Assembly (NCBI GenBank): GCA_016213945.1
Contig: JACQZF010000006.1
Coordinates: forward strand, 62,001 to 126,000
Reading direction: 5' to 3'
DNA from: Nitrospirota bacterium
GTDB lineage: Bacteria; Nitrospirota; Thermodesulfovibrionia; UBA6902
DNA length: 64,000 nucleotides
The notes beneath the pieces are model-generated. The model worked only from the letters and a program-made list of their open reading frames with translations. It ran no database searches and was not told where the DNA came from. How positions within the stretch are numbered: the stretch's first letter is position 1; the number at the start of each line of letters is the position of its first letter. This document shows, piece after piece, positions 1-64,000 of this stretch. A program made the translations under genes and the position numbers.

Positions 1-377
1 GTATTATTGCTGTTCTGGCGGATCAGGACAGCTTCTTTTATAATTGTTGTTATATCATTATTCCTGATGGGCTTGGTAATATAATCAAACGCGCCCAGCT
101 TTATCGCCTGCACCGCGTCTTTTATTTCCCCGTATCCCGTCAGCATGATCACTACCGCGTTCTTATTTGACTTCTTAATTTCTTTCAGCACTTCCATCCC
201 GTCAATCCCCGGAAGCCTGATGTCCAACAAAATTATCCCCGGCGAATGCGCCCTGAATTCTTTTAGCGCCTGGATGCCGTCACTTGCGGCAATGGCTTCA
301 CATCCCTGCAGGGCCACAATATCCGAAAGAAGCATTCGCATCTCCCGGTCATCGTCAATGATCAGTATTTTTTCCAT
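1..377 (-). CDS. Response regulator receiver domain (partial, C-terminus beyond window)
   Basis: About 125 residues of a CheY-like receiver domain are visible, starting at an ATG whose complement is at 375-377; the reading frame runs off the left edge, so any output domain is unseen. The N-terminus MEKILIIDDDREMR has the acidic cluster, LLDIRLPGIDG has the phospho-acceptor Asp, and the conserved Thr (MLTGYG) and Lys (ITKPI) are present. The protein probably receives phosphate from the histidine kinase at 5109-6710, the only kinase in the window; that pairing is inferred. It may be NtrC-like or a stand-alone receiver. Confidence 0.9.
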   Translation of the reverse strand, partial: MEKILIIDDDREMRMLLSDIVALQGCEAIAASDGIQALKEFRAHSPGIILLDIRLPGIDGMEVLKEIKKSNKNAVVIMLTGYGEIKDAVQAIKLGAFDYITKPIRNNDITTIIKEAVLIRQNSNN

Positions 378-458
378 ATCCTGACATATCCCGATATCTA
401 TAGGAATCTAATAGATTATTATTAAGAAACTGCAGGATTAAATCAACCCGAAATAATT

Positions 459-495
459 CCCCTCTTTGAAAAAAAGGGGTTAGGGGGGATTTTAT
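459..495. repeat. Dispersed palindromic element (CCCCTCTTTG family)
   Basis: An inverted repeat (CCCCTCTTTG with AAAGGGG) is followed by a TTAGGGGGGATTTT tail, just beyond the 3' end of the radical SAM gene. Related copies lie at 25761-25836, 32063-32140, 28038-28085 and 56439-56530. The rest of 378-498 shows nothing recognisable. Confidence 0.8.
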
Positions 496-498
496 AAG

Positions 499-1800
499 TC
501 AATGATTCAATACCTTATATTTTATGTCCTGTTTGATGAATGTCTCAAGGACGGAGTCAAGGTGAGGTTTTTTGCAATCAACTTTGCTGATATTCCCGTC
601 TCTCACGTAAGTCATGTAGCGGCATCCTCCGAAACACAGCGGCAGGTATTCGCAATCTTTGCATTCACCGTTCTTCCATATGCCGAGTTTGAGGGAAGCC
701 TTGTAATCCGCAACTCCGTCCCGGAGATTACCGATCTCGAAATTCTTTCTTCCGATAAATGACTGGCACTTATAAATGCCGCCGTCATTATTCACGACGT
801 AAAAATCCGTGATATCCATCTGGCACGGCGACGGTGTGACCTTTAACGAATTATAACCCCTCCTCAATATTTCCTCTCTTAACAGTGCCCCGGCCTGTAT
901 CACCCAGGGCTCATTTAAGGACATGAACCCATCATTAAAGTCAACGTGTGAATTAATGTCAGAGGGATTTTTCATCACCGGATAAAAATTCACTTCCGAT
1001 ATTTTGTCCGGGGTGAGACCTGCCTTTTCGAGATGCCCGAAAAGCAGGGGGAATTTCCGGTGATTGTCTTGCGTGTAATTCCCTCCGATCTGGATATTTA
1101 CGATGTCGCAGGTCTGCCTGATGTTTTCAATGATGCCTTCAAAACTGCCCGCGCCCGATCTGAAGGGCCTGAAGGCATTGTGCACTTCGGGAGGGCCGTC
1201 AAGGGTTATCTTAACGCCAGTCAGTCCGAGTCCAGCCAGTTCCTGTGCGATGCGCATTTTAAAGAGCGAGCCGTTTGAAACGAGGTGGCAGGAATATACC
1301 GCGCCCCTGCCTTCCGCAAAAGACTTCATCTCGCCGGAAATTTCTTTAATGAGTTCAAGGCTCAACAGCGGCTCCCCCCCGTAGAAGTCTATATTGATTT
1401 TTTTCTTATTCGGGGTGAAGTTGCTTTTTATAAAGTCGACCAGAAGCCCTGCAGTCTCATCAGTCATATAATGCTTTCCCTTCATGTCTCCTTCATAACA
1501 ATAAACACAGTTGAAGTTGCAGTCGAGGTTGATTATGACGGAAACATTCAATGTCCTGTTCTTCTCATTGATCGAATCGAGCATCCCGTGCACTTCCCGC
1601 TTTTCAGCTTCAGTGTCAGGGACGATCATGCCGAGCTTTAACAACACCGCTTCATTTTCAGGAGAGAAGTTGCCTTTCAAAATGGAATTGAATGTCTCTT
1701 CTTTCAGGAGTATCTTTGATGATTTTTTCGTGGAAAAAAGGAGGAGATAGCCGGTCTTTTCGCTATAAGTATAGACTTTTAAATAACGGGAGAGTTCCAT
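499..1800 (-). CDS. Radical SAM/SPASM peptide maturase
   Basis: The 433-residue protein carries the radical SAM motif CX3CX2C (CNFNCVYCYEG, about residues 93-103) and a C-terminal SPASM/twitch region with Cys-rich motifs (CKDCEYLPLCFGGCRY, and a Cys about 20 residues further on) that bind auxiliary Fe-S clusters. A poorly conserved N-terminal 80 residues may form a peptide-recognition region. Enzymes of this architecture (anaerobic sulfatase-maturase/PqqE-like) modify ribosomally made peptides. A 33-codon gene encoding a Cys-Cys peptide lies immediately upstream with a terminator hairpin between them, so the enzyme is inferred to modify that peptide. The arrangement recalls geopeptide-type maturases, but family membership was not tested. 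No clear Shine-Dalgarno sequence precedes the start, in keeping with low expression relative to the peptide. Confidence 0.88.
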   Translation of the reverse strand: MELSRYLKVYTYSEKTGYLLLFSTKKSSKILLKEETFNSILKGNFSPENEAVLLKLGMIVPDTEAEKREVHGMLDSINEKNRTLNVSVIINLDCNFNCVYCYEGDMKGKHYMTDETAGLLVDFIKSNFTPNKKKINIDFYGGEPLLSLELIKEISGEMKSFAEGRGAVYSCHLVSNGSLFKMRIAQELAGLGLTGVKITLDGPPEVHNAFRPFRSGAGSFEGIIENIRQTCDIVNIQIGGNYTQDNHRKFPLLFGHLEKAGLTPDKISEVNFYPVMKNPSDINSHVDFNDGFMSLNEPWVIQAGALLREEILRRGYNSLKVTPSPCQMDITDFYVVNNDGGIYKCQSFIGRKNFEIGNLRDGVADYKASLKLGIWKNGECKDCEYLPLCFGGCRYMTYVRDGNISKVDCKKPHLDSVLETFIKQDIKYKVLNH

Positions 1801-1820
1801 TGTTTTTTTCAGGAATGCAT

Positions 1821-1855
1821 GAAAAAGAAAGGGGAGGGTCTATGCCTCCCCTTTC
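1821..1855 (-). terminator. Rho-independent terminator/attenuator between peptide and maturase
   Basis: A perfect 11-bp stem (1827-1837 with 1845-1855), a 7-nt loop and a following T-run on the minus strand lie between the stop of the precursor-like peptide and the radical SAM start. Its place inside the unit suggests partial termination, giving more peptide than enzyme. The structure is seen directly; the attenuation role is inferred. Confidence 0.85.
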
Positions 1856-1865
1856 AAATTAATTA

Positions 1866-1967
1866 TCACTTGGAAGCTACTGGCATTGGCTTGCAGCAAA
1901 CCGCATTACTTGCCAGCTCTTCAACGCTGACGCCTTCATCCAGTACAATGATTTCTTCTTTTTCCAT
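1866..1967 (-). CDS. Putative RiPP precursor peptide with Cys-Cys core
   Basis: This 33-codon ORF begins MEKEEIIVLDEGVSVEELAS and ends NAVCCKPMPVASK. A strong Shine-Dalgarno sequence (GGGAGG, about 5 nt before ATG) supports translation. The acidic first half looks like a leader, and the short Cys-Cys-Lys-Pro-Met-Pro tail looks like a core. It lies 65 bp before the radical SAM/SPASM gene on the same strand, with a terminator in between, which is the normal layout for a modified-peptide operon. No export gene or protease is adjacent. The RiPP role is an inference; the ORF, its RBS and its context are seen directly. Confidence 0.7.
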   Translation of the reverse strand: MEKEEIIVLDEGVSVEELASNAVCCKPMPVASK

Positions 1968-2041
1968 ATTCCCTCCCATGAGAAGATTTATCCCACAAAA
2001 GCAGGATTAACTTATTCTACATAGAAAACCCTTTATGTCAA

Positions 2042-3997
2042 TTAAAATTTCAACCTTACCCCTGCCTCCATCCATCTGCGGGGATTCTGTCTGGCCGGCA
2101 TCAGCGTCGCCATATAATACGACCCGTTGAAAATATTGTGGGCTGTCATAAAGACTTCGGTATTCAGTTTATTTTTGGAGTATATATTTTTAGTTAAATT
2201 GAAGTCCCAGATTGCCGTATTATATTTTGCCCCTTCGGATGACGGCAGGCTCCACCACGTATAATTGCCGGCAAGCTGTGCGGAAAGGGATTTCATGTCA
2301 TTGTAATTGAAGACGAGGTGATAAGAATAAACGTCCTTGATTGTATCAACGTCAGGGGAGGAGTCGTCTTCTAAGATAAGTTTCTTTCTGAAATAAGAAA
2401 TTCCGGCCTTCATAGATAAATCATGAAACGGGGCGGTCTCAATGTCGAGTTCCGTTCCCGTGCGTCTGGTTTTCCCTGCGTTGATAAACTTGGTGTCCCC
2501 TAATACTATCGCATCCTTCATGTTATGGTGGAAGACTAAGGCCTTTACGCGTAAATACTCCGTGATCACTGACTCTACCCCTGCCTGATAAGACCATATT
2601 TCTTCCGGCTTAAGAGATGGATCTGAATAAGTTTCGCCTTCAGTATACAAAAGAGGCACGATAGAAAACCCCCTTGCCGCGGAAGCCCTGAGAATCGTTC
2701 TGTGATCAAGCCTGTATGTCACGCCGAGACTCGGGCTTGTAAAGTCACCGTTGACATTGTTCTTGTCATACCTGATGCCGGGCGTAATTGAGAGGTCGCC
2801 GATGGATATCGTGTCATTGACAAACACCGCCCATTTGCTTATGCGGGGATTGACCCTGACCGTTTCCCCCATCCATTCACCTTTTTCCGTTTTATCAAGT
2901 CCTGTGCGGTTCACGTCCAGTCCGAGGACCGCATTATGCACGCCCTTGGCAAATACGAGTTTCGCGCTTCCTCCGGTCTTCTTTTCATAACCAGCCCAAC
3001 TGTAAAGCAATCCGTCAGTAGAGAGCGAATTAAATTCCTGAACAAATTTCTGTTTTAATTCATACAACGATGTCTCAACACTAAGAGTATCCGTAATCTC
3101 GGCAGTAAGAGTTGCGGTCGCAAATAAAGCGCTGTTTCTATCAAGGACGGCATAATCATTGACAACATTATCCTCCTCATTTCCACGCGGTTTGCTGTAG
3201 CCCGCGGTCAGCACAAACTTGATATCGGAAGTAAATGGGACATCGAACTTTCCGTAAAAGCTGTTTCTCTCAAAATATCTGTTGCTGCTGAAACCGTCCG
3301 AGTCCTGCCTGCCAGCGTACAGGTAATACCCGGCAATACCTGCCCTGCCTGCTACCGCGCCATAGTAATCCCGTATATTTCTTTCACCAAAAGACGCGCT
3401 TACCGTACCTGAAGGCACAGTGGTGTCCCCGGTATCTTTTGTCACGATATTAATCACACCTCCGAGAGAAGAGCCCCATACTGAGGACGCAGGGCCTTTT
3501 ATGATCTCCAGGCGCTTGATTATGTTTACAGGGATTGTATTTGTCATAGGTCTCCCGTTGGACATAAAATTCCAGGGGATCCCATCCAGCAAAAGGAGCA
3601 CATGCCTTTCTTCCTTATTCACGTTAGTCCCGTCAACTGCCCCTTCTATCAAAAGAAACTCGCTCTTGAAGAAATCGTTAATCATGTAGAAAACATAAAT
3701 TCCGGTCACCCTCTCAAGCACTTCAGTCAGCGAATGCGCATTCATCGCCTCAATTTCTTCCGCAGTAACTATGCTGATATTCTCAGCGACCTTCGAAAGA
3801 GGCTTCGGCGCCCTCGTCGGCGCAGTGACAAGCTCATCCTCCTTGAAGTACATCCGCAAGGTCTGCATTTCCTCTTCAGACTGCGCAAAGGCAAAAGCAG
3901 GCAGCCATATGATCGATAAAATTAACAGCGAAAATAAATAAGACCTGTAACATGTGCTGGAGCTGTGACGTGCTTCTCCATTCGTAGTATTCACCAC
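2042..3997 (-). CDS. TonB-dependent outer-membrane receptor
   Basis: The 651-residue protein starts at GTG (complement 3995-3997), with an AGGGG sequence about 6 nt upstream. A signal peptide (hydrophobic residues about 20-38, ending AFAFAQ) is followed by a TonB-box-like segment (DELVTAPTRAP) and a plug domain (VAENISIVTAEEI, then GPASSVWGSSLGGVINIVTKD). The remainder is a beta-barrel rich in alternating aromatic residues and ends in a Phe-terminated strand (AGVRLKF). Such receptors import siderophores, cobalamin or other metal chelates using TonB energy; the substrate here is unknown. It lies just upstream of the precursor-like peptide on the same strand and is divergent from the binding-protein and kinase genes. 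Confidence 0.93.
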   Translation of the reverse strand: MVNTTNGEARHSSSTCYRSYLFSLLILSIIWLPAFAFAQSEEEMQTLRMYFKEDELVTAPTRAPKPLSKVAENISIVTAEEIEAMNAHSLTEVLERVTGIYVFYMINDFFKSEFLLIEGAVDGTNVNKEERHVLLLLDGIPWNFMSNGRPMTNTIPVNIIKRLEIIKGPASSVWGSSLGGVINIVTKDTGDTTVPSGTVSASFGERNIRDYYGAVAGRAGIAGYYLYAGRQDSDGFSSNRYFERNSFYGKFDVPFTSDIKFVLTAGYSKPRGNEEDNVVNDYAVLDRNSALFATATLTAEITDTLSVETSLYELKQKFVQEFNSLSTDGLLYSWAGYEKKTGGSAKLVFAKGVHNAVLGLDVNRTGLDKTEKGEWMGETVRVNPRISKWAVFVNDTISIGDLSITPGIRYDKNNVNGDFTSPSLGVTYRLDHRTILRASAARGFSIVPLLYTEGETYSDPSLKPEEIWSYQAGVESVITEYLRVKALVFHHNMKDAIVLGDTKFINAGKTRRTGTELDIETAPFHDLSMKAGISYFRKKLILEDDSSPDVDTIKDVYSYHLVFNYNDMKSLSAQLAGNYTWWSLPSSEGAKYNTAIWDFNLTKNIYSKNKLNTEVFMTAHNIFNGSYYMATLMPARQNPRRWMEAGVRLKF

Positions 3998-4141
3998 TCT
4001 GACCCCTTTCTTCTCCCACCTGTCTTTTCGGACAGTATCTTTTTTTGGTTTGATGTTTCATTATTTACTTAATGAAACCTGATTGCGGAGATTATTATTA
4101 TCGATTATGAGGCTCTTTGTCTATAATAATCTTGAAGTGGC

Positions 4142-5107
4142 ATGAATAATTTCATGAGACACAAAATCCATATGCTGCTCAGGCTCGCGGCGCGGTCTAT
4201 CAACTTGCACACAATTCCGCTGTTCGCTCTGATATATTTCCTGTTGCTTCCCCCTGCTGTATCAGCGTCGAACATCATTGCTGTCCAGAGCCTCAATATT
4301 CCCCCTTATAACGACGCCTTGAAGGGCTTTGAAAACGTCTGCGTTTGCGAGGTGGAAAGGTTTATACTTTCTGAGATGAAAGACCGGGACATCATAAAAG
4401 AACTGCGCGAGGCGCGGCCTGACGTAATCCTTGCAGCAGGTCCTGACGCGCTGAATAAAGTCAAAGATATTAAAAATACACCCATCGTCTACATGATGGT
4501 GCTGGCCCCACAGCCCGCGATCTCCGGCAGGGAAAATATTACCGGGATCAATATGTATGTTGCAACGGAGAAACAGTTGTCCGTTTTGCAGAAGGCGCTG
4601 CCGGGCGCAAAGAACATCGGCGTCTTGTACGACCCCGACAGGACCGGCGATTTTGTAAATAAGGCCCGTATGGCCGCCGCTGAAAAGGATATCGGTCTGA
4701 TCGCTGTTGAAGTCCATAATTCAAAAGATGTCCCCGGTGCATTAAGAAATATGACTGGCAAAATAGACGCCTTCTGGATGCTGCCTGATATGACAGTTAT
4801 CGCCCCTGATACGGTTGAGTTTTTGTTCCTCTTTAACCTTGAAAACCGGATACCTGTGATTACATTCTCCGATAAATACCTGGAGCTGGGCGCGGTGATA
4901 TCTCTTGAAGTTGACCCGTTCGACATCGGGAAGCAGGCGTGGGACATAACAAAAAAGATCTTGTCCGGAGCGGCACCCGCGAGCATTAAAAAAACCGGCG
5001 CAAGAGAATCGCGGGTAACGGTAAATCAGAAAATAGCAAAGAAACTGGAGATCACGATCGGTCGTGAAATCCTTGATAAGGCAAAAGTGATCGACGGGAA
5101 ACAGTAA
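4142..5107 (+). CDS. ABC-type periplasmic substrate-binding protein (ABC_sub_bind family)
   Basis: The 321-residue protein has a long N-terminal signal sequence (hydrophobic stretch about residues 24-41, ending AVSAS). It then shows the two-lobed fold typical of PF04392-like proteins: DVILAAGPDAL, NTPIVYMMV, GAKNIGVLYDPDRTG and a C-terminal GAVISLEVDPFDIGKQAWD segment. It precedes the histidine kinase by 1 bp, so the two are surely co-transcribed and perhaps form a ligand-sensing pair. No permease or ATPase gene is near, which favours a sensing role over transport; that is inference. Confidence 0.85.
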   Translation: MNNFMRHKIHMLLRLAARSINLHTIPLFALIYFLLLPPAVSASNIIAVQSLNIPPYNDALKGFENVCVCEVERFILSEMKDRDIIKELREARPDVILAAGPDALNKVKDIKNTPIVYMMVLAPQPAISGRENITGINMYVATEKQLSVLQKALPGAKNIGVLYDPDRTGDFVNKARMAAAEKDIGLIAVEVHNSKDVPGALRNMTGKIDAFWMLPDMTVIAPDTVEFLFLFNLENRIPVITFSDKYLELGAVISLEVDPFDIGKQAWDITKKILSGAAPASIKKTGARESRVTVNQKIAKKLEITIGREILDKAKVIDGKQ

Positions 5108-5108
5108 T

Positions 5109-6710
5109 ATGATAATTTCAAAATTTTTAAAACGCCATCAGGAAAGCCTCGGGGCGAAAATACTTTACCTGTTCGCAGGCCTGATCGTAATTATTTATTC
5201 TTTATTTGCCGCGTTCTTTATTCATCACGAGGGCGAATCCGAAAGACAGCATCTTATATCCAGCGGCAGACAACTCACAAGCCTGCTTGCGCATAATGCG
5301 AAACTCGGCGTGTTTACGGAAAACGCAGACCTGCTTAAAGACCCTGTAGAGGGGATTTTACAAGACCGGGAAGTCATGCTGGTGCAGGTATTTACTGCGG
5401 ACGGGAGGGTACTGAAGACCCAGAAAAGCCCGTATAAAGAGACACGCGCGAAAACCGTCAAAGGCGTATTCAAAATGCATGAGGAAGAAATTGAAACGCT
5501 CAGAAAATCCAGGTCAATATCTTATTCCATGGATGAAGATAAAATTGAGTTCTGGTCGCCGGTGCTCTCAAACCCTTCCTTCAATGAAGAAGAATTGTTT
5601 TTTGACGAAGGTCCGGCCCGTAACGAAATGAAGGTAACAGGATTCATCAGGATACTGCTCACTACTGAATACATGGACAAAAATCTCAGGGGCATATTTT
5701 TAAAGAGCATCCTGATACCCGTACTTCTTCTGATACCCGCTCTGATCGTTACCTTTATATTAGTCAGGGGCGTTACAAAACCGCTGCGCCGCCTGACCGT
5801 GGAGGCAAAGGCATTAGGGGCGGGGCATCCGGTCGATAAAATATTTGTCGAAAGACGCGATGAAGTTGGCAAACTGGCAGAGGCTTTCAACAACATGGCT
5901 GATTCCCTGAAAAAAAGGGAGACCGAAAAACAGCAGCTTGAAGACCAGTTGAGGCAGGCACAAAAAATGGAGGCCATCGGGACCCTTGCAGGAGGTATTG
6001 CCCACGACTTCAACAATATCCTCGGCGCGATGATCGGGTACATCGAACTACTTCAGCAAAGGGGAGAAGATGAGGACTTTGTCAGGCGCGGCCTTGAACA
6101 GCTTATGTCTTCCGCGGAAAAAGGAGAGACCCTTGTAAAAAGCCTGCTGGCATACAGTAAAAAGCAGGCCATCTATCCCGAGCGCGTAAATCTCAACGTC
6201 ATTGCCGGCAATATTGAGGGACTATTAATAAGGCTCCTTCATGAAAATATAGATTTGAAAATCGATCTTGCGGAAGAAGACCTAAATATACTGGCTGACC
6301 CGGTGCAAATTGAACGGGTACTGATGAACCTCGCAGCAAACGCGAGGGACGCAATGTCCGGCGGGGGAATTCTGACTGTGCAGACGAGAAAAGTCAGAAG
6401 TCAGAAGTCAGAAGCCAGAAGTCAAAGCACAGAGCACACAACACAAACAAACTCTCAACTCTCAAACACTGATTTCGCGGAAATCAGTGTCACCGATACA
6501 GGAGACGGCATGAACAGGCAGGCAAAGGAGAGGATATTCGACCCGTTTTTTACTACAAAGAAGTCGGGAGCCGGAACCGGGCTTGGGCTTTCCATTGTTT
6601 ATGGCATTGTCCGCCAGCACAACGGTTACATATATGTTGATAGTGAACCGGGCAAAGGAACGGCATTCAGAATTTATCTGCCTCTCTGCCCCTCAACTGT
6701 TGATGCTTAA
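5109..6710 (+). CDS. Membrane sensor histidine kinase with an in-frame repeat insertion
   Basis: The order is TM1 (about residues 16-37), a periplasmic sensor region of about 160 residues, TM2 (about 197-218), HAMP (about 219-270), a coiled coil, HisKA with phospho-acceptor His299 in GGIAHDFNNILG, and HATPase_c with N box (NLAANARDAMSG), DTGDGM, and GTGLGLSIVYGIV. Residues about 427-455 (6387-6470) are a Ser/Gln/Thr-rich insertion encoded by tandem AGAAGTC-type DNA between the N and G1 boxes, a loop position that may tolerate it. The likely partner is the response regulator at the left edge. Confidence 0.93.
   Translation: MIISKFLKRHQESLGAKILYLFAGLIVIIYSLFAAFFIHHEGESERQHLISSGRQLTSLLAHNAKLGVFTENADLLKDPVEGILQDREVMLVQVFTADGRVLKTQKSPYKETRAKTVKGVFKMHEEEIETLRKSRSISYSMDEDKIEFWSPVLSNPSFNEEELFFDEGPARNEMKVTGFIRILLTTEYMDKNLRGIFLKSILIPVLLLIPALIVTFILVRGVTKPLRRLTVEAKALGAGHPVDKIFVERRDEVGKLAEAFNNMADSLKKRETEKQQLEDQLRQAQKMEAIGTLAGGIAHDFNNILGAMIGYIELLQQRGEDEDFVRRGLEQLMSSAEKGETLVKSLLAYSKKQAIYPERVNLNVIAGNIEGLLIRLLHENIDLKIDLAEEDLNILADPVQIERVLMNLAANARDAMSGGGILTVQTRKVRSQKSEARSQSTEHTTQTNSQLSNTDFAEISVTDTGDGMNRQAKERIFDPFFTTKKSGAGTGLGLSIVYGIVRQHNGYIYVDSEPGKGTAFRIYLPLCPSTVDA
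6387..6470. repeat. Low-complexity AGAAGTC tandem repeat inside a kinase gene
   Basis: About four near-copies of AGAAGTC/AGAAGCC are followed by CA-rich and CTCAAC-rich tracts. The stretch is in frame, and its codons read RSQKSEARSQSTEH, unlike any conserved HATPase sequence. It resembles intergenic simple-sequence DNA rather than coding DNA. Confidence 0.75.
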
Positions 6711-6837
6711 AACCATAGGGATATGTCCCGAAACGCCGGATAAAGCAGATTGGGAAAGCGTCAACCGCTACTGTCTGTACTTTTTCTTCCGCCTTCAAAA
6801 TTCCATTATTTGCAGCTACAAATTCGCCCATTTCGGA

Positions 6838-6852
6838 TATAATTAAAACATC
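6838..6852 (+). promoter_or_regulatory. Possible -10 box giving a near-leaderless mRNA
   Basis: TATAAT at 6838-6843 lies 9 nt before the ATG of the nucleotidyltransferase gene, and no Shine-Dalgarno sequence is visible. No good -35 match is seen at 16-18 bp. If used, the transcript would start at or within a few bases of the start codon. Confidence 0.4.
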
Positions 6853-9468
6853 ATGGACGTAATCACTACTCATCTGAACGCTGACTTTGACGCGCTTGCG
6901 TCAATGCTGGCCGCAAAAAAATATTATCCCGAAGCGCTCCTCGTCTTCCCCGGCTCGCAGGAGAAGACAGTCCGCGATTTTCTTTCAACTGCGCAGATCG
7001 CCCCGGAGATCACAAAGATAAAAGACGTGGATTTGCAGAAGATAACGCGTCTGGTCTTTGTGGACGTAAAGAACCCTGAGAGGGTCGGACGGTTCTGCGA
7101 GATATTAGACAGGAAGGGTTTAACAATTCATATCTACGACCACCACCCTCTTTCCGGAGATGATATAAGGGGGCAGAAGGAAATTATTGAAACAGCCGGG
7201 GCCACGACAACGATATTCACTGAGATGCTGCGGAAAGACAAGCTGCCCCTGACCCCGGCAGAAGCCACGGTGCTCATGCTTGGAATTTATGAAGAGACCG
7301 GCTCCCTGATATTTCCTTCAACTACTGAAAGGGACCTGAACGCGGCCGCCTATCTTCTAAGGAAAGGCGCGAACCTGAACATTGTTTCGAGCTTCATAAC
7401 AAAAGACCTCAACCCGGAGGAGATAGACCTTTTAAATGAGCTGGTGCATTCAGCAAAGGATTACATCATCCACGACACGAGAATAAAAATAGCGAAGGCG
7501 TCGAGGGACAATTATATCGGGGACATCGCCTTTATGGCGCATAAAATACGCGACATGGAAGACGCCGATGTGATCTTCCTTATTGTTGCCATGGAAGACA
7601 GGCTTCAGATCATCGCAAGGAGCCACATGCCCGAGGTCGACGCCTCAGAGATACTGCGCGTGTTCGGCGGCGGCGGGCATCCGCAGGCGGCCTCAGCAAG
7701 TATCAGGAACATGACACTTGAAGAGACCGAAAAAGAATTACTGGAAGTCCTGAAAAACAAGATACACCCTACAAGGACCGCAAAGGACATCATGACAAGC
7801 CCTGTAAAGACCATTACCTGGGGCAGCACCGTATCAACCGCTGAAAAGACGATGACAAGATATGAAGTAAACGTCCTGCCCGTTATCAAGCAGAGCTCCT
7901 ACTACGGGCTCATTTCGAGGGAGGTCGTGGAAAAGGCGTTGTTTCACGGTTTCGGCAAGAGCAGGGTCACCGAGTTCTGCACCACGGATGTGTCCACCGT
8001 AAAACCCTCAACCCCTGTGAGCGTCGTTGAAACTTTGATGATAGAGCAAAACCAGAGGTTCATGCCGGTGATTGAAAACAGTCATATTGTTGGCGCGATA
8101 ACAAGGACCGACCTCCTGCGGTCGCTTTATGAAAGCCTGCTGAGAAAAGACAGGATACTCACATATGAAAGATTGACCGAGAAACCCTCCATAGGCAAGA
8201 ACCTTTCATCGGTCATGAAATCGAAATTCCCTCCTGAGATATTCAGCCTGCTGAAGCTCTCAGGTGAGGTCGCGGACAGCCTCGGCTTTTCCTCGTATAT
8301 TGTGGGCGGCTCCGTGCGCGACCTCCTTCGCGGTGAAGCCAACTTTGACATCGACATCGTCATTGAAGGAGACGGGATCGCATTTGCCCAGGTCCTCGGG
8401 AAAAATATTGATGCGAAAGTAACAAGCCACAAGAGATTCGGCACCGCTGTCGTAAAGAGGGATTCTTTCAAATTTGATGTTGCCACATCGCGGACAGAGT
8501 ATTACGAATCTCCTGCCGCCCTTCCCACGGTTGAGATGTCGTCAATTAAAAAAGACCTGTACAGGAGGGACTTCACAATAAACACGATGGCGATAAGGCT
8601 GGACCCCGACAAGTTCGGGCAGCTGCTTGACTACTTCGGTGGGCAGAGGGACATAAAGGAAAAGGCCATACGGATACTTCACAATCTGAGCTTCATAGAA
8701 GACCCGACAAGGGCCTTCAGGGCAATAAGGTTCTCGGAACGGTTCGGCTATAAAGTAAGCAAACACACAATGAACCTGATAAAGACCGCTGTGCGGATAA
8801 ACCTGTTTGACAAGCTCTCCGGTGCAAGGATGTATGACGAGCTCAACCTGCTCTTTATTGAAACAGAACCGATCAAGGCGCTCAAACGTCTGGAGGAAAT
8901 GGACCTGCTGAAGTTCATTCATCCCAATATATCAGTGACAGAAAACCTGAGAGATACCTTTGAGGCGATACAGGAGACATTCGCATGGTTCAAGCTGCTC
9001 TTCTTTGAGGAGGACGTCAACAAGTCTCATCTTTTTCTCATGGCCATGATCGAAGACCTGGCCCCGCAGGAGAGGAACAAGGCGCTGAAGAGGCTTCATG
9101 TGCCACCCAATGCGACCCGTGAAATACTTGCCGGCATCGAAGACTCGCGTAACGCGATTGCGAAACTGCAAAATGCCTCTCAAAAAGAGATCTACCATAC
9201 ACTCTGCCATCTGAATATCCAGACCGTCCTTTTCACTATGGCAAAGGCCCGTCAAAAGGAACTGAAAAAAGCCGTTTCATTGCATCTAACGAAATTAAGG
9301 AACATTAAACCTGACCTTACCGGCAAAGACCTGAAGTCAATGGGATACCCGCCCGGGCCGGTTTACAAAGTGATACTTTCCGCGATACTTGACGCGAGGC
9401 TTGAGAGGAAGATCAAAAGCAGGGATGAAGAGATAGAGTTTGTGAGAGATAAATTTGAGATTCAGTAG
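6853..9468 (+). CDS. DHH-CBS-tRNA nucleotidyltransferase/poly(A) polymerase fusion
   Basis: The 871-residue protein has four modules: a DHH phosphoesterase (NADFDALASMLAAKKYYP, then YDHHPLSG), a DHHA1 RNA-binding region (GGGGHPQAASASI, about residues 273-285), two CBS domains (about 315-430), and a class II nucleotidyltransferase head (GGSVRDLLRG with FDIDIVIEGD, about 477-505; RRDFTINTMAI, about 576) with the RNA-binding helices (DPTRAFRAIRFSERFGY). The head domain adds C/A residues to tRNA 3' ends, or only A when a separate CC-adding enzyme exists. The fused DHH module probably hydrolyses nucleotides or RNA. Its 3' end overlaps the convergent DUF3553 gene by 7 bp. Confidence 0.93.
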   Translation: MDVITTHLNADFDALASMLAAKKYYPEALLVFPGSQEKTVRDFLSTAQIAPEITKIKDVDLQKITRLVFVDVKNPERVGRFCEILDRKGLTIHIYDHHPLSGDDIRGQKEIIETAGATTTIFTEMLRKDKLPLTPAEATVLMLGIYEETGSLIFPSTTERDLNAAAYLLRKGANLNIVSSFITKDLNPEEIDLLNELVHSAKDYIIHDTRIKIAKASRDNYIGDIAFMAHKIRDMEDADVIFLIVAMEDRLQIIARSHMPEVDASEILRVFGGGGHPQAASASIRNMTLEETEKELLEVLKNKIHPTRTAKDIMTSPVKTITWGSTVSTAEKTMTRYEVNVLPVIKQSSYYGLISREVVEKALFHGFGKSRVTEFCTTDVSTVKPSTPVSVVETLMIEQNQRFMPVIENSHIVGAITRTDLLRSLYESLLRKDRILTYERLTEKPSIGKNLSSVMKSKFPPEIFSLLKLSGEVADSLGFSSYIVGGSVRDLLRGEANFDIDIVIEGDGIAFAQVLGKNIDAKVTSHKRFGTAVVKRDSFKFDVATSRTEYYESPAALPTVEMSSIKKDLYRRDFTINTMAIRLDPDKFGQLLDYFGGQRDIKEKAIRILHNLSFIEDPTRAFRAIRFSERFGYKVSKHTMNLIKTAVRINLFDKLSGARMYDELNLLFIETEPIKALKRLEEMDLLKFIHPNISVTENLRDTFEAIQETFAWFKLLFFEEDVNKSHLFLMAMIEDLAPQERNKALKRLHVPPNATREILAGIEDSRNAIAKLQNASQKEIYHTLCHLNIQTVLFTMAKARQKELKKAVSLHLTKLRNIKPDLTGKDLKSMGYPPGPVYKVILSAILDARLERKIKSRDEEIEFVRDKFEIQ

Positions 9469-9680
9469 ATTATCCTGACACCCGCATAGTAGCAGCAGAG
9501 GGCGCTTTCGAGGTCGTTGATAAAAGACCTCTCCTCACCATCTTCGAACATGATCCTTACAAGACAGAAACCGCCCGTGAGAGACGAATGTTTTTCCTCC
9601 ACCACCTCCCCCGTGCCCCACGCGGAGTAATTGAGATGACTGACCCTGTCTCCGACTTTCAAATATAACCGCCTCGGCAT
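9462..9680 (-). CDS. DUF3553 family protein
   Basis: This 72-residue protein begins MPRRLYLKVGDRVSHL and contains WGTGEVVEE and RIMFEDGEERSFINDLES, matching my memory of DUF3553. These are small SH3-like proteins, related in appearance to a domain found beside UvrD/PcrA helicases. The role is unknown. The gene is convergent with the nucleotidyltransferase gene, and the next gene on the same strand (hsdR) ends about 45 bp away from its start side. Confidence 0.75.
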   Translation of the reverse strand: MPRRLYLKVGDRVSHLNYSAWGTGEVVEEKHSSLTGGFCLVRIMFEDGEERSFINDLESALCCYYAGVRIIY

Positions 9681-9726
9681 TATTAATTATAATACAAAGA
9701 ACGGAGGGGGAGAAAGAGGATTGTAT

Positions 9727-12700
9727 TCATTGCGCATACACACTCTTCCCTGCACCATAATACGAATCATATACATGCTGATAGACTGTATTGCATTTCT
9801 GTTGATAGAGGTCAGGTGGATAGCTGTTCGGTAACATTTCATCAAGAATTTTTTCAATTGTAATAAAGACATCTGCTCTTGTCTGTTGTTTCCTTCTCCA
9901 GTCCAATACCAGCTTTTCTTTTGTCAGCTTTATTAGCAAGTTTTTTGATGCAAGTTTTACCTGTTGTGTTTCAGCTTTGGTCATATCAGGTTTCTTCAAC
10001 AGATCAAATACAGCAAGTTCTTCTTCCGTTAAATTTTCAGATACTCCCCTCTTCTCTTCCTCATTCAGATCTTTCACAAATGCCATCAATCTTTCAAAAA
10101 ACATCTCTACATTGATCGAGCCTGAGTTGTATTCATCAATGAGCTGCTGAAATTTCTGGAGGTAATCAATCCGTGCCCTGTTTAGTCTGACCATTCTGTT
10201 GAGCCTTGCACTGATTGCAGCTTTCAGTCCCGCTGCCTGCGTGTTTTTTCTGCCTTTTTCAAACTGCTTTCTTAATGCTTCGAAGTCAATCCGGGATAAA
10301 TCAACTCTGTTTGCCCCAATAGACTCTCTGATAAGAAATCCCTCTGCTTCAATGGATTCGTCAAGTACATTTTTTACTTTACCCATGACCGCTGAGATAT
10401 CAACTTCATCGCCTGTTTCGGAGCGGATCTTGCCGGCAATGACATTGAGTACAGTACATTTATCATAAAACTTGCCTGCTTCAGGGTCAGGCAGGATGGC
10501 CTTGAATAATTTCATGACACTGGACGCAAGCAGAAGAAATCTGTTCTTCGTATCATCGTTCACCATAAAGGCATCAGCCGCATCGGCAATAAGCCTGATC
10601 TTTTCAAATTTATCATTTGCCGCAATGATCTTTTGGATATATACTCCACGCTTTATACAGAAATCTTCTGTCTCGTTAATTGTCTGATCAAGTTCCCGGA
10701 CAAGTTCACTCTTGGGCTTTACGGGAGTATCACCTTCTCCGATGCCGCCGCCGGAACCAGTGCCGTAAATAGCCAGCGCCTTCTGGAGATTCCTGAATAT
10801 CCCAACATAGTCAACGATCAGACCATTCTTCTTATCTACGAATACCCTGTTTGCCCGTGCGATGGTCTGCATGAGGGTGTGATTCTTCATCGGCTTATCG
10901 AGGTATATCGTCGAAAGGCCCGGCACATCAAACCCGGTCATCCACATGGCACAGACAAAGACTATTCTGAAGGGATCATACGGGTCTTTAAATTTCTCCG
11001 CCATATCCTCTTTTACCATACGTCTGCGGTGTTTCTCGATATCAAGTCCAAGCTTTCTGAATTTCTGTATCTCGTTCTGTTCGCTGCTGACTACCACAGC
11101 CATGTCGGTCTCTTCCATGTATTCTATTCTCTCTGCTATGTCTTTAGTTCTATCCTGAGGCTCATCAGACCGTTTAATTCTTTGCTCCTCCAACTGCTTT
11201 CGCCAATGTTTCTGTACCTTGTCATACATCTTTACCGCTGTCGGTTTATCAATAGATACCACCATTGCCTTGCCCTGATAACCCCGGCTTGTGAAATGAG
11301 TGACAATATCAGCGGCTATCTTTTCCAGCCGGTCATCTCTTGTGATAATGTGATATTCACGGGCAAATTCCCTCTGGAGCTTTTCTTCCTGCTCAGGAGA
11401 AAGCAAGGCTTCTTCAATTATCCGTTCCAGGTCTTCGTTCAGGTCCTCATTCTTAAGCTGCACTTCAGGTATCCTGTTTTCGTAATAGAGCGGAACAGTA
11501 GCGTTGTCATCAGCCGACTGTTTGAAATTGTAGATGCTGATATAATCGCCGAATGTTTTACGAGTAAGTTCCTCACCGGCTATCAATGGAGTGCCTGTAA
11601 ATGCAATAAAGGCGGCATTCGGAAGGGCCGTCCTCATGTTCATTGCAAGCGTGTCGTATTGTGACCGGTGGGCCTCATCAGCGATCACGATTATGTCCGA
11701 CCTGTCTGAGACCTTATAGTTTATATCGCCGAATTTGTGAATAAGGGTAAAGATATTCCTGTGGTCTTCCTTTAATAGTTGTTCAAGGTGTTTTCCGCTT
11801 TCAGCATGTACCTCCTGTTCAGTAACTGCTCCTGCATATGCGAAGTTCTTATATATTTGCTTATCAAGTTCTATCCTATCGGTTACGATGAGGAAGGTAT
11901 AATTCCCCTCGAATTTCCTGAGTACCTTTTGAGAAAAGAAAATCATCGAATAGCTCTTTCCGCTTCCCTGCGTGTGCCAAAACACGCCGAGCCGTCCCTG
12001 ATTCTCTTTTATCCTGCTGAATGACTCAATGGAATTATTTACTCCAAGGAATTGGTGGTTCTTGGCTACGATCTTGATAAGGCTTCCGCCAGTATCACTG
12101 AATAAAATGAAGTTTTCGATCAGGTCGAGCAGTTTTTTCTTCTCACAGGTGCCTTTAATAATTGTTTCAAGAGATACAACGCCTTCCTCGCCTTCACTGT
12201 TTATCTTTTTCCATTCGCTGAAGTGTTCGTAGTCAGAAGTAATGGAACCGATCCTGCTTTCCGAACCGTTTGACAGGATAATAAAGGAGTTATACCGGAA
12301 CATCTGCGGGATCGTGTCTTTGTAATCAGTGAGATTGTCTCTAAAAGCATTCTCAAGTTTCCTGTGAACTGCTTTAAGCTCGATGAAGATAAGAGGCAGC
12401 CCGTTCACAAATCCCACAAGGTCTGCCCTGCGTTTGTACATCTCGCCGGTTATCCAGAATTGAGAGGCAAGGAAGAAGTCGTTCCTGTCCGGATCGTCGA
12501 ACTCGATAACCTTTACCGTCTCGTCTTCCTCTGTTCCGTCTTCGCGTTTGACCTTTACCTTTACTCCGTCACGGATAATCTTGTAGATTTCCCGGTTGGC
12601 ATTGGCAGGATTTAAAACACCCCTGTCGCGGGTCAGTTCTTCAATGGCTTGTTCGATTGCTTCGTTAGGGATATTAGAATTGAGATTGCGAAGGGCTTCT

Positions 12701-12855
12701 CTTAATTTTGGGATGAGAATAACGTCGGTTGAAGTCTCTCTGCCAAGGGTTCCTTTTGTGCCATAAATTTCGTGGAAGCAGTCGAGATGAGAATAGCCGA
12801 GGGATTGAAAAAGGGCAATAGCGGGTTGTTCAATGAGTTCCAGTTCATTAAACAT
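9727..12855 (-). CDS. hsdR: Type I restriction endonuclease, HsdR subunit
   Basis: The 1042-residue protein is full length for HsdR. It has the nuclease motif region RRADLVGFVNGLPLIFIELK (about residues 139-158), Walker A in WHTQGSGKS (about 289-297), the DEAH box in IVIADEAHRSQ (about 386), motif III FTGTPL, and motif VI MQTIARANR, followed by a helical C-terminal domain. It cuts DNA after translocation when bound to HsdM and HsdS. Its N-terminus resembles a truncated duplicate at 13738-13962; toxin-antitoxin genes now separate the two. The proper hsdR start must therefore once have lain next to the DUF4209 gene. Confidence 0.95.
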   Translation of the reverse strand: MFNELELIEQPAIALFQSLGYSHLDCFHEIYGTKGTLGRETSTDVILIPKLREALRNLNSNIPNEAIEQAIEELTRDRGVLNPANANREIYKIIRDGVKVKVKREDGTEEDETVKVIEFDDPDRNDFFLASQFWITGEMYKRRADLVGFVNGLPLIFIELKAVHRKLENAFRDNLTDYKDTIPQMFRYNSFIILSNGSESRIGSITSDYEHFSEWKKINSEGEEGVVSLETIIKGTCEKKKLLDLIENFILFSDTGGSLIKIVAKNHQFLGVNNSIESFSRIKENQGRLGVFWHTQGSGKSYSMIFFSQKVLRKFEGNYTFLIVTDRIELDKQIYKNFAYAGAVTEQEVHAESGKHLEQLLKEDHRNIFTLIHKFGDINYKVSDRSDIIVIADEAHRSQYDTLAMNMRTALPNAAFIAFTGTPLIAGEELTRKTFGDYISIYNFKQSADDNATVPLYYENRIPEVQLKNEDLNEDLERIIEEALLSPEQEEKLQREFAREYHIITRDDRLEKIAADIVTHFTSRGYQGKAMVVSIDKPTAVKMYDKVQKHWRKQLEEQRIKRSDEPQDRTKDIAERIEYMEETDMAVVVSSEQNEIQKFRKLGLDIEKHRRRMVKEDMAEKFKDPYDPFRIVFVCAMWMTGFDVPGLSTIYLDKPMKNHTLMQTIARANRVFVDKKNGLIVDYVGIFRNLQKALAIYGTGSGGGIGEGDTPVKPKSELVRELDQTINETEDFCIKRGVYIQKIIAANDKFEKIRLIADAADAFMVNDDTKNRFLLLASSVMKLFKAILPDPEAGKFYDKCTVLNVIAGKIRSETGDEVDISAVMGKVKNVLDESIEAEGFLIRESIGANRVDLSRIDFEALRKQFEKGRKNTQAAGLKAAISARLNRMVRLNRARIDYLQKFQQLIDEYNSGSINVEMFFERLMAFVKDLNEEEKRGVSENLTEEELAVFDLLKKPDMTKAETQQVKLASKNLLIKLTKEKLVLDWRRKQQTRADVFITIEKILDEMLPNSYPPDLYQQKCNTVYQHVYDSYYGAGKSVYAQ

Positions 12856-12863
12856 TTGAATTA

Positions 12864-13190
12864 TCAGGACCAGTATGATTTTTTCTTGTACGCTTCATCG
12901 TGCGGCCCCATATCCACGAACTTAACGGTTTCATCCTTGCACTTCGGGCAGTCATGGCAGAGAACTATTTTGTCATCACCCTTTGCCCTGCAGACCTTAC
13001 AATACAGATAAATTATGAGAAAATTCTTCTTAACGGGAGTGCTGTAATATCCCCTGAAATTTCCCTTTAACGGTTCGCCGAGGGCGATAGGGTTTTCTAT
13101 TATCATATCCGCTTTCTTTTGTATCGCCTTCTTTATTGAACTGTGCCTTTTAAGGGATTTTACAAAAACATCGCTGAACAGCGCTTCCAT
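12864..13190 (-). CDS. RelE/ParE-superfamily toxin
   Basis: I take the start as the ATG at 13188-13190, which overlaps the antitoxin stop by one base (TAATG), giving 108 residues. A frame extension up to 13217 exists but is less likely. The sequence shows a RelE/YafQ-like order: EALFSDVFVKSLKRHSS, a basic helix, and GNFRGYYSTPVKKNFLIIY. A Cys cluster (YCKVC and CHDCPKC) precedes DMGPHDEAY, suggesting a metal knuckle found in some relatives. It probably cleaves ribosome-associated mRNA; the activity is inferred from the family. The gene lies directly downstream of its antitoxin. Confidence 0.8.
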   Translation of the reverse strand: MEALFSDVFVKSLKRHSSIKKAIQKKADMIIENPIALGEPLKGNFRGYYSTPVKKNFLIIYLYCKVCRAKGDDKIVLCHDCPKCKDETVKFVDMGPHDEAYKKKSYWS

Positions 13191-13441
13191 TAAAAGACCT
13201 CGTCGTACTTGAACCATTTCATCTTGCCATTCTTGATTTTAGAAATTGTATCCAAAAGACTTTTACTGAAATTAGGGTCACTTAGAATTATTTCAGTAGG
13301 TTCATTTACAACAGTTCTCCTGAGGTTTAAAACAAACTGCGTAAAGACTTCGGAGACAGTGGTTCTCTGTTCCTCCGCATACGATTTAATGTACTCTATC
13401 AAGTCTTCATCCAGCGTTATATTTACCTTGCCTTTATGCAT
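13190..13441 (-). CDS. Ribbon-helix-helix antitoxin
   Basis: This 83-residue protein has a short MHKGKVNITLDEDLIEYIKSYA ribbon-helix start, EEQRTTVSEVFTQFV as the second helix, and a C-terminal toxin-binding tail. The frame opens at a GTG at 13450, but the ATG at 13439-13441 has GGAGG about 8 nt upstream and is the likelier start. Two perfect tandem 11-bp repeats upstream form a natural RHH operator. It is translationally coupled to the toxin. Confidence 0.82.
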   Translation of the reverse strand: MHKGKVNITLDEDLIEYIKSYAEEQRTTVSEVFTQFVLNLRRTVVNEPTEIILSDPNFSKSLLDTISKIKNGKMKWFKYDEVF

Positions 13442-13460
13442 TATAAACACCTCCTTTACG

Positions 13461-13482
13461 TTATACGCCTATTATACGCCTA
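13461..13482 (-). promoter_or_regulatory. Tandem 11-bp operator of the toxin-antitoxin unit
   Basis: Two abutting perfect copies of TAGGCGTATAA (minus-strand sense) lie about 20 bp upstream of the antitoxin start, overlapping a TATAAT-like sequence. RHH antitoxins commonly bind tandem repeats of this spacing to repress their own promoter. Binding is inferred. Confidence 0.65.
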
Positions 13483-13511
13483 ATGATTTTTAGATATCAA
13501 GACCCTCCACG

Positions 13512-13751
13512 TCAATTACCGGCCTGGTATGCCTTTATCTCTTCGGCGATCTGACCTTCACTGATTGCCTTTACCCTGGGAAGCTTCTGGGTCTTCTTAA
13601 ACAGCTTCCGCAGCTCCTGTGCACTTATTTTCTTCTTCTCATCTTCCGCAATCATCACTATCTCGACCCGCTGGCCTGAACGAAACGGCAGTTTTTTCAA
13701 CACAAGGTTTTCGGGGTCTTTAATCGTTACATATTTTTTATAGGCAAGCAT
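13512..13751 (-). CDS. Small protein, possible orphan antitoxin
   Basis: The ATG at 13749-13751 has GAGGAGG about 7 nt upstream and gives 79 residues, beginning MLAYKKYVTIKDPENLVLKK. The first half looks beta-rich, and the second is a charged helix (ISAQELRKLFKKTQKL), a layout common in antitoxins with an AbrB- or Phd-like N-terminus. I do not recognise the family. The neighbouring toxin gene has its own antitoxin, and no PIN-domain partner is next to it, so it may be an orphan left by the rearrangement that split hsdR. Confidence 0.55.
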   Translation of the reverse strand: MLAYKKYVTIKDPENLVLKKLPFRSGQRVEIVMIAEDEKKKISAQELRKLFKKTQKLPRVKAISEGQIAEEIKAYQAGN

Positions 13752-13962
13752 TGTAATCCTCCTCATTGCCGTGATTTTTAATTATATCATTTACTAATGT
13801 CTCCTGTTTTAATAGGGAGATGTCGGTGGAAATCTCCCTACCGAGTATTCCTTTTTCGCCGTAGATTTCGTGGAAACAGTCGAGGTAAGAGTAGCTGAGA
13901 GATTGGAAGAGGTTGATGGCGGGTTTTTCGATTAGACTGTCTTCTGAATATCTATTAGCCAT
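13738..13962 (-). pseudogene. Truncated duplicate of the hsdR 5' end
   Basis: This 74-codon ORF matches the first roughly 45 residues of HsdR (32 of 41 aligned residues identical, for example FQSL-Y and LDCFHEIYG) and then diverges and stops. It begins one base after the DUF4209 stop, the place where an intact hsdR would be expected. It appears to be the remnant of the original or an alternative hsdR start, displaced when the toxin-antitoxin genes and the present hsdR came in. Confidence 0.8.
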
Positions 13963-15783
13963 TCAATCACCTTCGCTCTTTTTTGCGTCTTCTGGAGCTT
14001 CTACGGTCTGAGATTTTAGATGGGCTACGATGGGAAGGCAACATAATCGTAAAGTTGTCCACCAAAAATAAGGCACTTCAATAGAATAAAAACTACTATA
14101 AGACATCAACCCATGAGCAACCATGTTCCTGAGATTTGAGCCAAATCGTTCAACTAAGAGACCTCGCAAATCAAAGGCCAAGTCTTCCCCAAATATTTCC
14201 TCTATTTCAGAACAATACAGAATGTCATTAAGAGGTCTTTCATCTTGAATCCCTTGTTCATCCAGCCTGGAGACCGTTACCCCCTTCTTTTCAAGAATGT
14301 ATCTTATTGAATTTTCAACTTGTGGAATTAACAAGTGCGCAGCAGTCATATAATCACCCTTAAGTCCTGTATGCAGTCCTTGAGCAAATATTTGCTCACG
14401 CCCTTCAGGAACAAATGGGCTATTCTGCACAATAGGATAAAAATCCCGTATTTGCACATTATGTTCCAAGTTGATGAGCATTCTTACAGGCTCAATTAAA
14501 CCGTGCGTCTTAATGTTATGGTCAAATTTGGCTTGTGAATACATTTCAGCTTTTTTTGCACGTTCTACTTCCTCAGGGTCATTCGACATCATGTAAGGTT
14601 TTCTGCCAATTACCTTACCTTTTTCATTAACCAATGATCCTGATACCAAAAATTGTAAAGGATGTTTTTTAATTAGCTCTTCAACTCGGTTTCTTAGATT
14701 GGCAATATTTGGGGGAGCACCCATAAGGCAAAATTCAAAAAGCGCATCATGAAAATTGCGACCACTTATATGGTTTCGGTGTTTTTCTATTAACTCACTT
14801 ATATCCATTTCATGTGAAACTTGTTTCATCTCAGCAGCAATATTTTTTTGGACATCGATTAATTTACTATGAAGCTCATCGATACGATCTTTCTGACCAC
14901 CAATACGTCTATATGACTCAATAGCTTTTTCCAACCAGGTACTCGCAACTAAACTACTATTTGCTGTTTCCGCTTCTTTAACATAAGTTTCAGCAGTAAT
15001 AATTTTGGCCTTCTTCTCGGCTTCATTATTTCCGGCAAGTGCTTCCCAATGCGCTTTAATTTCCCAATAGGTTCTTGCCCTATGAAAATCACCTTTGTTT
15101 TCAGCTTGTTTTGCAATCTTTTCTGAAAGGCTTGAATATTTACTCGGGTCACCTTGACTGATTTCAAGCAATAATTCCATTAGCCTTGCTGATAAATATA
15201 AGGGATCACCTCCATCATATTTATCAAGAGTAGTTTCAATATGAGACACGACTTTTTTCCAGTGATTGGTGTTTCGACCAAGTTGCACAGATAATCTGAA
15301 AGCACGATTTATTCTTTCAAATCCAGCCACCCATGAGTCAGGATTCTCTAACAGAATCGCTGATTCTAAATAAGAATCAATAGCAACTTCTGCTGCTTTA
15401 TAATCTCTTTTTCTGATCCATATAATATCTGCTATCCTTGCACGCAAGTCAGCATCTTCTACATGTAAGAGCAGATCCTGTAAAACTTTTATATGATCAT
15501 CTCTTATATCATCGATTATTGCACTGCGGCCTGTATGCAATACTACCATTGGACCAAAAGGTTCATTTTTATCATCAGGCTTGAAATGAAACGAACAAAT
15601 CGCTCCCAATAAACTGAAAACTTCTTGAGCCTTCTCATTCTTTGCTTCTTCAAATTCTCTTGCCTTTGCAAAAAACTTTGATGAATATACTTCACATTCT
15701 TTCTCAGCGCAGTCATTGATGACATCTGGCCATGGAAGTGAATCAAAATCTGATTTTGTGAGTTGTATATTTTTTAAAGCCAT
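13963..15783 (-). CDS. DUF4209-like protein within the restriction operon
   Basis: This is a 606-residue, mostly helical protein with no signal or membrane segment. Its C-terminal 150 residues resemble DUF4209 as I recall it. About residue 551 lies RNMVAHG, an RX4H motif like that of HEPN ribonucleases, preceded by RGLLVERFGSNL. The middle looks TPR-like (HRARTYWEIKAHWEALAGNNEAE). It lies 15 bp after hsdS and abuts the hsdR fragment, so it is part of the hsd transcript. An accessory defence role, such as an RNase that acts when restriction fails, is an inference from motif and place. Confidence 0.65.
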   Translation of the reverse strand: MALKNIQLTKSDFDSLPWPDVINDCAEKECEVYSSKFFAKAREFEEAKNEKAQEVFSLLGAICSFHFKPDDKNEPFGPMVVLHTGRSAIIDDIRDDHIKVLQDLLLHVEDADLRARIADIIWIRKRDYKAAEVAIDSYLESAILLENPDSWVAGFERINRAFRLSVQLGRNTNHWKKVVSHIETTLDKYDGGDPLYLSARLMELLLEISQGDPSKYSSLSEKIAKQAENKGDFHRARTYWEIKAHWEALAGNNEAEKKAKIITAETYVKEAETANSSLVASTWLEKAIESYRRIGGQKDRIDELHSKLIDVQKNIAAEMKQVSHEMDISELIEKHRNHISGRNFHDALFEFCLMGAPPNIANLRNRVEELIKKHPLQFLVSGSLVNEKGKVIGRKPYMMSNDPEEVERAKKAEMYSQAKFDHNIKTHGLIEPVRMLINLEHNVQIRDFYPIVQNSPFVPEGREQIFAQGLHTGLKGDYMTAAHLLIPQVENSIRYILEKKGVTVSRLDEQGIQDERPLNDILYCSEIEEIFGEDLAFDLRGLLVERFGSNLRNMVAHGLMSYSSFYSIEVPYFWWTTLRLCCLPIVAHLKSQTVEAPEDAKKSEGD

Positions 15784-15797
15784 ATTATTCCATCAGT

Positions 15798-16949
15798 CTA
15801 AACGCCATTAGCCGATGTCTGCATCTCCATCCCCTCCACATCAATCTCCCCGCTGATTAATTTCGGCAAAAGGAGGTCACGGGTTTTGCGGAGTATAAAG
15901 TTCTTATTAGTTAAGATTTCAAGTTTACTAAAGACAGGCTTGATAATCTCTTCAAATTGCGTGAGAACTTTATTTGAAGGTTCAATCATCTTGATACTAT
16001 GAACGTCTTCTTTAGTAACAGATTTAAATATTGTTCCGCCGCCCATTGTGTCTGTTTCTTGAAATTTGTCTTTCAATTGTTGAAATACAAAAAACTGATT
16101 AGCCGTTCTACTTCTTATAGCACATAACCCACGACCAATAACCATTTTCTTATTAGCGATATTTATCCTTGCAACAGGAGCACGAACACTAAATAGAATA
16201 TCTCCAGCTTCAGCAATACGATTTTGAACGGTGGAATATATTCGAGTCGTGGGAAATCTATCGCCAAAGTCTGTAACACCTTGATGAAAAGGCAAACCAT
16301 TTCCATCTTCATTATAAAATTCAGATTTAGGTGATTGGCCCATTACAATAGTGCATATGTCAACAAGCGTCTTCACCTCCCACCCCTCAGGAATCATCCC
16401 CAATTCCGACTTAACCCTCTTCACCTTCTCATGCCCCGGGAAGCGGAAGTTGACAAACCATTCCCTGTAAATCGCCTGCGCCATTTCCTCCAAAATCTTA
16501 ATCCGCCTGTTATTGTTCTCTATTAGGTCATCATAGGCGGAGAGGATGGAGGCGATTTTGTGCTGAACTGGCATAGGAGGAACCAATATTCTTACTTTTT
16601 TAAAATCTTTAAGAACTACTCTTGGAATAGCTGCTCCGGTAGTAAACGCATTTTTCATGTATTGTCTTGTGGATTCAGCGTCAAGATAATACCTAAGAAA
16701 TGAAGATGAGATTTTCTGGGCATTTGGTCTTAAAATTGCTACTGAAGAAAGAAGCACAACTTCTAAAGATTTTTTAATTTCACAGACAGTATCTAAAGCA
16801 GATGCCCCATCCTTTGAGATAAGAACATCCCCAATTTCAGGCTTGCAATTTTGTTGAATTAATTTCTGATAATCTTCTTCTGAAATATGTCTACATGTGT
16901 CAAAGCTAATTCCAAATCTTGTTAAATCTTTAACAGATGCCATGGGCAT
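15798..16949 (-). CDS. hsdS: Type I restriction specificity subunit HsdS, 5' shortened
   Basis: The 383-residue protein has two target-recognition domains split by conserved helices. The first helix region is about residues 128-165 (PMPVQHKIASILSAYDDLIE, then EEMAQAIYREWF). The second domain starts at PEGWEVKTLVDIC, and the final helix contains LRKTRDLLLPKLISGEI. The first domain begins abruptly with MPMASVKDL, normally preceded by about 40-60 residues. Upstream in the same frame the codons read SSPPSVSIG, typical of this family, but the frame is soon closed and overlaps the hsdM 3' end. A deletion fusing hsdM to the interior of hsdS is likely; activity is uncertain. Confidence 0.85.
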   Translation of the reverse strand: MPMASVKDLTRFGISFDTCRHISEEDYQKLIQQNCKPEIGDVLISKDGASALDTVCEIKKSLEVVLLSSVAILRPNAQKISSSFLRYYLDAESTRQYMKNAFTTGAAIPRVVLKDFKKVRILVPPMPVQHKIASILSAYDDLIENNNRRIKILEEMAQAIYREWFVNFRFPGHEKVKRVKSELGMIPEGWEVKTLVDICTIVMGQSPKSEFYNEDGNGLPFHQGVTDFGDRFPTTRIYSTVQNRIAEAGDILFSVRAPVARINIANKKMVIGRGLCAIRSRTANQFFVFQQLKDKFQETDTMGGGTIFKSVTKEDVHSIKMIEPSNKVLTQFEEIIKPVFSKLEILTNKNFILRKTRDLLLPKLISGEIDVEGMEMQTSANGV

Positions 16950-16951
16950 GC

Positions 16952-18520
16952 CTATTGATACTGACGGGGGGCTGGAGGTAATTTCCCCACATTATCAGCT
17001 ATCCGTTCTTCCAAATCCCGCGCCTCAATATTCAACTGCTCCAGTTCCTCATTCAACTCCTCAAGCCTCTCATAAAAATCAAAATCATCCTCAGGTTTTT
17101 CTGTCACTCCGACATACCGTCCCGGATTCAATGAATATCCATGCTCCCTGATCTTCGCGATTGTTTCAACCTTGCAGAGACCATCTATATCTTTGTATTT
17201 CCCCTTAGGAAAATGTTCCTTCATCAGCTTTTCGCTTCCTGCGTTGGACTCGACATCTTCTCCACGATAAAGCCTGACTATATTAGAGATGAACTCTATC
17301 TGCTCAGGCAGGAAGTCCCTGTGAGCGCGGTCGATCTGGTTATAGATATGGCGGGCATCGATGAATAGCACCTTGTCCTTGCGGTCTGTCTTTCTCTTCC
17401 CCTTATCAAGAAACCAGAGTGTGCATGGCAGGGTAACCGTGTAGAAGAAGTTCGAGCCGATGGAGATCATTACATCCACGGCATTGTCTTCTATCATCTT
17501 CTGCCTGATATCAAGCTCTGACTGCCGGGCATCACTTGCGGAATTTGCCATAACGAAACCGGACCTGCCTTTTTCATTCAATGCACTCAGGAAATATTGT
17601 ATCCAGAGATAATTGGCATTGTCCGGCCTGGGGATTTGATAGACGATGCGATTGTCTTTTGCGATCTTTCCCTTATCAACGCCGTTTACATTGAACGGAG
17701 GATTAGCCATGACAAAATCAAACTTGCCGACTGATTTATGGATATCTTCATAATAGGCATTCCCCTGCTTTATATCTCCTGAGAGGCCATGCACAGCAAG
17801 GTTCATCTTGCAGAGACGGATAGTTTCGTCAGTCTTCTCCTGTCCGTATACCATGATCTCACTGCTCGGCCTTTTCTTGTGCCGTTCAATAAACTTGGCG
17901 CTCTGGACAAACATACCGCCTGAACCACAGGCAGGGTCATATATCCTTCCATGGAAGGGCTCAATAACATCAACGATGAGCTTAACAATAGAGGTAGGAG
18001 TAAAGAACTCTCCGCCCTTCTTCCCTTCAGTTGCTGCAAACTTGCCGAGGAAGTATTCATAGATCTTCCCGAAGACATCGCCTTCAATATCCATCTGGAT
18101 GCTTGAAAAGACTTTTAATAGAGCGACAAGGACATTATTTTCAAACCGCGTATATGTCCTCGGAAGAACGCCCTTCAGTTCTTCATTCTCATCTTCAATC
18201 GCCTTCATGGCATCGTTGACTGCCTTGCCAATGTCCTTGCCTTCAGGAAGGTTAAGCAGATATGAATATCTGGCCTCTTCAGGCAGAAACATCACGCCCC
18301 TTGCCTGATAATCAGCCTTGCCAATTTTTCTTCTACTGGCAGTGGGTTGTTTCGTCGCTATTTCCTTTTCAGCAACGGTAAACTTGTGATCGGCATAGCG
18401 CAGGAAGATAAGACCTAATACGGGAACGGAATACTGTTGAGCAGTCAGCTCAGAATTAGCCCGTAACTGGTCCGCCGCATCCCAGAGACGTTTTTCAATG
18501 TCGTTGTTGTGATTAGCCAT
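16952..18520 (-). CDS. hsdM: Type I restriction DNA methyltransferase HsdM
   Basis: The chosen ATG (complement 18518-18520) gives [20 protein letters not shown], 522 residues, with GAGGGA about 11 nt upstream; an in-frame TTG lies 18 bp further up. There is an N-terminal helical HsdM domain, an AdoMet-binding motif ([11 protein letters not shown]) and the catalytic NPPFN. The C-terminal coiled region ([20 protein letters not shown]) contacts HsdS. The last 8-10 residues (LPPAPRQYQ) are unusual and are read from DNA that looks like hsdS in another frame, supporting a deletion at the hsdM-hsdS border. It makes N6-methyladenine with HsdS. Confidence 0.93.
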
Positions 18521-18551
18521 TTCGAAAAATTCCCTCAAATAAAAGAAAGAT

Positions 18552-18576
18552 TCCCGGCAAGCGGGAATGACAATTC
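18552..18576. repeat. REP-like palindrome (ATTCCCG...CGGGAAT)
   Basis: A short inverted repeat, ATTCCCGGCAAGCGGGAAT, followed by GAC lies between hsdM and gyrB. The same family occurs at 26562-26590, 29119-29213 and 61549-61610. Confidence 0.75.
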
Positions 18577-18587
18577 AGTTAAAAACA

Positions 18588-18616
18588 AAAAGGGTGGGAG
18601 ACCCACCCTTTTTAAA
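18588..18616 (-). terminator. Terminator downstream of gyrB
   Basis: A GC-rich stem (AAAGGGTGGG with CCCACCCTTT, short loop) flanked by A- and T-runs stands 30 bp beyond the gyrB stop. It could work in both directions. Confidence 0.85.
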
Positions 18617-18647
18617 TTATTGTATTATGCGTAAATCATGCAACTCA

Positions 18648-21131
<2,484 letters not shown>

Positions 21132-21140
21132 CTACATAAT

Positions 21141-22250
21141 TTACGTCCTCATCGGCATTACTACGCAGAGATAATCCCTGTTGTTGTCTTCGAGGACAAG
21201 TGTAGGGCTTAACGGCTCCTGGAGCTCTATATTTACAGATTCTTTTTCCATTGCCTGAAGGATATCCATCAGGTAGCGGGCATTAAATCCAACGGTCATT
21301 TGTTCACCTTTATACTGGGCCGCGATCTCTTCCCTTGCCTCTCCGATGTCGGGGTTCATTGATATCAGCGTTATCTTGCCCTCCTCCAGGTCGAATCTCA
21401 CGGCATTGGTTTTTTCCCTGCTCATGATGGAGGTCCTTCTGAGCGCCTTTAGAAATTCCATCTTGTCGACTATGACATTTTTCTCGTTGTTTTTCGGGAT
21501 CACCTGATCGTAGTTGGGATAAGTGCCTTCAATAAGCCTCGATGTCAGCACAATGCCGTTGATGCCAAAGAAGATATGGTTTTTGTCCATGTAGATCGTA
21601 ACATCCTCGGAGCTTCCTTCAATGAGCTTTTTCAGTTCCAGCGCCGCCTTCTTGGGCAGGATTATCTTTTTCTCTTCAGATAATTTCCCATCCAGGTTCA
21701 TGGCGATCAATGAAAGCCTGTGTCCGTCAGTGCCGACCATCTTGAATTCTACATTTTTCTTATTTGGGGTAAAGTGGAACAGAAGCCCGTTGAGTGTATA
21801 TCTGGTATCGCTTTCGCCTGTCGCATAAACGGTCTTTTCAATCATGGTCCCGATCTTTTCAGCACTGATGATGAGCTCCTCGGACTTCTTGACTTCGGGC
21901 AATGCGGGGAAATCCGCCTCAGGAAGCCCCATGAGCTTGAAAGTGCTTTTTCCCGAGGTGACCCTGAGCCAGTTGTTTTCCTGCGACTCGATCAAAATAT
22001 CTCCCTCGACCTCCCTGGCTATCTCAAACAGCTTCCTTGCAGGAATGCAGAGACTGCCCGGCTCAATTATCTCGGCCTTCAGCGGGCCTTTAAGGGCTAT
22101 GTCGAGATCGGTCGCCATTAAAGAGGCGGCGGTCTTATCGACCTTTAACAGAAAATGCCCGAGTATCGGCATGGTTGTTTTCTTGTCCACAATCCCCTGT
22201 ATGCTCTGCAGGACATTTTGTATCTCTTCCTTTTGAATTTTGAGCTTCAT
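21141..22250 (-). CDS. dnaN: DNA polymerase III sliding clamp (beta)
   Basis: The 369-residue protein has the three-fold repeated clamp structure: MKLKIQKEEIQNVLQSIQG at the start, a middle domain with ATGESDTRYTLNGLLF and GTDGHRLSL, and the typical C-terminal LEDNNRDYLCVVMPMRT. As a dimer it encircles DNA and tethers polymerase III. It begins 15 bp after dnaA ends, so the two form an operon. Confidence 0.97.
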   Translation of the reverse strand: MKLKIQKEEIQNVLQSIQGIVDKKTTMPILGHFLLKVDKTAASLMATDLDIALKGPLKAEIIEPGSLCIPARKLFEIAREVEGDILIESQENNWLRVTSGKSTFKLMGLPEADFPALPEVKKSEELIISAEKIGTMIEKTVYATGESDTRYTLNGLLFHFTPNKKNVEFKMVGTDGHRLSLIAMNLDGKLSEEKKIILPKKAALELKKLIEGSSEDVTIYMDKNHIFFGINGIVLTSRLIEGTYPNYDQVIPKNNEKNVIVDKMEFLKALRRTSIMSREKTNAVRFDLEEGKITLISMNPDIGEAREEIAAQYKGEQMTVGFNARYLMDILQAMEKESVNIELQEPLSPTLVLEDNNRDYLCVVMPMRT

Positions 22251-22265
22251 TCTTCCCTCCGGTTT

Positions 22266-23606
22266 CTATCCAGTACCCTTAATTTTCTTGATGAAATAAT
22301 CTATTTTTTTATCGAAATCTTCGTCTTTCTTTCTGCGTTCCTCTATAAGCTTGCAGGAATGGATTACAGTGGAATGGTCTTTGCCCCCAAAATTTTTTCC
22401 GATCTCACTTAACGAGGAATCGGTAAGCGCCTTGCTGAGATACATCGCTATTTGCCTGGGGAAGGCAATGTCCCTGCTCCTCTTTTTGGCCTTGATGTCC
22501 TGCACCCTGAGCCCGTAGTACTCGCATATCTGCTTTTGCACGTAGTCGATTGTTAACGCCTTATCCTCGTCATGGACAAGGTCCTTGAGCACTTCTTTTG
22601 CCATCTCAACCGTTATGGTTTTGCCTGTCAGGGATGAATGCGCCCCAAGCCTTATCATGCAGGCCTCAAGGTCTCTTATGTTCGACCTGACCTTGCTTGC
22701 CATAAAGAAACTGACATCCTCAGGCAATTGTATCCCTTCTAACTCTGACTTCTTTCCCAGGATCGCCATCTTTGTCTCAACGTCCGGTATCTGTGTTTCT
22801 GCAATGAGGCCCATGCCGAACCTTGACCTGAGACGCTCGGTGATAGGCGAAATATCTTTTGGCGGCCTGTCGCTTGAGAACACGATCTGCTTGTGCGTGT
22901 CATAAAGCGCGTTAAAGGTATGGAACAATTCCTCCTGGGTGCCGCTCTTGCCGGCGATGAACTGGATGTCATCGATCAGAAGGACGTCGAGGTTTCTGTA
23001 CTTGGCCTTGAATTCGTCCATCTTGTCGTTCCTCATGGAGTAAACGAATTCGTTGGTGAACTGCTCAGCAGGCGCGTACATCAGCTTGATATCGGGATGC
23101 TTATCTATTATCTTGTTCCCGATAGCGTTCATGAGATGGGTTTTCCCAAGGCCTACTCCACCGTAAACGAACAGCGGGTTGTACGCCTTGCCCGGCGCAT
23201 CCGCCACTGCCCTCGCAGCGGCATTGGCAAACTGGTTGCTCGCCCCGACTACAAAGGAGTCAAAGGTAAACTTCGGATTGAGGAATATGCCCCGGTTTGC
23301 AAGCTTGGCCCTCCTGTTTTCCTGTTTCGTCTCTATCTTTTTAAGGGCCGGGTCTTCCTTCCTCTCGTAAACCTTAAACTTAACGGACAAGTCCTTTTTT
23401 AAAAACTTTTCAGCGGTCTCGGTTATGAGTCCGGGGAAATGGTCTTCGATCCATTCCTTGAAAAATTTATTCGGCACTTCAAGGACTATCTGCTGGTCCT
23501 GAAGCTCCACGAATTTGATAGGCCTGAACCACAGGTCAAAGGTCTGCGTGCCGACCTTGGCGCCAATGGCTTCAACGGTTTTTATCCATGCTTCTTCGAT
23601 ATTCAT
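22266..23606 (-). CDS. dnaA: Chromosomal replication initiator DnaA
   Basis: The 446-residue protein contains domain I (WFRPIKFVELQDQQIVLEVPN), an AAA+ domain with Walker A GGVGLGKTHLMNAIG (about residue 150) and Walker B LLIDDIQFI (about 214), and a C-terminal DNA-binding domain with AKKRSRDIAFPRQIAMYL and GGKDHSTVIHSC. It opens the origin by binding DnaA boxes. It is the first gene of the dnaA-dnaN pair and is transcribed away from the intergenic region 23607-23785. Confidence 0.98.
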   Translation of the reverse strand: MNIEEAWIKTVEAIGAKVGTQTFDLWFRPIKFVELQDQQIVLEVPNKFFKEWIEDHFPGLITETAEKFLKKDLSVKFKVYERKEDPALKKIETKQENRRAKLANRGIFLNPKFTFDSFVVGASNQFANAAARAVADAPGKAYNPLFVYGGVGLGKTHLMNAIGNKIIDKHPDIKLMYAPAEQFTNEFVYSMRNDKMDEFKAKYRNLDVLLIDDIQFIAGKSGTQEELFHTFNALYDTHKQIVFSSDRPPKDISPITERLRSRFGMGLIAETQIPDVETKMAILGKKSELEGIQLPEDVSFFMASKVRSNIRDLEACMIRLGAHSSLTGKTITVEMAKEVLKDLVHDEDKALTIDYVQKQICEYYGLRVQDIKAKKRSRDIAFPRQIAMYLSKALTDSSLSEIGKNFGGKDHSTVIHSCKLIEERRKKDEDFDKKIDYFIKKIKGTG

Positions 23607-23785
23607 GATTATTTTTACTGTCCGGTCTTATAGGCTATTGAAATGGCAACTATAGTTACTAACACATGTTTACAAATTGTTGACAACTTTTCCCGGCAGG
23701 AAAGTGTGTTATTATAGCCCATCCCCTTTGCCATAGGCAAGCTTTTTTTCATAGCAAAAACAAAAAAATTATCTTCGAGTCAACC
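23607..23785. other. AT-rich dnaA upstream region, possible but unproven origin
   Basis: This gap lies between dnaA and an exonuclease gene that is also on the minus strand. It contains TTGTCAACA and TTGTAAACA (minus sense), which match the DnaA box TTATCCACA at 7 and 6 of 9 bases. That is too weak to call oriC; the region may simply hold the dnaA promoter. Confidence 0.3.
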
Positions 23786-24484
23786 CTATGAATTTAAAGG
23801 TAATTTTATATATTCATTCCAGTATTCAAAGAGCTCTTTCGTCGCGTATAAATCCCCGACACAGTATTTCGCGATCCTGAGGTATTGACCGCTTTTAAAG
23901 AGGTTATTTACCTCATAACCTGACACGCCTTCTTCCTTCGGACTTTTGATATCAAATGCCTTGCACCACATGTGGAGGCTGAATTTTCTCCTCACTGCTC
24001 CGTAGAAAGTCAACAGGTCAATCAGGTCTGTATGCGAGAGGTTGTAGCGGTTGGGCATGAGTTCTTTTGTAGGTCTTATTTTGTGGACCGCAGAACGGAG
24101 AATGATAAAAGGCGCGTCAAATCCCCTGCCGTTAAACGTGATTATTTTATCGTAATGCTTGACCGCGTCCCAGAATCTTCTGAGGATCCCCTCTTCCGTA
24201 TCAGCGATATATTCTATCCCGTCTTCCTTTAAAGTCTCCTGCGCAACTTCAGGGGACTGATAATATACCGCGCCGTTATTGGTGTCGGGATTGAGCATCC
24301 CTATTGCGACGATCTCTCCGGTAAGGGGCGAAAACCCAAGCCCTTCCTTGGCGGCCCTGATGTCGTCCTCAGACTCCGCAAACTTCAGGAGATACTCTTT
24401 TGATATCTCATCAAGGGACTCAAAGTCCTTCCCGATTGTTTCAATATCAATGACGAGTTTTTTGGACATAGAAGGTTTTACCAT
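23786..24484 (-). CDS. DEDD-family 3'-5' exonuclease-like protein
   Basis: The 232-residue protein has the RNase H-like exonuclease motifs: VIDIETIG (Exo I), TFNGRGFDAPFIILR (Exo II) and YCVGDLYATKELF with Tyr and Asp (Exo III, DEDDy type). It matches the stand-alone exonuclease domains related to the polymerase B proofreading fold (PF10108-like). The start could also be the Met five codons later. Its substrate is unknown. Confidence 0.78.
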   Translation of the reverse strand: MVKPSMSKKLVIDIETIGKDFESLDEISKEYLLKFAESEDDIRAAKEGLGFSPLTGEIVAIGMLNPDTNNGAVYYQSPEVAQETLKEDGIEYIADTEEGILRRFWDAVKHYDKIITFNGRGFDAPFIILRSAVHKIRPTKELMPNRYNLSHTDLIDLLTFYGAVRRKFSLHMWCKAFDIKSPKEEGVSGYEVNNLFKSGQYLRIAKYCVGDLYATKELFEYWNEYIKLPLNS

Positions 24485-24563
24485 GTTTCACTTAAAAGTT
24501 GCAATGACATTTTTGATTTATTGATTTTCTGCGGCTAAAATAGCATTTGAAACTGAGTCAGCT

Positions 24564-25730
24564 ATGAATAAAAAAATCTTGATCACAGGCCTCGGCGCAA
24601 TCTCGGCGGCGGGCAACAATGCTGCTGAAACGCTTGCCTCATTCAGAGTCGCCAAAAGGAATGCCGGACAGGTCACGCTTTTTGAGACGCCCCTGAGATA
24701 CCCTGTGTTTGAAGTAAGAGGTCTTCCCGGAGAATTCTATTTAGAAGGGCAGCGGACGCTGGGCCTCGCGCTGGGCGCGGTTGATGAGGCGATGAAAAAC
24801 GCGAGGCTGAATGATCTGTCTGATTTTCGTGTTGGAGTCTGTCTCGGCACCACAGTGGCAAGCCAGTTGAATGACCTTGAATTTTATAAATCATACCGCG
24901 ACACAGGCTCAGCCGCCATGGATTCCGTGAACAGATATTTGAAAGGAAATCCCGCTGAATTTATTTCACGCAGGATCAAGGCGAAAGGGCCTTCCCTGAC
25001 AGTTGTCAATGCCTGCTCCTCAGGGACAGACGCAATCGGGGCCGCACTGTCGTGGTTGAACAACGGCCTGTGCGACATTGCAATCGCGGGAGGCGCGGAT
25101 GAGATGAACCGCATCCCTCTATGCGGTTTCGGATCGCTCGGTATCGTGAGCATGGACCTCTGCGCGCCTTTTGACAGGGACAGGAAGGGACTTAATCTCG
25201 GCGAAGGCGCAGGCGTGATAATTTTAGAAACAAAAGAGTCCGCAGGAAAGAGGGGAATTTCATCCGATTTATTTTTGGCGGGATACGGCTCGTCAAGCGA
25301 CGCCTATCATCTCACTGCTCCGCATCCCGAAGGCACGGGATTGAGGACATCGATTAAAAAGGCTTTGACAGATGCGGGTATCACGCCGGGGGAAATATGT
25401 TTTGTTAACGCGCACGGAACAGCAACGCCGGACAATGATCTTGTCGAGGGAAATGTATTGGCAGATATCTTCGGAACACATTTGAAGATGCTGTCTACAA
25501 AAGGATTCACAGGGCATACACTCGGAGCGGCAGGAGGACTGGAAGCCGTGTTTACCGCAGCCGGTCTTCGTGAGGGATGGATACCGGCAAGCGCAGGTTT
25601 TGAAAACAAAGATGACGCCATTCCTTTGATACCCCTCAGGGAGAAAACAAATATCATCGGGCGATACGCCCTTTCCACCTCTCTGGCATTCGGCGGAAAC
25701 AACGCGGCAATTGTGATCGGAAGGTTATAA
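24564..25730 (+). CDS. Beta-ketoacyl synthase (KS-alpha) of a biosynthetic cluster
   Basis: The 388-residue thiolase-fold protein has an intact catalytic triad: Cys151 in VVNACSSGTDA, His284 in NAHGTATPD and His318 in GFTGHTLGAAGG. It condenses malonyl-ACP with an acyl starter. Together with the next gene, which lacks these residues, it resembles the KS/chain-length-factor heterodimers of type II polyketide synthases rather than housekeeping FabF. It opens a same-strand run of genes extending to 34989. The cluster has no ketoreductase or dehydratase, so those steps, if needed, must come from fatty-acid synthesis. Confidence 0.9.
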   Translation: MNKKILITGLGAISAAGNNAAETLASFRVAKRNAGQVTLFETPLRYPVFEVRGLPGEFYLEGQRTLGLALGAVDEAMKNARLNDLSDFRVGVCLGTTVASQLNDLEFYKSYRDTGSAAMDSVNRYLKGNPAEFISRRIKAKGPSLTVVNACSSGTDAIGAALSWLNNGLCDIAIAGGADEMNRIPLCGFGSLGIVSMDLCAPFDRDRKGLNLGEGAGVIILETKESAGKRGISSDLFLAGYGSSSDAYHLTAPHPEGTGLRTSIKKALTDAGITPGEICFVNAHGTATPDNDLVEGNVLADIFGTHLKMLSTKGFTGHTLGAAGGLEAVFTAAGLREGWIPASAGFENKDDAIPLIPLREKTNIIGRYALSTSLAFGGNNAAIVIGRL

Positions 25731-25760
25731 GAATGTGGTTAAAAATTATTTACTGTAAAA

Positions 25761-25836
25761 TCCCTCTACGTCTCCCTTTGCCAAAGGGAGAGATAATACC
25801 CCTCTTTGGAAAAGAGGGGCCAGGGGAGATTTTTTA
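25761..25836. repeat. Dispersed double palindrome supplying an SD-like sequence
   Basis: Two nested hairpins (CTCCCTTTGCCAAAGGGAG, and CCCCTCTTTGGAAAAGAGGGG) are followed by CCAGGGGAGATTTTTT and directly by the start codon of the next gene. It is a sister copy of 32063-32140. GGGGAGA is the only plausible Shine-Dalgarno sequence for the KS-beta gene. Confidence 0.8.
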
Positions 25837-25837
25837 A

Positions 25838-26911
25838 ATGAATATTAACGGAATCGGGATCGTCTTCACACGCGGCAGGGGCATTGACTGTTTTGAGAAT
25901 GCCCTGAAAGATGGATGGCAGAGACCTGATGAAATTGAAATCAAAGGCAGGAAATCTTTTGTGTATCAAGTTGGTCCGCAAACAATGTCCGACAAGTCGC
26001 TGCTGAAGAAAATGCGGCGCGCGGACAAGCTCAGCAAGATGGCCGTGCTCGCAGCCGCTGACGCTCTTGAGAACAGCGGGATAGAAAACATAAATAAAAA
26101 AACTATCGGCATCATCACAGCCACGGCATTCGGCGCGCATGTGACGACCTTTGACTTCCTCAATGACATCCTCGATTACGGGGAGGCAAATGTTTCGCCG
26201 ACAACGTTTTCCAATTCCGTGCATAATGCCGCTGCTTCTTACATCTCATCCGCATTAAACATCCAGGGGCCGACCCTGACCGTGACACAGTTTTTCTTCT
26301 CCTTTCACTCCGCCCTTCAGCTTGCAAAGGCATGGCTTGATGAGAAGCGCTGTGACTATGTCCTTGTCGGAGCAGTGGAACAATACGGTGACGTGCTTGG
26401 ATACATTTATGGTTCCAAGTTGATGCAGGCAACTGACGGCAGGATAAAGCCATTCAATTTTAATCCGGCTTACAGCGTCCCCAGTGAGGGCGCTGTCTTC
26501 TTTCTGGTAAGCAATGAAGATTCTGAAAATGTATTTTGCAAGGTTGAAGACATAACGACTCGTCATTCCCGCGAAAGCGGGAATCCAGCCCCCATCCGGA
26601 CGGATTTAAACATCATTGACACCGATGGATTGCTGATTGACGAATCAGTTTATATGTCATCCTTCTCTCCTGAAATTCCCACGGCAGCCTATTCACCAAT
26701 ATTCGGCAGCATGATGATCGGCAGCGCTTTCAACTGCGCCTCAGGGGCGTTGATGCTTAAGAAACAATTGTACTGCGCAAACCCTGTTTCAGATAATCCG
26801 CGCGTCATAAATGTCCTTGATGAGACAAAAAACTCCGGCATTGAATTCATCAGGTGCATCAGATATAATTGCCTGAACGAACAGGCTGTAATTCAACTAC
26901 GTGCAAAATAA
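25838..26911 (+). CDS. Catalytically dead ketosynthase partner (KS-beta, chain-length-factor-like)
   Basis: The 357-residue protein has the ketosynthase fold (ADKLSKMAVLAAADALENSG, then NSVHNAAASYISSALN). The active-site Cys position is Phe in TVTQFFFSFHSALQLA, and the two His motifs are missing (GSMMIGSAFNCASGA at the last one). This is the pattern of chain-length factors that pair with an active KS. Residues about 241-255 are translated REP-like DNA (TRHSRESGNPAP), an insertion in a surface-loop region. Whether it fixes chain length here is inferred. Confidence 0.85.
   Translation: MNINGIGIVFTRGRGIDCFENALKDGWQRPDEIEIKGRKSFVYQVGPQTMSDKSLLKKMRRADKLSKMAVLAAADALENSGIENINKKTIGIITATAFGAHVTTFDFLNDILDYGEANVSPTTFSNSVHNAAASYISSALNIQGPTLTVTQFFFSFHSALQLAKAWLDEKRCDYVLVGAVEQYGDVLGYIYGSKLMQATDGRIKPFNFNPAYSVPSEGAVFFLVSNEDSENVFCKVEDITTRHSRESGNPAPIRTDLNIIDTDGLLIDESVYMSSFSPEIPTAAYSPIFGSMMIGSAFNCASGALMLKKQLYCANPVSDNPRVINVLDETKNSGIEFIRCIRYNCLNEQAVIQLRAK
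26562..26590. repeat. REP-like element inserted in frame in the KS-beta gene
   Basis: CATTCCCGCGAAAGCGGGAATCC, a perfect REP-type hairpin, lies in the middle of the ketosynthase partner gene and keeps the frame open. The same family is intergenic elsewhere in the window. Confidence 0.85.
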
Positions 26912-26923
26912 CGAGGGGACAAA

Positions 26924-27157
26924 TTGGGGAAAACTGAAAAGCTGCTTGATAGGATCAAGGCAAATCCAAAGCATGTACGATTTGAGGATTTAGTGAAGGT
27001 CTTAAAACACAAAGGCTATGATATAATAAACGTCAAAGGAAGCCATTATGCTTTCTCTAATGGGGAAACGACCTTAACTTTAGTAAGACCACACGGCAGC
27101 CATACGTTTTGCCATGTGCAGGATGTTAAGGAGGTAATAAAGAAATGTTTACAATAG
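26924..27157 (+). CDS. hicA: HicA-type mRNA interferase toxin
   Basis: The 77-residue protein starts at TTG, 13 bp after KS-beta. The dsRBD-like HicA fold is visible: VRFEDLVKVLKHKGYDI, then catalytic His in KGSHYAF, and VRPHGSHTF. HicA cleaves mRNA and is neutralised by HicB. It overlaps hicB by 13 bp. Its position inside a biosynthetic operon is odd. Confidence 0.88.
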   Translation: MGKTEKLLDRIKANPKHVRFEDLVKVLKHKGYDIINVKGSHYAFSNGETTLTLVRPHGSHTFCHVQDVKEVIKKCLQ

Positions 27158-27369
27158 AAGATTATGAAATTGTAATAACCCCTTCGACAGACAATGAAGA
27201 GCACTGGCTTTATGTCAGGTTCCCTGATATACCTGAAATACTCACAGGTGGAAGCACTATAGATGAAGCAATCGCGAATGCCAAAGAGGCCTTTGCCTGT
27301 CATACAGAGGCATTGCAAAAGCAGGGGAAAGAACTGCCTGCGCCTTCACCAAAAAAAGTCTGCGCCTGA
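27145..27369 (+). CDS. hicB: HicB-type antitoxin
   Basis: The 74-residue protein has the HicB partial RNase H fold: WLYVRFPDIPEILTGGSTIDEAIANAKEAF. No C-terminal DNA-binding domain is present, so this is the short form. GGAGGT lies close upstream, inside hicA. It ends 8 bp before the ACP gene, so toxin, antitoxin and ACP share a transcript. Confidence 0.88.
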   Translation: MFTIEDYEIVITPSTDNEEHWLYVRFPDIPEILTGGSTIDEAIANAKEAFACHTEALQKQGKELPAPSPKKVCA

Positions 27370-27377
27370 GTTTCTTA

Positions 27378-27620
27378 ATGACACTGCAAAACATTCAGGA
27401 CAAATTAACTCAGGGAATCGCCGCTATCATATCGCAAGACGAGGCCTCTATTGCCGTTGACACGCCTTTTCATAAACTTGGCATTGACTCGCTGGGGCTC
27501 GTTGAGGTCCTTGTTTTCATAGAGAAGACTTTCAATCTCAAGCTGATAGAATCAGGGCTGGACAAGAAAGACTTCGGGACCATTCATTCATTAGCGTCTT
27601 TTATTCATAAAAAATTATAA
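27378..27620 (+). CDS. Acyl carrier protein
   Basis: The 80-residue four-helix ACP has the phosphopantetheine Ser in LGIDSLGLVEVLVFIEK (about residue 37). It would carry the chain made by the KS-alpha/beta pair and receive it from or pass it to the acyl-AMP ligase at 32144-33568. It is a cluster-specific copy, unlike housekeeping AcpP in its sequence around the Ser (GIDSLGL rather than GADSLDT). Confidence 0.92.
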   Translation: MTLQNIQDKLTQGIAAIISQDEASIAVDTPFHKLGIDSLGLVEVLVFIEKTFNLKLIESGLDKKDFGTIHSLASFIHKKL

Positions 27621-27621
27621 A

Positions 27622-27740
27622 ATGTCATGCCGAACTCATTCTGGTATTTTTTTAGACTCTGAAACAAGTTCAGGGTGACAGTGTTATGAACCAAAGACTC
27701 GTTACGGTCTTTAACTCTCTGCGTCCTCTGTGGTTAATTT
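27622..27740. repeat. Two dispersed repeat fragments
   Basis: A GTCATGCCGAACTCATT...GTTCAGGGTGACAG inverted repeat (27624-27682) is followed by a CTCTGCGTCCTCTGTGGTTAAT tract (27717-27738) that runs into the start codon of the next gene. The second belongs to the family seen at 30458-30590. Confidence 0.7.
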
Positions 27741-29111
27741 ATGGGTTTTGTAATTCCATCATCAAAAGACAAACTCTATCTTTCCGGCTGCGACTGGATA
27801 ATCAGCTCCCTCGATCATATGATGAAAAGGAACACTTGCGCCGGCAACATGTCGCAGGTTGTTCTTGTCCTGGACTCAGTGATCGCTCAGGATGAAATTC
27901 AGGACCGCTTAAACCGCTTTGTAAACGCTTTTCCACTACTGCGGGGCAGCATAGCGCGCGATATCAATCTCTGCCCCTACTGGCGGGTCCCTGAAAAATC
28001 AGAAGCGGATTTGGATTTTACTTCCTGCAACATATCAACCCCTCTTAGTCTCCCCTTAGCAAGGGGGGAATTAAAGGTGGGCGAAGAATTATTAGATCTG
28101 CTCAGCGAATGCGCAAATAAGCCTTTCAGGAATGACAGCGAGCATCTGGCGTTTCATCTCTTCAATATTGAGAATAAAAAAAGCTGTCTGGCGATGACCT
28201 TTGACCACCGTTTATTGGACGCGCGGGGGGCGGAAAACCTTCTCGGAATATTTCAACAGTATCTTGAAAGCAACGATGATGCCGGGATATCAAGTGGAAT
28301 TCCCTTAGCCACACCGGCCCATCTCTCGGAATGGATGAAAAAGTTTCTCGCAGGTCGAAATGTTAACCGCAAGATAATATCGATGTCACAAAACCCACCT
28401 GAAGCCCTGACTGTTTCAGGCGATAATACCAGGAGATTTAAGTTTAGGTTAATATCCTTTACCCGGCAGGAGACGCAAAAGATCTACGACAAAGCATACA
28501 GAGAGGCGGGCTATCTGATGGAGACGCCTTATCTGCTGTCGGTTGTAATGAGGGTTGTGGACGGACTTTTTAAAAAGAGAGGCCTCCCTGCAGATAATTA
28601 TCTGGCCACAGTTTCCATTGACACGAGAACAGGCGAGGACATTAAGCAGGAGTTGTTCTTCAATCATGTGTCATACCTTTTTTTTCAGGTCCAGACCGCT
28701 TTGGTGGGCAACCAGAAGGAAATAATAAACAGCATCAAGACGCAGATGTACGAGCAGGTGAAGGCAGGCATCCCGCGTGACATCATTGAGGCAAGCCATC
28801 TTACACGAATCGCACCGCTGTCTTTTCTGGAAAAGATAATTGACGGGCCATTAAAGGGGAAGCTCGCCACCTTCATCTTTTCGCATGTTAGCAAGAACCC
28901 TTTATCGCCTGATATGATGGGGGCAAAGATAGAGAATGTGTTTCATATGCCGAGGGTCCCGGTGCCTCCGGGTCTTGGGTTCTTCTCCAATTATTTCAAC
29001 GGCAGGCTCAATCTGGTAATATCATATCTCGACGGAATTATAAGTGATGAAGAAGCAAATATGCTGGAAAGATTCATAACTGAAAAGATGTTAGAAAAAG
29101 ATGGAAGTTAA
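27741..29111 (+). CDS. Condensation-type (HXXXD) acyltransferase
   Basis: The 456-residue protein has the CoA-dependent acyltransferase fold. HRLLDARG at about residue 154 is the HXXXDXXG catalytic motif, and the C-terminal region (GLGFFSNYFNGRLNLVISYLDG) matches the structural core of NRPS condensation and wax-ester/alcohol acyltransferase families. It probably transfers the ACP-bound acyl chain to a hydroxyl or amine. Residues about 99-115 are translated palindromic-element DNA (28038-28085). It follows the ACP gene with 120 bp of repeat DNA between. Confidence 0.8.
   Translation: MGFVIPSSKDKLYLSGCDWIISSLDHMMKRNTCAGNMSQVVLVLDSVIAQDEIQDRLNRFVNAFPLLRGSIARDINLCPYWRVPEKSEADLDFTSCNISTPLSLPLARGELKVGEELLDLLSECANKPFRNDSEHLAFHLFNIENKKSCLAMTFDHRLLDARGAENLLGIFQQYLESNDDAGISSGIPLATPAHLSEWMKKFLAGRNVNRKIISMSQNPPEALTVSGDNTRRFKFRLISFTRQETQKIYDKAYREAGYLMETPYLLSVVMRVVDGLFKKRGLPADNYLATVSIDTRTGEDIKQELFFNHVSYLFFQVQTALVGNQKEIINSIKTQMYEQVKAGIPRDIIEASHLTRIAPLSFLEKIIDGPLKGKLATFIFSHVSKNPLSPDMMGAKIENVFHMPRVPVPPGLGFFSNYFNGRLNLVISYLDGIISDEEANMLERFITEKMLEKDGS
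28038..28085. repeat. CCCCTCTT-family element inside the acyltransferase gene
   Basis: CCCCTCTTAGTCTCCCCTT and AAGGGGGGAATTAAAGGTGGG form an imperfect hairpin in frame, encoding TPLSLPLARGELKVG. It resembles the intergenic copies at 459-495 and 32063-32140. Confidence 0.75.
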
Positions 29112-29118
29112 GAAGGGC

Positions 29119-29213
29119 GTCATTCCCGTGCCTAAAGCACCTACTGTTGGCGGTCTTTTGAGCGGGAATCCAGAAAGGCACTGGATGCCCGCTCACTACT
29201 TGCGGGCATGACG
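29119..29213. repeat. REP-like element with a foreign loop segment
   Basis: Arms CATTCCCG and GCGGGAATCCAG are separated by about 30 nt instead of the usual 6-8. The loop holds TAAAGCACCTACTGTTGG (29133-29150), found exactly once more, in reverse, inside dsrN at 56494-56511. A second palindrome (TGCCCGC...GCGGGCA) follows. Confidence 0.85.
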
Positions 29214-29246
29214 GAACTGATTAGCATGACGGTAAGAATTAAGAAG

Positions 29247-30476
29247 ATGGGGAAAGAAAATAACTGTGATGTGCTTGTGATCGGCGCGGGTGTTTCAGGC
29301 GTAGCGGCAGCATTGGCGGCGGCGCGCGCAGGCGTCAAAACCATTTTAGCTGAAAAAGAAAACTTCCTCGGCGGCGTTGGTTATTCGGGTTTGTTCCAAT
29401 ACATCTGCGGCTTGTATTTGAACGGTAATACAAGGCCGAAAGAGACATTGAATGACGGGATCGTCAGAGAGATCGTCAGTCATCTTAATAAGTTGTCACC
29501 TCAAAGGACAATACAAAAGATCGGGCAGGTTTATGTGCTTCCATATTCAAGGGAAGACCTGTCATCTGTTTTTAATTCATTGTGCAGGGATGAACCGAAT
29601 TTAAATGTTATGTTCAATGCAACTGCTGTATCGGTCAGGAAGAAAGGCAAGGCAATTGTTGAGGTCGGATTAGATCAATCTGAAACCCTTCACAAGATAA
29701 CCTCAAGGATTGTGATCGAATGCACAGGGGATGGGGATGTTTCTGCGATGTCAGGAGCGGATTTTGAATTGTCCTCTCCGGCGAAAAGACAGCTTGCGGG
29801 ATTTACCGTTCACTTAAAGGGATTAAAAAATGCAGACGAAACGCTGGCAATCAAAGTGCCTTACCATTTATCACAGGCGGTAAAAATGAAACTGCTTCCC
29901 GCGTATTTGAGATTTACCTCCTTCACTAAGGGGGAGGCCGCGAACGAAGGATTTTTGAAGTTAAATCTTGGTCATGAAAACAGCAGACGTCATGAGGTAG
30001 TTTTAAATAATGCTGAAAAGGCGCTCCGTTATTTAGCGGACAAACTGCCTGCACTTAAGAACGCCTGCATTGCCGGGACTTCCCTAAGAGTAATGGACAG
30101 GGAGGGCAGAAGAATTTGTGGTGAATATGTTCTTGCTGAAGATGATATAATCAACGCCAGAAAATTTAATGACGGCGTTGTTATGAATTCCTGGCCCATA
30201 GAGATATGGGACAAACGAAAAGGAACGATTTATAAATACGTCAAGCCGGGCGACTACTACGAGGTCCCCTTCCGGTGTCTTAAGGCAAAGGGGATTGATA
30301 ATTTGTTAATAGCAGGACGCTGCATATCCGTCACCCATGAAGCCCTCGGCTCCACGCGGGTCATGGGCACTTGTATCTCACTTGGAGAACAGGCAGGCCT
30401 GGCAGCGGCATTTAAAGTTAATAATGGAAAGTTTCCTTTTGGGGACATAGGAAAACCACAGAGAACACAGAGATGA
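29247..30476 (+). CDS. FAD-dependent oxidoreductase
   Basis: I prefer the Met 14 codons into the frame (MGKENNCDVLVIGAGVSGVA), because the earlier ATG at 29208 is inside a REP element; this gives 409 residues. A dinucleotide-binding GXGXXG motif is at residues about 10-15, with a second FAD contact in VIECTGDGDVSAMSGAD and a C-terminal NLLIAGRCISVTHEALGSTR typical of the FAD_oxidored family (PF12831-like). It likely reduces or desaturates a cluster intermediate; the substrate is unknown. Its last codons (GKPQRTQR) are read from a dispersed repeat. Confidence 0.85.
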   Translation: MGKENNCDVLVIGAGVSGVAAALAAARAGVKTILAEKENFLGGVGYSGLFQYICGLYLNGNTRPKETLNDGIVREIVSHLNKLSPQRTIQKIGQVYVLPYSREDLSSVFNSLCRDEPNLNVMFNATAVSVRKKGKAIVEVGLDQSETLHKITSRIVIECTGDGDVSAMSGADFELSSPAKRQLAGFTVHLKGLKNADETLAIKVPYHLSQAVKMKLLPAYLRFTSFTKGEAANEGFLKLNLGHENSRRHEVVLNNAEKALRYLADKLPALKNACIAGTSLRVMDREGRRICGEYVLAEDDIINARKFNDGVVMNSWPIEIWDKRKGTIYKYVKPGDYYEVPFRCLKAKGIDNLLIAGRCISVTHEALGSTRVMGTCISLGEQAGLAAAFKVNNGKFPFGDIGKPQRTQR

Positions 30477-30590
30477 ATAAAAAAATAATTAGTCTGTAAT
30501 TCTCTTCTTTATAAAAATTACAATTGAAAGATAGAACGAGTTGTATTTTCTTATTGTTTATTTCTCCGTGTCCTCTGTGGTAATTTGTTT
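30458..30590. repeat. Inverted CCACAGAG repeat flanking the gap before the first B12 radical SAM gene
   Basis: AAACCACAGAGAACACAGAGATGAATA and, about 90 bp on, TATTTCTCCGTGTCCTCTGTGGTAATTT are near-inverted copies of one another. The left arm forms the 3' end of the flavoprotein gene. Confidence 0.75.
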
Positions 30591-30613
30591 TAATCTTTAA
30601 AAGGAGGCAGTCA

Positions 30614-32041
30614 TTGCGCATTTTACTTGTCAAACCGCATCCGCAGTTGCTTATTGCAAAACGCCTGCAGCAGGGGTTTCTGCATCTGGAACCTCTTGAA
30701 CTGGAGATTGTTGCCGGGGGCGTGCCTGAAGGAAATGAGATAACGATCTGTGATCTGGGCATTGAAAAGGAACCTCTTGAGGCCTTCCATGATCAATTGC
30801 ACAAAATAAATCCGCACATCGTCGGCTTCACCGGATACAGCTCCCAGTCCGCGATGGTGAAAAAACTGGCGCGGCTCGTAAAAGAGCACATCCCTTCGGC
30901 AATAACCGTGGCGGGAGGCGTTCACGCGACCATCATCCCTGCTGATTATGCAGGAGGCGAAATTGATATTGTTGTGCGCGGCGAAGGCGGGACAACATTC
31001 CGCGAGCTTGTAAATCGTTATAAAGAAGGACTGCCGCTTCACTTTGGAGATGTATCTCTCTCTCCTCAAGACCCTGACTTTCTCAGAAAAGCGGAGGCCC
31101 CGCCGCCTGAATTCCCGCCGGTAGAGAACATACCGCGCCCGATAAGAGATCTGGTGCAGCGCTCAAAATATTTTTGCGTCTGGACGTCAGCCCCTGAAAA
31201 CAGGCTGGACACGATATTTCCTCAGACGGCAAGTATGCGCACTTCCACTGGCTGCGCGTTTAACTGTTCCTTCTGCGTCGTGCATCATATCATGCGTGGC
31301 AAATATCTTCAGCGCACTCCTGAAGACGTGGTCGATGAGATCAGCAGGATAAAGGAAGACAACATTTACTTCGTAGACGATGAGACTTTTTTAAATAAGA
31401 AGCGTATGACCGCTGTTGCCGGGCTTCTGCTTCAGCGCGGGATCAAAAAGAAATACATCAGTTGGGCCAGAAGCGACACCATCGCTAAAAATCCTGAATT
31501 GTTCCAGTTGTGGAAAAAAGCCGGACTGGGTCTGGTCTATGTCGGTCTGGAGTCAATGAGAGGGTCGCAGTTGGATAATTACAATAAGAGGACAAACGTT
31601 GAGACCAACCGCAAGGCCATATCCGTGCTCCGCGAGACCGGGATCACCCTTCATGCGAGCTTTATAGTTGACCCTGATTTCTCCGTGGATGATTTTGTCG
31701 CGCTTGAGAAGGAGGTCCTTGACCTCTGTCCTGCGGAAGTCACTTTCACGGTGTTTTCACCTGCGCCGGGCACTGAGTTGTTTCAGAAACATAAAGACGA
31801 CTTTATCTGCGATCCCTATTTATTTTATGACTGTATGCACACCATCCTGCCGACAAGGCTCGGGCTGAAAAAATTCTACGCGCATTTCGCGAGGCTGTCC
31901 AGCGTAGCGCTCAGGGCCAACCCGCTCAGGGTCAACAAAGTCAAGGTCCCGAAGTTAGAGATCGCCAGGGTCATTTATCGCGGGACAAAATACATCTTCG
32001 CGCTGAGAAATATGTACAAGGATTATTTGCTGAAGACTTGA
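30614..32041 (+). CDS. Cobalamin-type radical SAM enzyme 1
   Basis: The 475-residue protein starts at TTG with AAAGGAGG about 8 nt upstream. The N-terminal B12-binding Rossmann domain is visible (HIVGFTGYSSQSAMVKKLA, then AGGVHATIIP), without the DXHXXG lower-ligand motif. The radical SAM motif is CAFNCSFCVVHH (about residue 214), followed by IYFVDDETFLNKKRM and the strand GLVYVGLESMRG. Such enzymes methylate unactivated carbons, or cyclise or rearrange (BchE, HpnP/HpnR, OxsB families). It is in the middle of the biosynthetic run, so it probably modifies the acyl product. Confidence 0.88.
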   Translation: MRILLVKPHPQLLIAKRLQQGFLHLEPLELEIVAGGVPEGNEITICDLGIEKEPLEAFHDQLHKINPHIVGFTGYSSQSAMVKKLARLVKEHIPSAITVAGGVHATIIPADYAGGEIDIVVRGEGGTTFRELVNRYKEGLPLHFGDVSLSPQDPDFLRKAEAPPPEFPPVENIPRPIRDLVQRSKYFCVWTSAPENRLDTIFPQTASMRTSTGCAFNCSFCVVHHIMRGKYLQRTPEDVVDEISRIKEDNIYFVDDETFLNKKRMTAVAGLLLQRGIKKKYISWARSDTIAKNPELFQLWKKAGLGLVYVGLESMRGSQLDNYNKRTNVETNRKAISVLRETGITLHASFIVDPDFSVDDFVALEKEVLDLCPAEVTFTVFSPAPGTELFQKHKDDFICDPYLFYDCMHTILPTRLGLKKFYAHFARLSSVALRANPLRVNKVKVPKLEIARVIYRGTKYIFALRNMYKDYLLKT

Positions 32042-32062
32042 TAGAAAATTATTATATTGGGG

Positions 32063-32140
32063 AAATCCCCCTTCGTCACCCTTTTACAAAGGGGGATTTT
32101 ATACCCCTCTTTGGCAAAGAGGGGTGAGGGGAGATTTTTA
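32063..32140. repeat. Dispersed double palindrome upstream of the acyl-AMP ligase
   Basis: A sister copy of 25761-25836, with hairpin CCCTTTTACAAAGGG, hairpin CCCCTCTTTGGCAAAGAGGGG and the GGGGAGATTTTT tail, which serves as the only visible ribosome-binding sequence for the ATG at 32144. Confidence 0.8.
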
Positions 32141-32143
32141 AAC

Positions 32144-33568
32144 ATGAACATTTTTCAAACAATAAAAAAGGAAACAGAACACTTCGCCAACAAGACTGCT
32201 GTTATCGAAGATGACCGCCGTGTCACTTACGGCCAGTTGATTGCATCCGCTGAGCTGATCGCCTCCTCCCTGAAAGCTGAGGGCGTCCTTCAATCCCATC
32301 GCGTAGGGCTTCTCTGCGGCGACAGCATTGATTATATCACGGCAAGTTTAGCAGTGCTGTCTCTTTCAGCAGTAGTCGTGCCAATATCTACCGATCACAG
32401 AGTCAATGAGATCAACGAGATACTGGAAAGTATCGCGGTGGATTTCCTGCTTTTTGAAAAAGGCACATACACTGATAATGAAGCCGCTGGCCTTTCATCA
32501 AAAGGATTTCCCGGAAAAAATTTTTTCATTATAAAAAGGACCGTTAAAGAAAAGCCCTGCGATGAGTATTACGGGATCAATCCTGCCTTCATCAGGTTCA
32601 GCTCCGGGACAACCGGCGCAAGCAAAGGCGTTGTCCTGTCGCATGAGTCGATCATTGAAAGGACCGATGCGGCTGACATGGGGCTGAGAATTACCCCTGC
32701 CGATACAGTGCTGTGGGTGCTTTCCATGAGCTTTCATTTCGTAGTGACCATACTCCTCTTTCTGCGCCGCGCCTCAACCATTGTGCTCTGCGGTGACCGC
32801 TTCCCGGAATCCTTGATAGAAGGCGTAACCAATCACAAAGGCACTTTCATCTACGCCTCACCTTTTCATTACAATCTGCTGGCAAACTCCAACCTCCTTT
32901 CACCTGATTCTCTCAAAAACATTCGCATGGCTGTCTCCACGGCAATGAAACTGCCGGAGAGTGTCACCGGTGAATTTTTTACGAAATTCGGCATCAAATT
33001 GACCGAGGCATACGGGATCATTGAAGTGGGGCTGCCTTTCATAAACCTCTCTGAAGATAAAGACAAGCGGAACTCTGTAGGCAAGGTATTGCCCGACTAT
33101 GAGATCTTGATTTACAACAAAGACGAAAGCGGAGTGGGAGAAATTCATATCAGGGGAAAGGGGATGCTAAATGCTTACTTTTCACCTTGGCAAAACAGAG
33201 AGAATATTTTAAAGGACGGCTGGTTCAACACGGGAGATCTGGGCCGGATTGATAAAGATGGATTTCTGACAATTGCAGGACGCGGAAAAGATGTAATTAA
33301 TTTTGTTGGGATGAAGGTTTTCCCCTATGAAGTGGAAACGGTCATCAACCACTTTCCCGGCGTGAAGGAATCCCTTGTGTACGGCGAGGACCATCCGAGA
33401 TACGGGCAGCTTCCGATGGCAAAGATCGTCCCGGAAAAAGATGCTGACATCCCGTTAGACGAGTTAAAGAAGTTTTGTTACCGGAAGCTGTCGCAATATA
33501 AAGTTCCAAAGGACTTTGAAATAGTTGATGAAATCCCAAAAACAGCCAGCGGGAAGATTAAGCGATGA
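32144..33568 (+). CDS. Acyl-AMP ligase (AMP-binding family)
   Basis: I start at MNIFQTIKKETEHFANKTAV (475 residues), since the 29 codons before it translate repeat DNA. The adenylate-forming motifs are present: RFSSGTTGASKGVVLSHE (A3), EAYGIIE (A5), WFNTGDLG (A7), AGRGKDVINFVGMKVFPYEVE (A8) and a C-terminal Lys in TASGKIKR. It activates a carboxylic acid and loads it on CoA or the cluster ACP. It overlaps the second B12 radical SAM gene by 4 bp (ATGA). A starter- or precursor-loading role is likely. Confidence 0.92.
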   Translation: MNIFQTIKKETEHFANKTAVIEDDRRVTYGQLIASAELIASSLKAEGVLQSHRVGLLCGDSIDYITASLAVLSLSAVVVPISTDHRVNEINEILESIAVDFLLFEKGTYTDNEAAGLSSKGFPGKNFFIIKRTVKEKPCDEYYGINPAFIRFSSGTTGASKGVVLSHESIIERTDAADMGLRITPADTVLWVLSMSFHFVVTILLFLRRASTIVLCGDRFPESLIEGVTNHKGTFIYASPFHYNLLANSNLLSPDSLKNIRMAVSTAMKLPESVTGEFFTKFGIKLTEAYGIIEVGLPFINLSEDKDKRNSVGKVLPDYEILIYNKDESGVGEIHIRGKGMLNAYFSPWQNRENILKDGWFNTGDLGRIDKDGFLTIAGRGKDVINFVGMKVFPYEVETVINHFPGVKESLVYGEDHPRYGQLPMAKIVPEKDADIPLDELKKFCYRKLSQYKVPKDFEIVDEIPKTASGKIKR

Positions 33569-34989
33569 GAGTACTGTTTATACATCCGTTCGGATCAAAC
33601 TGGATAGAGGGCACAAAAGACAAGGTTCTCCTGGCCAACCGCAGTGCGCCTATCGGCATACTCTCTATCGCGGGGTTTCTCATGAAGAGAGGGGTTGAAG
33701 TGGACATCCTCAATTGTACCGCCCCGGTCAAGTTAACAGGAACGGAAGAAACCATGAGACGAGTCCAGTCCTTCAGGCCGACACTGATAGGGTTTACAAC
33801 GACCACCTCAAGTTTCCTCGATGCATACAGGCAGGCAGAGGAAATCAAAAGGATTTTCCCTGATATTGGGATTGTCTTTGGAGGTGTTCACGTCTCCGCC
33901 CTAAGGGAGATAATACTCGAATCTTTCCCGTGTATAGATTTTATTGTGAGTGGTGAAGGCGAAAAGGCGATGGCTGGACTCGCATGCGGCGAAAAACCTG
34001 AGACTATTCAGGGCCTGATTTTTCGTGAAGGTAAGCAGGTAAGATCAAATGGTCTCCGAACCGATTTGTGTGAGTTGGACAAGCTCCCCTTCCCTGCTTA
34101 CCGGAAACTCGAAGGATTTCCAAAATTCTACGAACCGCCGCTTTTCAATTGTCCCCGGGTGCCGGCGGCAACGATAATTTCGAGCAGGGGTTGTCCATAT
34201 CAATGCTCTTATTGCGACCGTTCAGTGTTTCGCAGGAGTTTCAGGTTTAACTCGGCTGGATACCTCTATGAACATATGGTGTTTCTCAAGACGGAGTTTG
34301 GAGTCAGGCATATCTTTTTCTATGATGATCTGTTCACCTTTCACCGCAGCCGCATAGAGGAATTTTGCGGTTTATTAAGGAAAAGGCCGCTTCATATGAC
34401 TTTCAATTGCGCTGTAAGGCTGGGGCATATTGATGACGACTTATTGAAGATGCTCAAGACTGCCGGCTGCTGGATGGTGAGCCTCGGAATAGAATCGGGT
34501 GATCCTGAAATACTTCTGAGACATAAATCAAAGGTCAGTCCGGATGAGATGAGGACCGCGATAAAACAGATCCAGAAAAATGGGTTAAGGGCGAAGGGTC
34601 TCTTTATGATGGGCCTCCCCGGGGAGACGGAAAGTACAATAAAGAGAACGGCTGATTTTATCGAGAAACTGGAACTCGACGATATGAACATGACCAAATT
34701 TACTCCCTTTCCAGGCGCCCCCGTCTACAAAACCATCCATGAGGAGGGTACTTTCAAGGAAGATTGGGAATTGATGAACTGCCTGAATTTTGTCTTTGTC
34801 CCCAAAGGAATAGAATCAAAAGAAAGACTTGAAGAACTTTATAAACAGTTTATAAAAAGATTCTACACAAGCAAAAATTGGATACGGAAATTCGGGCCTC
34901 TTATGTTCAAATCTCCCCACAGCACTTACAGAATAATAAAAAACCTGCCTGGATTCCTGAAAATCAGAAAAGACTTTGAACCGCATTAA
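33565..34989 (+). CDS. Cobalamin-type radical SAM enzyme 2
   Basis: The 474-residue protein has an N-terminal B12-binding domain (RPTLIGFTTTTSSFLDAYRQAE, then GGVHVSAL) without an obvious DXHXXG motif. The radical SAM motif CPYQCSYCDRS is at about residue 211, followed by VRHIFFYDDLFTFHRSR and SLGIESGDPEIL. It is a distinct subfamily from enzyme 1 (little similarity outside the core). It is translationally coupled to the acyl-AMP ligase and closes the biosynthetic run. Confidence 0.88.
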   Translation: MRVLFIHPFGSNWIEGTKDKVLLANRSAPIGILSIAGFLMKRGVEVDILNCTAPVKLTGTEETMRRVQSFRPTLIGFTTTTSSFLDAYRQAEEIKRIFPDIGIVFGGVHVSALREIILESFPCIDFIVSGEGEKAMAGLACGEKPETIQGLIFREGKQVRSNGLRTDLCELDKLPFPAYRKLEGFPKFYEPPLFNCPRVPAATIISSRGCPYQCSYCDRSVFRRSFRFNSAGYLYEHMVFLKTEFGVRHIFFYDDLFTFHRSRIEEFCGLLRKRPLHMTFNCAVRLGHIDDDLLKMLKTAGCWMVSLGIESGDPEILLRHKSKVSPDEMRTAIKQIQKNGLRAKGLFMMGLPGETESTIKRTADFIEKLELDDMNMTKFTPFPGAPVYKTIHEEGTFKEDWELMNCLNFVFVPKGIESKERLEELYKQFIKRFYTSKNWIRKFGPLMFKSPHSTYRIIKNLPGFLKIRKDFEPH

Positions 34990-35097
34990 GCAGACACGTT
35001 ACAGGAGCTACCGCCTCCTTCCGAATGCCTGGCATTTTTTGTCCCTGAACATACAGGAAGCACAAGGGCGGGAATCAACATGATGCCCGTTTAAAGT
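34990..35097. other. Intergenic end of the biosynthetic cluster
   Basis: Nothing beyond a weak inverted repeat (GCCTGGCATTTTT, and GCCCTTGTGC nearby) is seen. It separates the plus-strand cluster from minus-strand genes. Confidence 0.4.
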
Positions 35098-35697
35098 TCA
35101 CATCAAAAACGACATGCCGAAAAGGAACTTGCTCGAATTCAACGGATCATTAGGTTTGACGGTATTCGCATTCGAGATATGATGCAGGCGGTAGTTCAGG
35201 TCAAAAGTGATATTTCTCTTTATGAAATAATGGACACCTGCCCCGCCCTGATAATTACCGTTATAATCCGAGCCCAGACCCGGCACATCAATATTTGTAT
35301 AAACCAACCCGCCTCCTGCAAACAAATAAGGCACAATCTTTTCATAAGCGGTAAAATCCCAGCAGGCCAAAAAGTTTATCCCTGTCATGATGCCGTCATC
35401 AGGATGAAAGACATAGGAGAAAGGCAGCTCAATCAGTATTTCATGGCGCACTTTGTACCATGATCTTCCCGCCTCTTCGGTCAGAAAATAACCGTACTGA
35501 AGTATCGTGTCTGCCTGTTGAACTCTCACATGAGTGGCGCCGAGGTTTCTGTGGGTCTGCCCGAAGCCTCCCATGAAAGTCCAGTGGCTTTTTGCATTGC
35601 TGAAGCTTACCTGTTTTTCCTCCTGTGCAAAGGCCTGGGAGACAATGCAAAGACATAAGAGCATTAATAAAAAAAACGATATTGCTGCTTTAATCAC
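35098..35697 (-). CDS. PagL-like acyloxyacyl hydrolase (lipid A deacylase family)
   Basis: The 199-residue protein has a signal peptide (MIKAAISFFLLMLLCLCIVSQAFA) and then beta-strands of a small outer-membrane barrel ending MSFLM. The motif YRLHHISNANT near residue 168 carries the His and Ser expected in PagL-type enzymes, which remove the 3-O acyl chain of lipid A. Its start overlaps the upstream gene stop by 4 bp, so they form an operon. Confidence 0.78.
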   Translation of the reverse strand: MIKAAISFFLLMLLCLCIVSQAFAQEEKQVSFSNAKSHWTFMGGFGQTHRNLGATHVRVQQADTILQYGYFLTEEAGRSWYKVRHEILIELPFSYVFHPDDGIMTGINFLACWDFTAYEKIVPYLFAGGGLVYTNIDVPGLGSDYNGNYQGGAGVHYFIKRNITFDLNYRLHHISNANTVKPNDPLNSSKFLFGMSFLM

Positions 35698-36110
35698 AAT
35701 AAGGTAATTCTTTTGGTCGCTGACCTTATAACAAAAACACGTTCGTTATTGCTTTGCAAGTCAGCAGGTATAATGAAAAAACCATACCGGTCCGGAGAGT
35801 AATTTAAAGCGTAACCGATTATTGTTTCGGCATCAAGAAACTCCACCTCAACTTTCTTTCCACTCCCGGTAATAACATCATTATAAGTATTCTTGTGGTT
35901 TTTATTGCCCTTGAAATCTTTAACAAAAAACGCGGCTTTCAAGTCTTCCATATCAATCTCTAACGTCTTCAAATTCTCCATATCGATCTTTACCAATTCG
36001 CCACTTACCAATTCTACATGAAAAAATCTTTTCTCAGGAGAGAAGTCAAAGGTTTTTCCTTTCATTAAAGAGCCGCTTCTGAATTTTACCACTATTTTAT
36101 TGAATAACAT
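35694..36110 (-). CDS. Conserved hypothetical protein, beta-rich
   Basis: The 138-residue protein begins MLFNKIVVKFRSGSLMKGKT and has two similar beta-rich halves (VVKFRSGSLMKGKTFDFSP and VEFLDAETIIGYALNYSPDRYGFFIIPAD). The pattern resembles DUF6982-like proteins of this type of bacterium, from memory. It has no signal or membrane segment. It is translationally coupled to the PagL-like gene downstream. Confidence 0.6.
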   Translation of the reverse strand: MLFNKIVVKFRSGSLMKGKTFDFSPEKRFFHVELVSGELVKIDMENLKTLEIDMEDLKAAFFVKDFKGNKNHKNTYNDVITGSGKKVEVEFLDAETIIGYALNYSPDRYGFFIIPADLQSNNERVFVIRSATKRITLL

Positions 36111-36281
36111 CTACCTACCCCTATGTTTGTATTTTAAAGTATCATATCCGAATTTATCTAATCAACAAATAAATTGCTGTAGATTAACATACGGTCTTTA
36201 GCTCCAACCTATTATAACAAAGGTCCATTTGCGCCCCATGCCGGGGGGGCATGTGAACGTATTGCTTTTATGAAAAGGAAC

Positions 36282-36364
36282 TGGTGCGAGAGAGGGGAGT
36301 TGAACCCCTACGGTTGCCCACTGGATCCTAAGTCCAGCGCGTCTGCCAGTTCCGCCACTCTCGC
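36282..36364 (-). tRNA. tRNA-Leu (anticodon UAG)
   Basis: The minus strand reads GCGAGAGTGGCGGAACTGG...TTCAACTCCCCT. The 7-bp acceptor stem GCGAGAG pairs with CTCTCGC, the anticodon loop holds CTTAGGA with TAG, and a long variable arm (TGGGCAACCGTA) marks a class II tRNA. The CCA end is encoded (complement 36282-36284). No other tRNA gene is adjacent. The surroundings, 36111-36281 and 36365-36565, hold nothing I could recognise. Confidence 0.95.
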
Positions 36365-36565
36365 TCGATTGATTTTATAGGATTATTTGCTGTCCGGTCA
36401 ATGTTCCCCCTGATGTGCCTCTCCTGCCGCCCCTCTTCAGTTCCCTGATGCGGATACCGATAGAATGTTAGAGAGGAACTTCACTGGCAATGGCACGGAT
36501 AATATATCCAAATATAAAACTTCTTGTTAAGCCGGTTGTTTTGTGATATTTATTAGGTATAGTGC

Positions 36566-36769
36566 TTGCAGGAGCTTATAAAAAAAATGAAAAAAGCACT
36601 AAGCATATTTTCAGCCTCTATAACGGCAACTTTAATCACTTTTATACTTTCAGGAGCTGTTTATGCGTTCCACGAAGGCGGAGTGGGCTACTACTACGGA
36701 AGAAATATCGTTGCCGAGTTTGGCAGCTACCAGAGGCAGCTCTGCAATAAATGTCACCAGCGTGATTAG
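36566..36769 (+). CDS. Short monoheme cytochrome-like protein, probably truncated
   Basis: The 67-residue protein has a signal peptide (KKALSIFSASITATLITFILSGAVYA) and one CXXCH heme site (CNKCH) four residues before the stop. Cytochromes of this type normally continue after the first heme. The start may be the Met at 36587. It is convergent with a lipoprotein gene 7 bp away. I read it as the front of a broken cytochrome gene; a real mini-cytochrome is possible. Confidence 0.6.
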   Translation: MQELIKKMKKALSIFSASITATLITFILSGAVYAFHEGGVGYYYGRNIVAEFGSYQRQLCNKCHQRD

Positions 36770-36776
36770 TTTTTGG

Positions 36777-37097
36777 TTATCTTGATGAGGCCTTGGGCTG
36801 AAATTCACTGACTTCAACTTTTCCGTATTCGGATTTATAAAAATAAAATGTCTTCTTAAAGCTTTCCCGCTCAGGGAGGGTTATCTGAAACAATATGGAA
36901 TAACAGTCACATTCCTTGATATGGCCCCCGCGCAGTAAAATCACGGCGTCAGCCTGTTTGCCTTCATAGTAAAAAAGGTAGTAATTCTTAACAAGCTCAA
37001 CAGCCTCATCATCTGATGGCGACCAGGAGCAGGAATACACTATGCACAAAAGAAAAATTATCGCAACAAACTTTATAGTCTTTTTTCCCATTTTCAC
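36777..37097 (-). CDS. Small lipoprotein of unknown function
   Basis: The 106-residue protein has a lipoprotein signal (FVAIIFLLCIVYSC, lipobox Cys about 23) and a short DUF4878-like fold start (DDEAVELVKNYYLFYYEGKQ). I do not recognise a function. It lies on the minus strand after the PilZ gene. Confidence 0.65.
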   Translation of the reverse strand: MKMGKKTIKFVAIIFLLCIVYSCSWSPSDDEAVELVKNYYLFYYEGKQADAVILLRGGHIKECDCYSILFQITLPERESFKKTFYFYKSEYGKVEVSEFQPKASSR

Positions 37098-37204
37098 CTA
37101 AATAATTTAATCGCCTGTACTTCTTTTCAGGCTCAAGTATATCAAATGTGGAGAACAAATCAAGCGAAAAGATTAAGCTGTTTGTGCGGCTAAGTTTGCA
37201 AGAC

Positions 37205-37570
37205 TTACTTTTTACAGTTCGTAAATTCAAAATAATCTTGTGAAGGATTCATTATTTCGACACCCATACCGCCCGGATTATCATGGTCGAATGGCTTTCT
37301 GGTCCATTTTACTCTGGCAAGGACGGTTAAAAGACCCTTTTCCTGCCTGATAATTACGGGCAGCACCGATTCAACCGGCGGAGTAATCCTGGAGCGGATG
37401 AACATTCCATTTTCAGACAAATCTGTCACGACCCCGGGATAGAACATTTTTCCGTAAAAAAACCTGACCTCAAGCTTTGCAATTATTCTCTCAAAAGCCC
37501 TTCTTTGAGTTAATTGCTCCTGCTTCTCCGGGAGTTCAGTGTTATTTCTACCAGCCCTGATGACAGACAT
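37205..37570 (-). CDS. PilZ-domain protein
   Basis: The start at M35 of the open frame (37570) gives 121 residues and avoids most of the overlap with the cytochrome gene upstream. The PilZ signature is present: QRRAFERI (the RXXXR-like motif), VTDLSENGMFI (the DXSXXG motif) and GGMGVEIM. PilZ proteins bind cyclic di-GMP. Its 5' end overlaps the CXXXXCH gene by 23 bp. Confidence 0.82.
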   Translation of the reverse strand: MSVIRAGRNNTELPEKQEQLTQRRAFERIIAKLEVRFFYGKMFYPGVVTDLSENGMFIRSRITPPVESVLPVIIRQEKGLLTVLARVKWTRKPFDHDNPGGMGVEIMNPSQDYFEFTNCKK

Positions 37571-38186
37571 CACACTCGTAGCCATTCCATGATCTGTAGG
37601 GAGTTCCCCACTTAACAGGGGTCTGCGGCCCGTGGCAGATGACGTTAGAACAGTTTTTAGTGACCGGATCAAAGGACGCTCCTGTCAGTTTCACATTGCC
37701 CGAATAAAACCCTTTGGTAAGGGTAAATGCCACATCTTTTTTGCCGTTTACATGTTTTGCTGTATTGTAGATCGGGACGTTGCCGAATACGATGCTGTAT
37801 TCAGTCCTGCTCCACGCGGCGTCAGCTCTTACCGTATCGTTATGACACGTATTACACTGAAGGGGAGCAAACCCCATGTTCCAGACGTGAAGACTGATAA
37901 ATCCAAAATTATCAATCCATCCGTGGCTGTCGCCTGCCCCTGCCGAGACCGTGGGATACGCGGTCATCGGGGGATTGCCATGGCAGCCGTTACAGCCAAG
38001 TGAATCAACGCCCCATGTAGGTGCCTTGTATTCCGTAGTTTTTACAACGAGGCTCTCCCACGGAGGATTGTAAACCAGCGGCGGAAGATAAGGCGGCACC
38101 GTTGGAAGCGGCACTTCTCCGGAGGTTGAAACTTTTGTATTGCTGTGGCAGTAAACATTACTGCATGTACCCATTGTGTACAGCAT
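37548..38186 (-). CDS. CXXXXCH/CXXCH multiheme protein fragment (5' end missing)
   Basis: The 212-residue ORF has heme sites CSNVYCH and CSNVICH (CX4CH type) and CNGCH, CNTCH and CDVCH (CXXCH type), as in the Geobacter-like CXXXXCH family. The ORF starts abruptly at MLYTMGTCSNVYCHSN with no signal peptide, and similarity seems to run upstream of the ATG for only a few codons. It lies head to head, overlapping by 42 bp, with another 5'-truncated cytochrome. It is likely the rear part of a much longer secreted protein. Confidence 0.75.
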   Translation of the reverse strand: MLYTMGTCSNVYCHSNTKVSTSGEVPLPTVPPYLPPLVYNPPWESLVVKTTEYKAPTWGVDSLGCNGCHGNPPMTAYPTVSAGAGDSHGWIDNFGFISLHVWNMGFAPLQCNTCHNDTVRADAAWSRTEYSIVFGNVPIYNTAKHVNGKKDVAFTLTKGFYSGNVKLTGASFDPVTKNCSNVICHGPQTPVKWGTPYRSWNGYECDVCHQGW

Positions 38187-39050
38187 CCCGCTGCCATTAA
38201 AGTAGCTGTAAATGATGACGAGAAACTGAAGATCATTCCCGAAAGAGAGTTTGTATGTTTTTCATCGCCATTAACACCGGGCATAAACCGGATAAACATC
38301 ACAGCAGTAAAAGACAATATCACCGTAGGCAGTATTACAATCGAAGTGTTCCGCAGCTCAGAGCTTCAGAGCGTATTTAAAGACCCGCCTGCCGGTTTTC
38401 AGAAGGATTATTTTCATATGAAAGACCACGGGCAGTGTAAGGGGTGTCATAAACTTGAGCCTGGGGATGCCGACAGGAAACCGGTAAATATCTCCGGCTT
38501 TCGCGCGGAGGGTTTAAAAGACAACAACATGTTTGCAGGGTCCACATGTTACTCCTGTCACAATGGGCTCACATCATCTCCGTTCGTTCACGGCCCTGCC
38601 GCGGTCTGGAGCTGCCTTAGCTGCCACGAAGCTGAATCTAAACCGGTGTATTCCGTAAAGAAACCCGATACCAAGATATGTTTCGGCTGCCATGTGGAGC
38701 AAAAAGAAGACTGGTACAGCAAAAAGTATTTTCACGGGCCGTTCAGCGTGGGGAAGTGCGCTATATGCCATAACCCTCATTCATCTGAAAACCCGTTCAA
38801 TCTTATCAAACCGGCATGGGAGCTGTGCTTAAGCTGTCACCCTGATAAAGGCGGCGGCGAACATATAATTGCGGGATATTTTTTTAATATAACTTATCAC
38901 CCGACACATGGAAAACCCGACCCGTTAAGAAAAGGTCAGGAACTTTCATGCTCAAGCTGCCACAACCCGCATGCCTCCAACTCTCAAAAACTATGGAGAC
39001 TGAATGTCGGAAGCGGCTTCGAGCTTTGCAGGAAATGCCATACCGATTAA
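38145..39050 (+). CDS. Multiheme cytochrome c, doubled-CXXCH type (5' end missing)
   Basis: The 301-residue ORF has CXXCH sites in CKGCH, CYSCH, CLSCH, CFGCH, CAICH, CLSCH, CSSCH and CRKCH (eight hemes), with the paired spacing CAICHNPHSS and CSSCHNPHAS typical of doubled_CXXCH proteins. An N-terminal beta domain (INRINITAVKDNITVGSITIEVF) precedes the hemes. No signal peptide is present, and the first 15 codons overlap the opposite-strand cytochrome, so the true start has been lost or misjoined. It would be periplasmic electron transfer if intact. Confidence 0.78.
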   Translation: MAVNITACTHCVQHPAAIKVAVNDDEKLKIIPEREFVCFSSPLTPGINRINITAVKDNITVGSITIEVFRSSELQSVFKDPPAGFQKDYFHMKDHGQCKGCHKLEPGDADRKPVNISGFRAEGLKDNNMFAGSTCYSCHNGLTSSPFVHGPAAVWSCLSCHEAESKPVYSVKKPDTKICFGCHVEQKEDWYSKKYFHGPFSVGKCAICHNPHSSENPFNLIKPAWELCLSCHPDKGGGEHIIAGYFFNITYHPTHGKPDPLRKGQELSCSSCHNPHASNSQKLWRLNVGSGFELCRKCHTD

Positions 39051-39097
39051 CGCAAAAATTAAATTCTTATAAAGAAATTTAATAATTTCATTCCATC

Positions 39098-39126
39098 TTG
39101 ACAAAGGGCATCTTGCCGGATAAAAT
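39098..39126 (+). promoter_or_regulatory. Sigma70-type promoter of dsrHEF-tusA
   Basis: TTGACA (39098-39103), a 17-bp spacer and TAAAAT (39121-39126) lie 50 bp before the dsrH-like start, which has GGAGGT as its ribosome-binding site. Confidence 0.8.
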
Positions 39127-39176
39127 TATCTGTCTTTTTTTAAATCTCCCAATAACATCCACTTCAGGAGGTAAAT

Positions 39177-39473
39177 ATGAAATTAGCTGTCTTTGTAAGT
39201 GACTACAGGCTTACCGTTGACACCCTTGACCGGTTGAACCCTGAAAAACTCGGGATAATCCTTGTGCAAAACGGGGTTTATCATGCAACAACCAAAGAGA
39301 ACGGAAAGCCTTCATCTTTGTTAAACAAGTCCGCCAGCTATTATGCGCTGATTGACGATCTTGAGACAAGAGGACTTGGAAACGCGGATGTAGCCGATAA
39401 CGTGAAAGTCATCAGTTACAGCGACATTGTTGATTTGATCTTTAATGAATATGATAAAACAGCTTGGTTATAG
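39177..39473 (+). CDS. dsrH: DsrH/TusB-like sulfur relay protein
   Basis: The 98-residue protein has the DsrH pattern IILVQNGVYHA, DLETRGLG and a C-terminal YSDIVDLIFNEYDKTAWL. DsrH is a subunit of the DsrEFH hexamer, which passes persulfide sulfur to DsrC. It leads the dsrH-dsrE-dsrF-tusA operon, with 15 bp to the next gene. Confidence 0.78.
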   Translation: MKLAVFVSDYRLTVDTLDRLNPEKLGIILVQNGVYHATTKENGKPSSLLNKSASYYALIDDLETRGLGNADVADNVKVISYSDIVDLIFNEYDKTAWL

Positions 39474-39488
39474 GAGGAACAAGAAGCC

Positions 39489-39848
39489 ATGGGTAAACTT
39501 ACAATAGGTTGTTTTGCTTCACTCGTCGGATCAATGAGTCTTGATTTTGCCGTCAGGCTCGCAGGCACAGCTTTAGATAAAGGACATAAGGTCGATCTTT
39601 GGGTCTCAGGCAACGGGACAATGTTATCAATAAAAGGCCAACGGGCGTTTAAAGACTATTCCGCCCTTGAAAAGCCTTTAAAAGAACTAATGGAAAAAGG
39701 TCTTAATGTAACGGCTTGTGAAGCCTGTGCGGAAGCCAGAGGCTATCATAAAGAGAATACATTGGATGGTTTTAAAAGACATAGTATGGATTGGTACCTT
39801 GCAAGCTCCTTTGATGCTGACAGGGTCCTGCACATAGGAGGTGAGTAA
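39489..39848 (+). CDS. dsrE: DsrE/TusD-like sulfurtransferase
   Basis: The 119-residue protein shows the DsrE family fold (LTIGCFASLVGSMSLDFAVRLA, then KGHKVDLWVSGNGT). The conserved catalytic Cys lies in NVTACEACAEARGY (about residues 78-81), and the C-terminus ASSFDADRVLHIG is typical of TusD/DsrE. The Cys would carry the sulfane sulfur. It is followed by dsrF after 2 bp. Confidence 0.82.
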   Translation: MGKLTIGCFASLVGSMSLDFAVRLAGTALDKGHKVDLWVSGNGTMLSIKGQRAFKDYSALEKPLKELMEKGLNVTACEACAEARGYHKENTLDGFKRHSMDWYLASSFDADRVLHIGGE

Positions 39849-39850
39849 CC

Positions 39851-40264
39851 ATGCCAACGACTAAACTTGGATTCATAGTACAACGGGCCGGGTATAAGAG
39901 TGAAAATCCCAAACTTGCGCTTACACACGCTATTGCAAGCCAGAGCGTTGAGGTTTATCTGAACGACGGCGACATAGTTACGGCTGATATTGCTTTTATC
40001 GGCGACGGAGTTTTAAACTGCAAGAAAGATCAGAAGGCAATGGACATATACAAACTTACAAGCACCGAAACGCATATAAAAATGTCCCTTCTTCTGGATC
40101 TGAATGTTATGGTGTGTAAAGAAGACCTCGACAGGTTCGGCATGACTGAAAATGATATTGTATTAGACGCGGAAGAATTCGGAGCGGAGTTAACCGTAAA
40201 AGTTGTTCCCTTTGCAGAAATAACGAAGATGATGGAAGGAATGAATCATCTCCTTTTCTTTTAG
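39851..40264 (+). CDS. dsrF: DsrF/TusC-like sulfur relay protein
   Basis: The 137-residue protein shows LGFIVQRAGYKSENPKLALTHAI, DIAFIGDGVLNCKKDQ and VVPFAEITKMMEGMNHLLFF, the shape of TusC/DsrF, usually a non-catalytic subunit of the hexamer. The spacing to dsrE and tusA supports one transcript. Confidence 0.8.
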   Translation: MPTTKLGFIVQRAGYKSENPKLALTHAIASQSVEVYLNDGDIVTADIAFIGDGVLNCKKDQKAMDIYKLTSTETHIKMSLLLDLNVMVCKEDLDRFGMTENDIVLDAEEFGAELTVKVVPFAEITKMMEGMNHLLFF

Positions 40265-40294
40265 AATATAAAAACCTATAGGAGGAAACACATA

Positions 40295-40546
40295 ATGGCT
40301 GATTTAAAATCACAGACACCGACACAAATACTTGACGTTCTGGGAAGAGTTTGTCCTTACCCGCTCGTAATAACAAAAAAGACCATGGAGAAAGCCCCAG
40401 GCGGCACATTGCTGAAAGTTCTCTGCGACGCACCCGCCTCTGCTGAAGACACGATCCCGAAATACTGCGAGAAACAGGGCTTCGAATGCGAATTGATCAA
40501 GATCGAAGACAAAGGGTACTGGGAAATCTGGATCAAAAAAGCGTAA
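40295..40546 (+). CDS. tusA: TusA-family sulfurtransferase
   Basis: The 83-residue protein has the CPXP motif in LGRVCPYPLVITKK (Cys about residue 19), the sulfur-carrying Cys of TusA. TusA moves sulfur between persulfide donors, DsrEFH and DsrC. A GGAGG sequence precedes the start, and a strong terminator follows. Confidence 0.92.
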   Translation: MADLKSQTPTQILDVLGRVCPYPLVITKKTMEKAPGGTLLKVLCDAPASAEDTIPKYCEKQGFECELIKIEDKGYWEIWIKKA

Positions 40547-40570
40547 GTTAACCTTATACGACAAAAATTA

Positions 40571-40607
40571 AAAAAGGCGTTCCGAAAATTCGGAACGCCT
40601 TTTTTGT
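40571..40607. terminator. Bidirectional terminator between tusA and ferredoxin
   Basis: An 11-bp stem (GGCGTTCCGAA with TTCGGAACGCC) lies between an A-run and a T-run, and the two genes converge on it. Confidence 0.93.
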
Positions 40608-40625
40608 CTAACCTTATTTTAAGCG

Positions 40626-40811
40626 CTACATCTCGGTGACTGTAATAGCGCTGTTTGGACAGGATTCCACACAGGTTAAGCAGTTAGCGCAATCTGAAGC
40701 CTGATACGGATCAGATTTGCCGTCTGTTATTTTGAACACTTCGGACGGGCACAGATTAACACATTCTTCGCAGCCGTCACATTTTGCATTGTCAATGTTA
40801 ACGATCATCAT
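40626..40811 (-). CDS. Two-[4Fe-4S] ferredoxin
   Basis: The 61-residue protein has two CX2CX2CX3CP motifs (CDGCEECVNLCP and CANCLTCVESCP). It is preceded by GAGGAGGAAG. It is the last gene of the dsrC-dsrMKJ run (103 bp after the dsrJ-like gene) and may donate or accept electrons for the sulfite-reducing system; that link is inferred from position. Confidence 0.92.
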   Translation of the reverse strand: MMIVNIDNAKCDGCEECVNLCPSEVFKITDGKSDPYQASDCANCLTCVESCPNSAITVTEM

Positions 40812-40914
40812 GATATCAACTTCCTCCTCTCGTTGTTTAATTCCAAAACCTTGCGGCTTTTCTTCAATTGAAATATTTTACACTTCAGCAGTAATACAGG
40901 TCAATAACGACGTG

Positions 40915-41334
40915 TTACTCGGCGGACACGAGTTTGACTCCCACATAACTGTGGCAGTTATTGCAGGATGTCTGCTCATTATGGCAGTCCAGGCAGCTCT
41001 CGTCTTTATCCGCTAACAGAGCAGGCTTCACAATTCCAGTTACAAGATTAGGATGGTTCGCCTTCCAGAAATCAAGCCCCTTGAGACTGCTTTTAAACAT
41101 CTGTCCGACAACCGGTATTGTTGAATAGGGATTTATCAGCGGCTTGCCGTCCGCTGTTGTATTGGCAATGTGGGATTCCGGCGCCTGATCAACCTCAATC
41201 ACAATAGCCATAGGTCCGGTCCCGTTCCTCATCGGTTTGTCCACCTTTTGACAGCCAATTACCATTAAGACCAGCATCAGGAGAGGCAGTATTATGAATT
41301 TTGAATTTTGAATTTTGAATTTTGAATTCTTCAT
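40915..41334 (-). CDS. DsrJ-like diheme lipoprotein
   Basis: The 139-residue protein has an N-terminal signal with lipobox (MVIGC) and two CXXCH sites, CLDCH and CNNCH. DsrJ normally has three heme sites and a similar DFWKANH...HSYVGV C-terminal pattern; the third site is missing here because the protein ends shortly after the second. Its first 13 residues (KNSKFKIQNSKF) come from an ATTTTGA tandem repeat. It overlaps dsrK by one base (TAATG). DsrJ assignment is probable, not certain. Confidence 0.65.
   Translation of the reverse strand: MKNSKFKIQNSKFIILPLLMLVLMVIGCQKVDKPMRNGTGPMAIVIEVDQAPESHIANTTADGKPLINPYSTIPVVGQMFKSSLKGLDFWKANHPNLVTGIVKPALLADKDESCLDCHNEQTSCNNCHSYVGVKLVSAE
41294..41331. 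repeat. Tandem TTTTGAA repeat at the dsrJ-like start
   Basis: About four copies of ATTTTGA/TTTTGAA form the first codons of the lipoprotein gene, lying before the hydrophobic signal sequence. Confidence 0.8.
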
Positions 41335-42830
41335 TATATCCCCTCCTTTGCGCCAAGAATAATGGCGTTGCTCACAAGCTGATGCACGCCGCCGACTTCT
41401 TCCATGTCAATCCCGTAGTACGGGAACACTTTTGTGAATTGCGCCTTGCAGATCGCGCATATCAGGGCGAAGAAATTCACGTTGTGAGAATCCTTGACCC
41501 TCTTTAACGCCTGCATCCTCGGCATTGCGCCTTTTACCCTGATGTCAATCAGTTCATCGGTCAGCGTACCGCCTCCGCCTCCGCAGCAGAAAGTCCTGTC
41601 TCCGATGGTGTCTGCATCCATATCTACGAATTTATTACAGACCGTCCTTATGATCTCGCGGGGGATGGTGAACTGGTCGCCGGGTGTTTCACCCATTCTT
41701 GTCGCCCTTGCGACATTACATGAGTCATGATAAGTAACAGAGAACTGGTCATTGGCCGTTTTATCGAATTTCAACGCCCCTCTTTTTATGAGATCGAGCG
41801 TATACTCGCATATGTGCTGGGGCACTCTGTAGCGCGAGTCAAGGAAATCAAATGGGCCATTAAGCGAATTACTGAAGGCATAGAGCACTCTCCATGCATG
41901 ACCGCATTCTCCGACTATTACCCTTTTTACCTTTAGCTCCCTTGCCGCCTTCCAGATCCGCGCGTTAATCGCCTTCATGTGGTTGTAGTTTCCAATGAAC
42001 ATACCAAAGTTTCCACCCTCTGAGGCATAGGAACTCATTGTCCAGCTTGCGCCAGCCTGGTGGAATACCTTTGCATACCCTGCAAGTGACTCGATATGCG
42101 GCGAGGCAAAGAAATCCGCCGAAGGGGTGACAAACAGGATATCTGCTCCCTCAACATCCATTGGAAGCTTGACGTCAACGTTTGACTTTTCTTTTATGTC
42201 CTCTTCAACAAAATCAAGCGTGTTTCTGATGGCAGGGCCCGGCATTCCGAGATTATTGCCGAGGGTCTCGGCTTTATTCACAATTTCGAGGTTGTATTTT
42301 GATCCCATTCCAATGGAATCCAGAAGTTCTCTTGCTGCCATTGTTATTTCCGCAGTGTCAATGCCGTAGGGGCAGAATACGGAACAGCGCCTGCATTCCG
42401 AGCACTGATAGAAATATGTCATCCATTCGTCAAGCAACTCATCGGTTATCTCCTGAGCAGCACCGAGGCTGCCGAACAACTTGCCGCCGGTCGTGAAATA
42501 TTTCCTGTAAACAGTCCGCATCAATTCCTGCCTGTATACCGGCATGTTCCTCGGGTCTCCGGTGCCCAAATAAAAATGACACTTGTCAGTGCAGGCGCCG
42601 CATCTTACGCATATGTCGAGAAACACCCTGACCGACTTGTATTTATTCAGGATAACACCAAAGTTTTCAATGAACTTTTCCTTCCAGTCAGCGGGTTTCT
42701 CGCTGGGGAAACTCACCTTTGTCATTAATTCCGGCTTTGCGAGAAATACCTTTAAATCTTTAGATGCGCCTGTCTTGACCTTCGGGGTTATTATTTTTCC
42801 TGTTAATTCTGGAGCTTCAATTTTTGCCAT
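41334..42830 (-). CDS. dsrK: Sulfite reduction-associated complex subunit DsrK (HdrD-like)
   Basis: The 498-residue protein has two N-terminal [4Fe-4S] motifs (CVRCGACTDKC and CSECRRCSVFCP) and a C-terminal CCG domain with DSCNVARAT and TFCCGGGGG, the noncubane cluster site that reduces the DsrC trisulfide. Length and order match DsrK/HmcF/HdrD. It sits 12 bp after dsrM. Confidence 0.93.
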   Translation of the reverse strand: MAKIEAPELTGKIITPKVKTGASKDLKVFLAKPELMTKVSFPSEKPADWKEKFIENFGVILNKYKSVRVFLDICVRCGACTDKCHFYLGTGDPRNMPVYRQELMRTVYRKYFTTGGKLFGSLGAAQEITDELLDEWMTYFYQCSECRRCSVFCPYGIDTAEITMAARELLDSIGMGSKYNLEIVNKAETLGNNLGMPGPAIRNTLDFVEEDIKEKSNVDVKLPMDVEGADILFVTPSADFFASPHIESLAGYAKVFHQAGASWTMSSYASEGGNFGMFIGNYNHMKAINARIWKAARELKVKRVIVGECGHAWRVLYAFSNSLNGPFDFLDSRYRVPQHICEYTLDLIKRGALKFDKTANDQFSVTYHDSCNVARATRMGETPGDQFTIPREIIRTVCNKFVDMDADTIGDRTFCCGGGGGTLTDELIDIRVKGAMPRMQALKRVKDSHNVNFFALICAICKAQFTKVFPYYGIDMEEVGGVHQLVSNAIILGAKEGI

Positions 42831-42842
42831 ATTCGGTCTCCT

Positions 42843-43568
42843 CTATTGGGCCCAGGGAGCCACGTTCCTGACTTCCCTCGGATTGTCTGCCTGCGCCCTT
42901 GCCGGGCTGATTAATACACCCCATGCGTGCATCAACTTGCTGAATGGGAAATACACTAATAAGATCAACACCAAGCTGAAATGTATAAGGAACAAAGGAC
43001 TGGCAGGGACCTGCGCCGGACTTACTGAAAACAGTCCGAGAATGAAAGATTTTACGTCCACGAGGTTTGTCCTGACGAAATATTTTAACAGCAGTCCTGT
43101 TAATCCTATTGCAATTATCAACAACAGCACAAAGTAATCCTGAAACAGCGAGATAACGGCCAGTCTGTCATTTGTAAACCTTCGTACTATGAGGATCAAA
43201 AGCGCGATTGGGAATATGAGCCCTGCCCAGATCCCGATCTGCTGGAAAGACATTATCCATCCTGGTACAGGGTAAACGAACATTCTCAGGTGCCTGAGAA
43301 TTATCAGTAAGAATGAAACGTGGAAAAACCAGCCTCCGACCCATAATATTTTCTCTGCCGTGCCTCCCCTTAAAAGACTTCTGAAAAAAAGCACCTCGGG
43401 GACCAGCCTTAACACAACTCCGACAGAGTTTGTGGGGGCCGGGGTTGTAGCTATTTTTAGTGGAGATGGCGTCTTAAAGTACAACACCACTTTATTCAGG
43501 AAACCTAAGACGAATATAGTCGCGGCTACATACGCGAGGAGGTTAATAACACTGCTCAGTCCATTCAT
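42843..43568 (-). CDS. dsrM: DsrM-like membrane cytochrome b subunit
   Basis: The 241-residue protein has five or six hydrophobic segments and the NarI-like pattern WFFHVSFLLIILRHLRMF with His pairs for heme b, and a C-terminal FLIHFSLVLILLVYFPFSKLMHAWG. It would oxidise menaquinol and feed DsrK. It is shorter than DsrM of many sulfate reducers, with N-terminal segments fewer. The hairpin 43610-43642 separates it from dsrC. Confidence 0.87.
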   Translation of the reverse strand: MNGLSSVINLLAYVAATIFVLGFLNKVVLYFKTPSPLKIATTPAPTNSVGVVLRLVPEVLFFRSLLRGGTAEKILWVGGWFFHVSFLLIILRHLRMFVYPVPGWIMSFQQIGIWAGLIFPIALLILIVRRFTNDRLAVISLFQDYFVLLLIIAIGLTGLLLKYFVRTNLVDVKSFILGLFSVSPAQVPASPLFLIHFSLVLILLVYFPFSKLMHAWGVLISPARAQADNPREVRNVAPWAQ

Positions 43569-43609
43569 TTGAAAACCCCCCTTCAGTCATTGGAATGACT
43601 TTTTAAAAT

Positions 43610-43642
43610 CAGCGATAGCCCACTTTTGGTGAGCTATCGCTG
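43610..43642 (-). promoter_or_regulatory. Hairpin between dsrC and dsrM
   Basis: Ten-base arms CAGCGATAGC and GCTATCGCTG, with inner CAC/GTG pairs, lie 24 bp after the dsrC stop. There is no strong T-run, so partial termination or mRNA end protection is more likely than full termination. This could keep DsrC abundant relative to DsrMK. Confidence 0.6.
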
Positions 43643-43665
43643 TAAGGTTTTAAATTAATTTTGGT

Positions 43666-44001
43666 TTATACACAACCGGTCGGTTTAGGAAGTCCGGCGT
43701 ATCTGCAAGCCTGCTTTGCGGGGCCTGCCGGATAAAGCTCATAGAGATATTTTGTATTGCCCTTTTCCGGTCCAAGGACCTTACCGATTTCTTTGGTAAG
43801 TATCTTGATCATTGGGGCTATCTGGTATTTTTCAAAATACTCTCTGAGGAATTTTATGACCTCCCAATGTGACTGGGACAGCTCAAGTCCGTCCTGCTTT
43901 GCCATCGCAGCTGCGATTGCCTCATTCCAATTCTGCCAGTCCATCAAATATCCTTCTTCATCAACCTCATAACTTTTTCCTTCGACTTCTAAATTTGGCA
44001 T
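43666..44001 (-). CDS. dsrC: Sulfur carrier DsrC
   Basis: The 111-residue protein begins MPNLEVEGKSYEVDEEGYL and ends CRYAGLPKPTGCV, with the two redox Cys of true DsrC separated by ten residues and the second next to last. DsrC accepts the sulfite-derived sulfur from DsrAB as a trisulfide, which DsrMK then reduces. The upstream promoter region shares a 17-bp motif with that of dsrA. Confidence 0.97.
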   Translation of the reverse strand: MPNLEVEGKSYEVDEEGYLMDWQNWNEAIAAAMAKQDGLELSQSHWEVIKFLREYFEKYQIAPMIKILTKEIGKVLGPEKGNTKYLYELYPAGPAKQACRYAGLPKPTGCV

Positions 44002-44137
44002 TACTGTGCTCCTTTCTTATTGTTAAATGTTTTGGTATCTTCTATGTCAAGCGGAAGATATATTAAGAACCTCTTAGTATTGAAAACAGATTGAACTGGA
44101 AAACAGGTAAAAAGTGTAATACAAAAACTGTCTCCGG

Positions 44138-44154
44138 GTCAAATAAAAAAATTT
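44138..44154 (-). promoter_or_regulatory. Conserved upstream motif shared with dsrA
   Basis: On the minus strand, AAATTTTTTTATTTGAC, followed by CC, forms an A/T-rich UP element and a TTGAC -35 core. The same 17 bases occur at 60788-60804 before dsrA. The -10 here is weak (TATTAC at 15 bp). Confidence 0.65.
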
Positions 44155-44200
44155 TATAAATCCATTTAGCATTATACCAAAATCCACAATCTCTGTATTG

Positions 44201-44530
44201 TCATTTAGTTTTTAACCTTAAAAAAATAACTTTACCCTTGACCGACCTGTCCTCTCTTCTGCTGATTGTATTTGAATGGACGTCGTAATCAAGCGTTCCT
44301 TCTTCATACTCTCCAGGAGTTAATGACAATGCCTTATCAATATCACCCCTGCATAAGAATGTCAAGGCGTCCAGATATATCTCTCCAAGATTATGGCCTG
44401 TACGGTCAAGGACATATATTGCGCCGCATGTGCATATGCCGCCGGTAATCTCCAGTGACTTAATGCGGAGGTCGATAGGCGGCGCTAAATAGTTATCACA
44501 AAACGGGCACTGTAACGGTTGTCGTCTCAT
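44201..44530 (-). CDS. Hypothetical zinc-ribbon-like protein near dsrC
   Basis: I start at the internal Met (MRRQPLQCPFCDNYLAPP), giving 109 residues, because the 33 codons before it are not protein-like and overlap a terminator. CPFC and CTCG may bind a metal. I do not recognise the family. It is on the same strand upstream of dsrC, with about 200 bp between. Confidence 0.55.
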   Translation of the reverse strand: MRRQPLQCPFCDNYLAPPIDLRIKSLEITGGICTCGAIYVLDRTGHNLGEIYLDALTFLCRGDIDKALSLTPGEYEEGTLDYDVHSNTISRREDRSVKGKVIFLRLKTK

Positions 44531-44561
44531 AGTTCCCAAAGAATAAATACAAAATCTTAAT

Positions 44562-44592
44562 AAAGTAATTTGATAGCGTACCAAATTACTTT
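44562..44592 (-). terminator. Terminator at the end of the PKD-repeat gene
   Basis: An 11-bp perfect stem (AAAGTAATTTG with CAAATTACTTT) has a 9-nt loop and T-rich downstream sequence on the minus strand. It overlaps the stop codon of the long gene. Confidence 0.75.
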
Positions 44593-47500
44593 TCCAAAAT
44601 AAAGTTCTCGATTGTAGCAGTCCCGTCAATTATGTTTAAAGTTCCGTTTAATGTTGTTTTTCCTGTTTGTGTTGTATAACTGCAATCATATCCACCTTCG
44701 ATACTGATAGTTTTGTTTATATTAATGTTAAGATTTTCAGTTAGTGAAACCGCCTGACTCTGTATAAAATCTCCATCCGCTGCCGCGTCATATGCTTCCT
44801 GAAGCGTAGAATAGTATACTGGTGTAATCAAATTAATTCTCACCGGAAGGGCACATACATTGATATAATCTGTTTTTGTTAATGAGTCAACGTTTCCGTC
44901 TGAATCGGTGACCGTTAATCTTACCGTATATGTGCCGGAGTACATGTATTCATATAATGGACTTTCCTCGTATGAATCTGTAAGCCCATCATTGTTAAAA
45001 TCCCATTCACATGACAATGGCTGATCATAGGCTGTGGAACTATTTAAAAAAGTTACTGTCAAAGGCGCTATCCCGGAAGTCGGATTTCCGGTAAAGTCTG
45101 CTGTTGGCGAGGTGTCAGTTACAGTTAATGTAGCTGTTTTAAAATCCGTTGAACCGTCATTGTCTTCTACGGTAAGAGTAACTGTATATGTCCCGTTTTG
45201 GTAATAGACATTTGTTGGCGATAGTCCTGAACCGTAGCTCCCGTCGCCAAAATCCCACGTTTGATATGATATCCCGTCATACGCCGTGGAGGTATCCGTA
45301 AAATTCACTGTAAAAGGTTCGACTCCGGTTGTAGATGATGATGTGAATCCGGCTGTTGGCGATGTATCTGAAATATCAGCAGTGGTCGTTGCCTCGTTTG
45401 ATCCAAAGAGATCATCAGTAACCCTGAGGGTTACTGAGTAAAAGCTGTCTTGTGAATAGACATGAGTTTGCATAGGCGAAGAAGAACTATACTCATAGCT
45501 CCCGTCACTATCTATATCCCATTCATAGAGCGTTAGCGTTCTTCCCTCTGGGACGTTTGAGCCCGAACCGTCAAGTGTTATTGCTTGCCCCTCAATGCCT
45601 GTATATGGGCCGCTCGGATTCGCAGTAGGAAATACATCGGGATCGCAGGAATCTCCTAACCCGTCATTGTCGGCATCCTGCTGGCTGGGATTTGAGAATG
45701 TTACACAATTGTCAGTGTAATCAGGAACTCCATCGCCATCCGCATCCACAGCATTAGCAGTAAAGTCCTGGCCTGTTATATCATAGCCATTTACCGTTAA
45801 ACTTAATTCTTCCGGCATAAATGAATAATATGATTTGGACGGCGTTATTGTATAACTGCCATCAGGTATCAGCGTGAACGTGTAATTTCCGTTTGCATCC
45901 GTAATCTTCGTAACCGCATAAGAACCTGTAAGCGCTACTGTTACACCGCTAAAACCTGCGCCTTCAAATAGTACCCGGCCGCTTATTGAATACGTTGGTC
46001 CTGTCCCATAGTTTTCATATGCGCCCATATCAACGGCTGCGCCCAGTGTCCTGGTATTCCCTCCGAAGTCTTTTTGAGGAAGTGAAGGAGCAGAGTTGTT
46101 TCCAGCATCGATTGCAGACGAGCCGGTCGTTACGCGATAATCTCTATTGCTTGCATCTGCAAACTGGGGATCGGCATTGATGTTGCCGCCTTCGTTTGTA
46201 AATGTGCCGTATACCTTTGCAGGATCGAAGTCATTGTTATAGGCATTCACTGTCCCTGACACATTCTCAATGTCAATATCTCCTCCATACAATGCGATAT
46301 TGCCCCAAATAATATTGTTGTAAATATTAACTGAGGGAGTACCGATCATTTCGAGGTATATGCCTCCGCCATTCCCATCGCTTGTAGACGACGAATTTCC
46401 AATGATAGTGTTGTTCACCATATCCATGTTGCTTTCATTCAGAAATACGTCGATTCCGCCTCCCTGAAAATCGGCTGTATTGTCGGCAATGATATTATTG
46501 GTCAGGACTATATTACCGTTTGTGCAATCGAGATAAATGCCGCCGTAACCCTGTGCAGAATTACTTTTTATTAAGTTATTGCTAAGAATGATATCCCCAT
46601 CACTTGAATTGACATTTATGCCTCCCCCTTCATTGTTTATTACAATATTGTCTCTTAAAATTATGCTGCCATCTAAAGATTCCAGATAAATACCACCGCC
46701 ATTTTGCCCATTCTGTATTGTTACCCCTTCAAGCATAAGTTTCGCGTAAGATGAGTAACTCCAGTTATGGAGTTCCATAACTCCTCTAATACCCTGTCCG
46801 TCAAGTGCGGTGTTTGAGGGATTCAGGCTGCGATTACTGCAACCGGAGGTATATCCGCCTTTTATAGCAAGGCCGTAGGACTCAGCGGAACCATAAAAAA
46901 ATTCGCTTTCAATCCCTGATACTCCGTAAGTCCCTTGAACAAGTTGAATTACATCGTTCATGTTATTTACTGATGCAGCATCTATGGCATCTCGCAATTC
47001 GGCGCTGTTTGATACACAATGGGTTACTGTACAAGTATCTCCAAAACCGTCTCCGCCTGAATCTGCCTGGTCGGGATTTGCAATTATTACGCAGTTGTCA
47101 GTCTGGTTTGGTATTCCATCTCCATCTATATCGTTATCGCATGCGTCTCCTATTCCGTCTTCATCTATATCCGTCTGGTCCGGGTTATAAACATTAACAC
47201 AGTTATCAATTCCGTCATGAATCCAGTCATAATCCACATCATCATAGGCAGTAATGTAATTGATTTTTGTATCTGAACTTGTGGCCCCATTGGCGTCGGT
47301 TACCGTTAACCTCACCGAATAAACGCCTGACAAATCATAAGTATATGTTGGATTCCGCTCAGTGGAATCAATCGTGCCGTCATTGTCAACGTCCCATGCC
47401 CATGAGACAATCTCATCTCCGAGTGAAACCGATTTATCTATAAACGTCACTGCTAAAGGCTTCCCGCCTTCTGAAGGGGCAGCGATAAATGAAGCAATAG

Positions 47501-48023
47501 GAGGATCATTGCCTGTTATAAAACTCCATAATGGGCCCTCTGTATTTGCATTATGACTGTCCCTTGAAACCACCTTCCAGTAATAAGTAGTGAATGGTTT
47601 CAATCTGTCAGTCACAATATTTGACTGAGAGCCGCTTGCATAAAGCGGAGGGGTTGGAGAGTCGCCAAGATAAACGTAATATACAACATCATCCCCTGCA
47701 TCGGGATCACTGCCGCCTGTCCAACTTAGAGTCGGCGTTGTTGAAACATCCACCGTGCCATCCGGAGGATTTGGATTGGCTGCTGCATTCGGAGGATTAT
47801 TGGCAGGCGCTCCTGCGAGGGTGATCGCCTTCTGCAAACGGTTGCCCAAGTTGTCATAGACATACTCCTCAACCGTCCCGTCTTCATATGTAACCTTCGT
47901 AACCTGATCAACATTATCGTAGTCGTACTGAATCGTTTCTGTGACAGCAAGGATAGAACCGTTAGACAATAGGAAGACAAATATGATGAGAGCCAAGACA
48001 TTTTTAATTAAATTCATTCTCAT
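44586..48023 (-). CDS. Large secreted PKD/beta-helix surface protein with Rhs-like start
   Basis: The 1145-residue protein has a signal peptide (about 1-27), then two YD repeats (YDYDNVDQVTKV, VYDNLGNRL), a fibronectin-like domain (about 75-165), a PKD domain (about 170-260), thrombospondin-3-like calcium repeats (DIDEDGIGDACDNDIDGDG), a right-handed beta-helix region (about 340-640), a carboxypeptidase-regulatory-like domain (about 655-735), another calcium repeat, three PKD domains (about 780-1045) and a short C-terminal beta-helix stretch. It is probably exposed on the cell surface. The YD repeats at its start look like the leftover end of an Rhs protein, making it a probable chimera of the toxin island. 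Confidence 0.85.
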   Translation of the reverse strand: MRMNLIKNVLALIIFVFLLSNGSILAVTETIQYDYDNVDQVTKVTYEDGTVEEYVYDNLGNRLQKAITLAGAPANNPPNAAANPNPPDGTVDVSTTPTLSWTGGSDPDAGDDVVYYVYLGDSPTPPLYASGSQSNIVTDRLKPFTTYYWKVVSRDSHNANTEGPLWSFITGNDPPIASFIAAPSEGGKPLAVTFIDKSVSLGDEIVSWAWDVDNDGTIDSTERNPTYTYDLSGVYSVRLTVTDANGATSSDTKINYITAYDDVDYDWIHDGIDNCVNVYNPDQTDIDEDGIGDACDNDIDGDGIPNQTDNCVIIANPDQADSGGDGFGDTCTVTHCVSNSAELRDAIDAASVNNMNDVIQLVQGTYGVSGIESEFFYGSAESYGLAIKGGYTSGCSNRSLNPSNTALDGQGIRGVMELHNWSYSSYAKLMLEGVTIQNGQNGGGIYLESLDGSIILRDNIVINNEGGGINVNSSDGDIILSNNLIKSNSAQGYGGIYLDCTNGNIVLTNNIIADNTADFQGGGIDVFLNESNMDMVNNTIIGNSSSTSDGNGGGIYLEMIGTPSVNIYNNIIWGNIALYGGDIDIENVSGTVNAYNNDFDPAKVYGTFTNEGGNINADPQFADASNRDYRVTTGSSAIDAGNNSAPSLPQKDFGGNTRTLGAAVDMGAYENYGTGPTYSISGRVLFEGAGFSGVTVALTGSYAVTKITDANGNYTFTLIPDGSYTITPSKSYYSFMPEELSLTVNGYDITGQDFTANAVDADGDGVPDYTDNCVTFSNPSQQDADNDGLGDSCDPDVFPTANPSGPYTGIEGQAITLDGSGSNVPEGRTLTLYEWDIDSDGSYEYSSSSPMQTHVYSQDSFYSVTLRVTDDLFGSNEATTTADISDTSPTAGFTSSSTTGVEPFTVNFTDTSTAYDGISYQTWDFGDGSYGSGLSPTNVYYQNGTYTVTLTVEDNDGSTDFKTATLTVTDTSPTADFTGNPTSGIAPLTVTFLNSSTAYDQPLSCEWDFNNDGLTDSYEESPLYEYMYSGTYTVRLTVTDSDGNVDSLTKTDYINVCALPVRINLITPVYYSTLQEAYDAAADGDFIQSQAVSLTENLNININKTISIEGGYDCSYTTQTGKTTLNGTLNIIDGTATIENFILEK

Positions 48024-48112
48024 TCAATATAAACCCACCCGCTTGAGGAATACATATTTCATTATGGGAAGTGTTCCTCTGGCTTTTAACTCTCAATAGG
48101 CGCAGTATTCCA

Positions 48113-48328
48113 TCATTTGAATTTAATTACCTGAAGTAACGATAATAAACCAAAAACAATAAATACTAAACCTATTAATAGAAATCCAATTTGATAACCT
48201 TTTTCGCTAAAATGTACATGTGAAAGTTTGTAATAGAATTCTGCGGTTCTACGGCCAAACGCTTTATGAAAGATTACAAATAGCACCCCCGCCATTACAA
48301 TTATGGTAACTCCAATAGTGTTAATCAT
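48113..48328 (-). CDS. Small membrane protein, immunity candidate
   Basis: The 71-residue protein has two hydrophobic segments (TIGVTIIVMAGVLFVIF and IGFLLIGLVFIVFGLLSLL). It follows an orphan Rhs tip by 18 bp on the same strand, the usual place of an immunity gene. The function is inferred from position only. Confidence 0.5.
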   Translation of the reverse strand: MINTIGVTIIVMAGVLFVIFHKAFGRRTAEFYYKLSHVHFSEKGYQIGFLLIGLVFIVFGLLSLLQVIKFK

Positions 48329-48346
48329 GATCTATTTCATGCCCTA

Positions 48347-48781
48347 TTATTTGCATTTCTCTTTATCTGTCCATGGCCATTCCCACGGTTCCCAGACATA
48401 ATACCCTGTACCAGAGAATCCTGGAGTCACAAACCCAATCTCCCAGAATGCGCCTCCTTCTTCACCAAAACTGTACCCTACTTGCCCCCCACCCCAATAT
48501 CCACCTTGTAAACCTACATTCCATCCCACTGATGGATCAGAAGGGGACCATGTCACAGAAACACCCCCAGGAGGTGAAACGACTCCACCACCAGCGTACG
48601 GATAAATACCTTCTGAACCAATTAAAACCCCGCCTGTTCCGCCACCCCAGTATCCGAGTGAAACATTTACATCGACGTACCATAAACCAAGCGGGTCTCT
48701 GAAGTTCACGGGATTATTTCCGACAAACCCACAAAGGCCGATCCCACATATTCCACCTAATGTTCTATATCTGTTTCTCAT
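48347..48781 (-). CDS. Orphan Rhs tip 3 (Gly/Trp-rich)
   Basis: The 144-residue protein begins just before the Rhs core end motif (GFVGNNPVNFRDPLGLW) and then runs into a Gly/Trp/Tyr-rich, low-complexity tip (SLGYWGGGTGG, GLQGGYWGGGQVGYSFG). Such displaced C-termini are typical of polymorphic toxins and serve as silent cassettes for recombination. It overlaps the upstream gene by 4 bp. Whether the tip is toxic is unknown. Confidence 0.7.
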   Translation of the reverse strand: MRNRYRTLGGICGIGLCGFVGNNPVNFRDPLGLWYVDVNVSLGYWGGGTGGVLIGSEGIYPYAGGGVVSPPGGVSVTWSPSDPSVGWNVGLQGGYWGGGQVGYSFGEEGGAFWEIGFVTPGFSGTGYYVWEPWEWPWTDKEKCK

Positions 48782-49704
48782 TTATCCGTTTTTTGGGTAG
48801 GCTCCTTTGATATTTTGTTTTCGTCAATCAAGAACCAATTACACGCATAATTATTTGTTACCTTTTGAATCACTTTTTCATTTATTGTGCTAACAAGATA
48901 AAGAGGCTTACTTGCTATATCGCTCTTTTGTTTCACAGCAATAAATTCGCTATTATTAGACCACCTGATTATTGGATCAACTGATTTCGGGCCCAAAAAA
49001 CTGATTAACGAGATACGATTCTTATTTTGTATGTTATAAAGAATAATTCTTTCATTAATTAACCCGAACGACACAAACGCTATTTTAGTGCCATCAGGAG
49101 ATACAGAAGGGAAATCCCCTTTAATGTATAGAGATGTTATGTTTCCGTCTGCATACTTATGAATCTCTCCACTTGTTGCTGTAAAATAAATGTTATCTTG
49201 ATGGACGGAAAAATAAGGGCTACAACATTCAGCTATATTTAATTTCTCTATCCCTTTTGTTTTCCTATTAAGTCTATAAATAAAAGCGAGAGATTGTTGT
49301 TTGTTTATAGGGCGGTTTTTGTCATATTTGTAGGCGCTAAAATAAATAACTCCGTCATCAACGTATCCAATCTGCCACGGCAGTTGATCTCTTCCAAGAT
49401 TTTCTTTTAAGTCGGAGATGGTATGTGTATTTCGTAATAGCAAATTGGTAGATTTAATTCTATCGTTATCTATGTAGAAGAAATCTTCCTTAAAAAGATA
49501 TCCTCTCTGAATATCTCCAAGCCACATTTTGTCGGTAAGTTTCTCATATTGCTGACCTGCATATATTTTTACTTCACCATTACACCTGAATACAACTAAA
49601 TTTGGTATTGATGATGCCTGCACAATATCGTCGCTAACAGAAAAAAAAGCTATTATCATACAAATAGCAAGATATAGAGTAAAACTACATTTATTTATTG
49701 ACAT
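48778..49704 (-). CDS. Predicted beta-propeller protein in the toxin island
   Basis: The 308-residue protein has a signal peptide (LYLAICMIIAFFSVSDDIVQA) and repeated WD40/TolB-like blades (GDFPSVSPDGTKIAFVSFG and SVDPIIRWSNNSEFIAVKQ). It starts within the end of orphan tip 2. It could be an exported immunity or receptor protein; I cannot say which. Confidence 0.6.
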   Translation of the reverse strand: MSINKCSFTLYLAICMIIAFFSVSDDIVQASSIPNLVVFRCNGEVKIYAGQQYEKLTDKMWLGDIQRGYLFKEDFFYIDNDRIKSTNLLLRNTHTISDLKENLGRDQLPWQIGYVDDGVIYFSAYKYDKNRPINKQQSLAFIYRLNRKTKGIEKLNIAECCSPYFSVHQDNIYFTATSGEIHKYADGNITSLYIKGDFPSVSPDGTKIAFVSFGLINERIILYNIQNKNRISLISFLGPKSVDPIIRWSNNSEFIAVKQKSDIASKPLYLVSTINEKVIQKVTNNYACNWFLIDENKISKEPTQKTDK

Positions 49705-50510
49705 TGCTTCTCCTCAGGATTTAGGACCTCTCTAATTGTACAATCAACAAAAGATATACAATTATTTCCTAACACACTATAGTTTTCATCTGTAAAGCGA
49801 GGTTCATTACCTGCAGCGGCATTTCTAAGGTAGCCGAGCATAGCTTGGTCGTATTCATCGCCTTCATAAATCACTACTTCATGACTGCCCCAACCATAAT
49901 CACTTTGGTTTTCTCTCCGGACACCTTCTTTACCAAAACCATATATTTGTCCGTTCACATTAATAGCAGTGTGGTAGCCTACTGGCCATGCACCTCCTGC
50001 TAAGGGTCTCCACATTTGCGTTATTTTCAACCCCCATGGATCAATCCAGTTCACTGCCGAGTTCCCCACCATCCGATATAAGTTTATATCGCTCTGCTCA
50101 CTCAACGGGTCCCTTGTCATCCATTTGCCAATAGCTGGATTGTTGAAACGATAACCGTAATATAAAAGGCCAGTTTGTTCATCATATTGCTTAGTAGAAA
50201 ATCTAAATGGTTGGTCAAGCGTTCCGGTCCTTTTCAACAATCTTCCAAACACATCATATCTGTAACTGGCAACCAAGTTTTGTGTACTATCTACCAAAGC
50301 GCTCACATTTCCTTTTCCGTCGTAAAGATACGAGTAGTCTGCTCCGCTTTGTTTAAGATTGAGAAGTCCACCGATGCCTCCTCCTAAATTCAATCCCCAC
50401 GTATATTCACGTGTAATTGCATTGCTTACATCTCTCTCTTGAACAGGCAGAAATCCCGCGCCTACAAATCGAGTATCACTTACCAATGTGCTATTCTTAA
50501 ATTTTGTCAT
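49695..50510 (-). CDS. Orphan Rhs tip 2 with papain-like motif
   Basis: The 271-residue protein copies the end of the Rhs core of the 1562-residue protein almost residue for residue (for example LPVQERD-SNAITREYTWG), then has its own tip after DPWGLK. The tip has GYHTAINVNGQIYGFG and later NNCISFVD. A His before a Cys in that order is the pattern of permuted papain-like hydrolases. It is a displaced cassette lacking export sequences. Confidence 0.72.
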   Translation of the reverse strand: MTKFKNSTLVSDTRFVGAGFLPVQERDVSNAITREYTWGLNLGGGIGGLLNLKQSGADYSYLYDGKGNVSALVDSTQNLVASYRYDVFGRLLKRTGTLDQPFRFSTKQYDEQTGLLYYGYRFNNPAIGKWMTRDPLSEQSDINLYRMVGNSAVNWIDPWGLKITQMWRPLAGGAWPVGYHTAINVNGQIYGFGKEGVRRENQSDYGWGSHEVVIYEGDEYDQAMLGYLRNAAAGNEPRFTDENYSVLGNNCISFVDCTIREVLNPEEKQCQ

Positions 50511-50511
50511 T

Positions 50512-50712
50512 TCAAACTATTGAGCCAAAGATAAAGAAAAATATACCCCCTAAAAAGAAAAACAGTGCAATTTTTACTAAACGTTTATCCTGTTTGTTTA
50601 GTTCAATTATCGCGGAACGGAAAAAACCATGTCGGATCTGATATTTTGCTCCCACAAATGCAATGCAGATAGCTGATATTATCCAACAAATTGCCCCGAT
50701 CCAATTTAGCAT
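50512..50712 (-). CDS. Small membrane protein, immunity candidate
   Basis: The 66-residue protein has two hydrophobic segments (WIGAICWIISAICIAFVGA and IALFFFLGGIFFFIFGSIV). It lies between the 199-residue protein and orphan tip 2, one base before the latter. The role is inferred from place. Confidence 0.45.
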   Translation of the reverse strand: MLNWIGAICWIISAICIAFVGAKYQIRHGFFRSAIIELNKQDKRLVKIALFFFLGGIFFFIFGSIV

Positions 50713-50749
50713 TTCAGAAGCATTGCATTAGGATTCCTTTTTTGTCTTA

Positions 50750-51349
50750 TCACGGAGTTGCGCTTACCGCGATATAAAGCTTAATGGAGTCACTAAGTCG
50801 TTTCAATTCCATGTCCGGCTCTAAAACTGTTAGTTTCACAGCAAGATCATTTTTATATTTCCCTTGCAACGGAACATCAAAGTTAAACAGGACAATTTCT
50901 TTATAATGGGTCATATCATTTTGAACGTACCTTGCTTGCTCCATTGAGGTTATTATGCTGTCAAATAGAAACTTGTCCCTCCAGAAAAATTCAACTTTTA
51001 TTTTTCCTTTAAATTTATATGTTGACTCTATCCCGTTCTTCTCAATTAAAAATCCTATCTCGTATGTATCGAGATACGCAGGTTTAACAGAATATGACTT
51101 GGTAAAACCTTGCTCGTAAAACGAAAAATCATCAAGTGCTACAGGTTGATATAAATCTTTCGGGGCAATTGTTATATTTATAAGGTGTCTTAGGCCGATA
51201 GGGAACGGAATAAAGCCCTTAATCAATTTAAATAACAATCCCGACATAAGAATTAAAACTAAAATGCTTATGATAATCATATTCTTTTCCCTCAATGCAA
51301 AAAATAATCCTGCGATAAGAATTAAAACTAAAATGCTTATGATAATCAT
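50750..51349 (-). CDS. Membrane-anchored protein with an N-terminal tandem duplication, immunity candidate
   Basis: The 199-residue frame begins with two near-copies of a 23-residue hydrophobic unit (MIIISILVLILIAGLFFALREKN, then a second MIIISILVLIL copy); either Met can start. The rest is a soluble domain of unknown family. It lies directly after the large Rhs gene and may protect against its tip. Confidence 0.5.
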   Translation of the reverse strand: MIIISILVLILIAGLFFALREKNMIIISILVLILMSGLLFKLIKGFIPFPIGLRHLINITIAPKDLYQPVALDDFSFYEQGFTKSYSVKPAYLDTYEIGFLIEKNGIESTYKFKGKIKVEFFWRDKFLFDSIITSMEQARYVQNDMTHYKEIVLFNFDVPLQGKYKNDLAVKLTVLEPDMELKRLSDSIKLYIAVSATP

Positions 51350-51352
51350 ATT
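51246..51352. repeat. In-frame 38-bp direct duplication
   Basis: Identical 38-bp units at 51246-51283 and 51315-51352 are exactly 69 bp (23 codons) apart. They duplicate the membrane anchor of the gene. Confidence 0.95.
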
Positions 51353-51383
51353 TCTTTTCCTTGTCTTTTCTCCTGATAGAAAT

Positions 51384-54300
51384 CTATCTTTCTCTTTTTA
51401 AACTCTCATATTCTTGACGTAGGCTGTCAGCCCAATCCTGACAATTATTCTTTTTCCAAGGCAAATTGGAATATTCTCTGTCTTTAATATTTTTCAACGC
51501 TTTTCTCATAAGATCGTCATCATAATGCTTGTTTTCATATCTATATCCCCTTCCTGCTGGATCCTCTGAAAATCTCCCCTTAAGGCCAAAACCAATATTC
51601 TCTCCTGTACCGTCTTCGAAAAACCCATGTTCATGAGAAAGTTCAGTATTAAAATAATCATCAATAGGATTACTTGATGCGCCCGTAATCCACGGCAACC
51701 CACTCAATGGACGTTTTCCAAAATAAAATAATCCTCGTGGATCAATAAAGTTGACCGGATTATTTCCCACAAATTGGGATAGGTTTATCCCCCCAACTTC
51801 TCCCAGAGGATCTCTTGTCATCCATTTTCCAATTGTAGGATTATAAAATCTATAACCATAGTATGGTAGCCCCGTTTGTTCATCATAGTATTTTGTAGAG
51901 AAGCGATAAGGCTGATTCAGTATCCCTGTCTTCTTAAGTGGCCTACCGAACACATCATAGCGATATGAAGCAACAATATTCTGACTACCGTCTATCAGTG
52001 CTGAAACATTCCCTTTCCCATCATAAAGATAGTTGTAGTTCGCTCCTCCCTGCTTGAGATTAAGTAGCCCCCCGATACCGCCGCCAAGATTCAGCCCCCA
52101 AGTATATTCTCTTGTAATTGCATTGCTTGCATCTCTCTCTTGAACTGGCAGAAAATCCGCTTTTACAAACCGTGTATCACTGACAAGAATTCCATTTTCA
52201 AACTTCTTTACCTGAGCCAGTATGCTATCTCCAGCATAAAAATATTCCGTCCTGTGAATAACGTTTCCGTTATCAGTATATTGAATGTTCTTTAACCGAT
52301 TCTCCGCATCATACGTTGCCGTAAACACATAGCCTTCCGGCGTATATCCTTGCGTCATGTTTCCGTCTTCGTCATAAGTAAACGCCTGTGCAGGATTTGT
52401 AGAGCTTAAAAGCTGATTGAGCTTGTTGTAGCTATAAGTTTTCTGCCCTGCGGTAAACGAATCAAGAGCCGTTCCGGTAGTTATTGTCTCTGCACCAATC
52501 AAATCAAGATTGTTGTAGGTAAAAACATGCTTGTTGATTATCTCCTGTGTAGATTTTTTATTGGTGATCTCTGTCAGCCTCTTTAACGGATCATTGTATA
52601 GATATTCCGTGATGCTGCCGTTCGGCCTTGTCAGTGTCTGAATAAGCGGATTGACGCCTGCGTAGCCATAGGTGAAAGTGCTTGATCCTGGTTGAATGGT
52701 TGTGAGTCTACCGAGAGAATCATAACCGTAATTTATCGCCTGCCCCAACTGCGGTATCAATATCTTCAACTGATCAAGTTCATCGTATCCATACGTGATG
52801 GTGTCATCCGCCAACGGGCCGTCTACACTGATAAGTCTGTTATTGTCATCATATCCGTAATCATGCAAACCAATTCCGTCGGTCATTGTCTCTACACGGT
52901 CGTAATCATCATATGTAAATGTAACGTCAGGCGTTGTATCAGAGTAGTTAATCGAAAGAGGGTTGTGGTTTGCGTCATATGTATAGCTCTTCGCTATGTT
53001 CCTCGAATTTGTGAATTTCGTCAGCAGTCCCGCCGAGTCATAAGTATATTTTGCAACCTTTCCATCGGCATAGGTTTTCCTGGTCATGCGGTTATCATTA
53101 TCATATTCAAAGGTATTAACACTGTTGTTTGTATCATTGAATTTGATCAGATTCCCGTTGGCATCATAATCATATTTCATTATTCCGCCATCAGGATTAA
53201 CGACCTCGGTAAGGCGTTTAAGGGAGTCGTATTTATAGGTAGTAACTCTACCGGAGCGGTCCGTTATAGTGTCTATTAAATGCGGGCAGCAGCCTGAATA
53301 GGTATAGCTTGTGAATTTGTCGTCAGGGTATGTAATCTTCGTGACATTGTTGAGGTTGTTGTAATCATAAATGAGTGTAAGCCCGGCATCATCGGTTCGT
53401 GTCCTTACCCTGTCTGCGTTGTCATGGGTGAAAGATGAAACTGTATTCCCATTCCTTTTTATTTCCATAAGCTCATGCTTCACCGGGTCATAGGTCATTT
53501 CCATTGCTGTCTCGACCGATGTTCCCGTTGCCTGGGTAATCGCAGTCAATTGTCCATATGAGTTGTAGTTAAACTCAGTTACATTGCCAAGCCTGTCCGT
53601 AATAGTTGCAATATCATGAGTGCTGCCATTATACGTGAAGGTCTTAAGAAGAATATTGTCGTCTTCAAGCGTACTGCTTAAATTATATTTAATTTCCTGA
53701 ACGTCTATATTGTTTGGGTAATAGTTAAATGTTGTGATATTGTCTTTCGCATCAGTAAAGGCTGTGATGCGGCCTTTACTGTTGTAGACATAGTTGACTG
53801 CATGCCGATGGGGATCTTTTATTCTTGTCCGGTTGCCGTATGGATCATTATAGCCATATTCAATATATCCGCCTTCCGGATAGAGAATTTTGTAAATTTC
53901 TCCTCTCGGCGATGTCTCTGTATAAAGATATGTGATCTTCGGTGTATTAACTTTGAAATTATTCATTGACTGGCTTTCCCACGTTATATAATCTCTTGGA
54001 CTTACATACCACCCGTAACCGCTCCCTCCGTAGTAGAAATACTCTTCCTTGCCGCCCAAAGGGTTTGTTACTGTAATTCTGTAATTCTCCCACATCAAAT
54101 CTCCCGGAGGCGGATAATTATCAGCATTGGCGGGAATCCCATCTGCCGGTTCAATGTAAAAACTCCACCTGCCTTTGCTGTTTTCAACACTTGTAAGATA
54201 AACATCTACATCATAAGTAAGGCTTGTCCAATATCCGCCCATATCAGTTATCTTGCTGAGATTGCGGTTTGCGTCATATTCAAAAGCAGCCGACCTGCCG

Positions 54301-56072
54301 AACGGATCATCAACGCGGTCTATTAAATCATCAGGGTTATAGTTAATCGTTGTGACTTTGCCGGATGCATCTGTAATTGTCGTCAACTGAACATTGTTGT
54401 TATATCCGAAAGTCAGCTTCTGATTGTATGCGTCTTTGATCTCGACCAGAAACGGCTGGAGTGAGCTTGTGCCCTGAGGGATATTATAGACATAAACCGC
54501 GCCGTCAGAGAAGGCAAGCTCAAAGTGGTTCTCAGCTATTTTTGTAAGAGTATTGAAAACGCCATATGGCTTTGTATAGCCGCCCTGATAGTCTATCGCA
54601 TACACATCACGCCTGCCGTCAGGCATAAAGATTGTGACATTCCCACCGGTATCGACTACGAGATAGCTTGCATAATTGAACTGCCACTTGTTGCCGAATG
54701 GTTCATATTGGGCAATTGAGGATTGGGAATTGTAGCTCAACTGAATTTTTACTGGAGGGCCTATTGTAGGTGTATACCACATCGGCGTATCTGTCATGAA
54801 AAGGTTCATATTTATCATATTCACATTCCAGACAGGAGCGCCGTTGGAGCATTCATCATCCTGCAGGCCTCCTGCATCTTCCTGTGGATCTCCCATATCA
54901 TCCTCCGATCTTGGCACCCCGCAGCAGCCGCCGTAAATCTGCTCCATTTCGCCTTCCTTCAAGCTAATGCCGGGGAGCATTTCTTTATTTGAGAATACGA
55001 GCGCATTTCCGCTCCATTCCCTTGTAAATTCTTCAATACTCTGACTGAATCTCATACCTGATTGCGGATCAAAGAGTTTTAAATTGTCCCCGGCGACTTT
55101 TTCCAATATCCAGTAATGTCCGCTGTCTCCTTCATTTTTTCTGTTAACGTGCATGATTGCAGGCAAGGGAAGACTGTTAAGCTCCAATGGAGAAACCCTG
55201 ATGGCTGCAAGATCATATCCGAGCTTTGAAGCAATATGCGACAGGTCTTTTATGCGGTGTCCCTGAAAACTTTCCGGAAGCATCTCGACAACCTTACGAG
55301 CTTCTGCTTTCTTGCCGTCTTTCTCAAGGAGATAGGCCAGCGCCTGTGTGCCGCAATTCAGCATCGCCAGTTGATTGGATGTATACCTGCTCAATCTCTG
55401 AATCCAATGCGATGCATAAGTGCGGTCGCGCCAATCAATGCTTTCCTTTTTCAGTTCGCTGAATATACGCTTTGCTTCTTTAAAATTATTTTGGTAGACT
55501 TTCAAAATACCGAGACGCGACTTGGCCTTGTTCATCAATAGCTTTGCGCCTTCATGGTCTTTGCCTTTATTCTGATTGAGTATCCAGTTAAAGCTCTCTT
55601 CCGCCTCGGTATATCTGCCGTTATAAGTAGCGTCACATCCTGTATGCAAAACCGCTTCGGATGCCCATGGACTGTCAGGATAATCCTGAACATGTTTTTT
55701 GAACATCTTTATCGCTTCTTTATAATTATGTTTGTTCCATTCCTGAATTGCCTGGCCAAAGGAAAGATTGATAGTTTTATTACGAGCGAGTTTCTCTTTT
55801 ACTGCAACGGCATTGCCGTTTGCAGCCATTGTGCTTTGAAGGAGACCGCCCTCATCAAGCTGAATATCATCAGTCGGATAGAGTTGTCCGCCAAGCTGAC
55901 CGGCAGCCATCAATTCTTCTGTTGTGGGTATGCGGGAAAGATCGAGCGGTTTTACTGAATGTTTAATTCTGGGTATCTTAGTTGCTGCAAATAAATTGGT
56001 GGAAGCAAATAATGAAATGCTCAGTATATATAATGCTAAGAAAGCCCTTTTTGATTTCCCCTTCTCGTGCAT
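51384..56072 (-). CDS. Large Rhs polymorphic toxin with C39-like N-terminal domain
   Basis: The 1562-residue protein has a signal-like start, then TPR-type repeats (KHNYKEAIKMFKKHVQDYP), a C39-like peptidase domain with Cys in AMLNCGTQALAYLLEKDG (about residue 240), His in SGHYWILEKV (about 312) and Asp in LKLFDPQSGM, a long stretch of about 30 YD repeats (about 560-1330), and the Rhs core end (about 1340-1450) with FSTKYYDEQTGLPYYGYRFY. The tip of about 100 residues has HEHGFFEDGTGENIGFG and NNCQDWADS, the same His/GFG/NNC order as orphan tip 2. It is probably a secreted or surface toxin. Confidence 0.9.
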   Translation of the reverse strand: MHEKGKSKRAFLALYILSISLFASTNLFAATKIPRIKHSVKPLDLSRIPTTEELMAAGQLGGQLYPTDDIQLDEGGLLQSTMAANGNAVAVKEKLARNKTINLSFGQAIQEWNKHNYKEAIKMFKKHVQDYPDSPWASEAVLHTGCDATYNGRYTEAEESFNWILNQNKGKDHEGAKLLMNKAKSRLGILKVYQNNFKEAKRIFSELKKESIDWRDRTYASHWIQRLSRYTSNQLAMLNCGTQALAYLLEKDGKKAEARKVVEMLPESFQGHRIKDLSHIASKLGYDLAAIRVSPLELNSLPLPAIMHVNRKNEGDSGHYWILEKVAGDNLKLFDPQSGMRFSQSIEEFTREWSGNALVFSNKEMLPGISLKEGEMEQIYGGCCGVPRSEDDMGDPQEDAGGLQDDECSNGAPVWNVNMINMNLFMTDTPMWYTPTIGPPVKIQLSYNSQSSIAQYEPFGNKWQFNYASYLVVDTGGNVTIFMPDGRRDVYAIDYQGGYTKPYGVFNTLTKIAENHFELAFSDGAVYVYNIPQGTSSLQPFLVEIKDAYNQKLTFGYNNNVQLTTITDASGKVTTINYNPDDLIDRVDDPFGRSAAFEYDANRNLSKITDMGGYWTSLTYDVDVYLTSVENSKGRWSFYIEPADGIPANADNYPPPGDLMWENYRITVTNPLGGKEEYFYYGGSGYGWYVSPRDYITWESQSMNNFKVNTPKITYLYTETSPRGEIYKILYPEGGYIEYGYNDPYGNRTRIKDPHRHAVNYVYNSKGRITAFTDAKDNITTFNYYPNNIDVQEIKYNLSSTLEDDNILLKTFTYNGSTHDIATITDRLGNVTEFNYNSYGQLTAITQATGTSVETAMEMTYDPVKHELMEIKRNGNTVSSFTHDNADRVRTRTDDAGLTLIYDYNNLNNVTKITYPDDKFTSYTYSGCCPHLIDTITDRSGRVTTYKYDSLKRLTEVVNPDGGIMKYDYDANGNLIKFNDTNNSVNTFEYDNDNRMTRKTYADGKVAKYTYDSAGLLTKFTNSRNIAKSYTYDANHNPLSINYSDTTPDVTFTYDDYDRVETMTDGIGLHDYGYDDNNRLISVDGPLADDTITYGYDELDQLKILIPQLGQAINYGYDSLGRLTTIQPGSSTFTYGYAGVNPLIQTLTRPNGSITEYLYNDPLKRLTEITNKKSTQEIINKHVFTYNNLDLIGAETITTGTALDSFTAGQKTYSYNKLNQLLSSTNPAQAFTYDEDGNMTQGYTPEGYVFTATYDAENRLKNIQYTDNGNVIHRTEYFYAGDSILAQVKKFENGILVSDTRFVKADFLPVQERDASNAITREYTWGLNLGGGIGGLLNLKQGGANYNYLYDGKGNVSALIDGSQNIVASYRYDVFGRPLKKTGILNQPYRFSTKYYDEQTGLPYYGYRFYNPTIGKWMTRDPLGEVGGINLSQFVGNNPVNFIDPRGLFYFGKRPLSGLPWITGASSNPIDDYFNTELSHEHGFFEDGTGENIGFGLKGRFSEDPAGRGYRYENKHYDDDLMRKALKNIKDREYSNLPWKKNNCQDWADSLRQEYESLKRER

Positions 56073-56258
56073 ATAAACAACCGACTTTTGATAAAAAGCT
56101 TCTGCTTTACTCTCGTCAAAAGATAAAGCTTTTAAATAAAGAACATCTCTTTTGAGCCCACTTTTTTACCGAATGCAAACAATTCAAAACAGGTTGGTTG
56201 GATAATTAAAACATAATCTCTTTCGGTTGGTCAAGAAAATTTTTCAGGAATGTGAGGT
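56073..56258. other. Intergenic region between the Rhs island and dsrN
   Basis: AT-rich, with an AAAGCTTCTGC...AAAGATAAAGCTTTTAA inverted repeat near 56092-56136. No gene or promoter is seen with confidence; it contains the upstream region of the Rhs gene. Confidence 0.4.
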
Positions 56259-57917
56259 TTATTTTCTATCTGCGCAAAATTTAACCGCGCATTTGATCAG
56301 CCCATCAGCCCACTCAGGCGCGCCAATGGCGTGAAGATGAGTGTACGTTGCGAATACATTTTTATAGCACAACCCGTCTTTGCCATCTATGATACCATTC
56401 CCGCGTCTGACGTTGAATGCCATGTAGATTTGCTCTGAAAATCCCCCTACATCCCCCTTTTTCAAATGGGGACAAGATTCCCCTCTATTAAGACCAACAG
56501 TAGGTGCTTTAAGCAGGGTTAGGGGTGTGTTTATTTCAAGAACCCGCGAATAGTGAAACTCGTGTCCCTTGAGAACTGTTCCAACCTGATAAAACGGGTT
56601 TGCTTTTTCAACCTCAACAACTGTATAACCGTGCGCCTGCGGTCTTCTCTCTAAATCAAACACTACCGGCAGAGCGCCTACCATCGGATAAGTCTTGTTA
56701 TCTAAAATAATACTCTTGCCAAGATACATTAAACCACCGCACTCGGCATATACCGGAAGCCCGTTCTGGATAGCGTTATAAAGCGCGTTCCTGAAGCTCA
56801 CATTTTCAGCCAGGGCGATTGCGTGAGTTTCGGGGAAACCTCCTCCTATATACAGCGCATCTATATCAGGGAGTTTAGTTTCTCTCAGCGGACTGACCTC
56901 TATAAGGCTTGCGCCTCTTTTTTCAAGCTCCTCAAAATTCTCCTGATAGTAAAATTGAAACGCAGAGTCGCGGATAATGCCGATCTTAACAGCGGGGTTG
57001 GGGGTTAGGGGTTGGGAGGTTGAGAAGCTGAGAGGTTGAGAAAGTGAGAGCTTAGGAGTCATCTTTTTCTCATCTTCCCATCTTCTCATTTTCTTAACTT
57101 CTATCTGCTCTGTGTTCTGCAAGTTTCCCGCACTTCCTGCAATCTTCAACACACTGTCAATGTCAATATACTTCTCTCCGATCTCAACGACAAGGGCGAG
57201 TGATTCTTCAACGCCATTGGTCTCCTGAAAAGGAGTGAGCCCCATGTGTCTTTCGGGAAACGGGTCCTTCTTCAGTCTCGGTATCACGCCGACCACAGGC
57301 AAGCTACATCTTTCATTTATTGCCTTCCTGATCACAGACTCCTGCCTCGCGGTCGCTACCCTGTTCAGGACAACTCCGCCGATAGGGACTTTTTCATCCA
57401 TCTTCTGACAGCCTAAAACCATGGCGGCAACCGTGTTGGTGGCTTTGGTGCAATCAACAATTAATATCACCGGGGCTTTTAACAGCTTGGCAAGCTCTGC
57501 TGTGCTGTAAGTGCCTTCATGGTCCACTCCGTCATATAATCCCCTGTTGCCCTCAATTATAGCGATGTGACTGGACATTTCGGAATTCGGATCTGGGATT
57601 TCAGATTGTACTTCTATCTTCCTTCTGCACTTCTGCACTTCTGCACTTTTGCACTTTTCGTGTGTATGCTCTATGAACGACTGAAGGGCCTGCTCTTTAG
57701 ACATCATGAACAGGTCTAAGTTGTAGCACGATACGCCGGCAGCCTTTGCCAGCCAGCCTGCGTCAATATAATCAGGGCCTTTTTTGAAAGGAGTAACCGT
57801 TAAACCTTTTTTTCTGAATAATGCGACAAGGCATAAAGAAAGGATAGTCTTTCCGCTCCCCCCCCGAAGACCGGAAACAACTATCCTTGGTATTGAGTAA
57901 CTAACTGATTCAGTCAT
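56259..57917 (-). CDS. dsrN: Siroheme amidase DsrN (CbiA/CobB-type) with repeat insertions
   Basis: The 552-residue protein has an N-terminal Walker A (GLRGGSGKTILSLCL), a GLYDGVDHEGTYSTAELAKLL region and a C-terminal class I glutamine amidotransferase domain with Cys in VYAECGGLMYLGKSI (about residue 393) and His in KGHEFHYSRV (about 446). Such genes near dsrABD are known to amidate siroheme; elsewhere the family makes cobyrinate diamide. It is 80-100 residues longer than usual because three stretches (about 86-106, 270-306, 463-493) are translated repeat DNA. Activity is uncertain. Confidence 0.85.
   Translation of the reverse strand: MTESVSYSIPRIVVSGLRGGSGKTILSLCLVALFRKKGLTVTPFKKGPDYIDAGWLAKAAGVSCYNLDLFMMSKEQALQSFIEHTHEKCKSAEVQKCRRKIEVQSEIPDPNSEMSSHIAIIEGNRGLYDGVDHEGTYSTAELAKLLKAPVILIVDCTKATNTVAAMVLGCQKMDEKVPIGGVVLNRVATARQESVIRKAINERCSLPVVGVIPRLKKDPFPERHMGLTPFQETNGVEESLALVVEIGEKYIDIDSVLKIAGSAGNLQNTEQIEVKKMRRWEDEKKMTPKLSLSQPLSFSTSQPLTPNPAVKIGIIRDSAFQFYYQENFEELEKRGASLIEVSPLRETKLPDIDALYIGGGFPETHAIALAENVSFRNALYNAIQNGLPVYAECGGLMYLGKSIILDNKTYPMVGALPVVFDLERRPQAHGYTVVEVEKANPFYQVGTVLKGHEFHYSRVLEINTPLTLLKAPTVGLNRGESCPHLKKGDVGGFSEQIYMAFNVRRGNGIIDGKDGLCYKNVFATYTHLHAIGAPEWADGLIKCAVKFCADRK
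56439..56530. repeat. CCCCTCT-family element with a foreign loop, inside dsrN
   Basis: Two hairpin arms (CCCCCTACATCCCCCTTTTTC, and CCCCTCT...AGGGTTAGGGG) carry the 18-bp core found also in the REP element at 29119-29213 (here reverse, 56494-56511). Confidence 0.8.
57000..57115. repeat. GGTTGAGAAG-type low-complexity stretch inside dsrN
   Basis: Successive runs of GGGGTTGGGGGTTAGGGG, GAGGTTGAGAAGCTGAGAGG and CATCTTCCCATCTTCTCATT encode a Ser/Pro/Leu-rich linker (PLSFSTSQPLTPNP) between the two DsrN domains. Confidence 0.8.
57600..57662. repeat. TGCACTTC tandem repeat inside dsrN
   Basis: Four near-copies of CTTCTGCA/CTTTTGCA are read in frame as KCKSAEVQKCRRK. Confidence 0.85.
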
Positions 57918-58023
57918 TGAGTTATTAAGTGTAAGTATATATCTGCTGCATCCGTTATCAACTAAGTTATTATACTTATTTTCACTGGACCGTTAATAAC
58001 TTAATGACTTATTGTCTCAATGA

Positions 58024-58272
58024 TTACTTAATGAGGCCTTTTTCCCTCAAATATTCTTCGCTTGGAATCTCCACTGAACTGGCTCCGCCGCCGTAAGAAT
58101 ACATGAGCCTGCCAACATCAATCATTCCCCTGAGGGCTTTTTTTACATTATCAGGGGCCTCTGCGGTCTCTTCTGCAAGCGCCTTGATAACATCTTTTTC
58201 CTTCAGTTTCTTCTTGCCCTTCATCTTTTCCATATAAGCGAAGATTTTATCCTGTAATTCTGCTGTTTCCAT
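58024..58272 (-). CDS. dsrD: Dissimilatory sulfite reductase-associated DsrD
   Basis: The 82-residue protein matches DsrD in length and in the winged-helix pattern (KEKDVIKALAEETAEAPDNVKKALRGMIDVGRLMYSYGG). DsrD raises DsrAB activity in sulfate reducers and is a marker for the reductive pathway, though it also occurs in some disproportionators. It follows dsrB with a repeat between and precedes dsrN by about 105 bp. Confidence 0.93.
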   Translation of the reverse strand: METAELQDKIFAYMEKMKGKKKLKEKDVIKALAEETAEAPDNVKKALRGMIDVGRLMYSYGGGASSVEIPSEEYLREKGLIK

Positions 58273-58300
58273 ATCCTCACCCCTTTCTATTTTTTTTGTA

Positions 58301-58324
58301 AGGGCGGGTTTGAAACCCGCCCCT
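58301..58324. repeat. Palindromic repeat between dsrB and dsrD
   Basis: An almost identical copy of 21066-21090 (GGGCGGGTTTGAAACCCGCCC core). On the dsr transcript it forms a strong hairpin that could affect dsrD expression. Confidence 0.85.
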
Positions 58325-58335
58325 ACGTGCGATTT

Positions 58336-59412
58336 TTACTTTGAATACTTAAATGCGGCAGAAGTCCTGAATGTGTCTCTTGCGAAAGTGAAATCGTCAA
58401 TATGCTGGAATGTGAACTGGATACCTGTCAGGTTGAAGAAACCTTCCCAGCCGATTCTCTCTATCCATTCGCCGACTCTCTCATGCTTCCTTGCATGCTT
58501 CTCATAGGTCTCAAGGATGTTCCTTATTGCGGCAACAACCTTAGGCCATCTTGGAGGCTCATTGTAGAAAAACGGGATTGCCAGCTTTGAGAACTTCGGA
58601 TCGGTCCTAAGACTGCCGATCTTTCCGCCGACAACTATTGCAACACCGTCTTCTTCAGGCTTATGAATGTCAATCGGAGGACATACGGTGAAGCAGTTCC
58701 CGCAGTACATGCATTTCTCTTCATTGATTATAACCGACTTGTCTTTCGGATTAGGCCTGATCGCCGATGTCGGACATGATGCGATAGTGGTTGGGATTTC
58801 ACATACCTTATTCACCATCTCATGGTTGATCGTCGGCACTTTCCTGTGCACAGCAACAACCGCTATGTCAGAGCAATGGACCGCGCCGCACATGTTAACG
58901 CAGCATGCAACTGCAAGCCTTACCTTGTTCGGCAGTTCTTTTGTTGTGAAATAATCAAAGAGATCATCCATGATCGCTTTAACTAATCCGGACGCGTCTG
59001 TACATGCGCTATGGCAATGCACCCATCCCTGAGTGTGGACGATATTACTGATTCTCGGTCCGATTCCGCCGATTGCATATTTTTTTGCCTTGAGCTCAGC
59101 TACAAGCGGGTCAAGCTTGCTCTGGTCGGATACGAGAAACTCCACGTTGTTTCTTGTTGTAAAGCGGAGATACCCGTCGCAGTATTTTTCCGCCATGTCG
59201 CATATTTCACGGATGGTTTCTGTGCTGAGAATTCTCGGTGAACCGCACCTTACGGTATAAAGCTTGTCACCGCTTTCAGCTACATGGACCATTGTGCCGC
59301 CGCTTAATACTTCATGATATTTCCATGTTCCGTAGTTCTTCTTTATTACGGGCGGAATGAACTGATCATATTTGGGTGGTCCAATGTCTGTTTGTCTTTT
59401 TGGTAATGCCAT
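58336..59412 (-). CDS. dsrB: Dissimilatory sulfite reductase beta subunit
   Basis: The 358-residue protein has the DsrB motifs [15 protein letters not shown] and the siroheme/Fe-S Cys set [11 protein letters not shown], with an inserted ferredoxin domain [20 protein letters not shown]. With DsrA it forms the alpha2beta2 enzyme that reduces sulfite by four electrons and loads DsrC. It ends 63 bp before dsrD. Confidence 0.97.
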
Positions 59413-59445
59413 TGTTTATTCCTCCTTTTTATTTTCTGTAATTAT

Positions 59446-60630
59446 TTATTTTTTGAAATCGCTTTCAGACCAGAAGAAGAACGGGTCTTTTCTTGGCGCT
59501 TTGACCTGCTGCGGCTGCGCAGGAACACCAATGTGTTCAAGGAACGGCCTCAAGCCTTTTACTTCAAGAAGCTCACCGATTCTCTCTCTTGGTTTCGCGT
59601 TATCATCCCACCACTCTATCATGCTGCGGATCATGGTCTTCAGTTCCGTATACGGGGCCTCAACTTTCATAAAGGGGACTATAACCCATGAAAGCAATGA
59701 ACCAACCACGATAGGGGCCTTGCTGCCTACAAGAAGGGTCGCGCCTTTATCCTTGCCCGGCCTTAATGCCTTTGTCATCTTGGCGATACAATGCATGCAC
59801 CTGTTGCATTCAACGTCGTTGATCTTAATTTCGCTGCCGTTAAAGCTCATGCATTCGGTAGGACACATCTCGATGATCTCTTTCTGAATGTTCATGCCCG
59901 AGCTTGCATATTTTTTAACTTCAGCCTGATCTATCCGGATGTTGTCTTTCCATGTTCCGATGATGGACAAGTCTGCGCGGGCGATAGCCGCAACACAGTC
60001 AACAGCGCATCCTGCTGTCTTGATCTTGAATTTATACGGGAAAGCAGGCCTGTGAAGTTCATCCTGAAATTCCTGGGTGAGTGTGTATGTAATATCAAGA
60101 GTGTCTATGTTTGACCACTCGCAGCGGCCTGGTCCTACACAACAGCTCGGGGTCCTCATTGCCGAACCTGAACCGCCGAGGTCCCACCCGCGTGATGAAT
60201 ATTCTGCAAAAATAGCTTCAAGGTTTTCTGTGGTTGTTCCCAGAAGGACCAGGTCGCCTGTAGAGCCGTGCACATTGGTAAGTCCGCTTCCGTACTTGTC
60301 CCAAATGTCACATATCATTTTCAATGCCTTTGCTGTGTAGAAGAAACCGCTGGTCTGGTTAATTCTTACAGTGTGGAAATGCGCGATGCCGGGGAATTCT
60401 TCAGGCAGGGAGGAATATCTTCCGATAACTCCGCCTCCGTAACCGAGAACGCCGACTATACCACCGTGCTTCCAGTATCCGCGTTTTGTAACATACGATT
60501 TTTCAAGCTGGCCCAATTCATCGTCTGCCATCGGGCTTTTCTTCGCAGCCTTTTTTATTTCTGTTACGAAACTCGGCCACGGTCCTTTTTCCAGCTCGTC
60601 CAACATTGGTGTTTTGTACTTACCGCTCAT
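59446..60630 (-). CDS. dsrA: Dissimilatory sulfite reductase alpha subunit
   Basis: The 394-residue protein has the siroheme-binding motif TPSCCVGPGRCEW (CX5C), CAVDCVA (CX3C) and a ferredoxin insert CNRCMHCIAKM with CPTECMSF. RBS GGAGGT precedes ATG. It is the first gene of dsrABDN, with 33 bp to dsrB. The upstream region carries a promoter, an operator-like palindrome and a 5'-UTR hairpin. Confidence 0.98.
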   Translation of the reverse strand: MSGKYKTPMLDELEKGPWPSFVTEIKKAAKKSPMADDELGQLEKSYVTKRGYWKHGGIVGVLGYGGGVIGRYSSLPEEFPGIAHFHTVRINQTSGFFYTAKALKMICDIWDKYGSGLTNVHGSTGDLVLLGTTTENLEAIFAEYSSRGWDLGGSGSAMRTPSCCVGPGRCEWSNIDTLDITYTLTQEFQDELHRPAFPYKFKIKTAGCAVDCVAAIARADLSIIGTWKDNIRIDQAEVKKYASSGMNIQKEIIEMCPTECMSFNGSEIKINDVECNRCMHCIAKMTKALRPGKDKGATLLVGSKAPIVVGSLLSWVIVPFMKVEAPYTELKTMIRSMIEWWDDNAKPRERIGELLEVKGLRPFLEHIGVPAQPQQVKAPRKDPFFFWSESDFKK

Positions 60631-60694
60631 GTATACCTCCTTCTTGATTTTGCCCTTGTATAGTTACAAGAGAAATTTTGTACAGAGTTATAAA

Positions 60695-60718
60695 ACTAAG
60701 AGTCCCTTCGGTCTTAGT
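60695..60718 (-). promoter_or_regulatory. 5'-UTR hairpin before dsrA
   Basis: ACTAAGA and TCTTAGT arms with an inner CC/GG pair and a bulge are followed by TTTT in the transcript sense, 65 bp before the dsrA start. It could be an attenuator or RNA stabiliser. Confidence 0.55.
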
Positions 60719-60752
60719 ATTTTTTCTCAATTCATGGGGTAGAATAGAAAAA

Positions 60753-60804
60753 ATGGTTAACCATATTAAAACAACTTTCTTTTGGCCGTCAAATAAAAAA
60801 ATTT
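60753..60804 (-). promoter_or_regulatory. dsrA promoter with operator-like palindrome
   Basis: The minus strand reads AAATTTTTTTATTTGAC (60788-60804), with TTGACG as -35 (60787-60792), a 16-bp spacer, and TTTAAT as -10 (60765-60770). The perfect palindrome ATGGTTAACCAT (60753-60764) abuts the -10 and covers the expected start of transcription, as expected of a repressor site. Confidence 0.65.
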
Positions 60805-60863
60805 AATCAAAACATCATCGATGCTTATTTTTGAAGAGACAACGTGGCAAAGACACACAGGCG

Positions 60864-61508
60864 CTAAGTCTTTTTCTCCTTTGTCCCTTTGTGCCTTTGT
60901 TCCTTTGCGCCCTTCCCTGTCTTCTTATAAGCCTTGAAAATCTCTTCCTTCGTCAATAACACCTCGATCGGCAGGCCCATTGCCTCTATCTCTTCCCTTC
61001 CGCCTTCCTGCCTGTCAATGAGCACGATAACGCCCATCACTTTAAGCCCGCATTCTCTCGCCCTCAGGATGGCCTCTTTCGACGAACCACCGGTCGTGAT
61101 AACATCCTCGACGATCAAGACCTTATCACCTTCCCGCACATTACCCTCGATCCACAACATGGTCCCGTGCTTCTTCGGCGTCTTTCTTACAACAAAGGCC
61201 TCCAACGGCCCGCCTTTCAGATATGATGTATAGGCTATCGCGTCGGCAACGGGGTCTGCGCCGAGCGTAAGCCCTCCAACGGCTTTAACATTCCATTTCT
61301 TTTTACTTTTAATAAGTCCGTAAAAAAGGTTGCCGATCAGAAACATGCCCTCGGGATTAAGCGTTGCCGGTTTGCAGTTGAAATAGAAATTGCTCATCTT
61401 GCCCGATGCAAGCTTGAAGGTCGGCTCCTCGGTGAACTTAAATGAGCGCTCAAGGACCAGCTCTACGAGCCTTTGTTTCATTGCCTTTGGTGAACGATAC
61501 CTCCGCAT
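60864..61508 (-). CDS. pyrE: Orotate phosphoribosyltransferase
   Basis: The 214-residue protein has the PRPP-binding motif VLIVEDVITTGGSS and GGLTLGADPVADAIAYTS. It makes OMP from orotate and PRPP. The ATG at 61506-61508 has GGAGGAAT upstream. The last 15 residues (GAKEQRHKGTKEKKT) are read from CTTTGTGCC-type simple-sequence DNA, another in-frame repeat intrusion at a gene end. Confidence 0.95.
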   Translation of the reverse strand: MRRYRSPKAMKQRLVELVLERSFKFTEEPTFKLASGKMSNFYFNCKPATLNPEGMFLIGNLFYGLIKSKKKWNVKAVGGLTLGADPVADAIAYTSYLKGGPLEAFVVRKTPKKHGTMLWIEGNVREGDKVLIVEDVITTGGSSKEAILRARECGLKVMGVIVLIDRQEGGREEIEAMGLPIEVLLTKEEIFKAYKKTGKGAKEQRHKGTKEKKT

Positions 61509-61548
61509 TTATTCCTCCATGATTTCGGATTTACTTAAGTTAGTCATT

Positions 61549-61610
61549 CCCTCGAAAGCGGGAATATAGGGGGAAAAACTGGATTCCGGGTCAAGCCCGG
61601 AATGACAACC
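61549..61610. repeat. REP-like double element
   Basis: CATTCCCTCGAAAGCGGGAAT and GGATTCCGGGTCAAGCCCGGAATGAC lie between pyrE and the ATP synthase-related genes. Confidence 0.8.
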
Positions 61611-61618
61611 AACAGACT

Positions 61619-61969
61619 CTATTCCCCTTTCCCAACTTTCCATCCTTCAATAAGAATTAAAGCAAACACGACTGTAAATCCTATCAGCAAACCGATAACA
61701 TTTACAACCCTGTAATACACAAGAAAAAAGATCGCGGTAAAAAGCATCAATAATCTCGCCATATTTAAAACGACTATCTTTGCTGTGGCCTTGTCCGGCC
61801 TGAGCAAGCCTTCAACATTCCTCGTCAGCGAGCGTAAATTGAATATCCCGAATAACCACCCCATCAAAATTCCCAGCGGCAGCCTCCTTGATTCAATGAA
61901 AAATGAGATTGCCGCCAAAGGCAGGATGATGAAAATGCTCTTCTTAATTACCCTTTTCAGAATCTCCAT
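61619..61969 (-). CDS. ATP synthase subunit I-like protein
   Basis: The 116-residue protein has four hydrophobic segments and the GILMGWLFGIFNLRSL pattern of AtpI (PF03899-like). These proteins usually precede atpB, helping c-ring assembly. It overlaps the atpZ-like gene by 26 bp. No atpB follows; pyrE does. Confidence 0.75.
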   Translation of the reverse strand: MEILKRVIKKSIFIILPLAAISFFIESRRLPLGILMGWLFGIFNLRSLTRNVEGLLRPDKATAKIVVLNMARLLMLFTAIFFLVYYRVVNVIGLLIGFTVVFALILIEGWKVGKGE

Positions 61970-62216
61970 TATTGTCCTTGCTGATCCTTGACACTATCTT
62001 GAATAAAAATTTAAACCCTGCCGCGATACCGAGAAGCGTGAATACAAGTGTAAACCACGGGAACGTACCGAAATATCTGTCTATCAGATAGTAGCCGAGC
62101 GCAAAACCGATGAATGTGCTTATTACAAGATTTATCCCGACCGTGCTCGCCACGCCGAGATAGCGGAAGAGCTCGCGCTTCTTCTCCTTCTCATTAGAGG
62201 GCTTCACTGGATTCAT
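61944..62216 (-). CDS. AtpZ/AtpI family protein
   Basis: The 90-residue protein has two hydrophobic segments (STVGINLVISTFIGFALGYYLIDRYFG and WFTLVFTLLGIAAGFKFLF), the pattern of AtpZ-like (PF09527) proteins. It begins 7 bp after the recN stop, so the two are probably co-transcribed. The rest of the ATP synthase operon is absent here. Confidence 0.78.
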   Translation of the reverse strand: MNPVKPSNEKEKKRELFRYLGVASTVGINLVISTFIGFALGYYLIDRYFGTFPWFTLVFTLLGIAAGFKFLFKIVSRISKDNNGDSEKGN

Positions 62217-62223
62217 AGCGAAC

Positions 62224-63930
62224 TCAATTCCATTTATACCCTTTACCCTTCTTCAGCATTTCTTTTGCGTGTTTTAATGACACCTCTGATATCTCACCGC
62301 CCAGCATCCGCGCCACCTCCTCGGTCCTCTCATCTTTTTCAACAGCGGCTATCTCAACGACAGTCCTGTCCTTCTTGACCTTCTTTTCAATTTTCAGATG
62401 CCTGTCCGCGTATGACGCGATCTGTGGAAGATGGGTTATGCAGATTACCTGATGGCTTGCTGAAAGGTTCTTTAATTTCCTGCCGACATTCTCCGCTGTC
62501 TTGCCGCCTACGCCCGCGTCAATTTCATCAAAGATGAGGACCGGTATGTTATCGCCCTTTGCAATGATGCTCTTTAACGCAAGCATTATCCTTGAAAGCT
62601 CTCCGCCCGATGCGATCTTCGCTAAAGGCTTGAGGTCTTCGCCGACATTTGGAGAGATCAGGAATTCAACCCCGTCAATTCCTTTTTGCGTGGCCTTTAA
62701 CCCGTCTGAGGTATCGTCGCCTTTTTCCTGTGTTATGTTAATTGAAAACCTGGTGTCGGGCATTGACAGCTCAGAGAGATGTGATATAACCTCCGCTTCT
62801 ATTTTCTTTGCCGATGTCTTTCTCTTTTTTGAAAGCGCCCCCGCCTTTTCAGTCAGGCCTTTTTTGAGTTCATCGAGTTCCTTCTTCAGGGTCTCCAGTT
62901 TTTCTTCGGAATGCTGGAGCGCTTCAAGTTCGATAACGGCTTTATCTTTGTAATCGAGAATCTCCTGGATGCTGCCGCCGTATTTTCTCTTCAACCCCTT
63001 TATCAGCTCAAGCCTTTCCTGTATTTGCTCAAGCCGTTGCGGGTCATTGTCCAGTTTCTCTTTATAGTCCCTGAGAAAATATCCCGCCTCCTCAAGCAGG
63101 GGGAGCGCGTCTTTGACAGACTTGACCGCGTCATCCGCGCGGGGGTCGATGGCCGCAATGTCCCGGAGAGAATTAAGTATGCGGGAGAGCTCCGCGATGC
63201 AGGCGGAATCAGATGAGTAAAGGGAATCGTACGCCTCGTTTGCAAGTTCCGCAAGCCTGCCCGCGCTGCTCAGGAATTTCACCTCGCCGGAAAGCTCCTC
63301 TTCCTCGCCCGGATTTAATTGTGCTGTTTCAATTTCATTTACCTGATACTTGAGGAGGTCCAGCCTCTGGGCCCTCTCTTTTTCCTGCCGAATGAGCTCC
63401 TCGATTTGCTGTCTCAAGGCGCTCACTGATTCATAAACGTTCTTTACCTCTTGCCGTTCATAAAGCAGCCCGCCGAATGCGTCAAGCAGGTCAAGCTGAT
63501 TGTCTGACGAAAGCAGAGACTGGTGCTCGTACTGTCCGTGGACATCGATGATGCTCTTACTGATATCGGAAAGTGTCTGCACGTTCACCATTGAGCCGTT
63601 GACGAACGCGCGGCTTTTGCCCTGCGCGGAGACGATCCTCTTGAGGATAAGTCCGTCATCAATGTTGATCCCGTAGTCTGTCAGGAATTGATGCGTGGCA
63701 GGGTTAAGCAATGTCGGAGAGATATCAAAGAACGCGGCAACGACCGCCTCCTTCTCCCCGCTCCGGATGGCCTCGGCCGTCGCCCTTTCGCCAAGCGCCA
63801 GACAGAGCGCGTCAATGATTATGGATTTCCCAGCGCCTGTTTCCCCTGTGAGGACATTGAACCCTTCAGCGAACTCTATGTTTGCATCATCGATAATCGA
63901 GAAGTTTTTAATATAGAGCACCCGCAGCAT
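62224..63930 (-). CDS. recN: DNA repair protein RecN
   Basis: The 568-residue SMC-like protein has Walker A in TGETGAGKSIIIDAL, the Q-loop region, a central coiled coil (EELDELKKGLTEKAGALSKKRK), the signature LKPLAKIASGGELSRIMLALK, and Walker B in VLIFDEIDAGVGG. It acts in double-strand break repair. The remaining 70 bases to the window end contain nothing further. Confidence 0.96.
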   Translation of the reverse strand: MLRVLYIKNFSIIDDANIEFAEGFNVLTGETGAGKSIIIDALCLALGERATAEAIRSGEKEAVVAAFFDISPTLLNPATHQFLTDYGINIDDGLILKRIVSAQGKSRAFVNGSMVNVQTLSDISKSIIDVHGQYEHQSLLSSDNQLDLLDAFGGLLYERQEVKNVYESVSALRQQIEELIRQEKERAQRLDLLKYQVNEIETAQLNPGEEEELSGEVKFLSSAGRLAELANEAYDSLYSSDSACIAELSRILNSLRDIAAIDPRADDAVKSVKDALPLLEEAGYFLRDYKEKLDNDPQRLEQIQERLELIKGLKRKYGGSIQEILDYKDKAVIELEALQHSEEKLETLKKELDELKKGLTEKAGALSKKRKTSAKKIEAEVISHLSELSMPDTRFSINITQEKGDDTSDGLKATQKGIDGVEFLISPNVGEDLKPLAKIASGGELSRIMLALKSIIAKGDNIPVLIFDEIDAGVGGKTAENVGRKLKNLSASHQVICITHLPQIASYADRHLKIEKKVKKDRTVVEIAAVEKDERTEEVARMLGGEISEVSLKHAKEMLKKGKGYKWN

Positions 63931-64000
63931 CGTCTATTATAAATAAGCGCCCCCGAACCCGCAACATTTTTAATCGTCACCGTTACCATTGTCATTCTGG

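Follow-up and report, generated by a model that had tools for sequence, protein, structure and literature searches.

Parts of the locus reported here resemble several described systems. DUF4209 was presented by Anantharaman et al. in 2013 as a HEPN family with an active motif, fused to TPR repeats and found in "R-M related operons", and the available text of that survey gives HEPN domains an R-x4-6-H motif together with an E-x3-[KR] motif (PMC3710099). The protein studied here is like this C6orf70/DUF4209 family in its Pfam DUF4209 match, its R-x4-H and E-x3-R motifs and its TPR fusion, but a transmembrane segment sets the eukaryotic members apart, and DUF7380, the N-terminal domain of our protein, is not mentioned in the available excerpts (PMC3710099). 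In its setting the gene resembles prrC of EcoprrI, which belongs to the HEPN family and lies within the hsd operon of a type I system. PrrC, however, starts with an ABC ATPase and is subject to gating by the R-M complex, whereas the present protein carries DUF7380 and TPR-like repeats and shows no sign of gating. The insertion site also has a precedent: the same position between hsdS and hsdR is taken by DarTG2 in enteropathogenic Escherichia coli and has been published as a possible defence-gene hotspot, although the cargo there, as far as the accessible text goes, is a DNA ADP-ribosylating toxin-antitoxin system under the repressor RptR (PMC12255303).

At full length, the protein is like the PADLOC candidate system PDC-S39, and no difference from it was found. 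Pseudomonas aeruginosa PAO1 is recorded, in excerpts of the sources, as having PDC-S39 and a type I system (PMC11878078), with hsdM, hsdS and hsdR numbered PA2735, PA2734 and PA2732 (PMC5358918), so that by number PA2733 lies between hsdS and hsdR. Our guess is that PA2733 is the PDC-S39 gene of PAO1. Defences embedded in immune systems are reportedly the subject of a 2024 preprint, to which PMC12255303 refers. Our literature searches found no tested function for PDC-S39 and no paper joining ERMARD with HEPN; among open-access papers they found no test of DUF4209 activity, and searches on DUF7380 or the hsdS-hsdR gap gave no count of DUF7380. Both the kind of protein, a DUF4209 HEPN protein, and the kind of insertion site are already known, and the locus is a good example of them rather than a surprise.

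The DUF4209 gene and its hsd operon

The window analyzed is a 64,000-nucleotide stretch of a Nitrospirota contig; all window features below lie on its (-) strand. The DUF4209 gene occupies 13963..15783 and is, as the first-pass annotation had it, a real open reading frame of 606 codons, here with an ATG start. Its frame is intact, and every residue that is invariant among its relatives is kept. PADLOC assigned it to PDC-S39 through two profiles (PDLC05011 and PDLC05012; E 7e-239 and 5e-163), the match being near full-length (residues 1-591 against positions 1-588 of 595). The encoded protein begins with a DUF7380 domain (residues 5-172; 15268..15771; Pfam E 5.4e-56), continues into a TPR-like superhelix (residues ~147-320; 14824..15345) and ends in a predicted HEPN fold (residues ~456-591; 14011..14418), within which Pfam DUF4209 (PF13910) matches residues 489-579 at E 3e-15, with 56.5 bits against a curated cut-off of 22.3. 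The gene is A+T-rich, with a G+C content of 0.375, as is hsdS with 0.385, against 0.499 for gyrB and 0.448 for the window.

In reading direction, the order of genes is gyrB, hsdM, hsdS, the DUF4209 gene, a 74-aa ORF, an 84-aa ORF, a ribbon-helix-helix (RHH)/RelE-like pair and hsdR. Both HsdM (16952..18538; N6_Mtase E 7.5e-86, HsdM_N) and HsdR (9727..12855; TIGR00348 E 2.5e-154) are full length. The DUF4209 gene had been placed between hsdS and hsdR; it does start 14 bp after hsdS (gene start 15783, hsdS end 15798), but hsdR lies further on, beyond four ORFs. These are the 74-aa ORF (13738..13962), a remnant of the 5' end of hsdR by DNA similarity; the 84-aa ORF (13512..13766), which has no family match and is also present in G004 (88%), the closest genome of the same genus; an RHH-like (DUF6364) small protein identified by domain search, a probable antitoxin (13190..13450); and a RelE/ParE-like small protein, a probable toxin with weak matches below cut-off (12864..13217). 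We infer that the DUF4209 gene is co-transcribed with the hsd genes. A HEPN-MNT toxin-antitoxin system was considered and rejected: the neighbors of the gene are HsdS, the hsdR remnant, the unmatched ORF and the RHH/RelE-like pair, with no MNT nucleotidyltransferase among them. Membership of PrrC was rejected as well, Pfam and NCBIfam giving no ATPase domain and the N-terminal part being a helical repeat.

The hsdS gene (15798..16949; Methylase_S) is short at its N-terminus by ~29-40 residues. Its profile match begins at position 33, its first residue corresponds to approximately residue 30 of a plasmid homologue and, by eye, to residue ~40 in G004, and the frame upstream is open for just 14 codons, without a usual start codon. 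The hsdM end and the interior of hsdS were probably brought together by a deletion. The 74-aa ORF is 77.2% identical in DNA to the 5' end of the window's own hsdR and 83.7% identical to the hsdR of G034; between the window and G004 the remnant is 80.3% identical, whereas their hsdR genes are 92% identical. This duplicated hsdR 5' end (13738-13962) may be a recombination scar.

Predicted fold and conserved residues

We assessed the HEPN assignment by conservation and by structure prediction. The motif RNMVAHG, noted earlier near residue 551, is present and starts exactly at R552 (R552-N-M-V-A-H557-G; R-x4-H at 14113..14130). The bare R-x4-H string was rejected as evidence, since it occurs twice in the protein (positions 300 and 552) against 1.1 occurrences expected from composition; what counts is conservation. 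Two alignments were used, A1, with 16 rows (the window protein and its plasmid and phage relatives), and A5, with 17 rows (the window protein, one genome contig and fifteen IMG/VR loci); DUF7380 is matched in all 17 A5 members and DUF4209 in 14 of them (E 0.01). R552 and H557, together with E490 and R494, which are ordered as in the HEPN E-x3-[KR] motif (14302..14316), are invariant in 16/16 rows of A1 and 17/17 rows of A5, most of the aligned sequences being 20-41% identical to the window protein. Among the rows listed, the motif arginine is followed by N or H. The window protein thus has the R-x4-6-H motif, the acidic residue of E-x3-[KR] and, in the model, an all-helical fold.

The full-length model had a mean pLDDT of 87.2 and a pTM of 0.61, which suggests that the relative placing of the two halves is uncertain; a model of residues 396-596 reached a pLDDT of 88.0 and a pTM of 0.84. 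When VIA-align was run on 998 Foldseek-ranked chains, rows 1-25 of the 50 entries in its output were all HEPN, including AF_0298, HEPN-MNT toxins, Csm6, RnlA, LsoA and the HEPN domain of sacsin. We counted among them a few entries, such as 1ylm, 1wwp and 1wty, whose titles do not say HEPN and which we take to be HEPN proteins. The top match was 2hsb, with an rmsd of 3.0 over 110 aligned residues (model 61-189, corresponding to protein 456-584) and a Z of 7.4, which is moderate and in a range that, according to the tool's own warning, helical bundles can often reach. Unrelated folds begin at row 26, a receptor with a Z of 4.5. Foldseek alone was weak for the HEPN part (best HEPN rows 1o3u at E 1.5 and 2q00 at E 2.0) and, when given the whole model, returned repeat proteins and nothing else. 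Against solved structures, phmmer with the whole protein gave chance matches only, and the HEPN part used as a profile gave zero matches. For the N-terminal half, there was a kinesin-light-chain TPR profile match (residues 147-290, E 4e-5), as well as structural matches to TPR proteins across residues 23-319.

The first-pass annotation had named two findings that would speak against its "HEPN-like" label, a fold lacking the HEPN helix pair and a motif that relatives do not conserve. Neither appeared: the predicted model matches HEPN proteins throughout the top 25 rows, and the motif is invariant in both alignments. Sequence motif and model fold agree, and the description of the DUF4209 protein as HEPN ribonuclease-like is supported, the RNase activity being what its likeness to HEPN proteins would predict. 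The HEPN assignment of DUF4209 as a family would thereby gain fold-level support from the model.

Relatives and the exchanged piece

We then looked at where relatives of the gene occur. The DUF4209 gene is the sole match in the window's own genome and was not found in any of the 100 other relatives searched (1/101 carries one), nor in the 9 congeneric genomes examined. In a phylum sample, 5 of 395 genomes carry DUF4209, namely the window's genome, G061, G071, G217 and G265, a count that leaves aside two weak A1-profile matches and one PADLOC-profile match not reaching DUF4209. A core gene of the lineage was rejected on these figures. No HsdM, HsdS or HsdR relative lies within the 19 kb stretches read around the genes of G061, G071, G217 and G265; the G061 copy has an internal stop, and the G217 copy has AbiJ-NTD4, DUF6602 and N6/N4 methylase genes nearby. 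Scanning genome contigs with the single window protein gave no relative and with the A2 profile gave one, while viral sequences scanned with the single window protein and with A3 gave none.

Among plasmids, 30 of 72,556 records matched. We opened 18 of these 30 loci, leaving aside H8-H18 (near-identical values) and H30; L028 had no usable annotation. In 6 of the 17 remaining loci, the stretch opened includes a gene annotated as methyltransferase, restriction endonuclease or HsdS (L009, L010, L011, L021, L023 and L024, L011 and L024 encoding an identical protein), and in 0/17 does the DUF4209 gene lie between hsd genes. Among phages, 2 of 50,697 records matched, one being a P2-like phage and the other ORF612 of prophage P2-EC46. 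These genes are of the same DUF7380-DUF4209 type and in A1 are 21-23% identical to the window protein, but lie between P2 genes A and Q without R-M genes. In IMG/VR, we found 54 loci on 36 distinct contigs, 12 of them P2-like and 24 others; in 11/11 P2-like contigs with both flanks its position is between gpA and gpQ, and the available DNA of the 36 contigs holds no HsdM, HsdS or HsdR. The DUF4209 genes of L013 (4782-6713) and L020 (5881-7713) likewise sit between A and Q, and that of L125 (5001-6839) is in the same P2 accessory locus. At this locus, proximal to gene Q, lies Orf570 of P2-EC30, which inhibits T5 according to the accessible part of the report (PMC3091744). Thus, when the frequency of DUF4209 genes inside hsd operons was checked, as had been proposed, the window's gene was the only one inside such an operon among the relatives opened. 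The R-M association reported in the available text of PMC3710099 is hardly visible in these loci, and we set aside the general idea of DUF4209 as an hsd-operon family.

Comparison with G004 defined the borders of the exchanged piece. G004 has the same locus beside gyrB, with an hsdM 97% and an HsdR 94.6% identical to the window's. It differs in that hsdM and hsdS are separated by a Fic gene and the slot between hsdS and the hsdR remnant holds an unrelated gene for a 1020-aa SMC/AAA-type ATPase. DNA similarity between the window and G004 breaks off 25 bp short of the hsdS stop, at 15823, and restarts at 13951, just past the DUF4209 stop, so the exchanged piece, the cassette at 13952..15822, which has no DNA similarity to the G004 locus, holds the DUF4209 gene alone. 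Other hsd loci related to this one carry, at their M-S and S-R junctions, ORF6N and DUF3800 (G031), DUF3800 (G034), DUF1016/YhcG nuclease and Y1 transposase (G045), RhuM, a UvrD-type helicase, DUF2290 and DUF488 (G077), or DUF488 and PDC-M19B (G003), and in G006 hsdS and hsdR are adjacent; G040 and G086 were left out of this comparison (contig end; hsdR cut up). The identities of the 74-aa hsdR remnant are suggestive, but not proof, of a cargo that came together with the start of the donor's hsdR, via recombination in the conserved hsdS and hsdR ends.

Some further differences between these loci were seen. The RHH/RelE-like pair, directly before hsdR in the window (13511-12838), is absent from the syntenic G004 locus, and at the hsdM-hsdS junction (16940-16990) the last HsdM residues differ from those of sister loci. 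The SMC/AAA-type ATPase of G004 (L067 11028-14090 (-)) shows a weak PADLOC resemblance to Ppl and mad3 and belongs to no defined family. Within these drafts the locus is common to G000 and G004 only, since gyrB and the flanking 871-aa gene stand on separate contigs in each of the eight remaining genomes of the genus.

Possible functions of the protein

We favor, with a probability of roughly 0.68, the reading that the protein is a self-contained abortive-infection-type anti-phage RNase with a repeat-type sensor, captured at the junction of hsdS and hsdR as a cassette of one gene and independent of R-M. The N-terminal DUF7380/TPR-like superhelix would most likely sense an infection cue and keep the protein inactive, and the C-terminal HEPN domain, via its R-x4-H and E-x3-R residues, would most likely cut RNA, bringing translation and growth to a stop. 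The RNase activity, the phage trigger and the abortive outcome are all extrapolated from HEPN proteins. The gene would have been captured at a junction where other genomes hold other candidate defence genes, and would be transcribed with the hsd genes yet act independently of the R-M enzyme. Its context, that is, membership of the candidate family PDC-S39, the P2-prophage positions and the defence-type neighbors, supports the protein as a candidate defence effector. The first-pass annotation had proposed a back-up effector that acts when restriction is overcome; the effector part gains from this context, with the activity itself predicted, but the back-up part is not supported, the relatives opened lying outside hsd operons, the slot being swapped in sister loci and HsdS being short. 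The protein is probably not gated by restriction.

These points bear directly on a PrrC-like guard, in which the HsdMSR complex would silence the HEPN protein and a phage anti-restriction factor would release it as a second line. The HEPN fold of the model, the 14-bp distance from hsdS and an order as in the E. coli prr locus, with a HEPN gene within a type I operon (accessible parts of PMC3874165 and PMC3710099), are what such a guard would look like, but the PrrC-type ABC ATPase is missing, the relatives opened exist without an hsd partner, and G004 keeps hsdM, the hsdS end and hsdR with an unrelated gene in the slot. The short N-terminus of the window's HsdS weakens a guard role further, while leaving some room for it. 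This comparative evidence argues against PrrC-type silencing by the R-M complex, and we regard the guard as unlikely. A combined version, in which single effectors are swapped at the hsdS-hsdR junction by homologous recombination with a piece of the donor's hsdR and in which DUF7380-TPR is an adaptor reading the state of the resident R-M system, as a PrrC-type guard without the ATPase, seems to us improbable.

The missing stretch of HsdS and the hsdR remnant could also be read as decay of the locus, with the captured HEPN gene as cargo that is maybe no longer selected, and the gene is missing from the 9 other genus genomes searched. Such a passenger is hard to square with an intact 606-codon frame that keeps all invariant residues and with full-length hsdM and hsdR, and we give this reading a low chance. 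More doubtful still is a non-catalytic RNA-binding or housekeeping RNA-decay protein with no part in defence, like the eukaryotic C6orf70 (DUF4209), which is predicted in the available text to degrade RNA at the ER (PMC3710099); the patchy occurrence in the phylum sample, the carriage on plasmids and prophages and the full conservation of the catalytic motif all count against it.

The window's genome and G004 form a natural pair, one hsd locus with two unrelated cargo genes and borders known to the base, which makes it possible to ask directly if embedded effectors are R-M-dependent or independent passengers. For DUF4209 itself, the P2-prophage alleles of E. coli are tractable test material. 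Of 5,426 E. coli genomes that are complete, 54 carry the L013 allele and 20 the ORF612 allele.

Follow-up and report, generated by a model that had tools for sequence, protein, structure and literature searches.

An acyl gene cluster of a Nitrospirota bacterium as the probable distal half of a split, aryl-polyene-homologous and ladderane-like lipid cluster

The genes at positions 24564-34989 of the window, the 64,000-nucleotide stretch of DNA analyzed here, probably constitute the distal half of a single split lipid cluster, which is homologous to aryl polyene (APE) clusters and ladderane-like. This distal half, referred to as module B, bears the ketosynthase (KS) and its chain-length-factor (CLF) partner. 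We base this reading on sequence comparisons, since the remaining half, module A, precedes module B in most relatives and is intact on another contig (C18) of the window's genome, while the KSs group with ApeO and ApeR in a phylogenetic tree.

All genes named in the initial annotation were found on the forward strand, i.e., an active KS, an inactive KS partner, an acyl carrier protein (ACP), an HXXXD protein, a flavoprotein, two B12-type radical SAM enzymes and an AMP ligase, and each of them has Pfam matches except the HXXXD protein. The features of the operon are the following:

24564..25730, + strand: B_KS, active KS, ApeO-like (C151, H284, H318); PF00109/PF02801; in the tree with E. coli ApeO (99/95); triad in 45/45 homologues
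25838..26911, + strand: B_KSb, inactive KS partner, CLF-like; PF00109 and PF13723 above cut-off; Phe at the Cys site, both His lost
26924..27157, + strand: HicA toxin-like protein; PF07927, 32.5 bits (cut-off 27)
27145..27369, + strand: HicB antitoxin-like protein, overlapping hicA; PF15919, 41.1 bits (cut-off 27)
27378..27620, + strand: B_ACP, acyl carrier protein with phosphopantetheine Ser38; PF00550; Ser in 61/61
27741..29111, + strand: B_AT, stand-alone HXXXD acyltransferase with a predicted condensation-domain fold (Foldseek), marker gene of the extension; H156 in 64/64, D160 in 63/64
29208..30476, + strand: B_FAD, FAD-dependent oxidoreductase; PF12831, 273 bits; in 31/33 loci with room downstream
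30614..32041, + strand: B_RS1, cobalamin-binding radical SAM enzyme, nearest profile HpnR; PF02310 and PF04055; in 25/33 loci with room downstream
32144..33568, + strand: B_LIG, AMP-forming acyl ligase; PF00501/PF13193; hhalign to ApeH, E 7.7e-9; in 30/33 loci with room downstream
33565..34989, + strand: B_RS2, second cobalamin-binding radical SAM enzyme, optional, nearest profile HpnJ; PF02310 and PF04055; in 14/33 loci with room downstream

The HicA/HicB pair (26924-27369), which had previously been overlooked, sits inside the operon between the genes of the inactive KS partner and the ACP, and HicA occupies the same operon position in four other Nitrospirota genomes. An in-frame palindromic repeat was also observed in B_KSb (about 26561-26588). 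The start of B_LIG is probably the ATG at 32144 rather than the TTG at 32057, because the extra 87 bases at the 5' end following the latter contain a palindromic repeat. A search for RNA elements returned just one tRNA, located outside the cluster, and promoter and terminator scans gave signals near background.

Concerning the KS pair, the catalytic residues C151, H284 and H318 assigned to the active KS were invariant in the alignment of its homologues. The Cys and both His of this triad are absent from B_KSb, and Phe does occupy the Cys site as initially described, but the residue varies among homologues (F/A/S/Y/R) and Phe is not a conserved trait. The KS phylogeny that had been proposed as a check was constructed with E. 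coli sequences as the only outside references, and in addition to the pairing of the window KS with ApeO, it grouped one module A KS with ApeR (support 97/96). Against the standard FabF profile TIGR03150 the window KS scored 263.8 bits, below the cut-off of 493.75. B_KSb was also considered as simply ApeC; however, the two proteins share weak similarity (E 0.007), and the 357 aa of B_KSb far exceed the 240 aa of ApeC.

Module A is complete at G000:C18:89587-110566 in the window's genome. Its biosynthetic part comprises a ketoreductase (KR), two dehydratase-like domains, a thioesterase, the ApeR-like KS, a second KS/dead-KS pair, two ACPs, a CrtI-like flavoenzyme and three radical SAM enzymes, one of which matches TIGR04072 over the cut-off (628.8 bits). 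The part related to anchoring and export consists of a glycosyltransferase, PlsC-like and LpxL-like acyltransferases and an RND/LolA/DUF3261 export set, in which LolA and DUF3261 were identified by Pfam only. In relatives, module A amounts to approximately 20 genes, including the KR, two dehydratase-like domains, the thioesterase, ACPs, acyltransferases, a glycosyltransferase, an RND/Lol-type exporter and TIGR04072, and modules A and B follow each other in this order on the same strand in most of them. TIGR04072 exceeded the cut-off in 13/15 relatives carrying module B and in 8/8 sampled module-B genomes outside the close relatives; a strong match was not found in two module-B genomes, G006 and G031. 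The gene order recurs in relatives and across about ten phyla, far beyond chance, and the cluster is conserved in Nitrospirota. The scattered order in relatives that had been named beforehand as evidence against the cluster was not seen.

The initial annotation favored a stand-alone cluster that forms an acyl ester by itself, with neither a ketoreduction nor a dehydration step. Indeed, in the window's genome and in its sister genome G004, which shows the same split, module B stands by itself, flanked by dnaA/dnaN genes on one side and a PagL-like gene on the other, while in G031 (locus L085, same genome as L039) unrelated genes are found upstream of it. However, a module A gene stands immediately upstream of the window-type KS in 35/37 loci with room to see, usually at a gap of <65 bp, and the window's genome carries an intact module A on C18. 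We thus consider a stand-alone cluster unlikely. The related claim that the lack of KR, dehydratase and thioesterase leaves no known plan was an artefact of reading a single locus and does not hold, because module A contains these genes.

The reading as a split cluster is further supported by the comparison with the APE cluster of E. coli CFT073 (apeA-R, L160), for which enzyme functions have been described (PMC8253772; PMC8358021). Module A matches it in KR-ApeQ (42%), 4HBT-ApeK (31%), MMPL-ApeM, GT2 plus LpxL-ApeJ, ACPs-ApeE/F and PlsC-ApeD, while the C-terminus of a module A radical SAM enzyme aligns with ApeP (E 4.9e-7) and ApeI is matched with E 5e-6. Shared with the APE system are an ApeO-type KS with an inactive CLF partner (ApeO/ApeC), the latter with the weak ApeC link mentioned above, and, all on C18, an ApeR-like KS, the ApeQ KR, ApeP- and ApeI-like dehydratases, the ApeK thioesterase, ApeD, the ApeE/F ACPs, an ApeL/M/N-type export set and the ApeJ glycosyltransferase/acyltransferase, which here corresponds to two genes. 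The genes are contiguous in most relatives, but are not in one cluster in the window's genome, where they occupy two contigs, or in G004. Beyond the APE system, we found an additional KS/dead-KS pair, radical SAM enzymes (five in the window's genome), CrtI-like and PF12831 flavoproteins, a polysaccharide deacetylase and the condensation-fold acyltransferase; moreover, the ApeP-like domain is here fused to a radical SAM-SPASM enzyme. No match to the module profiles was obtained for the methyltransferase ApeB or for ApeG, and an aryl head group or starter is not inferable. The earlier statement that no standard APE plan fits is contradicted, as modules A and B together match that plan gene by gene.

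The extension of this plan is composed of the condensation-fold acyltransferase, the flavoprotein, the HpnR-like and HpnJ-like radical SAM enzymes and the ligase, and no published description of it was found. Sequence searches with B_AT against Pfam, NCBIfam and PDB sequences gave no match. Its structural model, of moderate confidence (pLDDT 64), resembles C/E domains in the PDB (Foldseek, E 1.7e-15), and this predicted fold together with the HXXXD motif places B_AT in the condensation-domain superfamily. It shares both traits with NRPS condensation domains and PapA-type acyltransferases, but differs from them in the lack of detectable sequence similarity and in being stand-alone, beside a single ACP and with no NRPS module; an ACP lies upstream of the acyltransferase in 56/58 loci. 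B_AT marks 67 loci, which come from about ten phyla and almost exclusively from uncultured organisms, and this cluster type is common to many uncultured oxygen-avoiding bacteria. In G263 the core of KS, inactive KS partner, ACP and acyltransferase lies on a contig of 4.0 Mb, which suggests that an isolate may be available.

Both radical SAM proteins carry a B12-binding domain according to Pfam, and the CX3CX2C motif is present in 34/34 homologues of B_RS1 and 14/14 of B_RS2. Their top NCBIfam matches are HpnR (the hopanoid C-3 methylase) and HpnJ, with which they share the B12 and radical SAM domains, and they could accordingly be read as hopanoid enzymes in a cluster that decorates hopanoid head groups. 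However, the scores are far under the family cut-offs (237.9 bits of 650 for TIGR04367 and 180.1 of 577.6 for TIGR03471), and their surroundings are those of an ACP-based acyl cluster, in which a cyclase gene was not seen. A hopanoid role is the least probable of the alternatives weighed, and very improbable.

The gene content also recalls the clusters of Kuenenia and Desulfotalea, which contain the TIGR04072 'lipid biosynthesis' radical SAM enzyme, a CrtI-like flavoenzyme, a ligase, a glycosyltransferase and a deacetylase (PMC2649909). With ladderane-type clusters (Kuenenia; Desulfotalea, Geobacter) the present one has in common all of these, the ligase being of PCL type, as well as several KS paralogues that have lost their active sites, and a core of this type was also found in G107, a hydrazine-synthase-positive genome. 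An anammox ladderane cluster, or a part thereof, producing a ladderane fatty acid is nevertheless highly unlikely, if marginally less so than the hopanoid role. A profile search detected B_AT in 0/36 hydrazine-synthase-positive genomes, and among three marginal matches those inspected were dihydrolipoamide acyltransferases. The marker is likewise absent from genomes with TIGR04072 scores of 670-686 bits in the order of G063. Furthermore, TIGR04072 scores about 580-640 bits in module-B genomes vs 290-440 in the anammox-type (hydrazine-synthase-positive) class, and ladderane lipids are strictly tied to anammox genera, while ladderane-type clusters occur in many non-anammox phyla (PMC9902471). 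We rejected module B as part of the anammox ladderane pathway on this distribution. Contrary to the claim that no ladderane plan fits, module A carries the ladderane-associated TIGR04072.

For the split cluster, a pathway can be proposed. Initially, the ligase of the window would activate a carboxylic acid and load it onto an ACP. Subsequently, the window KS and its inactive partner, acting as an ApeO/ApeC-like KS-CLF, may elongate it with malonyl units, and the KR and dehydratases of module A would yield a polyenoyl chain, by analogy with the characterized APE enzymes. Methylation, cyclization or another alteration of the chain might then be the task of the cobalamin radical SAM enzymes together with the flavoproteins. 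The finished acyl group would be transferred by the condensation-fold acyltransferase from the adjacent ACP to a head-group hydroxyl or amine of a lipid, as suggested by the fold, the HXXXD motif and the position of the ACP gene. Finally, homology to the APE system suggests that the anchor could be assembled by the glycosyl- and acyltransferases, and that the RND/Lol set could export the product to the outer membrane. The product is likely an exported outer-membrane lipid bearing an ester-linked acyl chain that is derived from a polyene and modified by radical SAM enzymes. The suggestion of a methylated, cyclized or otherwise C-H-modified acyl ester, perhaps a membrane lipid, is thus retained as to the acyl/lipid cluster and the C-H-modifying enzymes, with a membrane lipid as the best guess, but not as to a stand-alone chemistry lacking KR, dehydratase and thioesterase.

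More tentatively, and with somewhat less than even confidence, we propose that these clusters produce a class of anaerobic outer-membrane lipids that is widespread but undescribed, in which several cobalamin radical SAM enzymes rebuild an APE-type polyene and a stand-alone condensation-type acyltransferase caps it, mostly in uncultured Nitrospirota, Desulfobacterota-like bacteria, Omnitrophota and other anaerobes. The case also calls for caution, as a split cluster makes a locus read alone look chemically impossible. Clusters labeled 'ladderane' whose function is unknown have been reported from many anaerobic phyla, where they are transcribed (PMC9902471). Homology to APE systems would give them a testable role as outer-membrane lipid factories, with the module-B class set apart from the anammox type; if this is true, 'ladderane' clusters outside anammox bacteria would be radical-SAM-modified aryl polyene systems.

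The cluster forms one operon-like series in the window, and its order, KS-KSb-(HicAB)-ACP-AT-FAD-RS1-LIG-RS2, is repeated in close relatives; the scattered gene order that would have counted against the initial annotation was not observed. In most of these relatives this series (module B) is preceded, on the same strand, by a block of about 20 genes (module A).

24564-34989, + strand: module B, consisting of KS, inactive KS partner (KSb), HicA, HicB, ACP, HXXXD protein (AT), PF12831 flavoprotein (FAD), RS1, ligase (LIG) and RS2
Within 24564-34989, + strand: RS1 and RS2, B12 radical SAM enzymes; LIG, an AMP-forming ligase
Module A, in order: KR, CrtI-like amine oxidase, ApeR-like KS, ACP, PlsC-like acyltransferase, PCL-type ligase, radical SAM-SPASM
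Module A, continued: LolA, RND-like protein, DUF3261, ApeI-like protein, 4HBT thioesterase, KS2/KSb2, B12 radical SAM
Module A, continued to its end: TIGR04072, GT2, LpxL-like acyltransferase, ACP, polysaccharide deacetylase

The window's genome carries a complete module A on contig C18 (89587-110566), its end adjoining an mnmG-like gene, and module B in the window adjoins dnaA-, dnaN- and gyrB-like genes. The sister genome G004 shows the same split, so a misassembly confined to a single genome does not explain it. The earlier view of a cluster outside every known plan was an artefact of this split; as a biosynthetic unit module B is real and conserved, yet half of one. At the sister locus (L027) RS2 is absent, and a 198-aa ORF (13719-14316) directly after the ligase has the size and place of the window's PagL-like gene, which is situated beyond RS2. 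In one relative (L032, 6070-9047) the ACP and deacetylase of module A are separated by an insertion that encodes a GT28-type glycosyltransferase and a fusion of an alpha/beta hydrolase with a radical SAM-SPASM enzyme. Further multi-KS loci of the window's genome lie on contigs C35 (L047) and C76 (L048), with three KS-like genes each.

Alignments revealed that the Cys/His/His triad of the KS, already proposed to be active, is invariant (45/45 homologues), as is the ACP serine (61/61). The HXXXD motif of AT is retained (His 64/64, Asp 63/64), and so are the cysteines of RS1 (34/34) and RS2 (14/14). The catalytic Cys and both His are absent from the aligned homologues of the KS partner; the Phe at the Cys site is only one of several residues found there. 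RS1 resembles HpnR and RS2 HpnJ, both with scores far under the family cut-offs. The HicA/HicB pair (26924-27369), between KSb and ACP, recurs at the equivalent position in G004, L064, L067 and L071; in other relatives it is missing and KSb and ACP almost abut. Short palindromic repeats occur between KS and KSb (25780-25830) and in frame in KSb (26561-26588), AT (28023-28100) and the 5' end of the ligase (32057-32130). Multihaem cytochrome-like ORFs with CXXCH motifs lie downstream of the cluster (37548-39050).

The HXXXD protein has no sequence match in Pfam, NCBIfam or PDB. A structure search with an AlphaFold model built with 14 homologues (pLDDT 64, pTM 0.63), whose local confidence is only moderate, retrieved condensation and epimerisation domains of NRPSs (310 PDB chains with E below 0.001, the best at 1.7e-15), and because of these matches the protein is read as a stand-alone condensation-type acyltransferase.

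Comparison with the aryl polyene (APE) genes of E. coli CFT073 relates both modules to this pathway. In a KS tree of 48 rows the window KS groups with ApeO (99/95) and module A KS1 with ApeR (97/96). The module A KR is 42% identical to ApeQ, and counterparts exist there for ApeK, ApeM, ApeJ (as two genes), ApeD, ApeE and ApeF. In addition, a short module A protein matches ApeI (E 5e-6), the C-terminus of the radical SAM-SPASM protein is an ApeP-like dehydratase domain (E 4.9e-7), and in module B the ligase aligns with ApeH (E 7.7e-9); the match of ApeC to KSb is weak (E 0.007). The SPASM-dehydratase fusion is located at 102800-104272 of C18 (L049). ApeO-ApeC is an elongating KS-CLF (PMC8358021), and predicted APE functions include RND/Lol-type export to the outer membrane (PMC8253772).

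An AT profile search of GTDB species genomes yielded 67 loci, titled Nitrospirota, Desulfobacterales, Desulfuromonadales, Omnitrophota, Kiritimatiellota, Planctomycetota, Nitrospinota, Hydrogenedentota and others. Almost all of these genomes are MAGs, and titles may mislead (one Peregrinibacteria and one Deferribacteres bin look misplaced). In the AT tree grouping by phylum exceeds chance, with some mixing. A module A gene lies immediately upstream of KS in 35 of the 37 loci with upstream room, usually with a gap of at most 65 bp; only L085 and L078 differ, and in L078 the initial portion of module A sits alongside in divergent orientation. Downstream of AT, 33 loci with room carry FAD (31), LIG (30), RS1 (25) and RS2 (14).

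Clusters of Kuenenia and Desulfotalea also carry radical SAMs, CrtI-like enzymes, a GT, a ligase and a deacetylase, together with KS paralogues with lost active sites, and D. psychrophila has no detectable ladderanes (Rattray et al.; PMC2649909). Expression of Kuenenia kuste3603-3608 in E. coli gave neither ladderanes nor intermediates (PMC4790861). TIGR04072, the "ladderane"-associated radical SAM, is matched in module A of the relative G008 at 633 bits (cut-off 360). Among 75 genomes of the class of L106, AT was found by profile search in none of the 36 with a hydrazine-synthase-type ORF, several of which have TIGR04072 matches at 290-440 bits. Its four AT-positive genomes are all hydrazine-synthase-negative, three with TIGR04072 at 580 bits or more. 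Three marginal AT-profile matches among the hydrazine-synthase-positive genomes are dihydrolipoamide acyltransferases.

In the order of G063, strong AT matches occur in 8 of 141 genomes, including all five with TIGR04072 at 614-636 bits, and AT is absent from all nine with 670-686 bits. Clusters of the latter type in G196 and G237 keep KS, KSb and an RS2-like enzyme, and no AT, FAD or LIG was recognised in them; KS/KSb is therefore the common core and AT-FAD-RS1-LIG an extension. In L162-L164 and L171, clusters of the 670-686-bit type, the RS2-like enzyme adjoins TIGR04072 instead of lying at the distal end.

In the papers searched, which omit most subscription journals, no description was found of this extension or of the link between APE and ladderane clusters. 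We infer that the product is a polyene-derived acyl chain, radical-modified and esterified to an exported lipid.
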